A stretch of DNA of 64,000 nucleotides, taken from Tetrahymena thermophila SB210 (lineage: Eukaryota; Ciliophora; Oligohymenophorea; Hymenostomatida; Tetrahymenidae). Position numbers and translations under genes: made by a program. The stretch covers positions 248,001-312,000 of the forward strand of contig NW_002476431.1 of assembly GCF_000189635.1 (NCBI RefSeq), written 5' to 3'. How positions within the stretch are numbered: the first letter of the stretch is position 1; every line of letters begins with the position of its first letter. Positions 1 through 64,000 of the stretch are shown piece by piece. The notes under the pieces are model-generated. The model was given only the letters and a program-made list of their open reading frames with translations, searched no databases and was not told where the DNA came from.

Positions 1-3000
1 CTATTTAGTAAAATAAACAAGGAAATATTAAAAATTAAGTTATTCCTGGATCTTCAAAAAATGTTTCAGCCCCATAAACAAACAAATCTAAGCAATCTTT
101 CAAGTAGTCATTCTCTGAGAGTATTAAATAGCTTAACGAAAATGAATAAAGAATGATAAAGAAAAATAGAATCTCGGCATTATCAGATAAAGATTAAGAT
201 ATTACTCCTAAATCGATTGTCAATAAGACTCCATTGTCAACTCAAAAAAACATTTTTAAAAATTAATAAGTTGAATCTAACAAGAATCTTTATGAAGACG
301 ACAATTTAGATTCAGAATTTAACTTAAAGATTAACAACCTATAAATTCCCAAAGGTGCTTTTATAATTGTTAATGGTAACACTGCTTCAGGAAAAACAGC
401 TTTGTTGAAGACATTTCTTTCTGAAATGAATGTAACTGAATTGGATGAATCACTAAATTCCTCTTTGAAAGTCTAAGGTTCTTTAGCATACGTCTCTTAA
501 AATTAATGGCTTTATGATTCAAGTTTACGTTCAAATATACTTTTCCATGCTCCCTTTGATAGGAAATACTATAGGGCATGCATATTTGCTTCATGTCTCC
601 ATGATGATATTTCTAAATTTGAAGATTTTGATTTATACGAAGTAGGAATAAATGGTAAATTAATATTTTATTTAATTTTTTAAAGAGCTTTTTTTAATAA
701 TATTCAAAAGGAAGTAAGCTAAGTGGAGGCTAGTAGTAAAGAGTTTGTATAGCTAGAGCTTTATATAGCAAAAAGGACATTTATCTGCTTGACAATATTT
801 TTAGCTCAGTTGATATTGACGTCGCTGATCACATATTTAAATTCGGTTTAAGAAGTCTTTTAAGAGATAAAACAGTTATATTATCTTCAAACACAATTAG
901 ATACAACTAATACGCTGACTATATAATAAATATTACTGACTAAAATGAAGTATTCATTATGGAAAATTAGTAAAAGATCGATCTTCAATTTAATGAACAT
1001 GTAGATCTGAATATTGTCAAAATATCTGATTCAACTGTAATTCGTAAAAATATAATCAATTAGGTAAATTATTTATTTACTTTTACATAAAAAAAAATAA
1101 TTTATTATTTACATAAATTGAATTTATTTTTTTAGATATAAAGCAACAACAATGTGCTTGAGCTATAAAATTAGCCTAATAATTAAAATGATCAGTAAAA
1201 AGCAGAAGAGGATGAAATACATTTAAGGTTAGAACCAAGAGAAAAAGGACTTATTGATAATAAAGTTATTTGGCTTTATGTTAAAAATATTGGATGGTTT
1301 TTTATATTCATGATTATGTTATCTTTGATATTAATGTAATTCTCTTAAAATTATTATTATGTCTGGCTTAAAGATTACGTTAATGGTTCATAGGTTTTCA
1401 TGCTTGGAGATACAGAAAATAAGTTTATTATTACCTTAATTGCACTAAGTGTTTTTAACTTGTTTGTGACTCTTTTTCGTGCATTTTCATTCGCTTATGG
1501 AAACTTAATTTCTAGTTAATCAATTTTTCTTTTGCTAACTTCTACAGTTCTATTTTAAAAAGCTAGTTTTTTTATGAAGCACTCTATTGGAGCCATTATT
1601 TCAAGATTTGCTGGAGATACTGCAGCTGTTGACTATTCAATATCTTTTAACTTAAATATATTGCTAAAAATATTTTTTACAATTCTAGGTTCTTTTTTAG
1701 TTATTGCTAGTCAAATGCCACTTACACTTGTTATTATAGCAATTATACTCATTTTTTATTACTTTATTTAAGCGAAGTACAGATAATCATCCAGAGAAAT
1801 TAAAAGATTAGATTCAGCCAATACTTCTGCTATGCTAACTCATATAAATGAATCAGCGTTTGGCATTTAAATAATTAGAGCTTTTGACTTAGAAGCAATT
1901 TTTAACAAAAGGTTTTTCATTCATATGAAAAACTGTTCCACAACTAATGTACTTTTATCGGTTTTAGGTATTTGGTTTTCAATAAGATTATAAATTTTAA
2001 GTCTTCTGCTTACGTTTTCTCTCTTAGTTTATACTTGTGCTTCTGTCTTTTTTTATGATTTCTTTTAGAAATATGCCTTTTTGTTGCAAGTTGATGCAAA
2101 TACTTTAGGACTTTGTTTAGTATATAGCATTGAAATAACAAATTTGTTGAGAAATCTAATTCTAACTTTAACAGAAACAGAAAAAGAATTTATCTGTCTT
2201 GAGAGAATAAATCAATACATTGATGAAGGAGATGAAGATTCAAAAAGAACAAAAGAATAAGAAAGCAAATCTTTATTGTAGAATAGTCTACTCAGAAGAA
2301 AGATTATGAATGATTTCGCTGTTGAATTTCATGAAGTATATATGGCATATGATTAATAGTCTGATAAAGACAAAAATTAACAAGATTAACAGTAATCACC
2401 ATTTGTATTGAAAGGATTATCACTTCAAATAGAAAAAGGGAAAAAATATGGCATTATAGGAAAGACAGGTAAATTAACATCACTTTTATAAAAACTTAAT
2501 TGTAATTTATGTATTTACAAATAAAAGGAAGTGGTAAAAGCAGTATTTTAAATTGCCTTTTGAAGATATATGATTACTAAGATGGAGAGATATATGTAAA
2601 TGGAGAGAATATTAAATTCATGAAAGATGAGTATCTCTCTTCTTTAATTTCTATTATTCCTTAGCATGGATTCCTTTACAGTGGTACTGTCAAAGAGAAT
2701 GTAGATCCTTTGGATAAGTATTCTGATATGTAGATATTTAAGATATTTTAATAGCTTGATTTATAAAAGTCTAAATTGGCTAACTTAAACTTTAAAATTG
2801 AAGAAGGAGGAAAAAATATTTCTGAAGGCGAGAAGCAATAAATAAGTTTAATTAGAGCTATACTTTAAAATAAACAAATAATTTGCTTTGATGAAGCTAC
2901 ATCTAATTTAGATGAATAAAATGAAATCATGATAGAAAAGTATTTAGATGGACTAAAAAACAAAACAGTAATTTTAATTACTCATAATCCAAGAATATTA

Positions 3001-3123
3001 AGTAAATTCGATGCTATATACATCATAGAAGAAGGATAAGCCATAAAAACGAGTTTCTAAGATCTATTATTAGATATTCAAAATAATCATAATGATTTTG
3101 AATAAGTAGATTAAAATTTTTGA
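1..3123 (+). CDS. ABC transporter, ABCC/MRP type (5' end outside window)
   Basis: Membrane exporter of the ABCC class, presumably moving organic anions or conjugates by ATP hydrolysis. The frame is open at base 1, so the first membrane domain lies outside. NBD1 has Walker A GNTASGKT (about 375-400), signature LSGGQQQR (about 719-742) and a Walker-B-like IYLLDN. The second membrane domain spans roughly 1270-2200 with several hydrophobic helices. NBD2 has Walker A GKTGSGKS split by an intron, an unusual signature SEGEKQQ and Walker B ICFDEATSNLDE. Introns are placed at 655-710, 1064-1135 and 2469-2527, each restoring the frame. Stop TGA at 3121-3123. NBD1 has Asn where the catalytic Glu sits and NBD2 keeps Glu, so only one composite ATP site is probably hydrolytic, as is usual for ABCC. 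Family call is strong; substrate is unknown. Confidence 0.92.
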
Positions 3124-3779
3124 ATTATTAATTATATAACTAAAAAAAATTAATTATTAGTTTTAAAATCTATTCAATATTTCTATTTTTTTAAATACTG
3201 TTTAATATAATTTTTTCCGACTAATAAAGCTTACACTAAAATATATGTAAATTTAACTTTATTTTATATAAAAAGAAAATAAAATAAAAATTTAGATTAC
3301 AAATACTGTAAATTGAATATAACTATTATTTTAAATAGTTTAACCTTTCTCAAATATTTATTTATTTACATAAGATTTGAAAAAATCTTAGTTTTAGTAA
3401 AAAAATTACAAAAAAATAAACTTCTACAATAATTTCGAGTTTATTTAATATTGATAATAATAAAATAATTTCATAATTAATGAAATAATAATTAAAAAAA
3501 ATAAAAAATTAATAGATTAATTATATCCTTAAATTTAAAAAATAAATAAATAAATATGTTACTTATCTTAATTACAAAAAAGTGATATTTATTTATTAAA
3601 TTTGTTTTATAAATAACAAGAATTATTTGTTCATATGCTTCTATTTAGATCCTTTATATCAAAAATTATCTGTAAGATAAGTTAAAATTTTTAAAAAAAA
3701 TTAAAATAGAAAAGATTGAGCAATATATATTTGTATTGGGTCTTTATTAGAAAAAATTAATTGTTAAAATATTAGCAAA
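3124..3779. other. AT-rich intergenic spacer
   Basis: About 650 bp of A/T-rich DNA between two genes on the plus strand. It must hold the 3' flank of the ABC gene and the promoter of the next gene. I see no ORF with coding character under the ciliate code, no repeat and no RNA gene. Confidence 0.6.
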
Positions 3780-6700
3780 ATGGTAGGTTTTCACAATTTA
3801 GTTATTTAAATAATTATAATATTACTTTTAGAGCAGCAACTTTACTGCTCATTCGACCATTTAGCTAAATTTTATAATTAAAATAATGATACAACCATGC
3901 ATACATTTTAGTAATCAACTATTAAAAAAAGAAACTTATAATCAACTGCATAATCATGTCAAACATCATCAACTTTTACTAATCCACCATTTATTGTGAA
4001 TCCTTTAGCTATATCTTTATATACACAAGACCAGGTATTTATTGTTTTATCATGAGAGAATTTTAATTTTTATTTTTTTTATTTTTTAAGATAAATAGCA
4101 GTTAAAGTTAGTTAGAACTTGGCAATATCATTTTTAACTTTGTAAATATTGAATTAACTTAATTCATTATTGACTATTTCTTAATAAATATTAGACTGCC
4201 TAATCAATAGCTAATATAACAATAGATATAAGATAAATGTTTTATTATAATACTACGCAAGGTACTTAGCTAACATATGGACAGGATTGGTAGGTAAATT
4301 CAATTTTATTTTTTATATTAATTTTTAGTTATTAATAAAAATTTTAGTATTGCATATTGTTGAATTAAACATTAAGCGTATCTGATTGTAGTGCAGGTTG
4401 TCTCGCCTTGCCATAAACATTTACAAATTAAATGGCTCTTAACGTTAATATTCACAGATTTAGCTTGTATTCTATGATAGATTAATAACTAACAATACTA
4501 GCTTTAATAAATAATCCTCAGTATTAAAGTATAAGGTATATTTATTTTTACATTTTTAAGTGTTTTGTGATATATATAAGTAGTACAGAAAAGTAGAAAT
4601 TAATTTGGATTTGCTTAATTGAAATATGATAAATATAAATAAATAAATAACAAAAAACTTGGAAAATATATCTAAGAAACATAACAAGTTACTTATTCTT
4701 TAAATATGTTTTAATACATTTAAGATTTCGAATTATAATTAAAATAAATTTTCTAATTAAATATAAGATTAAATTTATTAAACACTGTGAGTCTTAGCTT
4801 GTCATAACCTAATAGAGCTGTATATAATTAAAATGTATCATTTGCTTTTTATATAAGTTCATCATAAATTGCTGTGCCTGTAAACTCTATACCACTCAAC
4901 AGGTAAGGTCAAGCCAATAACTATCTACTTAGCTATCAACAAAATTATTTTAACAACTTTACTATCAATAATACTAATTTAACAGGTAATCCCTCAACAA
5001 CAACTCCGAGCTAATATTATCTGTCTCTAAATGGTATGTTTATGCCTTATATTCCTTATTTCAGTAATTGTAGATCTTTTGGAAGTATGGGTTTTTTGTA
5101 TGAAATAACTGAAAATTAGAATAATTGCAATTTAGTAGATCCTTCTGAAGTTAAAGTTGTAAATTAATTCAAATTTGGTGATGTTCCGCATAGCGATGAG
5201 TGTTCACACATATTGTATGATTGTGTACTTGATGAGTATTTAAATTATAATTTTATCACAAATACTTGGCTTTAATAAAATGTGAGAACAACTATATTTT
5301 AAATGACTCCTCAACCAATTTATTATGATTAGAATGACCTAAATAACTAAGCTTACAACTCAAACTATTTAGCTAATGTTTTAACATTAAATGTAATTCC
5401 TAATGGCTAATTACCAACTAAAATTGTGTTTTAAATTGGGTATTACTAGGTAAACTAATATTAATCTTTTTAATAGATCCTAATGTGTTTATTTGAAATT
5501 AAATTAATAGGTTACTCCCACTGTAAAGTAAATAATTATTGGAAAAATATGGTTTGAAAATTTTGTTAAACCTTCTAACGACTAAGCAAATGGTGTTGAA
5601 CCTTTTAATTACTAGCTTGATTTCTCTTTTCATAGTATGAATTAATCAGAGCTTACAATAAACTATGCTCTAAGTATCTGGGTCTATATCTTTATGTATA
5701 TGATTTGTGGATCAGTAAGCTTAACTTCTGTATGCGTGTTTGCCGGATATCATCTTTTATTCAGAAGGTAGAATTATTAAATTAACTAATTAATAAATAT
5801 TTAATTTAATAAAATTTCACTAGATGCAATTAAAAAATATTTTTTCGTTTCATAAATTTTTTTTTCTTTTTTGTTATCTATAAATTAATAAAATTTATAT
5901 GTCAGTCAATATTGACTGACACTGACAGGATTTTTCAAAGTATTTTTATTTTAAAAAGTTTGCAAATTATCTATTAAAAGTTTATTATTATTTTATTTTA
6001 AGCTTTATTAAAAAATTTTTTTAAATTAAAATAAAGGTAAAAAAGTAAAATTAAAACAAACATAAAATAGTGCTTAAAAGTCTTTTATCCAGGAGCATTA
6101 TTTGGTATATACTTACCAATGATTCCTGTCGCTATGATATTAACATTGAATCTTCTATTGATGGGTGGGTAGATGTGGTTATACCCATTTAACATTTACA
6201 ATTGCAATCCATAAGCAGGAAATTGCTAATTATCAATTTTCGATACTATGACTAATTTATCACTTACTGATCCAGGATTACCAAATTTAAGAAAAGGTAG
6301 ATTTGGGCTCTCTCTCTTAGTTATAGGATTATATATGATGATACTATGTGCAAATTTAATTGTACCTAAAAGCAAGAATAAAGTCGATAAAAAATAAGGT
6401 TAGGTATCTTTTGATGGTAATGTTTGGTTTAAAAGAATGTGGGAAATTTCAAAATATATGTTTTTTTACTTGGGTGTTGTAGTGATAATGGAGATTATAA
6501 TTTATTGGTCTCTCTCTAATAATTTTGGTAATAATACTTGGTACTATCTTTGCACTCTAAAAGTTGTAGGAATGGTTTGTGAAAGATTAGGAGTTGTTTT
6601 TTTTTAAAAATTCATATTATCTTCTCCTATTGCATTTGCTATGGATCACATTCTAGATGTGGCAACATTAGGAGCTAATGACTATTTGGCTTTTCTACTT

Positions 6701-9700
6701 TCTTTTTTCTTAGAACAAGGAATTTAAATGTATGAAAGAACTTATGTTAATGTGATAGTTGAAGAAGTAGAAGACTTTATATGGGAGACCTACTGCCAAG
6801 TAAAAGGCATTCTTGTTTCGTAAAAATTAATTAATATTTATTCATTGTTTATTATAAAAAATTTAAAATTAAAATTATTATTGAAATAAATTAATTATTC
6901 AAAATCTATCAATTAAATTAAAAATAAATCTAAATAAAAGAGCTTGGGAAAAATACCAAAGTGAAGATAACTTTGATAATTCAGATGCTTTTACTATTGG
7001 AGATAGGCAGGGTAATTTTCAATTTAATTTATTTATCTATTTTTATTAATAGTATTTCTTTTCTTTTTAAAGAGTTTGATTAAATTTCTGAAAGTAATTC
7101 AAACATCATCTTGTCAGAAAATTTGGATGAGAGTGTTGATTCTAATTTTGTTCTTGATAATTCATTTGAGAATATTCCAAAAGAAGTATAGAAAGTGACT
7201 GTTTAAAAAAAATTGCAACAAGAATCAAATAACATCGCTAATCAACAGCTTAAGTTTGATGGGAATGAGGAATCTTTTGATGAAGAAAGGGATTGTGATG
7301 AATTCGAAAGTATTTTCTCCAGTAACTTGTAATATAAGAAAGATAAAAAGTAGTATGAAAGAATTTAAAAATAAGAAATTAAAAGAGATGATTAAGCTAA
7401 AAAGTAAAAAGAAAAGATTTAAAAGCATAAGCATAAGCATAAATAAAAGGAAGAGATAGATACTAAATCTTTTAAATGCATAGAAAGGTATGGAGAGTTT
7501 TTTAATGGTATGCTAGGTCCTTTACTTTTGGTAAAATTACTCATATAATTTCAAAATGAATTAGTTTATTTTTATATATTATTTATTAGCCTATTACAAC
7601 TCTAGAATCTTGGCTTTTTTATAATTAAATTGATCTAGCAAATAATTACAATATTTAACAGCAGTTCTATATTATTTACTTTGTTTATACTCTTGTAATA
7701 TTACCATTCCGTTTAGCTATTGATATAGTATACTACCATCTTTGGATTGTATATCATGATATTGACTTTCTTCCTTATGCAACAAAGTGCAAATAGAGAT
7801 TCGAAAATAGAAGGTATCAAATTCAAAATTAATTTAACTTACTAATAAATTCTCAATATTTCGTTTTAAAATATGTTTAGCTCAAAGAACAATTTATAAT
7901 TTTTTATTCATGCTTAATTAAAAATAAATGATATTTTAGACATAAAAACTTAAATATTAATAAATATTTTGTTTATGGAAAATAAGTTATTATATATTAA
8001 ATCTCCATAAATATTTAAAAAATCAATGCTTTTGACATTTATTTTAAATTAAAATTAAATTATTTTTTACATAGAAAAGTATGGAAAGCTGATCAAACAA
8101 CAAGTGAAAGCGATAACGATAAGAATAATTAACAAGATAAAAATAATAACAGCAGTTAAAAATAAGAAAAAGAATCAAAAGAAAGAGAAGAAGAATAAGA
8201 GTTCAAAGATATAGATAAATGGTGCTATTCTTCATAATATTATTTTGTGTCATCCCTATTTTTGATTGGCATGATGTAATGTGTGCTTGGCTTATATGAA
8301 ATAACTTTTACAAATTATGGTATATTTGGAGATAGAATGCTTGTACCTATTATATTACTTTGGGTATCTTTGTGCTTTGTAGTGCATTAATTGTGTTTAT
8401 TCTTAGGAAGAATATTAGGTATATGGAAAATCAAAGTTAAATAAGAGAATCCAGCTTAAAATAACACTAATGATGAATAACCAAAGAGTAATTCAAATTA
8501 AGAATAATAGGAAGATGATATAGAAAAAAATATTGAGCTTGCTCATCAAAAGAATGTAATTCTAACCCAAAGAGAAAAGTAATTTTAATTAATTTAAATA
8601 TTTTAATACTTGAATTTTTTATTTATAAAAAAAGGGAAAAAGGTAAAAAATTAAATTGCTTCTGCATTGAATAAATTTAAAATCTAAGTTTAAATTTAAT
8701 TTTATTTTTTTAAAAAAATAGAAAAAAAAAGTATTTTTAAAAAACTGGCTTAAAATCTAGAAAAAACTTAGTTTGAAAATTAGCATTTCAGAAAAAATTT
8801 CATATTATCGAATAAATTATGGCTAAAAAATAATATTAAAAATATTTTAGACAAGGAAACCAAAAAAAAGTAAATTAGTTATTTCAACAAATTATTTAAT
8901 TTAATCTATGTATCACTTAATTTATAAAAGGTACAGAGATTAAATTATTGAATAAATGGAAAGTATAGATGTTAAACTATAATAGAGAAGAAATATGAAA
9001 AAGTTTTTGCTGATGAGAAAACTAAAAGGTACAAAAAAGAAATCTTTTTTGATTGATAATAATGAAGATTATGAAGAAACTAAATTGATTAATAAAAATA
9101 AAAAAGATTTAAAAAGACTAAATAGTCAAAAAAGCTATTAAGATGATTAAAGTGATATCGAATTTGATATTTTATATGACATTTATTAGTAAGATTTATT
9201 ACTTGAAGGCGAAAGAAGAGATAGCTTTAGTAAATTTGAAGCTATGGTGTAACCAAACCGCCCAACGGAAATTCCTTATTCAGTTAAAACTATTTTAAGA
9301 TATTGGCTTTATAGGAGTAGAAATTATAGTAAAGCTTGTAGCTTAGTTGGTAAATTATTATTAGTTAAGAATATTTTTTATTTAATTTAAAATGCTTATA
9401 ATTTATTTACAATAGGTGGAATTTATGATAGAAATTTAAAGAAATATTGCTAATTTTGTGGCAACACTTGGGGATTAATTTGTTAATCTGAACAAAATGT
9501 TGAAGATCTATTTCAAATTTTTATAAAAAGTAAAAATTAAAAAAATATTTTCACTGATAAGTAAAAAGATAGTTGGTAGGATTTTTTTTAAGAGAATTGT
9601 AACTTTAGAACTGAGTGTTTGGAATGCAATCAAGTTATGATCTAAGAATATTTTAAGTAAAATTTTAGATTTTCTATAATACAGATAAAAAATTTACTTA

Positions 9701-10822
9701 AAAAATAGGTAAATAAAGTCAAAAGAATAAAATGAAAAGACAAGGAAAGAAAGCACCAATTTGTTTGAAAATAGAAATTCTAATGGCTATTTTAATTTTC
9801 TTTTTGATGATCAGCTTAAAAATGACCAATAAACAAATTAAATATTACAAAATATAAGTTTTTAAAATGCTGGTAATAAATAGATATAAAATACAATTTT
9901 ACCTATTTCTAATGATGAAGAAACAAACAAAGATGATTATGATTTAGAAAACTTAAAAAATTACTAAGTTTCCAATAAATAAAATAATATTAGACATAAA
10001 TATGTAAGACAAAGTAGCATAAATAAGCCTTTACACAAGGTATCAAATCCTTTGCTTAATAGTTAAGATACAATAACAGGAAGTCAATTAAATATCAACA
10101 AGTCATCTTCAAAAATTCCATTTATAACTTAATAAACTAATATTAGTAATATTTAATCTCAAAATGGTGAAGAAGATAGTTAAAACGAAGAAGAAGAACA
10201 AAAATAAAATATATAAAAACATATTTAAAAAGAGCAATAATCTTTGTCTTATAATACTATTAACACTAATAATCCTCAGAAATAATCTTAAAACTTAGGG
10301 AGTAGTGATATATTATAAGTAAGACTAAGAAATTTCAGTGATTTTGAAGAACAAGCTGAGGAATCACCAAATATAAGCAACTTAAAATATAATTTAGATA
10401 AATCAGATGATGAAGAATTAAGCAGATAGAATACTGAAAGAGGACTCTTAACAAAAAATAACTTAGTAAGTTAAAACTAGCTAAAAATATCACTTAATCG
10501 TCTCAAAAGCTAGCAAACAAATGAGTTAGAAAACTTACTGTAAAATACTTAAAACGCTTAAAAAGGCAATTTAAGAGATATTGTGCCTGCAAGAAATAGA
10601 GGTATAAGTGAATATAGTGATATTAAAGTTATATCATATAATACAAGCCCCTAATCACTTATTTAAGTGCCAACTCCTCTTTAGTAGATAGAAATGCCAT
10701 AAATATACCCAGATTTAAAATCAAAACTTGTCGAATTTTGCATTTTATGGAAAAATATTGCAAAAAAAAACATTGAGTCGAGAAAATAAAAATAAATTAA
10801 TTTTTATCAATAAAATAATTGA
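3780..10822 (+). CDS. Large multi-pass membrane protein with signal peptide and long cytosolic tail, family not recognised
   Basis: Starts MVGFHNLVIQIIIILLLEQQ, a good signal peptide. An ectodomain of several hundred residues with scattered Cys and N-glycosylation-type sites follows (for example PYFSNCRSFGSMGF near 5050). About seven or eight hydrophobic segments lie between 5640 and 8410. The rest is a long polar Gln/Asn/Lys-rich tail with a KHKHKHK run near 7425 and a possible zinc cluster (CQFCG ... ECLEC, about 9448-9623). Many short introns are needed (for example 4035-4090, 4142-4194, 8643-8721), plus a longer one at about 5769-6070. The frame is open through to TGA 10820-10822. Joining everything into one gene rests on frame continuity; a split near 8580-8720 is possible because that junction is the least clear. 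Role unknown. Confidence 0.6.
5900..5921. repeat. 22-bp perfect palindrome inside a long intron
   Basis: The half-site TGTCAGTCAAT is followed directly by its reverse complement, giving a perfect 22-bp dyad. It lies in the roughly 300-bp intron of the large membrane-protein gene. A further TGACAG copy follows at 5923-5928. It is GC-richer than its surroundings. It could be a protein-binding site, an RNA hairpin in the intron or a relic of an excised element; nothing in the sequence decides between these. Confidence 0.7.
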
Positions 10823-11246
10823 AATTTGTTTGAACATTTATTTCCTTATTTGTGAGAGTATTTTTAATTACCATTTTTACTAATTTAAAAACCCTTTTTA
10901 TTTTTAAAATTTCAATGAAGATTTTGGAACAAAAAATGAATAAATAAATGAGGGTTGGTGTAATAGGATAGTTTGATATTATTTTTTATTAAAATAATGA
11001 AAATTAAAGTATTTTCATAATTTTAAATTAAAAAATAGAAAAAGTAAAATAAATCAAAAGATAAATCTTAAAAATTGCATACATAAATTTAGAATTAAAA
11101 TCTTCAATTTATGTTCATTAAGCTTACAAAAATAGAAATTTATTTATTTACATACATATATAATTTCCTAATTAATTTACATTTATAAATTTATATATAT
11201 GAATTTTTATGATGGAAAAATACTTTAAATTTTTTTTGTTTATTAC
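10823..11246. other. Convergent intergenic spacer
   Basis: Tail-to-tail spacer between the membrane-protein gene and the Ca2+-ATPase gene. It is A/T-rich and should contain the 3' ends of both transcripts. No ORF, repeat or RNA gene is evident. Confidence 0.6.
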
Positions 11247-14200
11247 TCACTCGACAGGCCCAGCCTATTCTATAAATTAATTTTAGTAATTTTTACTTCC
11301 AGATTAATTTTGAGGTCCAAATTTAGTAAATTGCTGTGACATACGTTAACCTCCAAAATTAGAAGCCTTTAATTCAAAAGACTTACCTCTTTTATAATTT
11401 AAGACACTACCTTTCCTATTAATATCTATTACAGTTTCCTTATTACCAAGCTAAGGAAATAGTCTATCTGGAATAAGCTTTATAATAATTGCCCAAAAAT
11501 TACAGCTTACTCCAAATCCAATACAAATTAACCATTATTACCAAGTGAGTCCATATTTATAAACATAGAGAGCTCTAAAGCCCCAAGTAACAAATATAAA
11601 TTAAAACACTATAATTATGATCAAGATTACAAAGAAAAGAGGGCTATTTTTAAATAAAAGTAACTTAAATTTTAAATTCAATTAATAAATAGAAATATAA
11701 ATAGATAAATAAATAGTTACTTGCTGAGGATATTGCTAAAGATGTTAAATTCATCATCAATTTTTCTTGCATTTAAAAAGTTAAAAAACTAAAGTAAAAC
11801 AAATGTATTAAAGAGAACTGTGAAATGTCTTGATGGTGTACAGTTTTCTAATGCAAGCTTTTTACTGTAGTCGTCAGCATCACCAGAGTAAGTACGTAAA
11901 CGACCACTATGAGCAAGTGTTTTTTCTGAATTACTGTATTTGTAATTTTGTACAAATACTATATCTTCAGGTCTTGTTGATGTATCAAAATCGTCACTAT
12001 ATTCTGGAATAAAATATTCACCTGCAAATGCAATCGTACATATAATAGCTAATTGCCAAATGCTCTAGAAAATAATATGTTTTAGCATTTTCCTAGAGAT
12101 AATATAATCATTTCTTGAATGAGGAGGGCGCAAGAGTAGTTTCTATTATGGAGGTTCAGTAGCTAAGGCTAATGAAGCAAATGTATCCATAATAAGATTA
12201 ACCCAAAGCATTTAAATAGGTTAAAGTAATTCTTGCTATTTATTTTACAAAAATATAATTTTTTAAATTTAATTTATTCGATTATATAAACTTACTTTTA
12301 TGACTGCGCCACCAATTAAGGTTACGAAGACAGCAACTATATTAACTGTTAGTTAAAATTGCAAGAATTTTCTAATGCTATCATAAATATTTCTTCCCCA
12401 TAAGACTGCTTAGACGATAGAACTAAAATTATCGTCAGTTAAGATAATGTCAGCTGCATTTTTAGCAACTTAAGTTCCTGCCTTGCCCTTTTATTTTCAA
12501 AATATATTTAATTAAAATTAGGAAACTTTTTTTTTACCATAGCAAATCCGACATCTGCTTTTTTTAAAGCAGGTGCATCATTTGAGCCATCACCAGTAAC
12601 AGCTACAACATTACCATTCTCCATCAAACCAACTACTAAAGTGTACTTGTCTTCAGGGGCAGATCTTGCCATAACTGCCAGACGAGGATATATTTTTTTA
12701 AACTCTTCTTAGTTAGCTACAGTATCAATTCTTAAATCTTTTTTTGCTATATCAGCTGTTCTTTTATCACGAGGGCAAGGGCAAACTGCAATCCTGCATT
12801 TAGAACAAACAACTCCTCCAGTTAATTTTATAAATTCCTTTCCTTCTAATACTAAATCAAGCCCAAGTTCTTCTTGAATAATACCGCATTTATTAGCAAT
12901 AGCTCTTGCAGTAATTTTGTTATCGCCTGTCACCATTCTCACATGAATTTTTGCTTATTTACCTTTTTTATTAATTATTTCATTATCTGATTAAACTATT
13001 TGTTAAATAAAATACATTTAGCAACAGCCAAAGGAACTTCCGGCCTTAAAACATCCTCAATACCCAAAACACCTATTAATATTAAGTTAGATTTTTCGAT
13101 TTCTCTAACGTTCATATTGTCCTTTGAATTGATATCATCGTTGGGATAAACCTAAATTAATAAAAGGAGGGAAATATTTTTTTAAAAATGAATTAGACTT
13201 AAATTGTTTACCTATTTATAAGCAATACCGATTGTTCTCAAACCTTTTTCTGCCATTTAAATAATAGCTTTTTAAATAGAGTCTCTTAATGTTGTATCGA
13301 TAGGGACTATTTAGTTTGTATCCCATCTATATAGTTGATTACAACAAGAAGTTATAATTTCTGAAGCACCTTTAATAAGCATTCTATGAGAGTTATTAAA
13401 CATAATAATTTTAGACATTCTTTTTCTTTAAGATGAAAAAGGGATGTAAGCTATTTCTTGATACTTCGATCTTTCTTGCAAGTAATTGATATTGCATTTT
13501 TTCAAGAATTTTATCATAGCTTATTCTGTAGCATCACCTTAAGGAGGATCTAAAGAAGCTGTAGAGTTGACTGCTGTAGCTTAAATAAAAATTTCTTATG
13601 CAGCAGCAGGTATATATTCTTAGAGGTTGGATTAGAGTTTCATATCAGTATTTAGCTAAATAAAATTGTTACCGAAATTCCACAGTGTTGTAACATACAT
13701 AATATTTTGTGTTAAAGTACCTTTTTTATACATTATTATTATTATTATTTAAATTAGCATGCAATAATAAACAGAAAGTATAAATTTTACCAGTTTTATC
13801 AGAGCAAATGTTGTTTGCTCCTCCCATAGTCTCACAAGCCTACATTTTTCTAACAAGATTCTTATCTTTAAGCATTTTAGAAGTAGAAAACGCTAATGAT
13901 AAAGTAACTGATAGAGGCAAACCCTCAGGGATAGCAACTACAACTACAGTAACACCTATAATAAGGAAATTAATCATTTCAATAACATTATCTGAGCTAA
14001 AGCTATCTTCTTATATTCTCTCAACTGTAAATCTAATTAACAGAATCAATACAATAAGGAGAGCAGAATATAACCCAAACTTTCCGATGTCATCAGCTAT
14101 TGTTTCAAGTTTTTATTATAGAGGACTTTTCGATTCGTCTTAAGATTTAAGAATTTCTTCTATTTTTCCTGAAGTAGAATGAGGACCAACCACAATGGCT

Positions 14201-15927
14201 ATCATTAAACCTTCTCCTTCTAATACCTATTTAAGATTTATAAAATTTAACTGAATATTATATACATGCTAATAATTTTTTTACGTTAGTACCACTCATC
14301 AATATAGGAGTAGGAATCTCATGTCTATTTCTAAATTAAAATTAATAAAATGAATAACATGAAGAAACATGATTACTAATGAAAATTTGTATAATATGGA
14401 GAATTAATAATTTACTTTATATCTTTTGTTAAGTTCATTCTATTGTATTCTTCTCTTCTTTGTATACATTTAATGACACTCTACTTATGAACTGGATCTA
14501 GAAATTTTTAATTTATTTAAGTTTAAGAAAAGAAGCACTTAGTAATTAACAAAAAAATTTTTTGATTAATTTGATGTAATTAATATATGGGTAAAAGTAA
14601 AATTTTAATATTCACTTATTTTACTGGTTTAAATTACTTTGATTATAAAATTGTAAAATGAAATAAATTAAAATAGAGGCAAAAGCTTAATAAATAACTA
14701 ACTAACCTCTTAGTAAAATTAATTAGATTTTGTTATTGTATATTTAAATACTCTAATCGCTTTTACAAGAATAAAGAATTACTTCTCTTTTTCAATTCTA
14801 CCTATTTATTTAGAATTAATTAATTATGCGCACCTTGGTTTAAATGTGGCATTTTTTAAAAATACTTAATTCTTCTTACATTTTTTATTCTTTATAATAA
14901 TAATTATTTATAGTATTTTACCTGGTTCTCCTGTCATAACAGACTCATCACATTTAATATCGACTGAGTAAAGGCAAATACCATCTGCAGGTAATTCCAT
15001 GCCTCCTTTTATTTTTATAATGTCTCCAGTTAGTACTTTATCTCGATGAATAGTTATTTCAGATCCATCACGAAATATCTAAACAGTTAAACTTTCAGAA
15101 CTAACATTGTTTAATTACTAGAATTACTTTTCTTTTTTGTAGTCGTTAGCTGCTGCTACTGTTGAACACACAATAACTGCTACTAAAATTGCAAATCCTT
15201 CAACCCAAGCTATACTTCTTTTATCAGCAGGAGCTGTACCTACTTCGACAGAAATAGATATAATAGCAGCTACAACAAGAATTCTTAATGTTAAATCCTG
15301 CAAAGCATCCCATAGCAACTAACAAAATGTAGCAGGAATAACTTATTCTCTTCTATTATGTCCATAAATACGCTCTCTGTCTTTAATTTCATTTGGAGAT
15401 GTGCTAATACCAGTTTTTAAGTTGGATCCTAATCCTTCTATGAATAATCGATTTATCAAATCCTATTCCATTGGATAAGGAATTGTAGAGGGCGTATTTA
15501 AGATTTCTTGATAAAATTAAGGAGAGAAATATGATGATTACTTATACATTTTTTCAATTTCATCTACTTCTTCACAAAAATCACGTTTTTCACTTAATCT
15601 AACAATGTTAATTAGTTTTTATGGAGGAATTTTAAATTTCTCAGTTGCATTAAATGTTTCATCATTTAGAATCTACAATTCTACCTATTCTTTAGTCGTC
15701 ATTTTCCACTTTCCACTAAAGGTAAGCTGCTTATATCTTTTGAAATTCTTTAATAAACTATGTAGAAATTCTTAAGTATTCTCTTCAAATTCACTATTTC
15801 TTTTTCTATCTAACAAATATTATCTTTGATTTTTAACGATTTTATTTTTCTACTATTTATAACTCTTAATTTTTTTGATTTCAATTTCTAATTAAATTTA
15901 TTTAAATTGTAATGAATGCACCTTCAT
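11247..15927 (-). CDS. Plasma-membrane-type Ca2+-transporting P-type ATPase
   Basis: P2B-type Ca2+ pump exporting Ca2+ from the cytosol or into alveolar/vacuolar stores. The minus-strand read shows, in order: an N-terminal region ending in a helix pair ([13 protein letters not shown]...), the actuator motif MTGEP, then [14 protein letters not shown] in the Ca2+-binding fourth membrane helix. The phosphorylation motif CSDKTGTLT follows, its Asp codon at 13800-13798 and interrupted by an intron right after DKTG. Next come [14 protein letters not shown] and the hinge motif [11 protein letters not shown]. The C-terminus is short and polar, ending in AGPVE. Start chosen at MKVHSLQF (15927), the first ATG of the open frame; a later ATG at 15702 (MTTKEQ) is possible. 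Multiple introns include one of about 424 bp (14921-14498), followed by an 82-bp exon (14497-14416) that supplies the expected DPV-K segment. Stop TGA 11249-11247. Confidence 0.93.
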
Positions 15928-16294
15928 TTATTTTTATTTAATAAAATATGACAAAACAAACTTTGCTGATTGTGGTTTGCTTTAAAGTCACAATTTAAAG
16001 AATAAATAAATAACTTTAAAATGACAAAAATATGTAAAACTATGTTAGTGGCTTCAATAAAAATTAAAAAAAGCTAATTTGAAAAAAAAAAATAAATTCA
16101 AGAAAATTGCTTGCTTGAAATAGAGATTTATCTAAATTCATAAAGTAAAAGCATTTGAAATTGATTTAAATTATTTTTGATTTCATATTTTTTATATTAA
16201 ATAAGGAAGATAAATTAGTATTGCTCCAAAAATAAAAAAATGAATTAAAAAATAATTTTATAAAATATAAAATTAAAGAAAAATAAACTCTTAA
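15928..16294. other. Divergent intergenic spacer
   Basis: A/T-rich stretch between the divergently transcribed Ca2+-ATPase gene and the unrecognised gene at 16295. It must hold both promoters. No specific site can be recognised. Confidence 0.55.
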
Positions 16295-18352
16295 ATGCAT
16301 AATCACATTGATGAATTCTATATTTACGAGGGAGGTATAAGATTAATATGTTCAGGCGAATAATCAAAAAAAATATGAAATATCAAGATTTTTTTAAATT
16401 CATTAATAACTTTATTTTGAATAAATTAACAATTAAAATAAGTTAAAATTATTTAATTTAAGCAAATTGGATTGTATTAAATTTTCAAAATAAAATGGTT
16501 TATTTTAACTTAAATAAAATAATGTTGAAAACGTTAAAAAATTGTTTTATTTTAAAATTAATTTTCATTATTAATAGAATAAAATCTTATTTTTCTTATT
16601 TTTCATTATATTTTAGGGTATTTAAAAACATAAAAAAAATAAACTAATTTTATAAGTCAATTAAAGCTAAGAATTTAGTTTAGGATGAAGAATCAATTCA
16701 TTCATTCATAAAAATATATATTTAATTTACATTCAAAAAAGATACAAATAAAAACTATTAAGAAAATAATAGAAATGTTTAGAAACTTAAATAATTTGTT
16801 TTATAAAGTTAATCACTTAAATAAAAGCAGTTTATATAGAAACTTAGAAGTATAGAGGCTTACTTATTAGATATAAAGAAATTACTTTCAGCAATTTCTC
16901 CCAAAATATGTAATTTATTTGCTACTTGAATTCACCATTTACGTTTACAGGAGTTAATAGAAGCTATTTCATTTAATCTATTTACTTAAATTAGTAAAAT
17001 CAATTTAAATTTTGAAAATTAATATGTAGGAATGCAGAAAAATTCTACTTAGAGAGAATAAACCTATTAATGATTAGTATAGGAAGACAGCTTTGAAATC
17101 GTATGAATAAATTATCGAAAAGGTTAAAGACAATAAAAAAAAGCTTATATTTTTTATCTTAGTCCTACTAATATGCTAATATACCTCAGGATATGAAAGT
17201 ATGCAAATATTAAATAAATATCTTAAAATCATATTAAAACGATCTGTTAATTATCATAATATTTAGAACTTGTTTATTGGTGGAAGTTCAGAGAGCCTAT
17301 TAAAAATAAGCTGATGAGATGGTTTTTTGGAGCCGAAAATGTTATTCCTAGCACAATTGTCGAATAAAGTTTCCATGATGTAACTAATTTATTAACTAAA
17401 ATACTAATTTAAATTTTATAAATTACTAAAAAATTAGATTAAGATATCTCCTGAAAGCATTGACATCTTATCATTATAATTTAGAGAAAAGGAAAAAACT
17501 CTTAAATTAGGTATAAGTCGCAAATACATGTCTAAAATATATAAAGACTTTCATCTCTTTGAAAAAGATGAGGATAAAAGAATATTTTATGTTTCTTCTG
17601 GCTATTCTAAAAAAGTATATAAATAATTTTAAAATATTTTATTAAGCTCTTAATTTTTTTATTCTAATAAATCTATCTATATAGAGAAACTAAAAACCTG
17701 CAGGAATTAATTTAAGAGAATTCCTCAAATTATATTATGAAGGTTATTTGAAGCTAGTTAAAAAAAACCCTAAATTATCTGAAAGCGAGTATCTGAAATA
17801 ATTTTTAAATAGCTTAGAAACACACTTTGAAGGAGTAAATAAATATATTATATTATAACTAATTTAAAGAAACTCATTTTACTATTACTTTAGATGAAAG
17901 CTTGGGAAGTAGAATTCCTGAAAAAGAGAAAAGATTTCAAAAAACTAGAATAAGAACAAGAAAAATCTACTGTAGTAAAGGAGATGTTAAAAAAAGACCC
18001 TTTGATTTCATTATAAAATTTAGAGTAGGAAGTACAAAAATTAGGTTTTGTTGGAGTCAGTACAAAAGAAAAAATATTAATTTTAAATAAGCAACTTACT
18101 TTGCTTCTTGTATACAAAAATTATTATGAAGATAAAAAAGAAATGTAATAATTTTCATTAAAAACTATAAATAATGTTATTTAAAATTCAAAAAATAGGT
18201 CATTTGGTAGTAAATTAAACAGAATTGATCTTAAAATAGAGAATACAAATAATGAAATTGAAAGTGTCAAAAAGTAAATAGAAGATTTAAATGCAGTTTT
18301 ATCAAGCCACTATAAAAATGTAACCCTTTTTGTAAATAAGGAGTAAATTTGA
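16295..18352 (+). CDS. Unrecognised multi-exon protein with helical C-terminus
   Basis: Candidate start is MHNHIDEFYIYEGG at 16295; the following 16360-16640 is so A/T-rich that one or more introns are likely there. Clear coding blocks follow: around 16660-16910 (ending LLDIKKLLSAIS), 17060-17200, then YWWKFREPIKNKLMRWFFGAE (about 17270-17340). Next comes SIDILSLQFREKEKTLKLG ... FYVSSGYSKK (about 17440-17615), and the clean last exons from 17690. The last exon (17893 on) is charged and predicted helical. Proposed introns at about 17201-17269, 17380-17437, 17616-17692 and 17837-17892 each join matching phases. Stop TGA 18350-18352. I do not recognise a domain family, and the N-terminal gene structure is uncertain. 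Confidence 0.5.
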
Positions 18353-19118
18353 AATATTCTTCAAAAAATAATTTATTTAATAGCTATAATTAAAAATAAA
18401 TAAATAAATATATGATTCTCTAAAAAGTATATGGTTAACTAAATAAAATTTTAAATATGTTTCATAAAAGTATATTTTAAGTTATGTATTTATTTATCAA
18501 CTAATCAATAAATTCAAATAGAATCATCAAAATTTAATTTAATTTTTAGTTTTTTACTATTTCTGAAAATAATAGTAATTAAGATTTCATGCTTATTTAC
18601 TTTTATATTTGAATCTTAATAACTATTTACTTTATATTTATAGAAGTTGAATTAAACATTCAGAGGTAAACAATAATATTTTTTACGTAAAAGCTTATAC
18701 TATAATAATTAAATTATATAAAAAAATTATTTTATTAATAATAAATTGAATTAAAATTAATTATTTCATAAAAAATATTTTTTATTCTTAAAATTATAAT
18801 GATAAACAAACATAATAAAGATTATTTTAATAGCTAAAAACACTATACTATTTTTGATATATTTGTGGAGAAATTTAGTTTTAAATAAAAAATGAGACAT
18901 ATTAAAAATAAATAATTATTCAATATCAAATGTTAAATATGTTAAAGTTTATTTGTTTATTTATTTAGTGTTTTGTTAGCCTATAAATTTTTTTAATTTA
19001 TCATTAAAAAGTAATAACAATAAATTGGTAGAAATTAATCACTTAAAAAGTATATTATATTTGGCACTATTTATATTAATTAAGGAAGATTTTAAGTTAA
19101 AATATCAGCATAATACAA
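18353..19118. other. AT-rich intergenic spacer
   Basis: About 770 bp of A/T-rich, codon-structure-free sequence between two plus-strand genes. I see no ORF, RNA gene or notable repeat. Confidence 0.55.
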
Positions 19119-22100
19119 ATGGTAGAAGTTTTAAAAATATTTTTTTTTTAAATGAAATAAATATTAAATAAAACTAACATATATTTAGTTCATTTATACA
19201 TAAATTAATTAGGGTATTGATGAAAAAATTTATGATCTGTTAGTCAAAACTGAAATGCCTAGAAATATTGATGACGCAGATACTCTAAACACCTACTTTT
19301 CTAATCTAAATTTTTTTAGCAAATTAATGGACTCCTTTGGTTAAGAGCACAAAGACTTAGTTGTTTCTAGTGTAATGAAAAATAATTTATGAAATATATT
19401 CATTCTTAAAATAAAATTTTGTAAAAAATTTAGATTTGGCGTACTATTAGGTTTTAAAAATTTAAATAAAATGAAGTGGTATTTAAAGAAGGTGATAAAT
19501 CTAATGGTAAAATGTTTGTAATTATCTCAGGAGAAGTATGTGTGGCAATAAAAAAAAAGATAAATGTTTTTGAAGAAGAAAATAAGAAGTAATAAAAAGA
19601 GGAACAGGAAAAAAGAAAATAAACTGATGAATCTTAAAAATCAATAGATTAAAATATTTCTAAGGAGCTTATAGCTAACATAACTATTGAAGATAATGAT
19701 GATTTAGATAATGATTAAAATAATTAAGAGGATGATGAAAGTAGTTCAATTAAAAGCCCTGCACTTTAGCATTTAAGAACTAAAATTTTGCATAAAAATT
19801 CAAGTATAATGAGTAACAAACTCAATAAGTCAATAAGCAGTCCTAAAGCAAGTACAATCAAATCAAAAATAAAGAGAGATATGTCTATATGTATAGATAT
19901 TAGCTAACTAGGAGATGTTGTTGCTAAATTAGGAACAGGCTTTTCTTTTGGAGAAAAAGCAATTATGGAAGAAGGAGGTATCCGTATGGCCTCTATTTAC
20001 GCGAACTAAGATACGGAAGCGTTAGTGTAATTAACTATAACATTCATTTTTTTAATTACAAATTATATTTTTAATAAAAATAAAACATTTTAAATATTAT
20101 AAATTTTCATATTTTGGATTTTAAGCAAAAAACAATTAATGGCATTCAGGACTTAAATTAAAAAAAAAAAAAATCTAAATTTTAATTTAACAGTTAATGA
20201 CTGCTTGTTAAATTGATTGCGGTTATTAAAAACATTATTTTTGTTTAAATACAAAAAACATTTTCACAATTTTAATTAAATTTTCCAAATTTAAAATCAA
20301 AAGCATAATGAGAGAAGATTTTTTATTTATTAAAAAAATGATCGAATAAGCAAAGAGAGATAAAATTTTCCTAATAAAATAAACAATACCTGGAATATCT
20401 AATGTTAGTTCATGGTAAATTTTAGAACAACTTGCTTATGTTTTTTAAGAATAAAAATTTTTAAAAAACGATTATTTATCAATTTAAGGAGAAGCCACAA
20501 ATACTATTTATATTTTAGTAAATGGGAAATTAGAAATTAGTTCTTAGGTATAGTTAGAAATAGAAGATCCAAATTAAAAATATATGACTAAATTCAACAA
20601 AAATATCTCTCCTCCAATAGATTAAAAATAGCTAAGCAGTAAAATATCTAATTTTTTTTTTAAGATTTAATTTAATGTATTAATAAAGATAATTCAAATA
20701 GTCTCTCTACAGATAAAGTAGACAGTAAGTAAATGGTATTTAAAGAAAGTATTGAATTAAAAATATGTGATATTGATACTCCTTAATTTGTTTGTGAGGA
20801 TATACTTACTTAGAAATACTAATAATATAATGTAAAGGTAGTAAGCAGCAAAGCATTATGCTATGTAATAACTAAAAAGTTATTTTAACAAAAATTTCCA
20901 AGAGAATCAGTTGAAATGGTAAAGTAAATGTTTTAGAATAAACTCAAAAGAAGATAAGAGATGATTAACTAATAGATATTTAAGTATTAAGATTAATTTA
21001 AATAAGTTGAGAGGAAAGAGTCTCTCAATTACGATAATTAATAATTTAAGTAGAGATTTAAGAAATAATACTTGAATAAAGTTTATAATGAAAGTCTTTT
21101 AAAAATGAATATAAATTATGTACCCAAGAATAAGAAGGAAATTATATATTAATATGAAAAATCAGAAGAAGAAAGACAGTAAGAAAAGAATGACATGTTT
21201 TAAAAGTATTAGTAAGCAAAGAGTTTTATGCAAAATAAATATTAGTTGGGTTAAAATTTACAAAACATTCAAGAATTCGTATAGGATGAAAACATGCACA
21301 TGGAATACATGAACATTATGAATTTAATGAAAAAAAATTTTTCAGATTTTTTGATAGATTACACAAAAAAATTTATAGATTAAAATTGTATAATTACCTA
21401 CAAATAGAAGTAGTCAATAAATAACCACTAAAAACTATACTTTTAGAAGCAGCAAACTCAAACTATTTCCACTTTGGATGAGGTAAATCTTTCTCAAAAG
21501 TTATAATTAAGTGATTTCAGTAGGAAAGTTTCAATTTTAGGATCTGATCCAAATAGTATTGCAGATAAAAAAATGTCTAGATATTCATTAATATCGATGA
21601 GTCCAAGCTCACCAAGTTAAAAAAATAGAGACAGAGATGCAAGTAAATAAATTCTATTTATAAAATATATTAGCAAAGCTGAAAACAATTAATTTATTTT
21701 TTTTAATTAGTTAATTCTTTTTCAAGTTACAATTCCATCAATGTTTTACATTTGAACAAACAGGTATTTAATTATTTAATGGTATTTTAAATATTTTTAA
21801 AACTGTTTTTAATTTAATTAAGTCAAGTTTCAAAAGAGACTCAATTCGCAGTGAATATGCTTAACAGGATCAAAAATCTAGCTAATTCAGCATGATAACT
21901 GACTTAAAAAAACTTGGTGAAGAATAGGTTGAAGATAGCATTGCAGTCAAATAAATCCAAAATTTGTCAGAAAAATATGAAAACACAATTAACGAAGCTC
22001 AAGTAGATTAAGTCCAAGAGAAGCTATGTGAAAGTTAAAAGTAAACTAGTTAACATTCTCCAAAATTGAATAAATATAGGCAATCAAAGGATAGCCAATT

Positions 22101-23508
22101 ATCTCAATCTCCTAATGCGAGACAAAGCAGATTCAAGAATAATATTTTAATAAGCATACCTAATTTAATGAAAACTTATAGTGAAGATAACATTCCAGAA
22201 ATAACAGACAAACAATCCAGTATGAAAAAAATGATTTCGTCATCAAATTCATCTCCAAAGGCAGGATAAAAAGATTAGATATTATTTAGGAATGATAATT
22301 CTTCAAAAAGCTACGAAAAGTCAATTATATCAACATAGAATCATCAAAACAATGGCGAAGAGAAATCTCTACTTATTTAAGGTACATTTAATATGGGAGA
22401 TGGAAACCTCAAATAATTAGAAATGGATCTAAAATAAGAATTAAAAAATAGAGGTCTCCTTAAAGTAGAAATACAATAAAGTGATTTGAAAGAAATATTC
22501 CCAAATTTAGATAAATATTAAAGAGGAAAAATTTAGTAGAAAGTACAAAGGATAAAAGAGAGATCATAAAGAATTTAATAACAAGGTTTAAGTAACATAT
22601 AAATTTCATCAATTAAAGATAGCAATAAAGCAAGCTCTATTGAGTAAAGTTCTATTAGAATAATTGAATAGTCTTAAGAAGCAGATAACAGTTTTAATGA
22701 CAAATAATAACCTTAGCCTTTTAACCTATCAATATTCTAAAAATAAAATCCATTAATAAAATTAGAAAATTAAAATAGCAAATAAAATGGGAGCCTTCTG
22801 AAATAATACTCTTAACCATTTTTACCTGCTAAAATTCAAAATATAAATTCTATTGATCCACCCCTTTTCTTACCTCAAATAAATAAAAATTAATCAACTC
22901 ATAGCAATATATAAATTGGGTAATATGGAACCGATGAAATATCTTAACATTCAAAGTAAAATAGCTACTAAGTTAGCTATATTTCTAACACACCTAATAG
23001 CAGGGATAGCAGTTTAGGATATTTTTCAAAAGATTCAATCAAGGAATTAAATATAATCCAATTAACAAAGTACAAGTCATAACTTACTGAAAATAGTGAA
23101 TAAGTAAATTTGTCTTCAAGATCCCAGAACATAAGACAGTCATTACCTTTATCACAAAGTACATCTTAAAATGAGGCTTAAAGTAGCTTTTTGTATAATT
23201 TAGAAAATACTAAAAGTGGTAATTATAGCTCTCGCAAAAAAGAAAACTCTTCTAATCGAGTGTATATGAAGGATGCAGTGATTCAAACATTTTAAGATAG
23301 TTCTAATTGCAATAAAAGTAATAAATTAAATTTTTCTGATAATTTTACAAACTGCTAAAAGAAGAAAGAAAGCATATCCCAAAAGTAGGTGAGCACTTCA
23401 GAGCAAGGATAATCAATTCTTTAAAGAATTAATTATCAAAGACCAATAATTTTCCATAATATTCTAAATAGAGAAAAAAAAACATATAATTTAAAAATCA
23501 TTAAATGA
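19119..23508 (+). CDS. Protein with two cyclic-nucleotide-binding domains and a long Ser/Asn/Gln-rich tail
   Basis: The first cNMP-binding domain opens with FKEGDKSNGKMFVIISGEV and resumes after a long acidic insert (about 19560-19890). It ends GTGFSFGEKAIMEEGGIRMAS, keeping the FGE and Arg of a phosphate-binding cassette. A 277-bp intron (20027-20303) joins exactly in phase to MREDFLFIKKMIE and the second domain (QGEATNTIYILVNGKLEIS, about 20480-20540). The second cassette (VCEDILTQKYQQYNVKVVS) lacks the usual Gly and Arg. A charged helical region (about 20930-21460) and a low-complexity tail follow. There is no kinase or channel domain. Start is uncertain: the ATG at 19119 needs an intron (19122-19212) right after the first codon, followed by GIDEKIYDLL. 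Stop TGA 23506-23508. Probably a cAMP/cGMP-responsive regulator or scaffold. A paralogue lies at 42020-46414. Confidence 0.82.
20652..20661 (+). other. T10 tract at an apparent reading-frame break (micro-intron or indel)
   Basis: Between the two halves of the second cNMP-binding domain the reading frame must shift. Upstream is read as ...NKNISPPIDQKQLS and downstream as CINKDNSNSLSTDK. The only GT...AG segment that repairs it is about 27 nt, ending TTTTTTTTTTAAG, far shorter than every other intron here. A one- or two-base error in the T run would do the same. I cannot tell which from one sequence. Confidence 0.55.
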
Positions 23509-24407
23509 TTTAATTGTTTAATTTATATAATTATTAATTGTATTATTAAAAAAATCTTTCAAGTTTCTAATTATAATTTTTAATTTTAACGAAAACATTT
23601 GTTAATTCTAAAATAATTTAATTAATAATGATTAATTAAAAATAATGACAGCTTATAATTATTATTCATAAATATTAAAACTCTCAAGCATTTATTTGAA
23701 TTGATAATTACTAATCTAAATTATGACTGAATTTGAGTTTATAATTTAAATAAATTTCCTAGTGCATTATTTAATTTAAATTTAAGTTAATTTAAAAAAG
23801 AAAATCATCAATAATTAAGATTTATTTAATTAAATATATATAGTAATTAACATAAATATTAAAAATGCTTTCGAATAATGATTGATAAATTTAAAACTGC
23901 TAAAATATTTAGAATAGCCAAAAACTTGAAATTAAAAAATAACCATTTTTTTGCTTTATTAATCAAGATAAAAAAAAAAGAAATGCTTTTTGACTAAAAT
24001 TGTAATGACAAAAGGTATAAAACATATAAAATAAATATAATAAAAACTATTAAAAATTTCATACTGAATGAAATAAATAATGAAAATACTAAAAATAAAT
24101 TACTAAATCAATTTTTTAAATTAATATAAGAGTATAAAAAGATAATTTAAGCTTATACTTTATTTATTAAAGATAAAATAATTAATTAACATGAATATGA
24201 GTAATTTTTAATATATTACAAAAAATATTTAATTTCTATTTTTTAAATGATATAATATCAGGCTGTATGAAGAAAGTATTGATGTTACTTTCAATATTTC
24301 AGCAAAATATATAGTCTAAGTTTTAGTGTTATTTTCTCATTTAATTAAGATTTTATATAGATATTAGATAATATTTTGATATAATTTATTATTTTCTTTC
24401 TGATTCT
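23509..24407. other. Convergent AT-rich spacer
   Basis: About 900 bp between the 3' ends of the cNMP-binding protein gene and ATG8. It is strongly A/T-rich with many T and A runs. I see no coding exon, RNA gene or repeat. Confidence 0.55.
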
Positions 24408-25123
24408 TCAGATATTCTTACCAAAAGAACTATATTCGCAGTAAGAAAGATAAATAAATCCATCTGAATCTTTGTATTTTTCATAAACATCTTTTAAGCA
24501 TTAATCTATTGTTAAAATTATTTATCTTTAAACCATATTTTATTTAAGAAAAATTGAAATTATGGATATAATAAAATCATTAATAAATTTGATTCTTTAA
24601 AAAAATCTAATAATCTTATATTTATATTATTTAAGTTTATGAAATACCTCCTCTTAAAAGAATATTATCATTAACAAAGAGATAGAGAGCATCTACTTTA
24701 TTGAGACTCATTTTTCTACGTATAATTGTGTTTACTTGATAAACTCTAAGCTTTTCAAGAATTAAGAATCTATTTAAAATGTTAAAAAATAAATTAATCC
24801 AATTTATATCCAAATAATTTTCTAAATTGCTAAAATGAAACTTCAAATTATGTGCACTTTAATACAATTATTATAAAATAGAGCTATTAATACTCCATCA
24901 AATAAATTTTTGTTAAATATGTATTTTAATTTAGCTAACCGCATAATTGAATTGGAACTTAAAAAATATTTTACTTTGTCCTATCTATTTATTCTAATTT
25001 AGATTTAGGATGCTTCTCAATAATGAGGGGAATCTTATCAGGATAATTCTTTCTTATATTTTCGCATTCTGATTTTCTTTAATCTTCACTAAGAAGATCT
25101 TTATAACGTTTATTTGAGTCCAT
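24408..25123 (-). CDS. ATG8: Divergent ATG8/LC3-family ubiquitin-like protein
   Basis: Autophagy modifier that is conjugated to phosphatidylethanolamine on autophagosomal membranes. Three exons (25123-24975, 24769-24648, 24505-24408) join in phase to give 122 residues, the normal family size. Family landmarks include ENIRKNYPDKIPLIIEK (residues 21-37) and the KYLVP-like KFLIL. VIRKRIKL appears as IIRRKMSL and FVNN as FVNDN (residues 81-85). The C-terminus is YEKYKDSDGFIYLSY followed by SSFGKNI. Gly119 precedes a three-residue tail, so cleavage by ATG4 would expose the conjugation glycine. Introns are 205 and 142 bp. It is clearly diverged from yeast/animal ATG8 and is probably one of several ciliate paralogues, some of which in Tetrahymena work in nuclear degradation; that role is only inferred. 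Confidence 0.92.
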
Positions 25124-25240
25124 TTCTATTTTATGTCAACTTTCTTACCTTTTCAAATAATTTCTTTTGTTTTTTAGTTTATTTTATTTTGTTTAAAATA
25201 TTAATATTGATTGTCTTTAACACTAAAATTTTTGATGAAA

Positions 25241-25519
25241 TCATAATATTGATTAATTATTACGATTAATTTTTCTTGAAAACATGAAATAGATGATAGA
25301 TACATACACCTACAAAAGAGCATAGAAATATATGGGATTTTTCTTGTTAAATTTTTCTTTTCTTATCTTTGTTAAAAAATCAGCTCGTACTCTTATATCA
25401 GTTTTTATCGAATATGGATCTAACTTGCCATTAAATTCTTCTACTTCAAATTTACTTTTAAAATTGCTTCTCTAAATTTTTTTAGTTACCTTATTTATCT
25501 GATCTAATTTTTAAAACAT
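25241..25519 (-). CDS. Small hypothetical ORF, 92 residues
   Basis: Read with the ciliate code this is MFQKLDQINKVTKK... followed by FNGKLDPYSIKTDIRVRADF and KNPIYFYALLQ, stopping at TGA 25243-25241. The middle has mixed, protein-like composition unlike the surrounding A/T-rich spacer. The last 15 or so codons, after a GTGTATG that could be a splice donor, look less convincing. It lies 117 bp upstream of the ATG8 start on the same strand. It may be a separate small gene or an exon of an ATG8 5' region. No family recognised. Confidence 0.35.
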
Positions 25520-26627
25520 ATATAAAAAATATGAGGGTTTAATTAAATTTTTCTGGTAAGTGATTTAGTAAATTTACTATTACATTTAAAAATCTATTTT
25601 AATGTTTTAAAAAACTTTTTTAAAATTATATTTTTATGTTTATTTTAAATAAGCAGTAAAATTGTTAGAAAAAACAAGTTTATTTTTATGAAAATTTTTA
25701 AATTCTTAAATATTCTAATTAATATCTATTTCTCAAAAAAAATATAAAATTGGAATTAAAATACTTTTCTTTTGAATAAATTAAAAAAAATTTAATACAG
25801 AATTAGACAGACAGCACACTTTTTAAAAAAATTTGACAAATATTTGAAAAAAATATTTTATTTAATAGGAAGTAAATTTTTCAAATACACTTTAAATTTA
25901 TTATTATATTAAAGCTTTTTATTTTTAACAAATATTAAATTTATGATCATATTTTTTTTAGAATTTGTTAATTTTTGAAACAATCTGAATAAATTTATGT
26001 CAATTGAACTAATACCAAATATAGCATACTCATATTAAAAATTTGATAAATATTTTTACAGTTTAGCTTATTTAATAAAAATTATGAAGAATAATAGATT
26101 AATAATTATTTTTTATTAAATTAAATTTAACAATTATTATTTTTAAATTATTCAGAAGCTAGGAAATTAATATCACTCTTTCTTTTTGAATCTTATTAAT
26201 TTATATATATTGTATATTATAGTAAAAATTTAATAAATTTGAAGATATTAAGAGGTAAAGAGAAATGAGAAAAAAATAACAAGAAAAGTAATTAGTATCA
26301 ATTTTAATTGTTAATATGATTTTGATCAGAACATGAGAACGTTTCTAGCTAGAAGTAGTTTGTTTGGAATATAAATCTTGATTAAAAATGACTAGCATTT
26401 TAATTATTTTAGGAAATATTATTGTTTTAATTAATAATTTATTATTTCTTTTTGAATGTTATCTATCTTTTCTTAAGCTTTATTTTAATATTATGATTTA
26501 TTAATATTGTTATGATTATTATTATATTATTTATGAATATCTATTGAAAATTATAGGAGATTATTTTTATATATTTAAATTTAAAAAAAATAATATTAAA
26601 CTATATAAATAGAAACTAACTGCTTGC
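25520..26627. other. AT-rich intergenic spacer
   Basis: About 1.1 kb between the end of the UBR1-type gene and the small ORF, both read leftwards. It is made of A/T runs with frequent TGA in all frames. No gene, RNA or repeat seen. Confidence 0.55.
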
Positions 26628-29600
26628 TCATGGTAGCTATGTCATAAGATTAAATGTTTTTGGAGCATTTTCTGACTGTTTAATCATTAACTAATGCCTT
26701 ATGTACTAGCTTAATTGTCTATCTTGTATTATCTATGTAATATGATCAATTAATTTTTTATCGATAAAATATTTATTCCAGTCAATCAATGGCTTTCCTG
26801 TCAAAAATGGAATACCTATTCTATTTGCAAACACTTTTGTATGGAATTAAATTGCTTTAGGAAAGTCAATAAGTATGTAAGTGGTGCGCTGTATGTTTAA
26901 GAATGCAGATTTTCCACAATGCTTTTAGATTGCATGTCTTGATAGATTACCAGGATCATAATCAAAATCTGATGAATCTAAATTACTAAAGAATTTATCA
27001 TAAATATCATTTTATATTTCTTCCTATTCGATTTACATCATACTTATCTTGTTCAGTTCGGAGTTATTTATAAGCTTTTATTTTTTTTTGGGTTAATTTG
27101 ATTATTATTTAGGTGCGCATTTATAGCTGCATAATACTTCACCACAGATAAGACATATATGTAAATCAGATCCTTTTACTTTTGGGAAGAAGTTGCATTA
27201 GGAACATTTTCTAAAGAAGTATGCTTTATGGAAATCTGAATATGATAGAGGTAATTGCACTAATTTAAATTCTCTGAAAGGATTATGAATGAAAAATTAT
27301 TAGAGTTTTGCTTAAATTTCTTTATTTTATAAAATTTCAAGGAAGTTCTTCAAAAAAAGTTCACCTCCAGTCACTTAAATGGTTTATATTGGGTCTATAG
27401 TCATAAACTCTTTGGAAAGAATATTCTCATAGTGCACGTATTCGTCTTCATCTAAAAGTATGTTCTTCTAAAGAAGCTCTAATTGAGTTTAGCTGAAAGG
27501 AAAGACAGTAAGAAGGAAACAAACAAGCATTTAAATGAATGGACGCACCATGTTAAACAAACTTGCTCTGAACTATGAATTTGCTTTGATTGATTCCAAG
27601 ATATTTGTAAATCCTATGATTTATTAAGGATTTTAATCAAATGAAGAGGAGGTAGAAGCTTGGAGGAGACATGCAACTTAAATTACTACATTCATTTTTA
27701 TAATTTTTAGCAAAGATGTTACTATTACAAAAGTCCACTCGAATCCATCTCTTGGTCTCTACCTTCCCTTTTCTTCATAAATAGAAAACGAATTTGCTGT
27801 TTTCTATTACAGAGGATCATATAAAAATCCGATATAAAGTACATCTATTAATATCTCTACAAAGATTTCATCAATACTATCGTTTTTATCAAGTTATCTT
27901 AAAATGAGATGGTTTAAATTTTTCATGCTTTGTAATTTACCAATAAGACGATTCTTTATATACTTAATTGCCATCATAGAAGGTGGATTCTGTTAAAGAA
28001 GAACAGCAAAGTTGAGAATGACTGATTTACTCATTGGCAACTCTTTTTAAATGTAACTAATTACATCTTTGTTTAAATATCTTTCAGACATGAAGTAAGC
28101 GCACTTCTAGAATATCGTTCCTAAATCTTCTCCAGCTGAAACCATTTCTATTTCTTTGCGAAGTTAACTGAATAGATCTTCTATTTCTTATTTACATTGT
28201 TCGTCTATATCTTCTCTTATTTAATTTCGGATGCTTTTTGGAGCTACTAACTCCTCTTGGATCATTGTTACTTCTTGAATAATTTCAGGCAAGCTTAAAT
28301 AACCTGTTTATGGAGTATTGTTAGAATTTGCTAACTTGGTATTATCTCTGCTATTATTTAATCCTTTATCACTACTGTTTTAATCTATTTAATTATTATG
28401 ATTCATTTTATTCTCTTTTATGGCTTCTGCTTATTGGACAGCAGCTAAACTTTAACTGCTTTCAGTTCTTATAAGTTAAGGAGAATTATTCAACCTTTCT
28501 ATCATGTTTGAAAAATCATATGAATTTAAGAAATACTCAATATTTATTAAACGAATATTTAATAAGCTTTTACAATGAGCACAAAAACTCTCATTTAGAT
28601 TAAGTTTATTTTCATGATTTGAACGAGCTTTCTTTTTTATAGAAAGATTTTGCTAAGCATCGAGATGACACTTTGAGTGGACTTGATGAGTACAACCTGT
28701 GAAACTCCAAGAAAATTTTGATTTCTTTAAATCTATCTAATTTTGAATTACATCTAAATTTGATGCATTAGCATCGTCTTGCTACTAAACTGTTTATAAT
28801 CTAGCATTGCAAAACGATTCTTTAAGGAAGTAATTAAATAAATTGTCTGGAGCTAAATAGCATGGTATAACAAGCACTGCACTTCTTTCAGTAGATGTTG
28901 TCCTACATATCAAACATTCTGGTGGTAAAGGAGGATTAGATCTTTTTGCTTTATAAATATCGTGAGAGCTATGTAGGTTTATATCAGAAACTTAGAAGTT
29001 ACTTGCTTCGTCATTTTAATCCATCAAGCAAGCAAAGGAAGGATTAGAGGTAATCCTTAGTGCATCATTTTATTTAATTTAGCTTATTGATTAGCTTGAA
29101 CAAATTAAATCTTAATTTGTTTAAACGCTAGATGATAAATTATTATTAGCCAATTTATTAACATTATTGCTGTTACTTTTCTAAAGAAAATTTTATTATT
29201 TTTTGCGGAATTCTTCCATAATTCTTTATTACTAATTTTTTATTTCAGATTTCTTATTTTCTTCATCAACTGAAGAATTCCTGCGCCTAATTTACATCAA
29301 AATAATTGAATTCTCCTTCTAATAAATATCCTAAAATGCATTGAAAATGTTAATTATCTTTTTAGTTGACCTTTTTAGATCATCTTCTTTACCTGAACTA
29401 TAATTTGTGAGTTACTCCTTTATCTTTTAATTTGACACAAATAGCCTAAAGAGATATAAATCTTCTTGCAATAAGCCATTGACACTTTGTTAGGATTATT
29501 ATTATTATTGAGAGCTATTATTCATGGCAGCTTATTACGTATTATAGCCCTATTAACTACTCTTATCTTAATTTTAGTTAATTATTTAGTGATTCTTTCG

Positions 29601-32600
29601 GTCTATAGAACTCCTAATAAATATAATTTAAAGAAGTTTTACAGCGTGTTTCGCAATGTTCATGTTTATAGCTGAAATTTCTTAAAGGTTTTCACAAATC
29701 TTACTCAAAAATTGTAAAAAATTGATATTTCTCAAAAGCAGAGACTAGTTTGATGAAAATATATTTCTTTTACTCTTTTTTTCATTATGGCACCTCTTTG
29801 TCTCCATAAATTCTAGCATGTTACCTAAAATGAGATCACTCTAAAAATCTTTTTACATTTATTACTTTAAAGTTTAGTACATGTCATTGGCTAAGCCTCT
29901 ATTCCTTTCAGCATAATATGGTTCAAACATGTTTTAGAATTCTTTTTTCAACCTGAATTTTTTATGATTTTCATCCCATTCAGCTACTTTAGAGACACAT
30001 CCCTCAAGATCTAAATATTACACATTTATTTCAAATCTTTCTTTTAAATTTTCCTTTACTTAGTAAAAGTCTTGTAGTGGTTTATCAAAGAAGGACATAA
30101 TAACTGCGAATTCTACTGATTGCTTCATCCAAGACCTTTTTAAAATGTTAAAAATAAATCACGAAATTTAATTATAATTGTTTGATTTTACACATTCTAT
30201 AATTTTTAGTTTGGAGATAATGCATTTAGCAATGATATGCTATTGATACAAATATTGCAAAGTGTAAACAGAAAATACTCAACATTTAATTGACAGACTG
30301 GATCAGAAATTATTTTTTCGACACTTAAATCAAATAAATGCAGCTGTTATTGCTTAGTATTTTTTTCCCTAATTATTAAAGATTAAATTGCCTACCACAT
30401 AGCCTATAGGGTTAAGCTATTATTAGGAATCAAAGTAAATATAAATTATAGGCAAGAAAAATCGTAGTCATATAATTTTGAGCTTTTGTATAACTATAGT
30501 AATGTAAGTTCTGAATTAGGATTATCATAGCCTTCCTCCTCAGCGAGTAAATGAGCTGTTGGGTCATTTAAGTCGTAGTTTCTTTCTTTTAACTCAACAA
30601 AGTACAAAACCTTAGTCAAGTATCCTGTCAAATTAATCAATAAATTATCAATAGATTCATTACTACCATATTCATTTGGTAAATATTGTTTAATTAGAGT
30701 ATAGAATTCAAAGTTTTCTCCAAGGTTATCTGGTGAAACACTTTGAGAGTTATTAGAATTATTTTAAGAATCAAGCTATGTTCCTGAACAAAAGCTTAAC
30801 CTGCCTAGATATTAAGAAGGATTAGCTTAAATATTAGTGAAAGATTATCTTGATGAACCTTGCATTTATAATTAATTACTATTGAGGTTTTGCTAAGAGA
30901 CAGTGAAGCTAGAAACTTGCGAAGCTACAGGAGAAGTAGATTCTACATAAAATTAAGCAAAATATATTAAAAAAATTCTTACCTTGTTATTGAAAAAAGG
31001 GTAAATTTTTTCTGCATCCTATCCATCATCTTTTTTCTTCAAATGCTAAACACTAGGAACACTAAATTAAAGGACAAATTCTATAAATAAAGGGCCATTT
31101 ATAAAATTATTTAGTTAGTTTAAGATAGACTATGAAATGTGGATAAATGTCTGTGAATCTATGTGATAAATTGATCTTACGTTTCTATTTATTAGCTATG
31201 AAATTCTAGTTAATATTGCCTCGAAGTTTAAATATTCACAGCTGTGATCAAAGCTTATATGAGTCATTAAATTGCTTTAGCTCATGCTTTCTAAATATAA
31301 TTGTAGTAATTTTCTATTTGTCCTTCCATAATATTTAGCATTTCTTTACTACAAAAATGCGAGAACAATTGTCTCTAATATTTTTCTTTTATTGATAGTT
31401 TGTCCATAATTTTTTGTTTTAAAATCCTAAGTTATTTCTTCAACACCTTTAACTACTTTTTCTATCATCACTGTATTGTTAATAACAAAGTCACTCTCTA
31501 AACTTTCATTAAAGAACTGAAAGCAAATTTTCCACAAATAAAACTCAAACTTGCTAGTTTCAATTATTAGATCAAAGTAAGTTGAGTAAAACTTAACCAG
31601 AAGAGGACGAAAAATTTAATCTAAAAAAGCAATCATAATAACTTTTTGTAGATTTTTATCTGTTTGATCATTACAGTATTTTGGATAATAAAGAAATAGA
31701 AGTTCTAAAAGACACCATTTCTCTTTCTCAGACTCTAAATCTAATTAGGATTTTTCAGATTAGATTTTTTCAAGGTTTTACTCTTTCTGCTCTTCTAATT
31801 TCCCTTGCTTGTCTTATTCGATTTCAATTTCTTAATTATTTTATGATAATGTTTAGATTTTCTTTTAATTAAATAGAGTTATTTCTGTATTTTAAATTTT
31901 TTATGTCTCAAATTAATCTTCAGTATGTTATTTTTTTCTTGAAGTTAGCTCATTATCTTATTTTTATTTATCGCCGCCCAGAATATCATCTATTTCTAGA
32001 GTAGCTCTGCGCTTCAAAATTTAATTTATTATCTACTATTAGTGCTTTTTTTGCTAAATAGTGAATTATAAAGTTTCTTTATCTTGTTTTGAAGGGCTTT
32101 AAGATGCTTCCTCTGATTCCACTTCTATTTTGTTATTTTATTATAATTATTCTCTCAAATTTCCACTTATAGAGACGGCCTTTGTGTTTGGGATATTATT
32201 TTAATCTTAAGAAGACTTAGATGCGTTTTCACTATCGTTTTGATTTGATTAAATATTTAAATCGTTTGAATCTGAAGGAGATTAATTTTCTATTTGATTT
32301 ATTACACTTTTTACAGAATAAATGTTTTATAATTCATTTATTTATTGAGTGTTCACATTTGAAGATTAAGATTAAAAATTATTTAACGTTTGTTTGCTTG
32401 AAATTAAAGGTTTATTATCACTTGGCTAAACTAAATTTATTTAGTTTTCTTTAATTTAATCTTTACTCGTGGATTCTGTTAATTAAGGAAATTCAACCCA
32501 TTTTTTAGTATTTGTTTAAGAATTTGTAAACTAAAAATTAGAATTGTCTATTTAAAAAGGTTACTAAAATAAATTATTATCTTTAGGGGTATTTTAATTA

Positions 32601-35098
32601 GCAGCAATAGGAGTTTATGGAACACTTGGAAATTCTACAAATTTTTTTTAAGTTTATGATTTAAATTATTAAAGCTCGCTTAAATTATCATCTTCTTCAA
32701 ATATTTTTGATTTATTTTAATCTTTTTTTTACTAAATTCCCTCCACCTAAAGCTGATTTTTTTATTGATCCTTCTATGATAAATCATAACTTTGCTATTT
32801 AAATAGTGGCTAAGAAAATGAGATTCTCTTTTCTCTAGTATCATTTTCATTTTAGTCTTTGAAATCATCATTAAGATCTTGCCTTTATTAGTTACAAAGT
32901 ATTGATGAGGTATCGTTTAATCCAAAACTTACTCTGCTTGAACTCAAAAATTTAAAAATATTTATACTACCCGAAAGATTGTTATTTTATTTAGGATTAT
33001 TATTTTAAGATTCTTCAATTATTTTATTATTATTATCTTGGTTCTAATTTTAAACTTCAATATTTGCATCATTTAATTATAATGGAATATCCTGATTGGG
33101 TTTTGTTTATTACTACTACTGTGACTATTGATTAACTTGCTATGTTTAATTTTCTAAATTTTAATAACTTAAATTTTCTTTATTTAGTTTCTAAATTGGT
33201 GATGGAGCAGTTAATAAAGATGATTCTTAAATTATATTTGATTATGCAAAACATGGAAGATTGTTACTTTCTTCAATAGTTTGCTCCTACAATAGCTACA
33301 TTGGTGGGGGAAGATAAAATTATTACTGCTATGGCTAATTAGAATACAAAGATATGTTAGATAATAAATTCACTTAAGCTGGTGTAGAAGAAGCTAAATT
33401 AGAAGAATTTAAGACAAAATTTTAATCTTATTTATTACCAAATTAAGGAATTTATTGAGGAATATATGGGCTGTAAGTCCAGAAAGGGGAAGGAGATGCC
33501 ATTTACTAAAAAGCAAAAGGAGTCTACATAATATTTCCTCCAATATTAGTAATAAAAGGTGATGCATAAATATACTAACTCATATTTAATCCAGTATTGT
33601 ATGGTGTTGTAGGAGTAGCAGTATTATTATATCCGTACTAATTATGCTAATTTAGATTTTAACTTACTTAAATATCTGATAAATTGTTCAAGCTTGTAAT
33701 ACCTCCTAAATTACTACTACTAACTACTGAAGCTTAAAGAATAGGATCAGAATTCTGAGGAAAGAAATTATCTTAAGCGAAATAATTTTAAGAAGCAGTA
33801 GAATTAGATAAAATTTATTAGTTTGCCGTTAAAGCATTTTCTAGAGTGCTTTTTTATTGCTGCTAGAATAAATATGATAAATCATTTAAATTAAATCCAT
33901 TATTTTAGTTTATCATTTATTAATTTATTAACCCACCAATACTTGAAGTCATTTATTGCAATAAAGTATTATCTCCCTCTTGCCTCTACAAGTTATTTTA
34001 AATTCCACTATTATTAATTTATTTGGTACTGCTATTTTCTTTAAAATTAATTGCTCCTTAAGGAAACCTGCTTGATAAACTAAATTAAGACCCAAATATT
34101 CCATCTTCTTGAGCTAGTCCAGTCGAACTAGATTAGTAAATGTTTTAAGATGAAGTTATATTTTACGAATTGTTTTCATCTTTTATTTCTTTAGACTAAC
34201 GTTTCTTTTTACTGGTTTTTTTGTTTTTGGAAAGGAAACTGGGATACGGAGATTGGTTGATAGTGATGATTTAATCTTGAATATGCTTTTCATATGATGC
34301 AGGCTAGAAATCTAAATGCTTAGTAAGCAAATCAGATATCAAATATATCATAGGAACTCGATTATTCATTAAATAAATCATATTATTTAACAATTAAAAT
34401 ATGTCTTAAGAAATTGAGAAGCATTGGCCAGATTTTGCAGTGTCTAAAGCTTTAAAAACCTTAATAAATTCCTACTCAAAATATTCAGTTATTTTTTCTC
34501 TAATTTCAGGAGAAATCAAAGCTAACATTCTTTATTTTTCGTGTTCAGTTTCTTTCTTTTTTACTGGATGATCTTCGCAAAAAGTAGGGTACTTCTACGA
34601 AGCATCTCCACAATCACATTAACCTCCATCATCCATATCATTAAAGTAAACTACTTTATGGTAAGTGTGAGATCCTTTAACAAAGCAAGATTAGCAAAGT
34701 ATGGTGTCTTGGTTTTCTTTGTTACAATCAAAGCACTAAAAATATAAATCAGATTTGCCTATCATATTTGAACATATTGATCTCTTCTACTATTAGCATA
34801 ATTTATTGAATTCTTCAAATTTAGCAGTAGATTAAAAGATTCTCTTAATTAAATTTTCAATTGTCTTGCCTTATCCTTATGGCTTCCTTTTTTATCTACT
34901 GTAATATTATTCTCCTCCTTATGAATTCAAGAAACGTTGAAACTGATCGATCTATGCCTGCTAATTATTTCGAGCTTTTCCTCCTACTTACTAACCAATT
35001 TAGTTTCTTTATTACCCTCCACCTCCTCCTTCATCATTACTTTAAAAGTTTTGTTAAGCTTTCTCAAGATGCTCTTTATATTGCTAATTATTAGACAT
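26628..35098 (-). CDS. UBR1: Giant UBR1-type N-recognin E3 ubiquitin ligase
   Basis: N-degron pathway ubiquitin ligase. Starting MSNNQQYKEHLEKAQQNF at 35098, the minus strand stays open with very few introns for about 2,750-2,800 residues. The UBR box is complete at 34735-34568: CFDCNK, CQSCF, HTYH, GGQCDCGDAS and FCEDH supply the zinc ligands and acidic residues that bind N-terminal Arg/Lys/His. The centre (about 34150-31600) carries long Gln/Asn/Ser-rich inserts. The UBR1-type RING-H2 lies at 28916-28572 (CLIC ... CTHQVHSKC ... CAHC). The C-terminal cap (about 27206-26640) has CSQC, CLICGEVLC, a Ser-Arg-His motif and a conserved PLIDWNKYF-like segment. A probable intron sits near 30200-30130. 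Stop TGA 26630-26628. Domain order matches UBR1/UBR2; the length is larger because of the low-complexity inserts. Confidence 0.93.
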
Positions 35099-35267
35099 GT
35101 TAAACAAATTTTTTATGATATCTTAAGCTAGGTTCCTTTACTGATTAAATTCAAAACTTGCTATTAGAAATTGATGTCTACCTAGTATTAGATATTGTGA
35201 TAAAGGGAATATGATTAAATAAAATTTTTAAAGTAACTAAAATAAAAATGATGTAATATAATACTTG

Positions 35268-35287
35268 ATCAATACAAAAGTATTGAT
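35268..35287. repeat. Short hairpin, 8-bp arms with 4-nt loop
   Basis: ATCAATAC, then AAAA, then GTATTGAT. It lies about 170 bp upstream of the UBR1-type start codon and could be an operator or 5'-UTR hairpin, but a chance origin in such A/T-rich DNA is quite possible. Confidence 0.45.
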
Positions 35288-35752
35288 GGAATATTTTTTT
35301 GGTATTTTGCTTTTCTGTATTTGCTTTTTGTAATGTCTTTCCAAAGGAGACCACTTTCTTTCTTACTTTTTTATTAATTTATTGTAATTAACTTGCTTAT
35401 TATTGCTTTTTTAACCTATAACCTTTTTTTATTGGAATTATAAAAATCATAATTTAATGAATTGATTCCTAATAAAAAGTAAGATCAAAAAGATAATAAA
35501 AATAGAAGCATCTCCATATAAAAAGCCAGAATGATTATTTGATTATACTTTTGAAGGAAATTCACAAATAACTAGTTATTTTTTAATTAAAAAAGAGAAG
35601 CAGGAAATGCATCAATTTAAAGATATGCTTAGAGTAATTATTATTCATTAAAACATGAACCAATTAATAATAAATCAAATTTATATTTGTTTTTACATAC
35701 AATGTTTATGGTAAATTATTAAATTATATTCACTTTCTTATTCTCCATATTT

Positions 35753-35766
35753 ATCAATCGATTGAT
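35753..35766. repeat. 14-bp palindrome with central CG
   Basis: ATCAATCGATTGAT is perfectly self-complementary and is immediately followed by CAATCA. Its arm ATCAAT is the same hexamer that opens the hairpin at 35268, so the two may be related sites in this divergent spacer. Confidence 0.4.
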
Positions 35767-35961
35767 CAATCACCCATTTAATACTTATCTAAGCTAGCAT
35801 CTACATTCCAATCATTTATGCTAAAATAATAATATTATTTATTTTTTTATTTTTTTTATTTTTCTCATAGGCAGTAACCTCCATTTCAGATATTTAACTC
35901 TATCAGATTTGATTCTGTTAATTGGTTTAATTTAAAAACTCTATTCACTCCATTCATTTGA

Positions 35962-36354
35962 ATGATTGTATGGATGATTATATATATGGTAGAGAACATA
36001 TTTGAATATTTACAACAATTTAATTAAAAGTATATTTTATTTCATACAATCCACGAGTATAATTATACACTATTTCCTATTTCAATGTAAATAATTTTGG
36101 CTTTTTACATTAATTATAAGGGAACTTTAATAGATTTAGATGCTTTGATTGATGTATTTTTAAAAAAAGATCAAAACGATAAAAATTCGATCATTTTTTG
36201 CAAATTCTTTAAGTTTTTATTAATTCAACTCTTTTCTGGAGTTGTTATCAAACCTGCTGACTCACTTACTTTGGAAATATATAAAGACCCCTAATTTTAT
36301 TTCCTTAACTTGTTTAATTATTCGAGGCAAATAGCTTGTTTAGAAATTTGTTGA
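35962..36354 (+). CDS. Small hypothetical ORF, 130 residues
   Basis: The ATG at 35962 directly follows an in-frame TGA, and the frame stays open with the ciliate code to TGA 36352-36354. Segments such as NYKGTLIDLDALIDVFLKKD and GVVIKPADSLTLEIYKDPQF have ordinary protein composition, unlike flanking DNA. The C-terminal half is rich in aromatic and aliphatic residues. An internal ATG at 36085 is an alternative start. No family recognised; it could also be an exon of a larger gene or a decayed copy. Confidence 0.4.
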
Positions 36355-37742
36355 AATTAATCAAACATATTTGAATAAATGACCTATTTATTGTTATACG
36401 TAATCTATTTATTTGGTTAGGTTTCCCTTTTAAAAACGAATTTCTACTAAATAATTAAAGGTAGACATTTGATAACTTGCATACAAGTGTAGGTATCCTT
36501 ATTTATAAATACCCTGTAAGCGAGTAAAAATTAATATATCAAATTTATTTCTTTTATAAGAAAACTTCATTCTTGTTAAAACTATCCACCATTAAAAAAT
36601 TTTTTAAACTGTGTAAATAGTTATGAGCAAATTTAGAATAAGCGGTAAATATTTAGCTATTAATCTAAATGATGCTATTTATATCATAAACATCACCATA
36701 GTATTTCCTAATTTAAAAATTTTTTATTCTGATAAAATTGAAATAAATTGTTTGTTTTAAAAAAACACTGAAATTTAAAATAAAAAACTATTATAGAATT
36801 AATAAAATTTTTATTTCTATTGTTCTAATGGTCCCTAAAAAGTAGATTTTATGGCTTCAACTAAAGAATCTAAAATATTAAAAAATATATTTTTCAAATA
36901 TGAAAAGCAACCATCTAAAAATTGTCTACTTTACAGTTCAAACAATAAATTTTGATCATAATTACACACAAATCAAAGAAGAAATTAAAAGTTAAGTAAA
37001 TTTAAAATTGGGAGGTACTTTCAATTTAAAGTAAATTCAAGCTAGAAAAAAATTTAGTTTTTATTAGCAAAACTTTAAGTTAAAATATTTAATTCAATTG
37101 ATAGCTTATTTTTTTTAAGAATATTTTCAACATTTTTGCATTTGCTTTATATTAATAGGAGTATATTTAAAATAAAGAAATCAAGTTAAAAGGCAAATTT
37201 ATTTATTTTATTTTAAAAATTTGAATACTTTTTTAATCAGTAATTGCCTTAAGATGTTATACATAAACTACCATACATTAAATGAAAATGATTAAAATGA
37301 AGAAGAAGTAAAGATAAATAAAAAGCTTGTACTATCGATTTTTTAAAAAATAATAAATTAATTAGGTAAAAATTTTTCTTCTTACATGCATAACAAGACT
37401 AGTGCATATAAATTAAAAGTAAAAATTTAAGTGAAGATTACAGATCATTTAATATAATAGAAGAATATTAAATTATTATTGAAGAAAAAGGAAAAAAAAT
37501 TTCATAATCTTACTTTTGTTTTATATTAACTATTAATTTTTAATTTTTATCAAATTTGTTTGTTTGTTTAATAAAATTTTTTTATTTATAGCTTTTATTG
37601 AAGAAAAAGAAAAAATATATTTCATAATATTACTTATGATTTATATAAACTGTAATTTTTATATTTTAATAAATTTGTTTGTTTGTTTAATATAATTTGA
37701 TTATTTATTTATTTATTAATAACTTTTTTTTCCAAAATTTTT
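36355..37742. other. Long AT-rich spacer containing a local duplication
   Basis: Nearly 1.4 kb without a convincing gene. Apart from the direct duplication at 37476-37713 it is composed of A/T runs. It separates the small ORF (+) from the kelch gene's 3' end (-). Confidence 0.55.
37476..37713. repeat. Direct tandem duplication, two units of about 119 bp
   Basis: Unit 1 (37476-37594) and unit 2 (37595-37713) both start TTATTGAAGAAAAAG, continue with TTTCATAAT.TTACTT.TG.TTTATAT.AAC, and end in a GTTTGTTTGTTTAAT block. They differ at scattered positions, so the duplication is not brand new. It is not coding and lies just downstream of the kelch gene's stop codon. Confidence 0.75.
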
Positions 37743-40700
37743 TCATCCATCTTTTTTTTTCAAAATTGATAATGGAAGAGGTAAATATGTTTTTTAAGGA
37801 GCTTGTAGAGGAATATGAGACTAGAATCTATTGACTTGCAGATTATTTGTGCTTTGAGATTTTTATGGAGGCTTCCACTTTTCTTCAGGCTAATCTGTAT
37901 GAGGTGCATTTCTTAATTCATCTAAGTTTTTTTTAATAATACGTTCTTATTCTGGGTCTATTAAGAATACTCTATCTTTCATTTTTTACATACTTAAGGC
38001 ATTATTAGGCTATTGAGTAGATTGTTAATTACTTTCTTTTTAGTCTCCTTTTTACATGAGCTCTAGTAGTAATGGGTCCTCCATTTTAATCTGTTGCTTT
38101 GAAGTTAATTCTTAGTGATAGCTTAAACTATAATTTTACTATCTTTTTAATTTAAATACTATCATTTGATCAAATTCCACAATTTCGATATTTCCTTTTA
38201 AGAAACCTTTATCATTAAGTCCTCCAAAAACAATTAACTATTTATGGTTGATGCATGTGCTATGCATAGCACGAGGCTGCTTCCTATTTCCTTCTAAATT
38301 GACTTGAATCCACTCTAAATTCTTTAAGTTTAATACATGCAAGTCATCATAATATTTTGTGTAGTTCTGACTTTCAAATTTTCCTCCATATATGACAACA
38401 ATCGACATATTATACATGTAGTTCAATGAATGTCCGCACCTTCTGTCTGGAGATTTACCTATTTAAAAAAAAAAAAGCAATAATTTAATTAAAGTCATTT
38501 TAAATTAAAAATTACCTATTGTGTTTAGTTCTATCCAAACAGGAGGATTTCCATTCTGCTTTAATACAAACATTTTATTTTTGATATAGTTATTAGTTGA
38601 ATCTACACCACCAAAAAGATATAATCCTTCTTCTTTAATAAAAGATGGCACAGCATTGTTGTTTGTAAACTTTTTTTCTTTGTGAGAGTTGCCATTTTGA
38701 TTGAGAAGATTATAATATCCGTTACCAAGTATATTTATAGAGCTAGAATTTTCATCTTCTGATACAAAGCAGCATGCATGGTAAGCAATTCCTTAAGTAA
38801 ATGGATGTACGTATTTATTATGAACTACATGTATATTTATCCATCTAAAAGTGTTTATGTCTAACACATAAAAATCCTCTAAAGCTCTCCCTTCAGAGTT
38901 TAATCCTCCTATAACTACCATATGTTTTTAGCCAACCATCGTGGAAGTGTGATTTCTTCTAGCCTCTATTATTTCACCTCTTCCTATGTGAGCTCTCCAT
39001 TCATATGTTGACATATCGAACGATATTAAATCATTTAAGCAATTTCTGTGATGAGGACGTAGCTTTTACCTTTATTGCCCAGCTTGATGACTTGGGTCAT
39101 TACTCAAAATTTCTCCACCAAATATTAAAAGCTTAGTCCTTCGATATATTTCTACTGTTGTATGATTATACCTTTATGAAAAGTTATCTTTTCCATACAA
39201 GTATTTGTTAAATAAATCTTCATAGTCTTGCTATTTTTCCTTCTCTGTTTTTTCTACTGAGTTTTCTTTTTGCTTCTTTAAACTAGGAGTGCTACTTCCC
39301 TAATTTTATCCATTTAATTGCAAATTGTAGATTAAAGAGTTTCTTTTACTAATTTTGCTAATCCTTCTTTCTTTATTCATTTTTCTTTTATTAATTTCTT
39401 CCTTGTAGTCTTCTTACTCTTACCTTTTCAATTCTTAGATATGTTTTAGAGTATCATATAAATAGCTTTCAGCATCAATAACCAAGACATCTTTTACCAT
39501 GTCAGAAGATATTCCGCCAATTAATATCATCTCTCTTTTACCATCATAGCCTGCTATATTTAAAGTTGCTCCTATCCTAGGCTACGGTTTCCACGTATCT
39601 TAATCGTTATCTATCCAACAGCAAATAATAGAAGGACGCTAAATTGCGAACTCTCTTTCATTGTTTATTGCTGTGTTTTTTTTATCTTACACTACTTACT
39701 AAGTATCTAATGACTCTACTATATTATGCTTATTGTAAACACGAGTTTTTTTAGATATTTTATCTATCTGCTACTAATTTGTTTATATTTTTTCGTATGC
39801 ATCATTATAAACTTACTACTCTATTTAGAATATCTTAGCATCATAAACATTTTGTGAATATCTGTTTTAATTTAATTGCAATTCTATTTCATCTTTCATA
39901 GTCAGGTCCATCATAGAGCTATTCTACATATGTTTATTTCCCATCTTAGGAAGAAACCCATTTTTTTTATGGTTAATGTTATCATCTAACACTGAAAGAC
40001 TCCCAACTCCTCTTCCACTTTTATCAGTATTGCTTTCATGAAATTCCTCTTTATTAATTCCTGTTTAGTTGGACACTATTTTTAAATGGAGATTATTAAC
40101 AAGTTTAGTTTTATCAAATCCGTTCAGTTGTTTTGATTAAAAATGAGTTTTAAAAACACTTTCGATTTCATGTTTATTTTAATTTTTTGATTGCTTTTAG
40201 ATATTATTTGAGTTTATTTATTTATTTGTTAAATGCAACTTTTGTGGCGCATCTAAAGAAGATCCTCTGATATTTTTATTTGTTTTCTTTTTACTTTCAT
40301 GAATTCCAAGATGTTCATAATCCTAACTTAGATCTTCTTATTCTTTATTACTTGTATTTTTGTGGTCATCTTGTTAAAGCTGTTACTTCTTTTATATAAA
40401 CTGGGTAACCATTTATGAATTTATTTATTCATGGTCAGCCCAAATTTTTTTAAAGGGAACAAAACTCTTATCTTATTCCCAAAATTTTTCAGGGATGAGA
40501 ATAACTTCATTATTATCACGCTTTTTGTAGAATGTTGTGTATACTTACTCTTAAGACCACTTCTTATTAGTAGATGTTAAAGTAGAAAAAAAATTTGGAT
40601 TAGATTAGTAGGCGTTCTCTCTTCCACTTAAATGTGATGTATTTGCTCCTCTATGTCCAATCATCTCTATACCTAACTTAATATCGTGTGATGAGTGATA

Positions 40701-41120
40701 TTTAGGATTAGAATTCAAATAAGTTGAAGAGCCAAATTATTATAAACTTGAAGATGATGAAACTTTTACCCCACTCACGTTTATCGAAGAAGAATTGTGA
40801 TTATGACTCATTTGATGACGAGGATATATGATTAAGTCTTCATTCATATAAAACCCTTAAGAGCTCTTGAGATCTGGTTCATTTTGGTGATTTTAAAAAG
40901 GTTTAATCAACTAATTTAACTAACCTTTTTTCTTTAGAGTCAATTTACCACTTCCTATTAAAGGACTTGATGAAATTTAAGACTTATTTTTGTAGTTACT
41001 TAAATCTCTTTCCCTATTTCCTAAATTTTTTTATTGTCCATCTTTATTTTCGGACTTTTAATCTTGTTAAAATGCTACACTTTTTGTATTATTAAGGTTA
41101 TTTACACTATTGCTAGCCAT
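37743..41120 (-). CDS. Kelch-repeat protein with long disordered N-terminus
   Basis: About 1,106 residues from two exons (intron 38515-38459). Residues 1 to about 520 are Ser/Asn/Gln/Lys-rich with little order. Then come kelch blades with the typical hydrophobic-GG and W pattern: MILIGGISSD, LLIFGGEILS ... EWRAHIGRGE, MVVIGGLNSEGRALEDFYVLD ... FRWINI, GLYLFGGVDST, and IVVIYGGKFE ... LEWIQVNLEGNRKQPRAMHS. A charged segment (about residues 590-660) interrupts the first blades. The tail is Pro-rich (PPQKSQSTNN ... LPLPLSILKKKDG). It probably serves as a beta-propeller scaffold, but the partner is unknown. Start MASNSVNNLNNT at 41120; stop TGA 37745-37743. Confidence 0.85.
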
Positions 41121-42019
41121 TTAGAGCAAAAAAATATTCTCAGTTGTTCAGTTCTTATGCTAAAATATTTTTTTATTTTCAACTGAATCAATTTTTTTAA
41201 TAATATGAATTATTTATATATCAATTTATCTCTTGATATGTGTAATTTATTTTTTTTCGCTGATTCTTTATAATATCAATCAATGATTATCTTTTGTGTG
41301 TTATATAATTTTTGTTACAAGAAAAGTTATAAAGTTGCTAAAAACAAAAAATTACAATCATAAATTTAAGATACTTGAATTAATTTATGTTAATATTTTC
41401 AATAGCATAACTTGGATTATATTTTTAAATTAATTAAAAATAAGATTTAAATTCGCTTTATAAAATATTTTATTTCAGAATTTACAAATAGTTCATTAAT
41501 TATTAATTGATTAAATGAGCATCATAAATTTATATTTTTTTTAAATATTAGTTACATATTTTTTTATTATAATTAACAGAAACAGAAATAGGAAACATGA
41601 TATAATTAATTTATTTGCTTGCCAAACCTCTAAAATTTTATTTGAAAATTTGTTTGTAAGATTATATTTTTATAATCATATTATACTCTAAGTTCTCGTT
41701 AATTATTATTGAAAATAATATAGGTTACTGATTATTTTTTTTCAACTAAAAATTTATAAAATTTCAAATAAAAAATTTTGAGTTTTAAATTAAAATTCAA
41801 TAAAAATAAAGTAAATTAAATTTATTTGTAAAATACTTTAAAATTATTTTATGAATATTTATTTATATAAATTCAATATTAATATAAGATAAATATTTAT
41901 GCGATAATAAAAATATTTAAATTATTTGTTAGTTTTTGCAAAAAAAATCAAATTTAAATTTTATGAAACAAAACTGATTAACAAATTAACAAAAAAATAG
42001 TGTAAACTTTTAATTTTAA
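41121..42019. other. AT-rich intergenic spacer
   Basis: About 900 bp between two leftward genes: promoter of the kelch gene and 3' flank of the cNMP-binding protein gene. Extremely A/T-rich; no coding or RNA feature seen. Confidence 0.55.
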
Positions 42020-45000
42020 TCAATATTTAGTTTTTTATATTAGATTAGATAGGAAAGTATTTATATTAGATTGAGATTACATTTAGTTAACAGATTCTTA
42101 AATATTAGACTTATTCTTTATTGATTTACCTAATAACTATTCTTACAAAAGTTATTTTTTGTTTTAAATATTCGCAAAACTTAGAGAGTTTTATTTTTAT
42201 TAGCAATTAATTTATTATTACTAAAATATTTTACTAACGTTAATTGATTATGTTAATTAATGAAAAGCTCTTTTTTACTATTTAGATGTAGACTTTGAAG
42301 GAGATAATGATGATAAATTTGCTTTTTTATTAATGAAGTAACCTTAATTTGTAAAGGAGTTGTTAGCAGATACTACATGTGAAGGAATTTATTCAGTTGG
42401 ACTATTAACATTTGTATAGAAACCATTTTAAGCAGCTAATATATTAGCTGTACTTCCAAACTTTCTTTCATTTGATTTAGCAGATTAATTAATTTAGTAG
42501 TATTACTATTACTAAATTTTTTGATCATTTAACACTTTAAATTTACATTAATGACTTCTCTTTAACATCTAATTTAATAATTAAGCGTTTAAACGTTAGT
42601 TTTCAGAATTTAATGAAGTATAATAGCTGTTACTTTTATTCTATAAATCTTTATAACTTCCATCTTATTACATATTTTTTTATTTTTGAATGCATTCATT
42701 ATCCTTATTATATATATCTTAAAAATTATTAGCTGTTTGTTGTTGTTGTTACTGCTGCTATATATTTTACTAATTTTATAGGTTCTGCTTTTAATGATTA
42801 AAAATGCTGCTATTCTTTCTTTTTAAATCTATGTATTGCTACAAATTTAAAATATTTATGGCATGCATTTATTCATTTTGTTAATCTTCTTTTTGGTTTC
42901 TGTTTAGAGAAGTGTTTGATGATATAGGATTTACCAAAGACGATTTTCTTGAATGCAAAAACTTTTAAATTTTATCTTTGAAGTTATATTCAATATTATT
43001 TTTTTTAATATAATGATCATCTGACTAGCCTAATTATTAACTTTATAATAATTATTTTTGATTGGTTTACAATTTTTCTATTTTTTCTAAATTACTAAAG
43101 CTATTTAAATTACTATATATTTGATTCAAATTTGCCAACGATTTAATTGAAGGAGATCCTATCTAGTTATCTCCTCCTTAAAATTACACCTTTTGCAAGT
43201 TTTATTCTTCATTATTCAATTGTATAAACTCTAACTAAGTTGGCTGTGCTTGTTAAAATTCTTATATTGGGGATTAATTGGTTGGAGATTTTAAGGAGTA
43301 CTTTCTTTTTATTGGAGAAGAAGATATATTTTTTGTTAAACTTATTTATTATGACTAATCTATTTGTTTATCTAAATTAATTTTGTATAAATTGTATTTT
43401 CTATTTTCTTTCTGCTGAGAAATGGCGTACTTTAACTTTGAGTTCATTGATTATGTTTTTAAAAGCTTTCTTTAATTTCTATTGTCTTAATTTTTCAGAT
43501 TGTTTGAATCATTATGAAAAACTTATTCAATTTATAATAATTTTTCATTATTTTATAAATTTATTTCTAAAGGCTAAATCTCATCCACTAAAGATGAAAC
43601 TGATGCATGGAATTCATTTATTTTAGATAATGATTATTGTTATTACTGAATTTAAGAATTGTCAATTTATGATTAACTGTTTATAGTAAACAATTTTGGT
43701 TAACTATTTGCTCTTTTTTATATTTTTAAGTGTCTATTTAAAAGAAGCGATTATTACTGATTTTCATTATTTATACCTTAATTATTTGTTATATTTTGTA
43801 ATTTCTTAACTTAACCTTATAAAATTTTAGATGGAGAAAAGTTATGGTTCTAGTTTTGATTTGTGATTTCTGTATTTTGTAAAAGTTAATTTTAAAATGT
43901 AGGTGATTGTACTTATTATGAGAAAGTGTCAACTACAGATGAGTGTTATTATTCTTATTTCAATTATAGCTTATTTAATTTTAACACTTTTCTATGAAAA
44001 ATGGGACTAGCTTCATCAACATTAATAGGTTATCCAAAAAAAAAATTATCTTTATCTAATGGAGAAAGAGGAGAATTCTATGATCTCATTTGTGTTGATT
44101 GAACTTAAGTACTCTTATCTGTATCAATTGGCATGGGGATCAAAGGAATTGGAGAAGTTGACTTCATTCCATTCCTTTTTGTTACTGAAGTAACAGAAGG
44201 CGGCCTATAATTTTTTTATTTTTAGGTGGGAGATTTAGATTGTTTTCTTTCGTTTTCTGTTGAGTCATCTCGAAACAAGTCTATTTACAAATATTATCTT
44301 GGGATTTGAGAACTGCTAAAAAAGAATTTATTAGGAGATGGAAGAGCTGTGTGAGATTACTTGTTATTATTATTTAAAACAGGAGATAATTAAGAACTGC
44401 TACCTTTTTTATCCTTCCTTTCATTCAATTAAAGTTTTAAATTTTCTTTTAACTTTTTTATATCATTTGCTCTATTTAACACAGGCGAGGATGAATTGCT
44501 CTAAATAAGATGGTCTGAAAAAGAATCTATTTATATTTCTTTAATACTTTTCTGGTTCTCTAACAAAAAGTCTTTCACTTCTTATTTCTGACTATTTAAT
44601 ATTTTGTTTTTTTCATATTAATCAAGAGTTTATTATATTTTAGATTTTTAGACCAAGACCCAGCTCTTTTTTACTGAGCATTGTAAAACAAGTTGTTCAA
44701 CAATTTAAGGGACTATATTTTCACATAATCTAAAGTCATTTAAATGTATTCCAAAGACTTGCGTTTCCTCTAAAGTTCTAACTGTAAATAGTCTCTCTTC
44801 TAATTTATCAATTACTTCGAATTCTCCAAAAAAATTCCCTTTACCTGTTTCATATATCTTTTTAAAATGTAAACATAATTTATTGTAAAAATAATACTTA
44901 CCACTTACTTCTTCTTTTATTTCTTTTATGCCAATGGATTTTAGTTTAGATAATTAGATTGATCAGTTTATAAGCTGTCATCTGATATTTCTACTCTCCC

Positions 45001-46414
45001 ACTTAAAATAATATACATTTTATCTACTGCTTACCCTCTTTTCCATACTGTATAATTCTAAGGAAAAGTTTAATATTAAAAAAAAGAAATGAATTTCTTC
45101 AGCTTATTTATACTAGAATTATCAAACACTGACAAAAAAAGTTGATATTTTTATTATTTAATAGAATTTTTTTTATTAAGAGGAGACTAAGGATCATCAT
45201 CTTACTCATCCTCATTTGAGATTTTTTATTAAAAAACTTTTAGATAATCCAATTTTGAAATTTCTAATACATAAAATTCTTCACTTTTTACTACTACTGT
45301 TGTCATTCTACAAGAGTCTTCTTTCACAGCAGATTTCCCAAAAAGTTCACCAGAATTCAAATAAATATCTAGCTAAAACTTAAATGTGTAGGTCTAATTG
45401 TCAAAATATAAGTCTTTCAACTCAGGATTTTAAAGTTAATTTTACAATAAAAGTTTAAAACCAGTGAGTTTCATTAATTAAGACTAAGATTTTTTTAGTA
45501 TTTAAAATTTTGAGTTATTTAAACATGTTTATTATAGTTTTTTAATTGGACTTTGTTAGAAGTTGTTATTAAGGCTTTCATTTTTATTTATGCTGTTGAA
45601 TTCTGAAATAGTTAAATCATCTTAACTTTTAACTTTTAAGTTCGTACTAAACAGATCTCCTAACTAAGATACCTAGCTTCTCCTATTCATAATTTACTAA
45701 ATTTTAAGGTCTGTCTTTGAACCCACATTGGAATTTGATTTAAAAATATTCACAACTTGTAATTTTAATTTATTCTCCTAAATTTCCTTTTGCAAATCAT
45801 TTTATTCTTTTGGCTTTAATTACATAGCTTCTCCTTTTATTACTAAATAAACCCTTTGTGCATCCTCCCCTATATTAAAAGAGAAAAAATAAGTTGTTTA
45901 CACATTTTTTTTAATAATAGTTTGAATTTAGAAAATATGCTTCTGCTACGTAGTAATGATAAAACTACTGAAAACATATAAAATAATATTATAATAAGCT
46001 TGATTTATAGTCATATTAAAAGTATCTATTTTGCAGTTAATATAATAATTTTTAAACTTTTTACCAAAATGATAAATAAACTCCCCTTTCTTATATGTTT
46101 TCAAATGCCATTTAGGAATCGATTTAATAATTTAACTGAGTATTTCTTCTTTTTGTTATCCATCATATTTTGGATTCGCAAGCTCTGATTTCTACAAAAT
46201 CTTAGAAATTTAATTTGCATTCTCTGTTTTGTTAGAGTCATTTTAAAATAAATCAATAAGAATCTATATTAATAAAGTAATGATTTAGGGCTTAAAAAAT
46301 AAATTTATCAAGACAAAAATTTACTCCAAAAACTTATTCCCTCTGTTTTATTTCCTCTCTGTTTTTTTCTTTAAAATCCAAAAAATCAGTATCGTTTTCG
46401 ATAAGAGAATCCAT
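42020..46414 (-). CDS. Second protein with two cyclic-nucleotide-binding domains and low-complexity tail
   Basis: Start MDSLIENDTDFLDFKEKN at 46414. The first domain begins KSIPKWHLKTYKKGEFIYHF and IGEDAQRVYLVIKGEAMQL. It is split by a long polar insert (about 45840-45430), then resumes with LNSGELFGKSAVKEDSCRMTTVVV, where Lys replaces the cassette Glu but Arg is kept. The second domain reads YTVWKRGQAVDKMYIILSGRVEIS ... KGNFFGEFEVIDKLEERLFTV, keeping FGE and Arg. After FRLCENIVPQIVEQ the protein becomes Ser/Asn/Gln-rich to the end (stop TGA 42022-42020). At least three short introns are needed. There is no kinase or transmembrane segment. Order of domains, insert position and tail match the protein at 19119-23508, so they are probably paralogues. 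Confidence 0.82.
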
Positions 46415-47096
46415 AATAGAGATATTTTATAAAATATTATAAATTTTTGATTATAAAAAATTAAGACAAAATCAATTTTTGGATTTTTATTTATTTGTTA
46501 ATTAGCTAATTTGCGATTGTAATCTCTTTAGATTATTGAATTTGTGGATATGAATCTTTAAGTAAAACAAAAAAAATTGGCTCTATTAAATCAATCAAAA
46601 TAATATTTTTTGTTAACTATGATAGTATATTTAAAAGTATCATTTAAAAAGAATTATTTAGATTCAGTAAATTCCAAATCAGAAAATCAGGAATTTTAAT
46701 TAATATAATTCATAGAAAGAGAACCTAAAAGATTTTATACATTAAAAAATAAAACATAAAAATTGACTCAAATTTGTAAATAAAAAAGTAGAATTCAATA
46801 GTTTACATTAAAATTGATGATTTATTAATATTGTAAATTTTTGCTAATATTAAAATGTAAAATTTTTTTCATACTTTATTTTTTAAATAAAATTTAAAAT
46901 ATTATTTATCCTTTTTTTAAAAAACATTTTAGGAAAATTTAGTAAAATTAATTGATTAAATCTTTTTTAATTATTCATAATTTTATATGGTCATGCTTAA
47001 CTTTTTTTTATTGAGATTATATATCTATTTTTATACTTCTATACATTTAAAATTAAAAAATATAATAACACTATTAATTATTCAATCTTAAAAATA
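46415..47096. other. Divergent AT-rich spacer
   Basis: About 680 bp shared upstream region of the leftward cNMP-binding protein gene and the rightward DCTPP1 gene. No recognisable promoter motif, ORF or repeat. Confidence 0.55.
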
Positions 47097-47760
47097 ATGG
47101 AAAATCAATCAAATTCTAAGTAAAATTAATAAGAGCATACTTTCACTGAAGGTCTCTCTTTTGAAGGATTTAGATAAATTATGAAAAAATTCGCAAACGA
47201 TCGGTATTTTTTGTTTTTTTAGTTGAATAAATGATGTTACATACTTTTCTTTATAATAATCAGTGATTGGAATTAATATCATACTCCTAGAAATTTATTG
47301 CTAGCTTTTACAGGAGAAGTAGGAGAGTTATGTGAGCTATTTTAATGGAAAGGAGAGGTAAGTGAAGGACTTCCTGAATTCTCTGAAGAGGAAAAAATTA
47401 GAGTAGGAGAGGAGATGGCAGATTGCCTAGCATATCTTACTAGGTTAGCAGACCAATGCAAAATAGGTATTCACAAAAAATAATAACTACCGTTAAATTA
47501 AATTGATTCTGTTTAATAGATTTAACTTAAGCAATATTGAGGAAAATGGAAATGAATGCAAAAAAATATCCAGTTGAAAAATGTAAAGGAAAAAGCGAGT
47601 AAAATTAAAAATTCTTTTTAAAATTATAATTTTTATTTTTTTTTAAAGCAAATATACTTCTTATCAAGAGATGAAAGAATAGCCTCAAGGAGAAAATTAA
47701 TAAAATTAGTAGGAATAATTAAATATTTAACAATAATAACCCGAATAAAAAATCGAATGA
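47097..47760 (+). CDS. DCTPP1: dCTP pyrophosphatase 1-like (MazG-type all-alpha NTP pyrophosphohydrolase)
   Basis: Hydrolyses dCTP and modified dCTP analogues to monophosphate plus pyrophosphate, sanitising the nucleotide pool. Four exons (47097-47203, 47264-47466, 47520-47598, 47649-47760) give 166 residues. The order matches animal DCTPP1: RDWNQYHTPRNLLLAF, then GEVGELCELFQWK with the Mg2+-binding Glu pairs, EEMADCLAYLTRLADQC (ExxD helix), DLTQAILRKMEMNAKKYPVEKCKG and KYTSY. The Gln in ELFQWK is encoded by TAA, direct evidence for the ciliate code. The tail is Gln-rich and disordered. Its stop lies 129 bp from the stop of MCMBP on the other strand. Confidence 0.95.
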
Positions 47761-47889
47761 AATAAAATATCTTTCTTTTACAGTATATAAATTATGTTGT
47801 TAAATTGTAACATTACAAAATTAATTAATTAATAGTGGTAATAATAACTTATTTGTAAATTAATTGATGCATCAAAAATAATTTTTTAT

Positions 47890-50114
47890 TCATTTTTATT
47901 ACCAAATTTTGATATCTTTCATTGTTCTTTTAATACGATTTTCTTCAAGCTTTTTAATCTCTAAATAGTCTTCGATGGTAGCAATCTTTTTCAATTTAGA
48001 AGCAGCATTTAATCTGCAAAGTTAAATCCATCTTTCAAGAGATTCTTAATTAATTATTATTTCCTTATTAAGGATATTTTCTTTGGCTTATTGCTTTCTC
48101 TTTTCAACAAAATCTATTTAGATGTTATTAGCTACTTCTTCATCAAGTTAAACAGTCAAGGCTTGATTCTTACTTTCAAGAATATATTTACGAATTTAAT
48201 TGAGGAAATTGTTATCATTAAGTATATCAAAAGTAAATAATGTGCTTTATTTACTTTCTTCGTCAATATCTTCCTCCAGCTTAATCTATCAATCAATATG
48301 GATATTTTTATAAAAGCTGTTATATAATTAATATGTTTTACCTATATGTCTTTATAGAGTAGTCCCTTACCATCAGAAAGTATTACTCCACTTACATCAG
48401 TCTCTACAAAACCCTATTTAGACAATATTTTAGATTTAAAAATTATTTTCTATTTTAAATAATACAATTTTTATTCTTATTTTGATTTCTTACTTTATAA
48501 AACTCAGACTCAAATGGAACTCTCAAATCTTAGAAAAAGTTTATCATATTTTTAACATTATGAACTCCCTTTTAATCAAGTTAACCCTACTACAAAGAAG
48601 TTTCATCACAAATAATAAAGTGCTTAGTCTCTTTAGGCAACTATAAAGATCCGTAGGAAATCTTTCCTGAGCTACTGGATTTGGGTTAAAGGTATTATGC
48701 ATTTAAATACTTCAAAGTGAAAGGAATGGAAACTGAATATACGAGTATTGATTGAAGAAAATCATTTAAAGTTTCACTAATTTTTGCTCCACTGCTTAAT
48801 TTTTATGAAGTATTTAGTAAATTTAAAAATAAATTTCCATAATGCTTTTCGTCTTTGCTTAAGTTAACAGAAGAAATCAGAGTCATCAACAGATAGAAAG
48901 CTGATATTTAATCATTTCCTAAAATTTTAGTTAAAGCCTCTAACAAAACTTGACGTTGTGCTTATGTAGAGACTTCCAAATTAGAAAGTTGCTTAATTGA
49001 GCTAGAATAAATATCACTATAGGAAATAACCTAGCTTGAAAGTACATGAATACGAGGGATAAGTCTTTCTGGATATAGGTAGCTTATTCTATCAAAACTC
49101 TCATATTAATCATCGTCTCCTACTTCTTCTTATTGATTTATTTCATGCTCATTTTCATCACTTAACGAGTTCAAATTATAGCTTAGAATACCTGTAACTT
49201 TAACTATTTGGTTTAGCTTTGGATTTTAGCTTTATTCCTAATTATAATATTTTAAAATACAAGGGAATGCATGAAGAGAGTCATCTTTATCAGATTCGTA
49301 ATTAAATAAGCCGATTTATTAGAGTTTTGGAGCATATTTACTAATATCATCAAGTGAGGATACTTGTATTCCTTGATAGCTTACATGATGAGCTTCTTTC
49401 TTTTCTAATCCAATTTCTTCCTATCCTTAATTATTTTTATTTTAACCTACTAACTTAGACCATTTATTTTGGTTAGGAATAGGTATGGCATAATATATCT
49501 ATCTATCACCGAGTGCAGAAACAATATTTTCATTGAATTCATCTTGATGTTCATTTGGTAAATTCTATGATGTTATTGTATCGTGATACTTAAAAACTTC
49601 GATAGCTGAATCTATATTTCCGTTTTTAACTTGTTCTGCATCAATAGCTGCAATTGCATACATTTCAGGATTGAACATACTTTAAATCATATAAGTGAAT
49701 TCAACCAATTAACCATCTGCTTGCTTCAGATCATTCAAAGATCTTAAACTTTCTAAACAAATTGCCTTTTATAATTTTGAAAATGTTATTTAAAGATAAA
49801 ACTGATGGAGCTAATTTCAAATTGATCTAACTAATCCTCAATATAAATTATTTATTACTTTTTTGTTTTAAAGAAGCTAATCTAATTGAATATCAACATC
49901 ATTAATTTTTGCCAACTATTTCAATAAAATTAAGTTAAAACTAGAAACCAAAAACAATTTTATAATTTTATGAATAGTTGATTAATAGATTTTTTATGCT
50001 AAATTTCATATTTATTACATCACTTAGAATGTTTGGATTGCTTTTGACAACTTCTGCTATTCTTTTCTATAGTTCAACCTAAATATTTTTAGCAAAGCTT
50101 TATTATGAATCCAT
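47890..50114 (-). CDS. MCMBP: MCM-binding protein
   Basis: Nuclear partner of MCM3-7 helicase subunits that helps assemble and unload MCM complexes during replication. Recognisable blocks in order: FTYMIQSMFNPEMYA (human FRCMIQDMFDPEFY), YYAIPIPNQNKWSK, FPCILKYY ... VKVTGILSYNLNS, RLIPRIHVLSSQ. Then LGNDQISAFYLLMTLISSV and the best-conserved run LQLPKETKHFIICDETSLQQG followed by QLDQKGVHNV. C-terminal IDFVEKRKQ and RWIQLCRLNAASK also align with the human tail. Start MDSQQSFAKNIQ at 50114 follows an in-frame TGA. Several short introns occur (for example around 48480 and 48340). Stop TGA 47892-47890. Size is close to the human protein. Confidence 0.93.
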
Positions 50115-50794
50115 TTCCTACTATGCTTTTAAGTTTTTTTCCAATAATATCTCCTATCAGTTAAAATTTCCTAAGAATATTTTTATTGATTAAAATTAAA
50201 TCTAAACTTGATTTTTCAATAATTTACCTATATCAAATTGTTTCTAACTAGCTAACTAAAAATACAAAAAAAATAACCTTAAATTCGAATTAAATTAAAT
50301 ATTTTAAAACTTAAAAAATAATTTATTCATTTTTCATCTTAAAAATACTTAAACAACAATAAATTTTAAATGATTTTATTAATTCTAAAAATATTTTCAA
50401 AAACTTTTTATTTTTCTAATTTAATAACAAAATATAATTTTTTACTTAAATTAACTCTTTTTGTTGGAAAAAAAATATTTTATTTAAAAACATCTTTATA
50501 ATTTAATTAAAAAAAAAATTTAATAGAACGATAATAATTTTATTTTAAACTAATTTTATAATTACTGATTCATTTTAGTAGGAGTAGTTGATTATCATTT
50601 TATATAATTAATTGATAAATAATATATAAAATACATTTGAATTATATTAAATTTCAAAATGTTATATTACTATTAATTTTAATAAATTAACTAATAAATA
50701 ATCCTTTATTGTTTAATTTTTATTATTTATATCTTTTAATTTTTAAATTAAATACCAAAAAAAGATACGTGTTGGTTAGTTAGTTATTTAACAT
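50115..50794. other. Divergent AT-rich spacer
   Basis: About 680 bp between MCMBP (leftward) and the GH63-like gene (rightward). A/T-rich; nothing specific seen. Confidence 0.55.
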
Positions 50795-53671
50795 ATGAGG
50801 ATTTAGGCTTTCATTTTTTTATTTGTAGCTTTTTTAAATTAAGTCAAAATAGCCAGATTAATTGAATCAAAAGAAGAGCTTTAGGATTAGACTTAGCAAT
50901 CGTAATATCACAAATATCTCTGGGGTACTTATAGACCAGACTTAATATATGAGTATAGCACTCTAGGTAATGAAGGATTAGCTTTTGGAGTAATTTATCA
51001 TTCAAATAAAAGATTAGACTTGCAAAAGATAGAAAGATGTCCAACAATAAGCAACCAATAATCAAATGGAAAAAATGGAAATTATAATTAAGGGTATAAT
51101 TAAAGATAAAAAAATAATATTGGAAAATCAGATAAATGCAGATCTATTACTGCTGATTATGAAAATCTACTAAGATATGAATTAAACTAAAATAATTAAT
51201 AGCTTAAAGCTGACTATAAATTTCATGATGGCAGCACTTATGTTTAGGAGCTGATTGAGGAGCAAAATGAGATAATAATGAATATAAAAACACTTAAAAC
51301 AAATTATTCAAGCCTTGAAGATTAATCATGGAGTACATTTATTAATACTTAAAGGTCTTTACCAAAGAAATAGAGCTCAGCTGATTATTTAACTGAGGGA
51401 TAATTTCTTTAGTATTCAAATGAATAGCTTACAGATGAACAGCTAAAATTAGATCATAGCATTTATTTCTACTTTATTTGTCAAAGTGACTCTATATAAT
51501 ATGTGCCTAATAATCGCTCTAACTTGAAACAAATTAGAGTTATTGATTGTTTTGAGTCAATAAAGCTGAATACACTTTCAAATAGCTAACAAAAACTCAA
51601 AATCAAAGTAGCTAATTCTGGAGGAGCGTTTGTAATTGAAGATATTAAAAACTAAGATAATTTCCACTTTGAGTATAGATTAGTTTAAGAACAGTAATTA
51701 AACTTTCGCAGTAATGGTAGAGGAGGAAATATGAGAAGAATTTTATAAAATGATTTAATTAACTTTAAAGAAATAAATGATGCTGATAATAACAACATCA
51801 ATAATTAGAAAGGAAATATTCTTTTTGTAAAAGCTAATGTGAAAAATGTTTAAAAAAGCATATTTAGAATTTCATATGATTCAATTGAAAGAGAACCAAT
51901 AGCACAAAAAGAACTTATATAATAAATGAAACGTTCTGAAAATGAATTTTTATAATTAATTTAAGCTCGCATTCTATCATCTTATACAGAAGTACCTAAG
52001 CCTATACTGTAAATATCTAGCTATGCCCTTAGCAAAATATTAGGAAATATTTACTACATTTCTGATAGTTCTTTTTATCAAGAGTTTATGACTCAAGAAT
52101 AATATGATAAGTAGACTCAGTAATAGTAATATTAATAGTACACATGCATATCTCAATAATATCCTTTTTTTATGTCCTAATCTTCAATATACTAATATCA
52201 ATCAACATAAAATTCCGGAAATATTTCTAATTTAAAGCAATTCTATGCTCAAAAAGAAATTTTTGGGATTTCTTAATCAAGATAAGGTGGAAATTTGAGT
52301 CCTTCTATATACGATGATGGTTATACAATTTCTATCATATCTGAATGGGATTAATAATTAGCAGAGATGATTTTAAGCAATTGGATTGCTCATAGAAATG
52401 TAGAAGGTTTATCTTATATCGATAATCAAAATACGTTAAAAATAATTTCTACTTCATTTTCTTCTATCCATATTAGGCAATAATATTAATCAGCTCCTTC
52501 AATAACTTTTTCTATCAACAAACTTTTTAATAAACACATAAAATAACTGAATAATCAATTGCTTAGTTTTAAAAAATAATTTAGAGATGAAATTGAACTT
52601 GAGTAGTTCAAAGAAAAGTTAAAAGATTCTATTCATTATGAAAAAGCAATAGAAATTTACGACTATGCAGAAGACATCCTATTTAACCTGCTTTTTTCCT
52701 CATAAGATAATTTTAAGCACTCCCACAAGAAAGGAAGCCAGCATCACCATCATAAAAAATCTAAAAATTAGCAGAGGGAAAACAGACTTGATCACCTTAA
52801 GTGGTATTAAGATGAATTCACTAATATGTACTCAAGCTCTGGCTTGGATGATTTAATTAGACACTAGCACATGAGAGAAGAGCTAGTTTCTAGTGTAGAT
52901 TATTTAACATGGTCAATTTTTTTAAGTTAATCTTTAGCACAAATGGCTAACAAGCTTTCAAAAATATCCTAAGATTTGAATGGAGAAATGAAATAATACT
53001 AAGAAGTGAGTGAAACTCTATAATAAATGCTAATAGATTAATTAAAAGATGAGAATCATTTTTTTAAAGATAAGATTTAGTAATCTCACTCCAATAGCCA
53101 TTAACAACCTTTCCTAAGTCCCTCTTTAAATATCATGAATACTTATCCATATATATTTGATGCTAACCATATATTAGCAAAGGCTTAAAGAGATAGCGAT
53201 CTATATGACGAAGAAGGATAATTAAGTTTCTAATAATAACTAAAAAATTAGTAAGATAATGCCAACTTAAACTTTCTCACTAAAGATCTTTTCACCCTTT
53301 ACGGGATTGCTAACTCTAATTTAACTCTTAGCTTTTAGTAAATAAAAGAACAAATGAATAATTTTATAGAAAGTGATAATTCATAGAAAGGATGCTATTA
53401 ATCAGGTGATATTTCTATAATATAAAACTATTTAGTCTTGAGAAAACTATCCAAAGATGGGTAATCTGATGATTCAATAAAAAAAATTTACAGAGAAATA
53501 TACAATAATTTATTAGTGAATGTGATAAAACAATATGACGATTTTGGAGAAATTTATGAAGTTTATTCTAGAAAAGATGGTAAACTGTATAAAAAGTGCA
53601 GATAAATTCCAGCTCTTTCAGTTTTTTTACTAATTTTAAATTAAGATTACTAATTAATTACAATTTAATGA
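50795..53671 (+). CDS. Secreted GH63 (mannosyl-oligosaccharide glucosidase-like) protein, diverged catalytic region
   Basis: A single intronless frame of 958 residues. It starts MRIQAFIFLFVAFLNQVKIA, a signal peptide. The N-domain has WGTYRPDLIYEYST (residues 43-56; human WGSYRPHVYFGMKTR) and DYKFHDGSTYVQELI (human GWEFHDGLSFGRQHI). The (alpha/alpha)6 domain has SIYDDGYTISIISEWD (about residue 505) where the family has FLWDEGFHQLVVQRWD. Near the C-terminus are GDISIIQNYLVL (family GAVWLNVNYLAL) and EIYEVYSRKDGKLYKKCR (family EQYSDRDGRGMGCR). The SEHDPYWRG segment that carries catalytic/substrate contacts is not recognisable. Normal family members trim the outer glucose from N-glycans in the ER; this copy may be inactive or altered. 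Fold assignment is good, activity doubtful. Confidence 0.82.
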
Positions 53672-54490
53672 AAATTTTTTCTTATTTTTTTTATAATTTA
53701 ATTTTTAATTGTAATGAAAATGTTTTAAATGCATTTTAATTTAACTTGTCTGTACATTTGTTAAAAATTTTAAATTATTTTGATATTATTTGTTATTTTT
53801 AGTAAGTAATTTAATAAAAATCATTCATTTACATTTATTCCTTTTATCTCGTTTAATAAAATTAAAAATATTAAAATATTTTCATTAAAATCTATTTTTA
53901 ATAAATTTTTCTATTTATCCTTGTTTTTTTTATTCCGTCATGTATTAATGGAAATTAATATAAACATCTTATTGTTGCAAACCTTCTATTTGCATATTAC
54001 AGATATAGAAAAAACTAAAATTTTTTATACTTTAAATTCTTTTCTCATAATATGATTGAATAGGTTATTTATTTTTTAATCATAAATAAAAATCTATTTA
54101 TTTGTATTTGATTTGTAATGAAAATAGAAAAAAATTAAATTATAATTCTCATAAATTAAAAAATTAGTTTGATTTTTCTTTAATATAATTGTTAAAAATC
54201 AGGTAATCTTTTAAAAATTTTCTTAGTTTTAATATTTACCAAACAGGGAATTTATACTTTAATATTAAGCATATTTATGATAAAGCAATTCAAATAAATT
54301 AAAATAACCTATAAACATCAATTTTAAAAGAAAATATTAATATTTGTAAAAATTTAAGAAAAAAAGATACAACATACATACACAAAAGATATAAATAAAT
54401 TAGCTGGTATTAACTGTTTCAGAACTTTATATTTTGTCTTAAATATTTTATTAAAACACTAAAGGAGTAATAGTATTATATATTTCATAA
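53672..54490. other. AT-rich intergenic spacer
   Basis: About 820 bp between two plus-strand genes. Only A/T-rich sequence with T and A tracts; no ORF or repeat stands out. Confidence 0.55.
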
Positions 54491-56608
54491 ATGGACGATC
54501 CAATTCAAGCAATTTAGGATAAAAACATCACTGTTCAAAGTAATTAAATTTTTTGTTTTGCAAATCAATATTTGTTGAATGCCATATTTAATAAAATATA
54601 TTTACTCAAAAATATAAAATTAGTCCAAAATGAGCTAAATAATAGATAGGCAGTTGATAAAAGTTCAAAATTTTCATTCTTTATGTTCGTAAATCCTGAG
54701 AGTGGTGGTAATCTTGCATCTACATATACAAATTTAGAGGTAATTAAACTTTATTTAGCTATAATAGTAAATCATTTATAATAAGTTTAATTTTACTGTA
54801 TTTTTTAGACAGAAATGATGAATTTTCAAATAGGACGTGAGGCAAAGGATAATGAAAAAGATAAGCTTAAAAAATATGATGTTGATGTGTATATTTATAA
54901 TTTAAAAAAGGCTGAATAAAGAGAAAAAGGTTTTTAAACATTAAAGCAAGAGCAAGATAAAAGTAATAAATATTCTTTTGTATTTAAAATAGAATAAATT
55001 TAAAAATTAAGCAAAATAAATAAATAATTTACTCGAAATTTAAATTAATTAGAAACTTCAAATACTAGAGCAATTGTTTGCGGTGGTGATGGTACTGTTA
55101 TGTGGGTAGTTTAAGAAATGGTTAAGTATAATTGCAATTTTGAAATTTGCCCTATTGGTATTGTTCCTTTTGGAACAGGAAATGATTTTGCAAGAGTTTT
55201 AGGTAAATTTTTTAGTTAAATATGATAAAATCTGTATATTTAATTAAATTTAAATTTAGTTCACATATTTAAATTACAGATTTTAATATAAACAAAAATA
55301 ATAACTAGAGAATTAAATTTTATTTTTACATGCTGACTTTACACTTTTATAAATTAAAGGATGGGGAGGAGGTGTTAAACCAAACGAATTGTTAGGAGCA
55401 AATTTGAAAACTTTTAAAGAGAGAATATTATCTTGGATTTACTCAATCCACGAAGATTTTGATATTTGGGACATTAAAGTAGAAACTTTTAATGTAATTT
55501 TATTAATTCTACCACAAAATTATTTAATTTATTTTTATTAATATTTTTTCAAAAATTGATTTATTTTATTACTATTTAGGAAGGAGTATTTAAGAGTATC
55601 TAAAAACTAGTAAAAAATGGTAAATAAGTGCTTGAAAAAACTGTAGTAAAGTAAAAAAATGCAGAAGGCAAGGAAGAACCTATCAAAGTTTTTAAAAAGT
55701 AAATGAGTAACTACATGAGTGTAGGTGTAGATGCTAGAATTGGCTTAGGATTTGACAGACATCGTACTTAAAGCTAAATGGGTAATAAATGCGTTTACTG
55801 TTGGGAAGGCTTTAAAAAAATGTTTATGAAAACATCAAAAATGAACTGTGTTATTGATAGTTTAGAAATTATGCATGAACAAGACCTAGCAAATAATGAT
55901 GTAAAATTTTACATTTTTATCTTTCTCTACTTTAATTTTTACTGATTTTAATTTTTTAGTTAAATCTTAAATTTACACATTAAAAAAATATAGATTTCTA
56001 ATTTCGATATCAACATAGAAGATGGATAAAATAAGCTAGTCACATAATTTAAAACTAAGCCAACTAATTCCAAAAAAGCTGGAGGTAATTCATAAATAAT
56101 ATGGCATATTAAAATAAAATATATAATTAATTAATATATATATATAGAAATTGAAAAAGATAAAATATACCTAAAAGGAGACCCTGTTAACCTCTTACTA
56201 TTAAATATTAATAGTTATTCAGGAGGAGTTTCTGATATGTGGAAAAATTGTAGAAATAAACTAGCACTCGAAAAGGGTAATAAAGATTAAGTTCAAGATT
56301 AGTTTGAAGAATAAAAGTTTGGAGATGGAAAACTTGAATTTATATCATTTTATTCAGTTTCTCAAATGGCATCAGAGAGATTTATTAGTGGTAATGCCAA
56401 AAGAGTATGCCAAGGAAGTGGTCCTTTTGTTCTTAAATTTAAATAAGAAGATGAAAACAAAGCTCCAATAAGAACTTACTTTTAGATTGATGGAGAATTT
56501 TATCAAATTATATCACCTAAAAGTATTAAGATTTAAAGGGCCAAAAATATTCCAAGAGGTAAAATAAAAGTTATGGTAGAAAGCTCTTCTGTTAAAACTA
56601 AAGCTTGA
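54491..56608 (+). CDS. Diacylglycerol kinase, minimal catalytic form
   Basis: Phosphorylates diacylglycerol to phosphatidic acid. Landmarks: FFMFVNPESGGN at the domain start, AIVCGGDGTVMWVVQE (glycine-rich ATP site), CPIGIVPFGTGNDFARVLGWGGG interrupted by an intron after FARVL. The accessory domain has NYMSVGVDARIGLGFDRHR, LLLNINSYSGGVSDMW and RTYFQIDGEFY. The first intron is 54740-54808 and four more short introns follow. There are no C1 zinc fingers, EF-hands, PH or ankyrin repeats, so membrane recruitment must use something else, perhaps the short N-terminal hydrophobic stretch (residues about 20-45). Start MDDPIQAIQDKN at 54491, stop TGA 56606-56608. Confidence 0.95.
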
Positions 56609-57331
56609 AAAGAATATCTAATATTAGATCAAACAAACCTAATAATATATAAATTTATTTTTAAAATTGTACATATTTATATAATAAAGAAATCATTTAC
56701 ATTTTATCAAGTAAAACAAATTTTTCTTCAGTATAAATTAAAAAATATCAATTTAAATGTTTAATCCGTCATGCCTATTTAAATTTTATAAATAACTTAT
56801 AAATTATTTCATTAAATGCAATCAATAAAATTTTAATTTTAATACTTTAATATTAAATAAATTTAAAAATGGTTTAAAGCTATTAATTAATTAAAATTAC
56901 AGATAATTAGATATGGAAATAAAATAATAAAGTTATATACCCTAAATATTTGTTTATTCGAATTTTTTATTAGTTAAGATAGTAAGGTATCTCTTATTTT
57001 TTAAATAATAGTGAAAAAAAATTTTTAATATTTAGAAACATGTCTACAAAATATTTATAATAGTAGATATAATATCTAAATGTTAATAACAACTTAATGA
57101 TTAGTAATTTAATAAAAGAATAGCTTAACTTTGAAAACTTTAAGGGATTATGACATCCTTTTTAATATTTAATTGTCAAATTTAGAGTCATTTAAGGTAA
57201 TCCTGAATACAATTTGTAATTATATTGTAAATTACTAATGCTTACCTTTATTTGACAAATAATACCATAAATTTATTAAAAGAAGATATTAATTAATTGA
57301 GTTTGAAAGAATTTCTTTGGAAAAATTAAAA
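56609..57331. other. AT-rich intergenic spacer
   Basis: About 720 bp between the DAG kinase gene and the glycosidase gene, both rightward. No coding or RNA feature seen. Confidence 0.55.
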
Positions 57332-58685
57332 ATGAAAGAAAAATACCTTTTTTTAATAATATCATTGAGTATAGTGTTATGCACTAGCACTGAGATGAAT
57401 TTAGGAAGCTCTGATTTTATTGAATAATCATTGTTCAACTCTGAAATGAGTTTATTTCCTACTTTTCCCATTAGAATGAAGGGAATTACGTTCACTGATG
57501 ACAAATACTGTCCTGAGGTTCCATATGACAGCAAAGAAGCTTTCTACTCTCTTAAGTAGCTTGCCTCAACTGGCGCTAATTATGTTTCGATTGTAGTAAC
57601 TTTTTATCAAAAATATCATAACTCCACAGTTATTTTTCCTTTATATACTCCTATAAAATCTGACTACTACACTTATGTTACTGCTACTGATGAAGCTCTC
57701 ACAAAAGTAATTAACTACGCTCATTAAATAGGTTTATAAGTGATGCTTAAACCTCATATTGACCTTATTGAAGATCCTGAATACTGGAGAGGAGATATAG
57801 GATTAAATTTTACATAAACATAATGGAATGAGTGGTTTGCTTCTTATACCGATTATATTTTGCATTTTGCTAAGATGTCAGAAAAATTATAAGTAGAAAT
57901 GTACTCACTGTCTTGTGAGCTCATTGAAGTAACTATTTATTTTTTATTTTTTATAAATGAATATTTTGTTTTAAAATAAAATACTTCACACTATGTTAGA
58001 AATAAAAAATTAAAAATATTAAATTTTAATATTCATTAGGTGTCAACCTAAACTTAACATTGGATTAAGCTAATTGGATAAGTTAGGGAAGTTTACACAG
58101 GTATTTTAACTGATAGTTCTAATTGGGGTTATCTTGATGGAAGAGGAGGAGAAGATACTCACAAGGATTGGTGGGGATATGTAGATGTTATAGGTATTGA
58201 CTCTTACTATCCTTTAGCTTAAGACATAGATTTCCCAACTGTAAATCAAGTAATAGATGCTTGGTAGCCTGTTATAGCTAGGTTTAAAAACTTAACAGAG
58301 TTCTTTAATAGACCTATTATGATAAGTGAAATAGGTTATTGCAGTGGCTAATGCAAAAGAGATTATATTCCTGTTAAGCAAGATTTTACCAAATAAGCTA
58401 TTTACTACTAAGCTGCATTTGAAGCATTTAGAAATGTTGATTTCCCTTTCTATGGTTACTTCTGGTGGAGTTGGAATACTGATCCTAGGTAATTAATTTT
58501 TAATTTTTAAAATGTTTAATAAAATTTCATTAATAATTTTAAATATTAAAAGAGATGGAGGCAGAAAGGATAATTGTATTACACCTTAGTTTAAAAAGGC
58601 AGAAGAAGTTTTAAGACATTACTATGGAGGAAGATTTAGACTACCTAAATTGCCTGGCAGTCCTGTTTGTGAATGTACAGTTTGA
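57332..58685 (+). CDS. Secreted TIM-barrel glycoside hydrolase, GH113-like
   Basis: Three exons (57332-57928, 58040-58488, 58553-58685) encode 392 residues. The N-terminus MKEKYLFLIISLSIVLCTST is a signal peptide. Barrel features: KGITF near the start, SLKQLASTGANYVSIVVTFYQ, ATDEALTKVINYAHQIGLQVMLKPHID, WRGDIG and WNEWFASYTDYIL. Then SLSCELIEV, with the likely acid/base Glu at the end of strand 4, DVIGIDSYYPL, and MISEIGYCSG, with the likely nucleophile Glu. GYFWWSWNTDP follows. Paired catalytic Glu residues mark clan GH-A, and the WRG/LKPH pattern resembles GH113 beta-mannanases. Substrate is not certain; a digestive or lysosomal role is inferred. Stop TGA 58683-58685. Confidence 0.78.
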
Positions 58686-59002
58686 AATTTATCAAAAAAA
58701 ATATGAAATAAATAATGAATTAATTGTTTGTTTTGTTTGGAAAAATGAAAAATGTAACAAAATAAAAAGGGTATTTATATATAAAAGATTTTTTATGAAA
58801 TTCCTTCCTATATTCAATTATTAAACACAAACACATTTTTGTTTACAGTTTGTTTTGAAAATATTAATGAATAATGATCACATAAGATAATTTTTACAAA
58901 GTTTTGTATTTTATCAAAATGAAACACAAAAATTAATTTACAAAGTTAAAGAAAATAAATGCTTTATAGCTTTAATTTGATTAAGTTATCATTTTCATTT
59001 TT

Positions 59003-59055
59003 TCTCAGCAAATTCCTTCTCTTTTAGAGTTTCAGGTAATAATTTGCATCATTTT
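59003..59055 (-). promoter_or_regulatory. SECIS-like element in the 3' UTR of SPS2
   Basis: On the minus strand, ATGA (59052-59049) is followed by the helix arm TGCAAATT, a short irregular stem ending in CCTG, then AA (59032-59031) and an apical segment. It closes with AATTTGC (59014-59008) and TGAG (59007-59004). GCAAATT and AATTTGC pair perfectly, and ATGA / TGA supply the tandem G.A core with the conserved AA in the apical loop. This fits a eukaryotic SECIS. It starts about 62 nt after the SPS2 stop codon, the place expected for selenocysteine insertion. Confidence 0.8.
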
Positions 59056-59114
59056 AGAAATGATACTTATCTAATTAAATAATTAAAGCAATATTTTGTA
59101 TATTTTCACTTAAA

Positions 59115-60427
59115 TCAAACATCCTCAATAGTAGCGCTTTCCAACACAGTTGAGTTATTAGATCCATTAACAACAACACCTGCATAATTGCACTCAAGTC
59201 CATTATCATGCATCTCCTAAATAAAGTCTTTAGCATTTTATTTAGGTAAACAAATGAGTAAACCACCACTTGTTTCAGCACTAAATCCTTACTTCAATCT
59301 ATAATCTTTTACAGTATTATCTATTCTTGCCATGTTTTTAATAATTGGTAGATTATCAATAACTAAATCAACCTTTTGCTTCTAGACACTTGCTAAAAAT
59401 TAAGAATGCCCTTTAATTCCAAAGCCTGTGACATCAGTGCAAGCATGAGCATTATATTTTTTCATTAAATGTGCTGCAAACATATTTAAAGTTCCCATTT
59501 CATATTCAGCCTTTTTGAAAGCTTGTTTGACTTATTCAGGTGAAAGTATTTTAGATATTTTTTCATACTTGTCTTTGTAGCTTGTCAACCACTACATGGC
59601 ATTAACGGCAAGCTATGTACCCAAAGGTTTTGTTAAAATTATTACATCACCAGCTACAGCGTCATTTGGCATAATGAATTCATTTCTTTCTACCGCTGCA
59701 ATACCAACTCCTCCTATTATTGGCCAAGGATTAAAGATAGTTTATCCTCCTAAAACAAAAGCTCCAGCATCATTTGCACATTCATCAAATCCTTAAATCA
59801 TCAAACTAGTAACAACCTTAATATTAAAAAATATTCAATATATTGAATCTTATAAAAATTCAATTTTGTATAAGATATTAATAAATTTGTTGGCTCTTTT
59901 TATTTAATTTTAGAATATAAATAATTTACTTCTCTCTCTGTCTCATTCATACGGTTAGAAACAGCTAAGACCATAAGTACTACATCTATATCTGTTACAG
60001 CCATGCTATAAAGATCAGATAAAACGTTGCAAGCCGAAATACGACCTTGCAAGTAGGGATCATGGACATTTGGATAAAAGAAATCTATGGTTGAAATGAT
60101 CTTTTTGCTTTTAGTATTGCGAATAGGTCTAACACTAACATCAGGAGTTTCGGAAATAATATCTCCTTTGCCAATCTTTTCCAGGTATTTAAGTAGCTTG
60201 GCTTGTGGCACTTTACATCCTCACCCTTTTAAATCACTGAAATTTGTTAAAACAAAATCTTAAGATAATCCATGTTCAACAGGATTCCATTCCTTTCTAG
60301 GTTATGGCCTTCCATTAGGTATCTTAGTGGCTGAACTGAAGTTTTAAACAAATTTTTAAGTGAAAGAAAGAGTTTTGGATAGAATTTATTGGTTGCTTAT
60401 CAAAGATGGAATAGCCTTGCTAAGCAT
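59115..60427 (-). CDS. SPS2: Selenophosphate synthetase with in-frame TGA for selenocysteine
   Basis: Makes selenophosphate, the Se donor for Sec-tRNA, from selenide and ATP. Exons 60427-59930 and 59816-59115 (intron 113 bp) give 399 residues counting Sec. The sequence FSDLKG-TGA-GCKVPQAKLLKYL puts TGA at the Sec/Cys catalytic position (residue 69), followed by Gly-Cys and the Lys of the active site. Downstream are DFFYPNVHDPYLQGRISACNVLSDLYSMAV, GGQTIFNPWPIIGG, CTDVTGFGIKGH and SAETSGGLL, all family landmarks. The reading stays open for 330 residues past the TGA, and a SECIS-like stem-loop lies downstream, so it is a selenoprotein, not a pseudogene. Residues 1-40 (MLSKAIPSLISNQQILSKT...) lack acidic residues and could be a mitochondrial-type leader. 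Stop TGA 59117-59115. Confidence 0.95.
60221..60223 (-). other. Selenocysteine codon (TGA) of SPS2
   Basis: In-frame TGA between LKG and GCK at the active site. Homologues carry Sec or Cys here. An annotation treating TGA as stop would wrongly begin the protein at the next ATG or leave only MPQAKLLKYL onward. Confidence 0.93.
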
Positions 60428-61317
60428 TTCTATTTATAAACTAAAACTCTACCTATCAACAGAAGCTTATATCTTGCTTCTTTTTCTAAACTTATTAAAC
60501 TAAAGATTTTTGCTTTTTAATTTTGCGAAAAATAAATTATGATTTTTTTAGAACAATTTGATAATTAATTGGTGGCTTGACTTTCAAAGAGTGTAAAAAA
60601 ATATATGTTTATTACTTAATTATCTATAAATAAATACCAAAGATTCTAATTAAAAAGTTGATTTTATTATTGTACATTAATTACAACTATTTCATAAAAT
60701 TAAAAATATCTAAGTATTTTATTTTTAAATGTCTAAAATTTTTTAAGAACTAAATAAAGAATTTAATTAACATATTAAGTTGTTTTAATGTTTTTAAATC
60801 CATTTCTTATTAAATAAGTTAATTAATATTCTTTAAATATTAAAAGATAATATTAACAGAAGGTTTTTTTTTAATTTAAACAATTTCTTAAAATATAATT
60901 TAAAAATAGGTTATTTAAAAATTAGAAAATTGATTGATGTTGTTTTAAAATATTATTCACTACTATTTTATAACTTCATCCTAAAAATTTTGTTTATAAA
61001 ATTAATCATTCAATTCTATTTATTATGAACTAAAATAATATTTTTAATATAATAAAAACACTATGATACATATTATAAATTTTAAATTATGTACTTTGTT
61101 ATTGAGATTAATTAATATATGTAGATTTAATTGTTAAAATTTAAATTTTAACATATTTTTTTTGATTCATTTTCACAAATTTTTTCAAATTTATAATTAT
61201 GCAAATCAAATTACTGATATATTCTTTTTTTAGTTATTAAATTTTCTATGATTTAAGTTGATGATTTTATAATTATCTTAATTTGAGATAATAATACACA
61301 ATTGATTTGATTTACAT
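60428..61317. other. Divergent AT-rich spacer
   Basis: About 890 bp between SPS2 (leftward) and the gene at 61318 (rightward). It has long A/T runs and no ORF with coding character. It should contain both promoters. Confidence 0.55.
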
Positions 61318-63380
61318 ATGAGCTCAAAAAGGCCGTTTTCGTAATAAAAATAGACTCAAAACATTTTAAATTAAGCTAAAAAAGATGAGGATGATTAGAA
61401 ATTACCGAAAATTAAACAATCTTCATAAAATATTACTAGATTACCTTCAAATTAATAAAATAAAAATGTTAATTATACATAAAAGATAGCTAATTAGGAT
61501 AATCAATATTTAAATAGACCGCTATCTAGATAAAGTACTTCAATAAAAGATAAAGGAGCACCAGTAAATCAAGAAGATTTAAGTAGTAAAATAAACTCCT
61601 TGAATAGAGTTGAAATACAAGAAGAAAAGAAAGAAAGTTAAAATAAAAACACAGCTAACAAGCCTACAACTAAAAACTTTCTGTAAATTAATAAAAGCAA
61701 CGCTATCTCAAAAAAAATAAATAACTAAACTCCTTTAACAAAAGCATAAAGGGTAGATATCAGTTAATAAAGTAATAGAATTAATTAATAGCAACCATTA
61801 GATGATTTAGAAAGTAATTTTTTAAACAAACCTTTAGCAGTAAAGCCTAGAGAATTTAAGTTTCATACAAATACAAGAATAGAACATAGAAAAGAGATGA
61901 ATATGCTTAAAGCTAAATAAAATATAATATTAGATCGTGTTAACTATCATATATAAAGAATTATTTTATGTTTTGCTGCTTCGAGTTATTAAGAAGTTTA
62001 TAAATTAATGAAGGTATGCAAAAAATTTTACTAAGTAATTACCTCTCATTATAGGATATGGGAATGTGTTTTAACTACCTTGACTAAAACTTAATAAGTA
62101 AAATATTTATTTTTTAATAAAATTCTATTTGATATTATGCTTTTTCATTAAAATTATTATTAATGTTTATCATAAATTAAATTTTAAAAATAAGTTTTTT
62201 TTTTAAAAAGATAGAATTTTTAAAGAGGTTTCCTAATTTTGAGGATATGCAAGAAAATCAAAAAATTAAAATAATCAGAGAATATGTTGAAATAGAAGAG
62301 AAAAAAAATGTTATAAAATTATATGAAAAATACTTTACCGATTATAGAAAATTATTCGAGTATTGCTCAACGAAAGAAAATTTACCTAATAAGTTATTGT
62401 AAAGATTGAAGCTCAAGGTAAATGCAACAATAAATAAATTGAAAATTCCAGAAAAAAAATACTTACTGAGATGTGAAAACTTTTCATCTCATTTAATGAT
62501 CAAGTTTGATGAGATATAAAAAATAAATCTTCAATACCTAGACGAAATCAATTTTGAAATAAGTTTTTTCAGTTTCCATTTAAAAACATCTGTAAAAATA
62601 GCAAGAAAATTTAAAGTGAGAGATATTTTTGAAAGAAGTGTCTGCTAGAAGGCCTTTTGCTATTATGAAGAAAGAAATTTTTTAACATGCTTTTTTGAAG
62701 GAGACTCAATATTTTTATATACTTTATTTGAAATATCTGCAATGGAACTTGTTACTCGCTTTAGATTTGAACTTGAAAAAAGACTGATATATGAAGAGAA
62801 ATAAAAACTTGGAGTAAAGACTCCAAAATTATAGATGAAATTTTTATAGCGTGACATGAGTGATTATCAATATGAGAGCTTTTCTTAATACTTTAAATAT
62901 TAATCTGATTTTGAAGTCATGATAAATGTACACAACTCTCTCAAAAAAAATTTATATACTTTTATTGATACTAGGAGTTTTCCAAAAACATAAACAGAAT
63001 CCTAAGCTTAATTTATTTTTTCCCCAGGTGACAGATTTTTTATTGAAAATGTCTTTTCTCTTGATAACAAATCTGGTATGAAAGAAACTGTTAAGGATAT
63101 CCTACTTTTAGATCTTATCTTAAAAGACAGAGATAGATTTTTAATTTGTTATTCTGGATATGTTAGGATTCAAGATATAAATGATCTCTCATAAAAAAAT
63201 AATATCGATATGAATTTCGATTATAGTACAGCAGACGAGTACTAGGCTAAAAAAATTTACTTTAACTAACCTAATTAATATAGTTTTGAACTTTTAATTA
63301 TTCAAACAAAAAGAGAAGCAATATTGAAAAGTATAAATATAACAATAAACCAATAAATTATCTCAGGAAATCTACCCTGA
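61318..63380 (+). CDS. Unrecognised 649-residue protein with disordered N-terminus
   Basis: Two exons (61318-62097 and 62211-63380) join in phase. Residues 1 to about 190 are Lys/Gln/Asn/Ser-rich and disordered (MSSKRPFSQQKQTQN...). From PREFKFHTNTRIEHRKEMNM onward the protein looks folded. One part is helical, with RFPNFEDMQENQK and EYVEIEEKKNVIKLYEKYF. A middle part has SAMELVTRFRFELEKRL, and the C-terminal part is probably beta-rich: FSPGDRFFIENVFSLDN, LLLDLILKDRDRFLICYSGY and SFELLIIQTKREAI. No motif I can assign. A cytoskeletal or ciliary role is possible but only a guess. Stop TGA 63378-63380. Confidence 0.75.
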
Positions 63381-64000
63381 CGACTGAGAAAGATGTAGCT
63401 AAATTTTTAATATGGTCTTATTTGTAAAGAGTTAAAGTTGTAAAATTAAATTATAATATTTATTTAATCTATTTGTAAAAATTAAATTACATTTTTATAA
63501 AATTTAATTTAAAATTTTTTGTAACAAATTATGTCTGTCTTGAATCATTTACGTTTTTACTATTGTTTGTTAAATTTTTTTGTTCTATTAAATTCATTCA
63601 AAGACATAAATAAAAGCACATAAACTTTAATCATATTTCTCAAAATATATATATAAATATAAAAATTTAAGAAAATAATTTATTAGTTAGAGATAAATGT
63701 AATAAATACATACATAATGGATGATTGTAAAATTTAAAACTTAAGCAAATTAATCAATTTACTAAATTTAATAATTATTGATATTAATTGATTAATATGC
63801 AAAAAGGAAATGTTTTTTAAATAGATTAAAAATATGAATTTAAAATTATTTCTTTAGTCTTTGTTCAATTGTTATGAATTATAACAAAGACATAAAGTGA
63901 TCATATTACTTAAAATAAATGAAAAATTTTCAATTAAAAAGTAAACACTTTACTAAAAATATAAATTTTTAGAATATAATTTATTTGGTTGAAATAAAAG
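63381..64000. other. AT-rich spacer at window end
   Basis: About 620 bp of A/T-rich sequence after the last gene. No coding exon, repeat or telomeric sequence is visible. Confidence 0.55.

Follow-up and report, generated by a model that had tools for sequence, protein, structure and literature searches.

The minus strand of the window, the stretch of 64,000 nucleotides of Tetrahymena thermophila SB210 DNA analyzed here, carries a gene that, with a probability of roughly 0.93, encodes the SPS2 selenoprotein (selenophosphate synthetase), in which UGA is used both as the selenocysteine (Sec) codon, at codon 69, and as the stop codon. A preliminary description of the locus had already called it an SPS2 selenoprotein gene, and this assignment agrees with the family matches of the protein, the SECIS element downstream of the coding region, the genes for tRNA-Sec, SepSecS and eEFSec found in the genome, and an earlier publication in which the gene figures as encoding a putative selenoprotein.

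The gene is real and has already been published. In Table 2 of Coyne et al. 2008 (PMC2612030), TTHERM_00522580 appears under the name selenophosphate synthetase 2 among six putative selenoproteins, with 12 ESTs. The SECIS printed there equals ours over 86 aligned bases, which identifies the two as the same gene, and differs in being two A's longer in one run of A's; the other five SECIS of that table are present letter for letter in the genome. The dual use of UGA has been published as well: PMC7409322 and PMC7600574 give UGA as the only stop codon and the Sec codon of T. thermophila, PMC3341644 describes all 64 codons as translatable in this species, and Shrimali et al. 2005 is cited by both PMC7600574 and Coyne et al. 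(PMC2612030) for the dual UGA or for the tRNA. SPS2 genes are scattered across Alveolata, according to Mariotti et al. 2015 (PMC4561486).

Structure of the SPS2 gene and the position of its in-frame TGA

Translated with TAA and TAG as Gln, the gene consists of two exons on the minus strand (60427-59930 and 59816-59115), which are spliced into a frame of 399 residues starting with the ATG at 60427. The features of the locus are the following:

59930-60427, minus strand: SPS2 exon 1, which holds the Sec TGA, identified by family match; GC 34.9%
59817-59929, minus strand: SPS2 intron of 113 nt with GT-AG ends, needed for in-frame joining of the exons; GC 12.4%
59115-59816, minus strand: SPS2 exon 2, stop codon included; GC 33.0%
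60221-60223, minus strand: in-frame TGA, codon 69, at the Sec/Cys position (LKG-TGA-GCK)
59115-59117, minus strand: SPS2 stop TGA, with 65 nt from its first base to the downstream SECIS ATGA
59106-59108, minus strand: second in-frame TGA, the third codon past the stop (TGA TTT AAG TGA)
59005-59052, minus strand: core of the SECIS, ATGA to TGA, comprising a helix II with a 4-nt ATTA bulge, an unpaired AAA and a small apical stem
58983-59068, minus strand: the published SECIS of TTHERM_00522580, 88 nt in print and 86 nt here

Within the spliced frame, TAA occurs 11 times, TAG 4 times and TGA twice, once internally and once at the end, in line with the published code of the species and with the proposal that TAA and TAG are read as Gln, leaving UGA as the sole stop as well as the Sec codon. 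The preliminary description had the frame running on to a genuine TGA stop. Such a stop is present at 59117-59115, and similarity to the family extends throughout, but the 113-nt intron had been overlooked, and the frame breaks unless it is removed. The exon junction is supported by a T. malaccensis protein (P0001) that continues uninterrupted across it. As for the neighbors, the open frame convergent with SPS2 (57101-58672, plus strand) matches glycoside hydrolase family 113 with 163.2 bits; upstream of SPS2, the plus strand at 61306-63380 holds two open frames, 61306-62409 and 62133-63380, neither of which has a Pfam match at E-values up to 0.01.

The spliced protein matched two solved structures, 3fd5 ('Selenide, water dikinase 1'; E 4.8e-91, residues 42-395 of 399), which we take to be human SPS1, and 5l16 ('Putative selenophosphate synthetase'; E 2e-82, residues 45-367), presumably the Leishmania protein. 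It scored 212.4 bits against the selD profile TIGR00476 (cut-off 125). In a profile search of the genome (101 Mb, 445 contigs), the exons taken singly scored 111.6 and 71.2 bits, both below the cut-off, and these two exons were the only places matched by TIGR00476, so that this search yielded no second SPS gene.

Alignment with the solved chains places the TGA at 60221-60223 exactly where the preliminary description had put it, at the Sec/Cys position of selenophosphate synthetase, within the context DLKG-TGA-GCKVPQ. The Sec/Cys and the GxK motif, here LKG-TGA-GCK, contribute catalytic residues in this family. The TGA aligns with Cys in 5l16 (LKGCSCK) and with Thr in 3fd5 (LKGTGCK); the latter shares the LKG-x-GCKVPQ motif with the Tetrahymena protein but has Thr in place of the UGA-encoded residue, and SPS1 is not known to be a selenoprotein. 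For a broader comparison, the best 120 of 3430 homologues were considered, and 10 of them, picked by hand, were aligned with the query. In the resulting 11 rows, the TGA column holds Cys in 7, Trp in the metagenomic relative P0002, gaps in P0001 and in Chinchilla SPS2 (P0111), and the UGA of the query, printed as C by the tool. The in-frame UGA thus sits at the Cys position of the homologues, with homology on both sides, and the LKG-x-GCKVPQ motif occurs in some form in 8 of the 10 other proteins. The three Paramecium proteins aligned (P0003, P0004 and P0005) belong to the same family and are 49-51% identical over the alignment, but all three carry Cys at the Sec position, where T. thermophila has UGA.

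The closest relative calls for closer consideration. The T. malaccensis protein ABPG74_021536 (P0001) is the best of the 120 listed homologues (identity 90% by the search, 96% by the alignment), but its deposited model differs from ours in lacking a net 24 residues around the Sec codon. It reads LTNF-R-DIISE and so omits exactly the piece encoded at 60237-60166, which has GT and AG ends, is 72 nt long and divisible by three, and could accordingly be taken for an intron whose removal would eliminate the Sec codon altogether. We consider this reading very improbable and rejected 60166-60237 (minus strand) as an intron: with 40.3% GC, the segment is coding-like and unlike the SPS2 intron with its 12.4% (the exons have 33-35%), and it encodes the very LKG-x-GCKVPQ motif that recurs in 8 of the 10 aligned relatives. 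Nor does such splicing accord with the presence of a SECIS in the 3' UTR of the gene. Gene finders, in avoiding a stop, usually drop a piece around the Sec codon, and the Chinchilla SPS2 row is gapped at the same place; the gap in P0001 is therefore most likely a gene-finding artefact.

UGA being the stop codon of this genome, one might also suppose that translation terminates after 68 residues and that the remainder of the gene is the remnant of a decaying SPS2. This would be even less probable, given that past the TGA the frame remains open across both exons up to residue 399 and resembles the family over its whole length, that the T. malaccensis protein is 96% identical by alignment count, and that 12 ESTs are listed for the gene (PMC2612030).

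The SECIS element and the Sec-decoding machinery

The stem-loop that the preliminary description had recognized as SECIS-like at 59003-59055 was found within that range, its ATGA starting at 59052 and its 3' TGA ending at 59005. The 3' UTR of SPS2 thus carries an element of the eukaryotic type, AUGA ... AA ... UGA with a closed helix, which starts 65 nt downstream of the stop codon's first base and has no Rfam match. In a scan of both strands of the window, devised after the element was known and with a range for the AA broad enough to include it, 24 candidates were returned, of which the SPS2 element was the most stable (-6.8 kcal/mol; runner-up, -0.9 kcal/mol). The six published T. thermophila SECIS, SPS2 included, ranged from -3.2 to -14.3 kcal/mol in the same scan. 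When the 215-nt 3' region was shuffled 5000 times with its dinucleotides preserved, 249 shuffles contained any candidate, 9 reached -3.2 kcal/mol and none reached -6.8 kcal/mol. Helix II of this element contains four additional bases, the ATTA bulge, which are absent from the other five published elements; counted within the enclosed stretch, its first unpaired AA is found at position 16, compared with position 12 or 13 in those five.

A covariance-model search, proposed in the preliminary description, did not bear out the element. At gathering scores, Rfam gave no SECIS match anywhere in the window, and at E-values up to 10 the region 58700-59200 produced five sub-threshold matches, none of them to a SECIS; one of these permissive matches, to SNORD34 (58998-59063, E 0.25), overlies the SECIS region. 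The Rfam model RF00031 found nothing in the whole genome, but it also matched none of 14 control genomes, so its miss in T. thermophila says little. We also built a covariance model from the SECIS of TR2, TR3 and SPS2 and ran it over 21 sources. The three training elements came out on top, and one of the three held-out elements, that of GPx2, was recovered with 18.0 bits (E 0.5); those of GPx1 and TR1 were not recovered at E-values up to 5.

The genome has genes for three components of the Sec-decoding machinery, tRNA-Sec, SepSecS and eEFSec. A search for tRNA-Sec gave 13 matches, one of which exceeded the cut-off (68.6 bits against 47) and, as read from the alignment, has UCA in the anticodon loop. 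This gene was missed by ARAGORN. SepSecS was represented by a single match (E 1.7e-126). The eEFSec profile TIGR00475 gave 27 matches, none above the cut-off, and the eEFSec gene was picked by eye among them: it lies at C206 in two pieces (L060 and L061), one of which matched the eEFSec chains 7zjw and 5izk with an E-value of 9.7e-88, and the next 7zjw with 1.7e-31. For PSTK, the profile TIGR03575 had no match in the genome, and the same model matched just 1 of the 14 control genomes. There were six L7Ae-family matches, none of which could be assigned by eye to SBP2. PMC7409322 names TTHERM_00408870 as eEFSec and TTHERM_00395870 as an SBP2-like protein.

These components bear on another account of the in-frame codon, namely, that a standard residue such as Trp or Cys is inserted at the UGA by readthrough. 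Cys indeed occupies the position in 7 of the 11 aligned rows, and P0002 was deposited with Trp there, although, judging from the protein alone, this Trp may merely be a TGA translated as Trp. Readthrough of this kind is hard to reconcile with a 3' UTR SECIS in a genome with genes for tRNA-Sec, SepSecS and eEFSec, and we regard it as about as improbable as gene decay and slightly more so than an intron around the TGA.

With UGA decoded as Sec, an SBP2-like protein would bind the SPS2 SECIS and, together with eEFSec carrying Sec-tRNA, would direct the insertion of Sec at codon 69, whereas the UGA ahead of the 3' UTR would be read as a stop by the release factor. SPS makes selenophosphate, the selenium donor for Sec, from selenide and ATP, and the SPS2 enzyme would thereby itself be a selenoprotein. 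The suggestion of the preliminary description that decoding of the SPS2 UGA depends fully on the SECIS and on context is plausible.

Sec and stop UGAs in the six published selenoprotein genes

We compared how far each UGA lies from the SECIS ATGA, measured between their first bases, across the six published selenoprotein genes, GPx1, GPx2, TR1, TR2, TR3 and SPS2. For the stop UGAs, these distances are 120, 66, 63, 96, 196 and 65 nt, respectively. The Sec UGAs of GPx1, GPx2 and SPS2 are 654, 515 and 1171 nt away in the genome, introns included (1058 nt for SPS2 without its intron). In TR1, TR2 and TR3, the Sec UGAs lie 69, 102 and 202 nt from the SECIS, 6 nt upstream of the stops.

The two GPx genes bear on a discrepancy in the later literature. 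Loci L019 and L022 (minus), outside the window, are GPx genes that each contain an in-frame TGA, in the context VACK-TGA-GLT, and each is followed by the SECIS that Coyne et al. published, 120 and 66 nt from the start of the stop, respectively. PMC7409322 and PMC7600574, however, describe TtGPx12, a Sec-GPx, as having no detectable SECIS, and PMC7409322 describes TtGPx10 as having a SECIS but no Sec. The locus-tag numbers suggest that TtGPx12 corresponds to TTHERM_00279820 of Coyne et al. and TtGPx10 to TTHERM_00141160, and the SECIS of TtGPx10 in PMC7409322, with an 11-bp helix II and a 13-base loop, agrees with the way the TTHERM_00141160 SECIS folds. Since both GPx genes have the TGA as well as Coyne's SECIS, at 66 nt in TTHERM_00279820 and at 120 nt in TTHERM_00141160, the anomaly most likely stems from gene models and SECIS detection.

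In the three Sec thioredoxin reductase (TrxR) genes (L033; L046, on the minus strand; and L030), all outside the window, the Sec and the stop UGA are one codon apart. Their ends read TGC TGA GCT TGA TTT, TGC TGA GCT TGA GCT GCA TGA, and TGC TGA GGT TGA TCG, so that in TR2 both UGAs, Sec and stop, are followed by GCU. Which UGA of each pair would be Sec and which stop we infer from homology. Among three other TrxR-like gene ends, CCG-stop closes L027 and L032, though not L042, and the ends of L027 and L032 support the first UGA, in the penultimate place, as Sec.

A rule by which a UGA far from the SECIS is read as Sec and a near one as stop was rejected on the strength of the TrxR genes. The Sec UGA of TR1, at 69 nt, lies about where GPx2 and SPS2 have their stop UGAs (66 and 65 nt). 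Moreover, because the paired UGAs are 6 nt apart and, in TR2, have GCU after both, neither the distance to the SECIS nor the next codon is sufficient alone. We tentatively suggest that the choice between Sec and stop within one mRNA could be set by the order of the UGAs or by the upstream context, although we rate this explanation as more doubtful than likely. Order could act through a refractory step following each Sec insertion; alternatively, the second UGA of TR2 is possibly a part-time Sec codon as well.

The base following the UGA is G after the Sec codon in all six genes and after the stop in one (TR2); the G after Sec may just reflect the next residue, Gly or Ala. In three of the six genes (GPx2, TR2 and SPS2), a further in-frame UGA occurs no more than 3 codons after the stop. 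For UAR-reassigned ciliates, Fleming and Cavalcanti (PMC6879139) report that on average 13.03% of genes have such a codon within a six-codon range. With only six genes, the sample is too small for wider claims.

Parts of this picture have precedents. Swart et al. 2016 (PMC4967479) describe, in two other ciliates, a TrxR Sec codon located shortly before the SECIS, against a 51-111 nt rule. According to PMC5133445, Sec is limited to its natural positions in ciliates and mammals, which makes position-specific Sec decoding an already established theme. The one-codon spacing in the T. thermophila TrxR genes, however, does not appear in the available portions of Coyne et al. 2008 (PMC2612030), nor in the titles and abstract openings of the literature searched, and the comparison of paired UGAs across the published T. 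thermophila genes may be an addition to the literature. The SPS2 gene itself confirms the printed record, and the value of the observations lies in the six-gene set: six genes in which a single codon serves as Sec and as sole terminator, with these uses spaced one codon apart in three of the genes, constitute a ready natural test of how the ribosome chooses between them.
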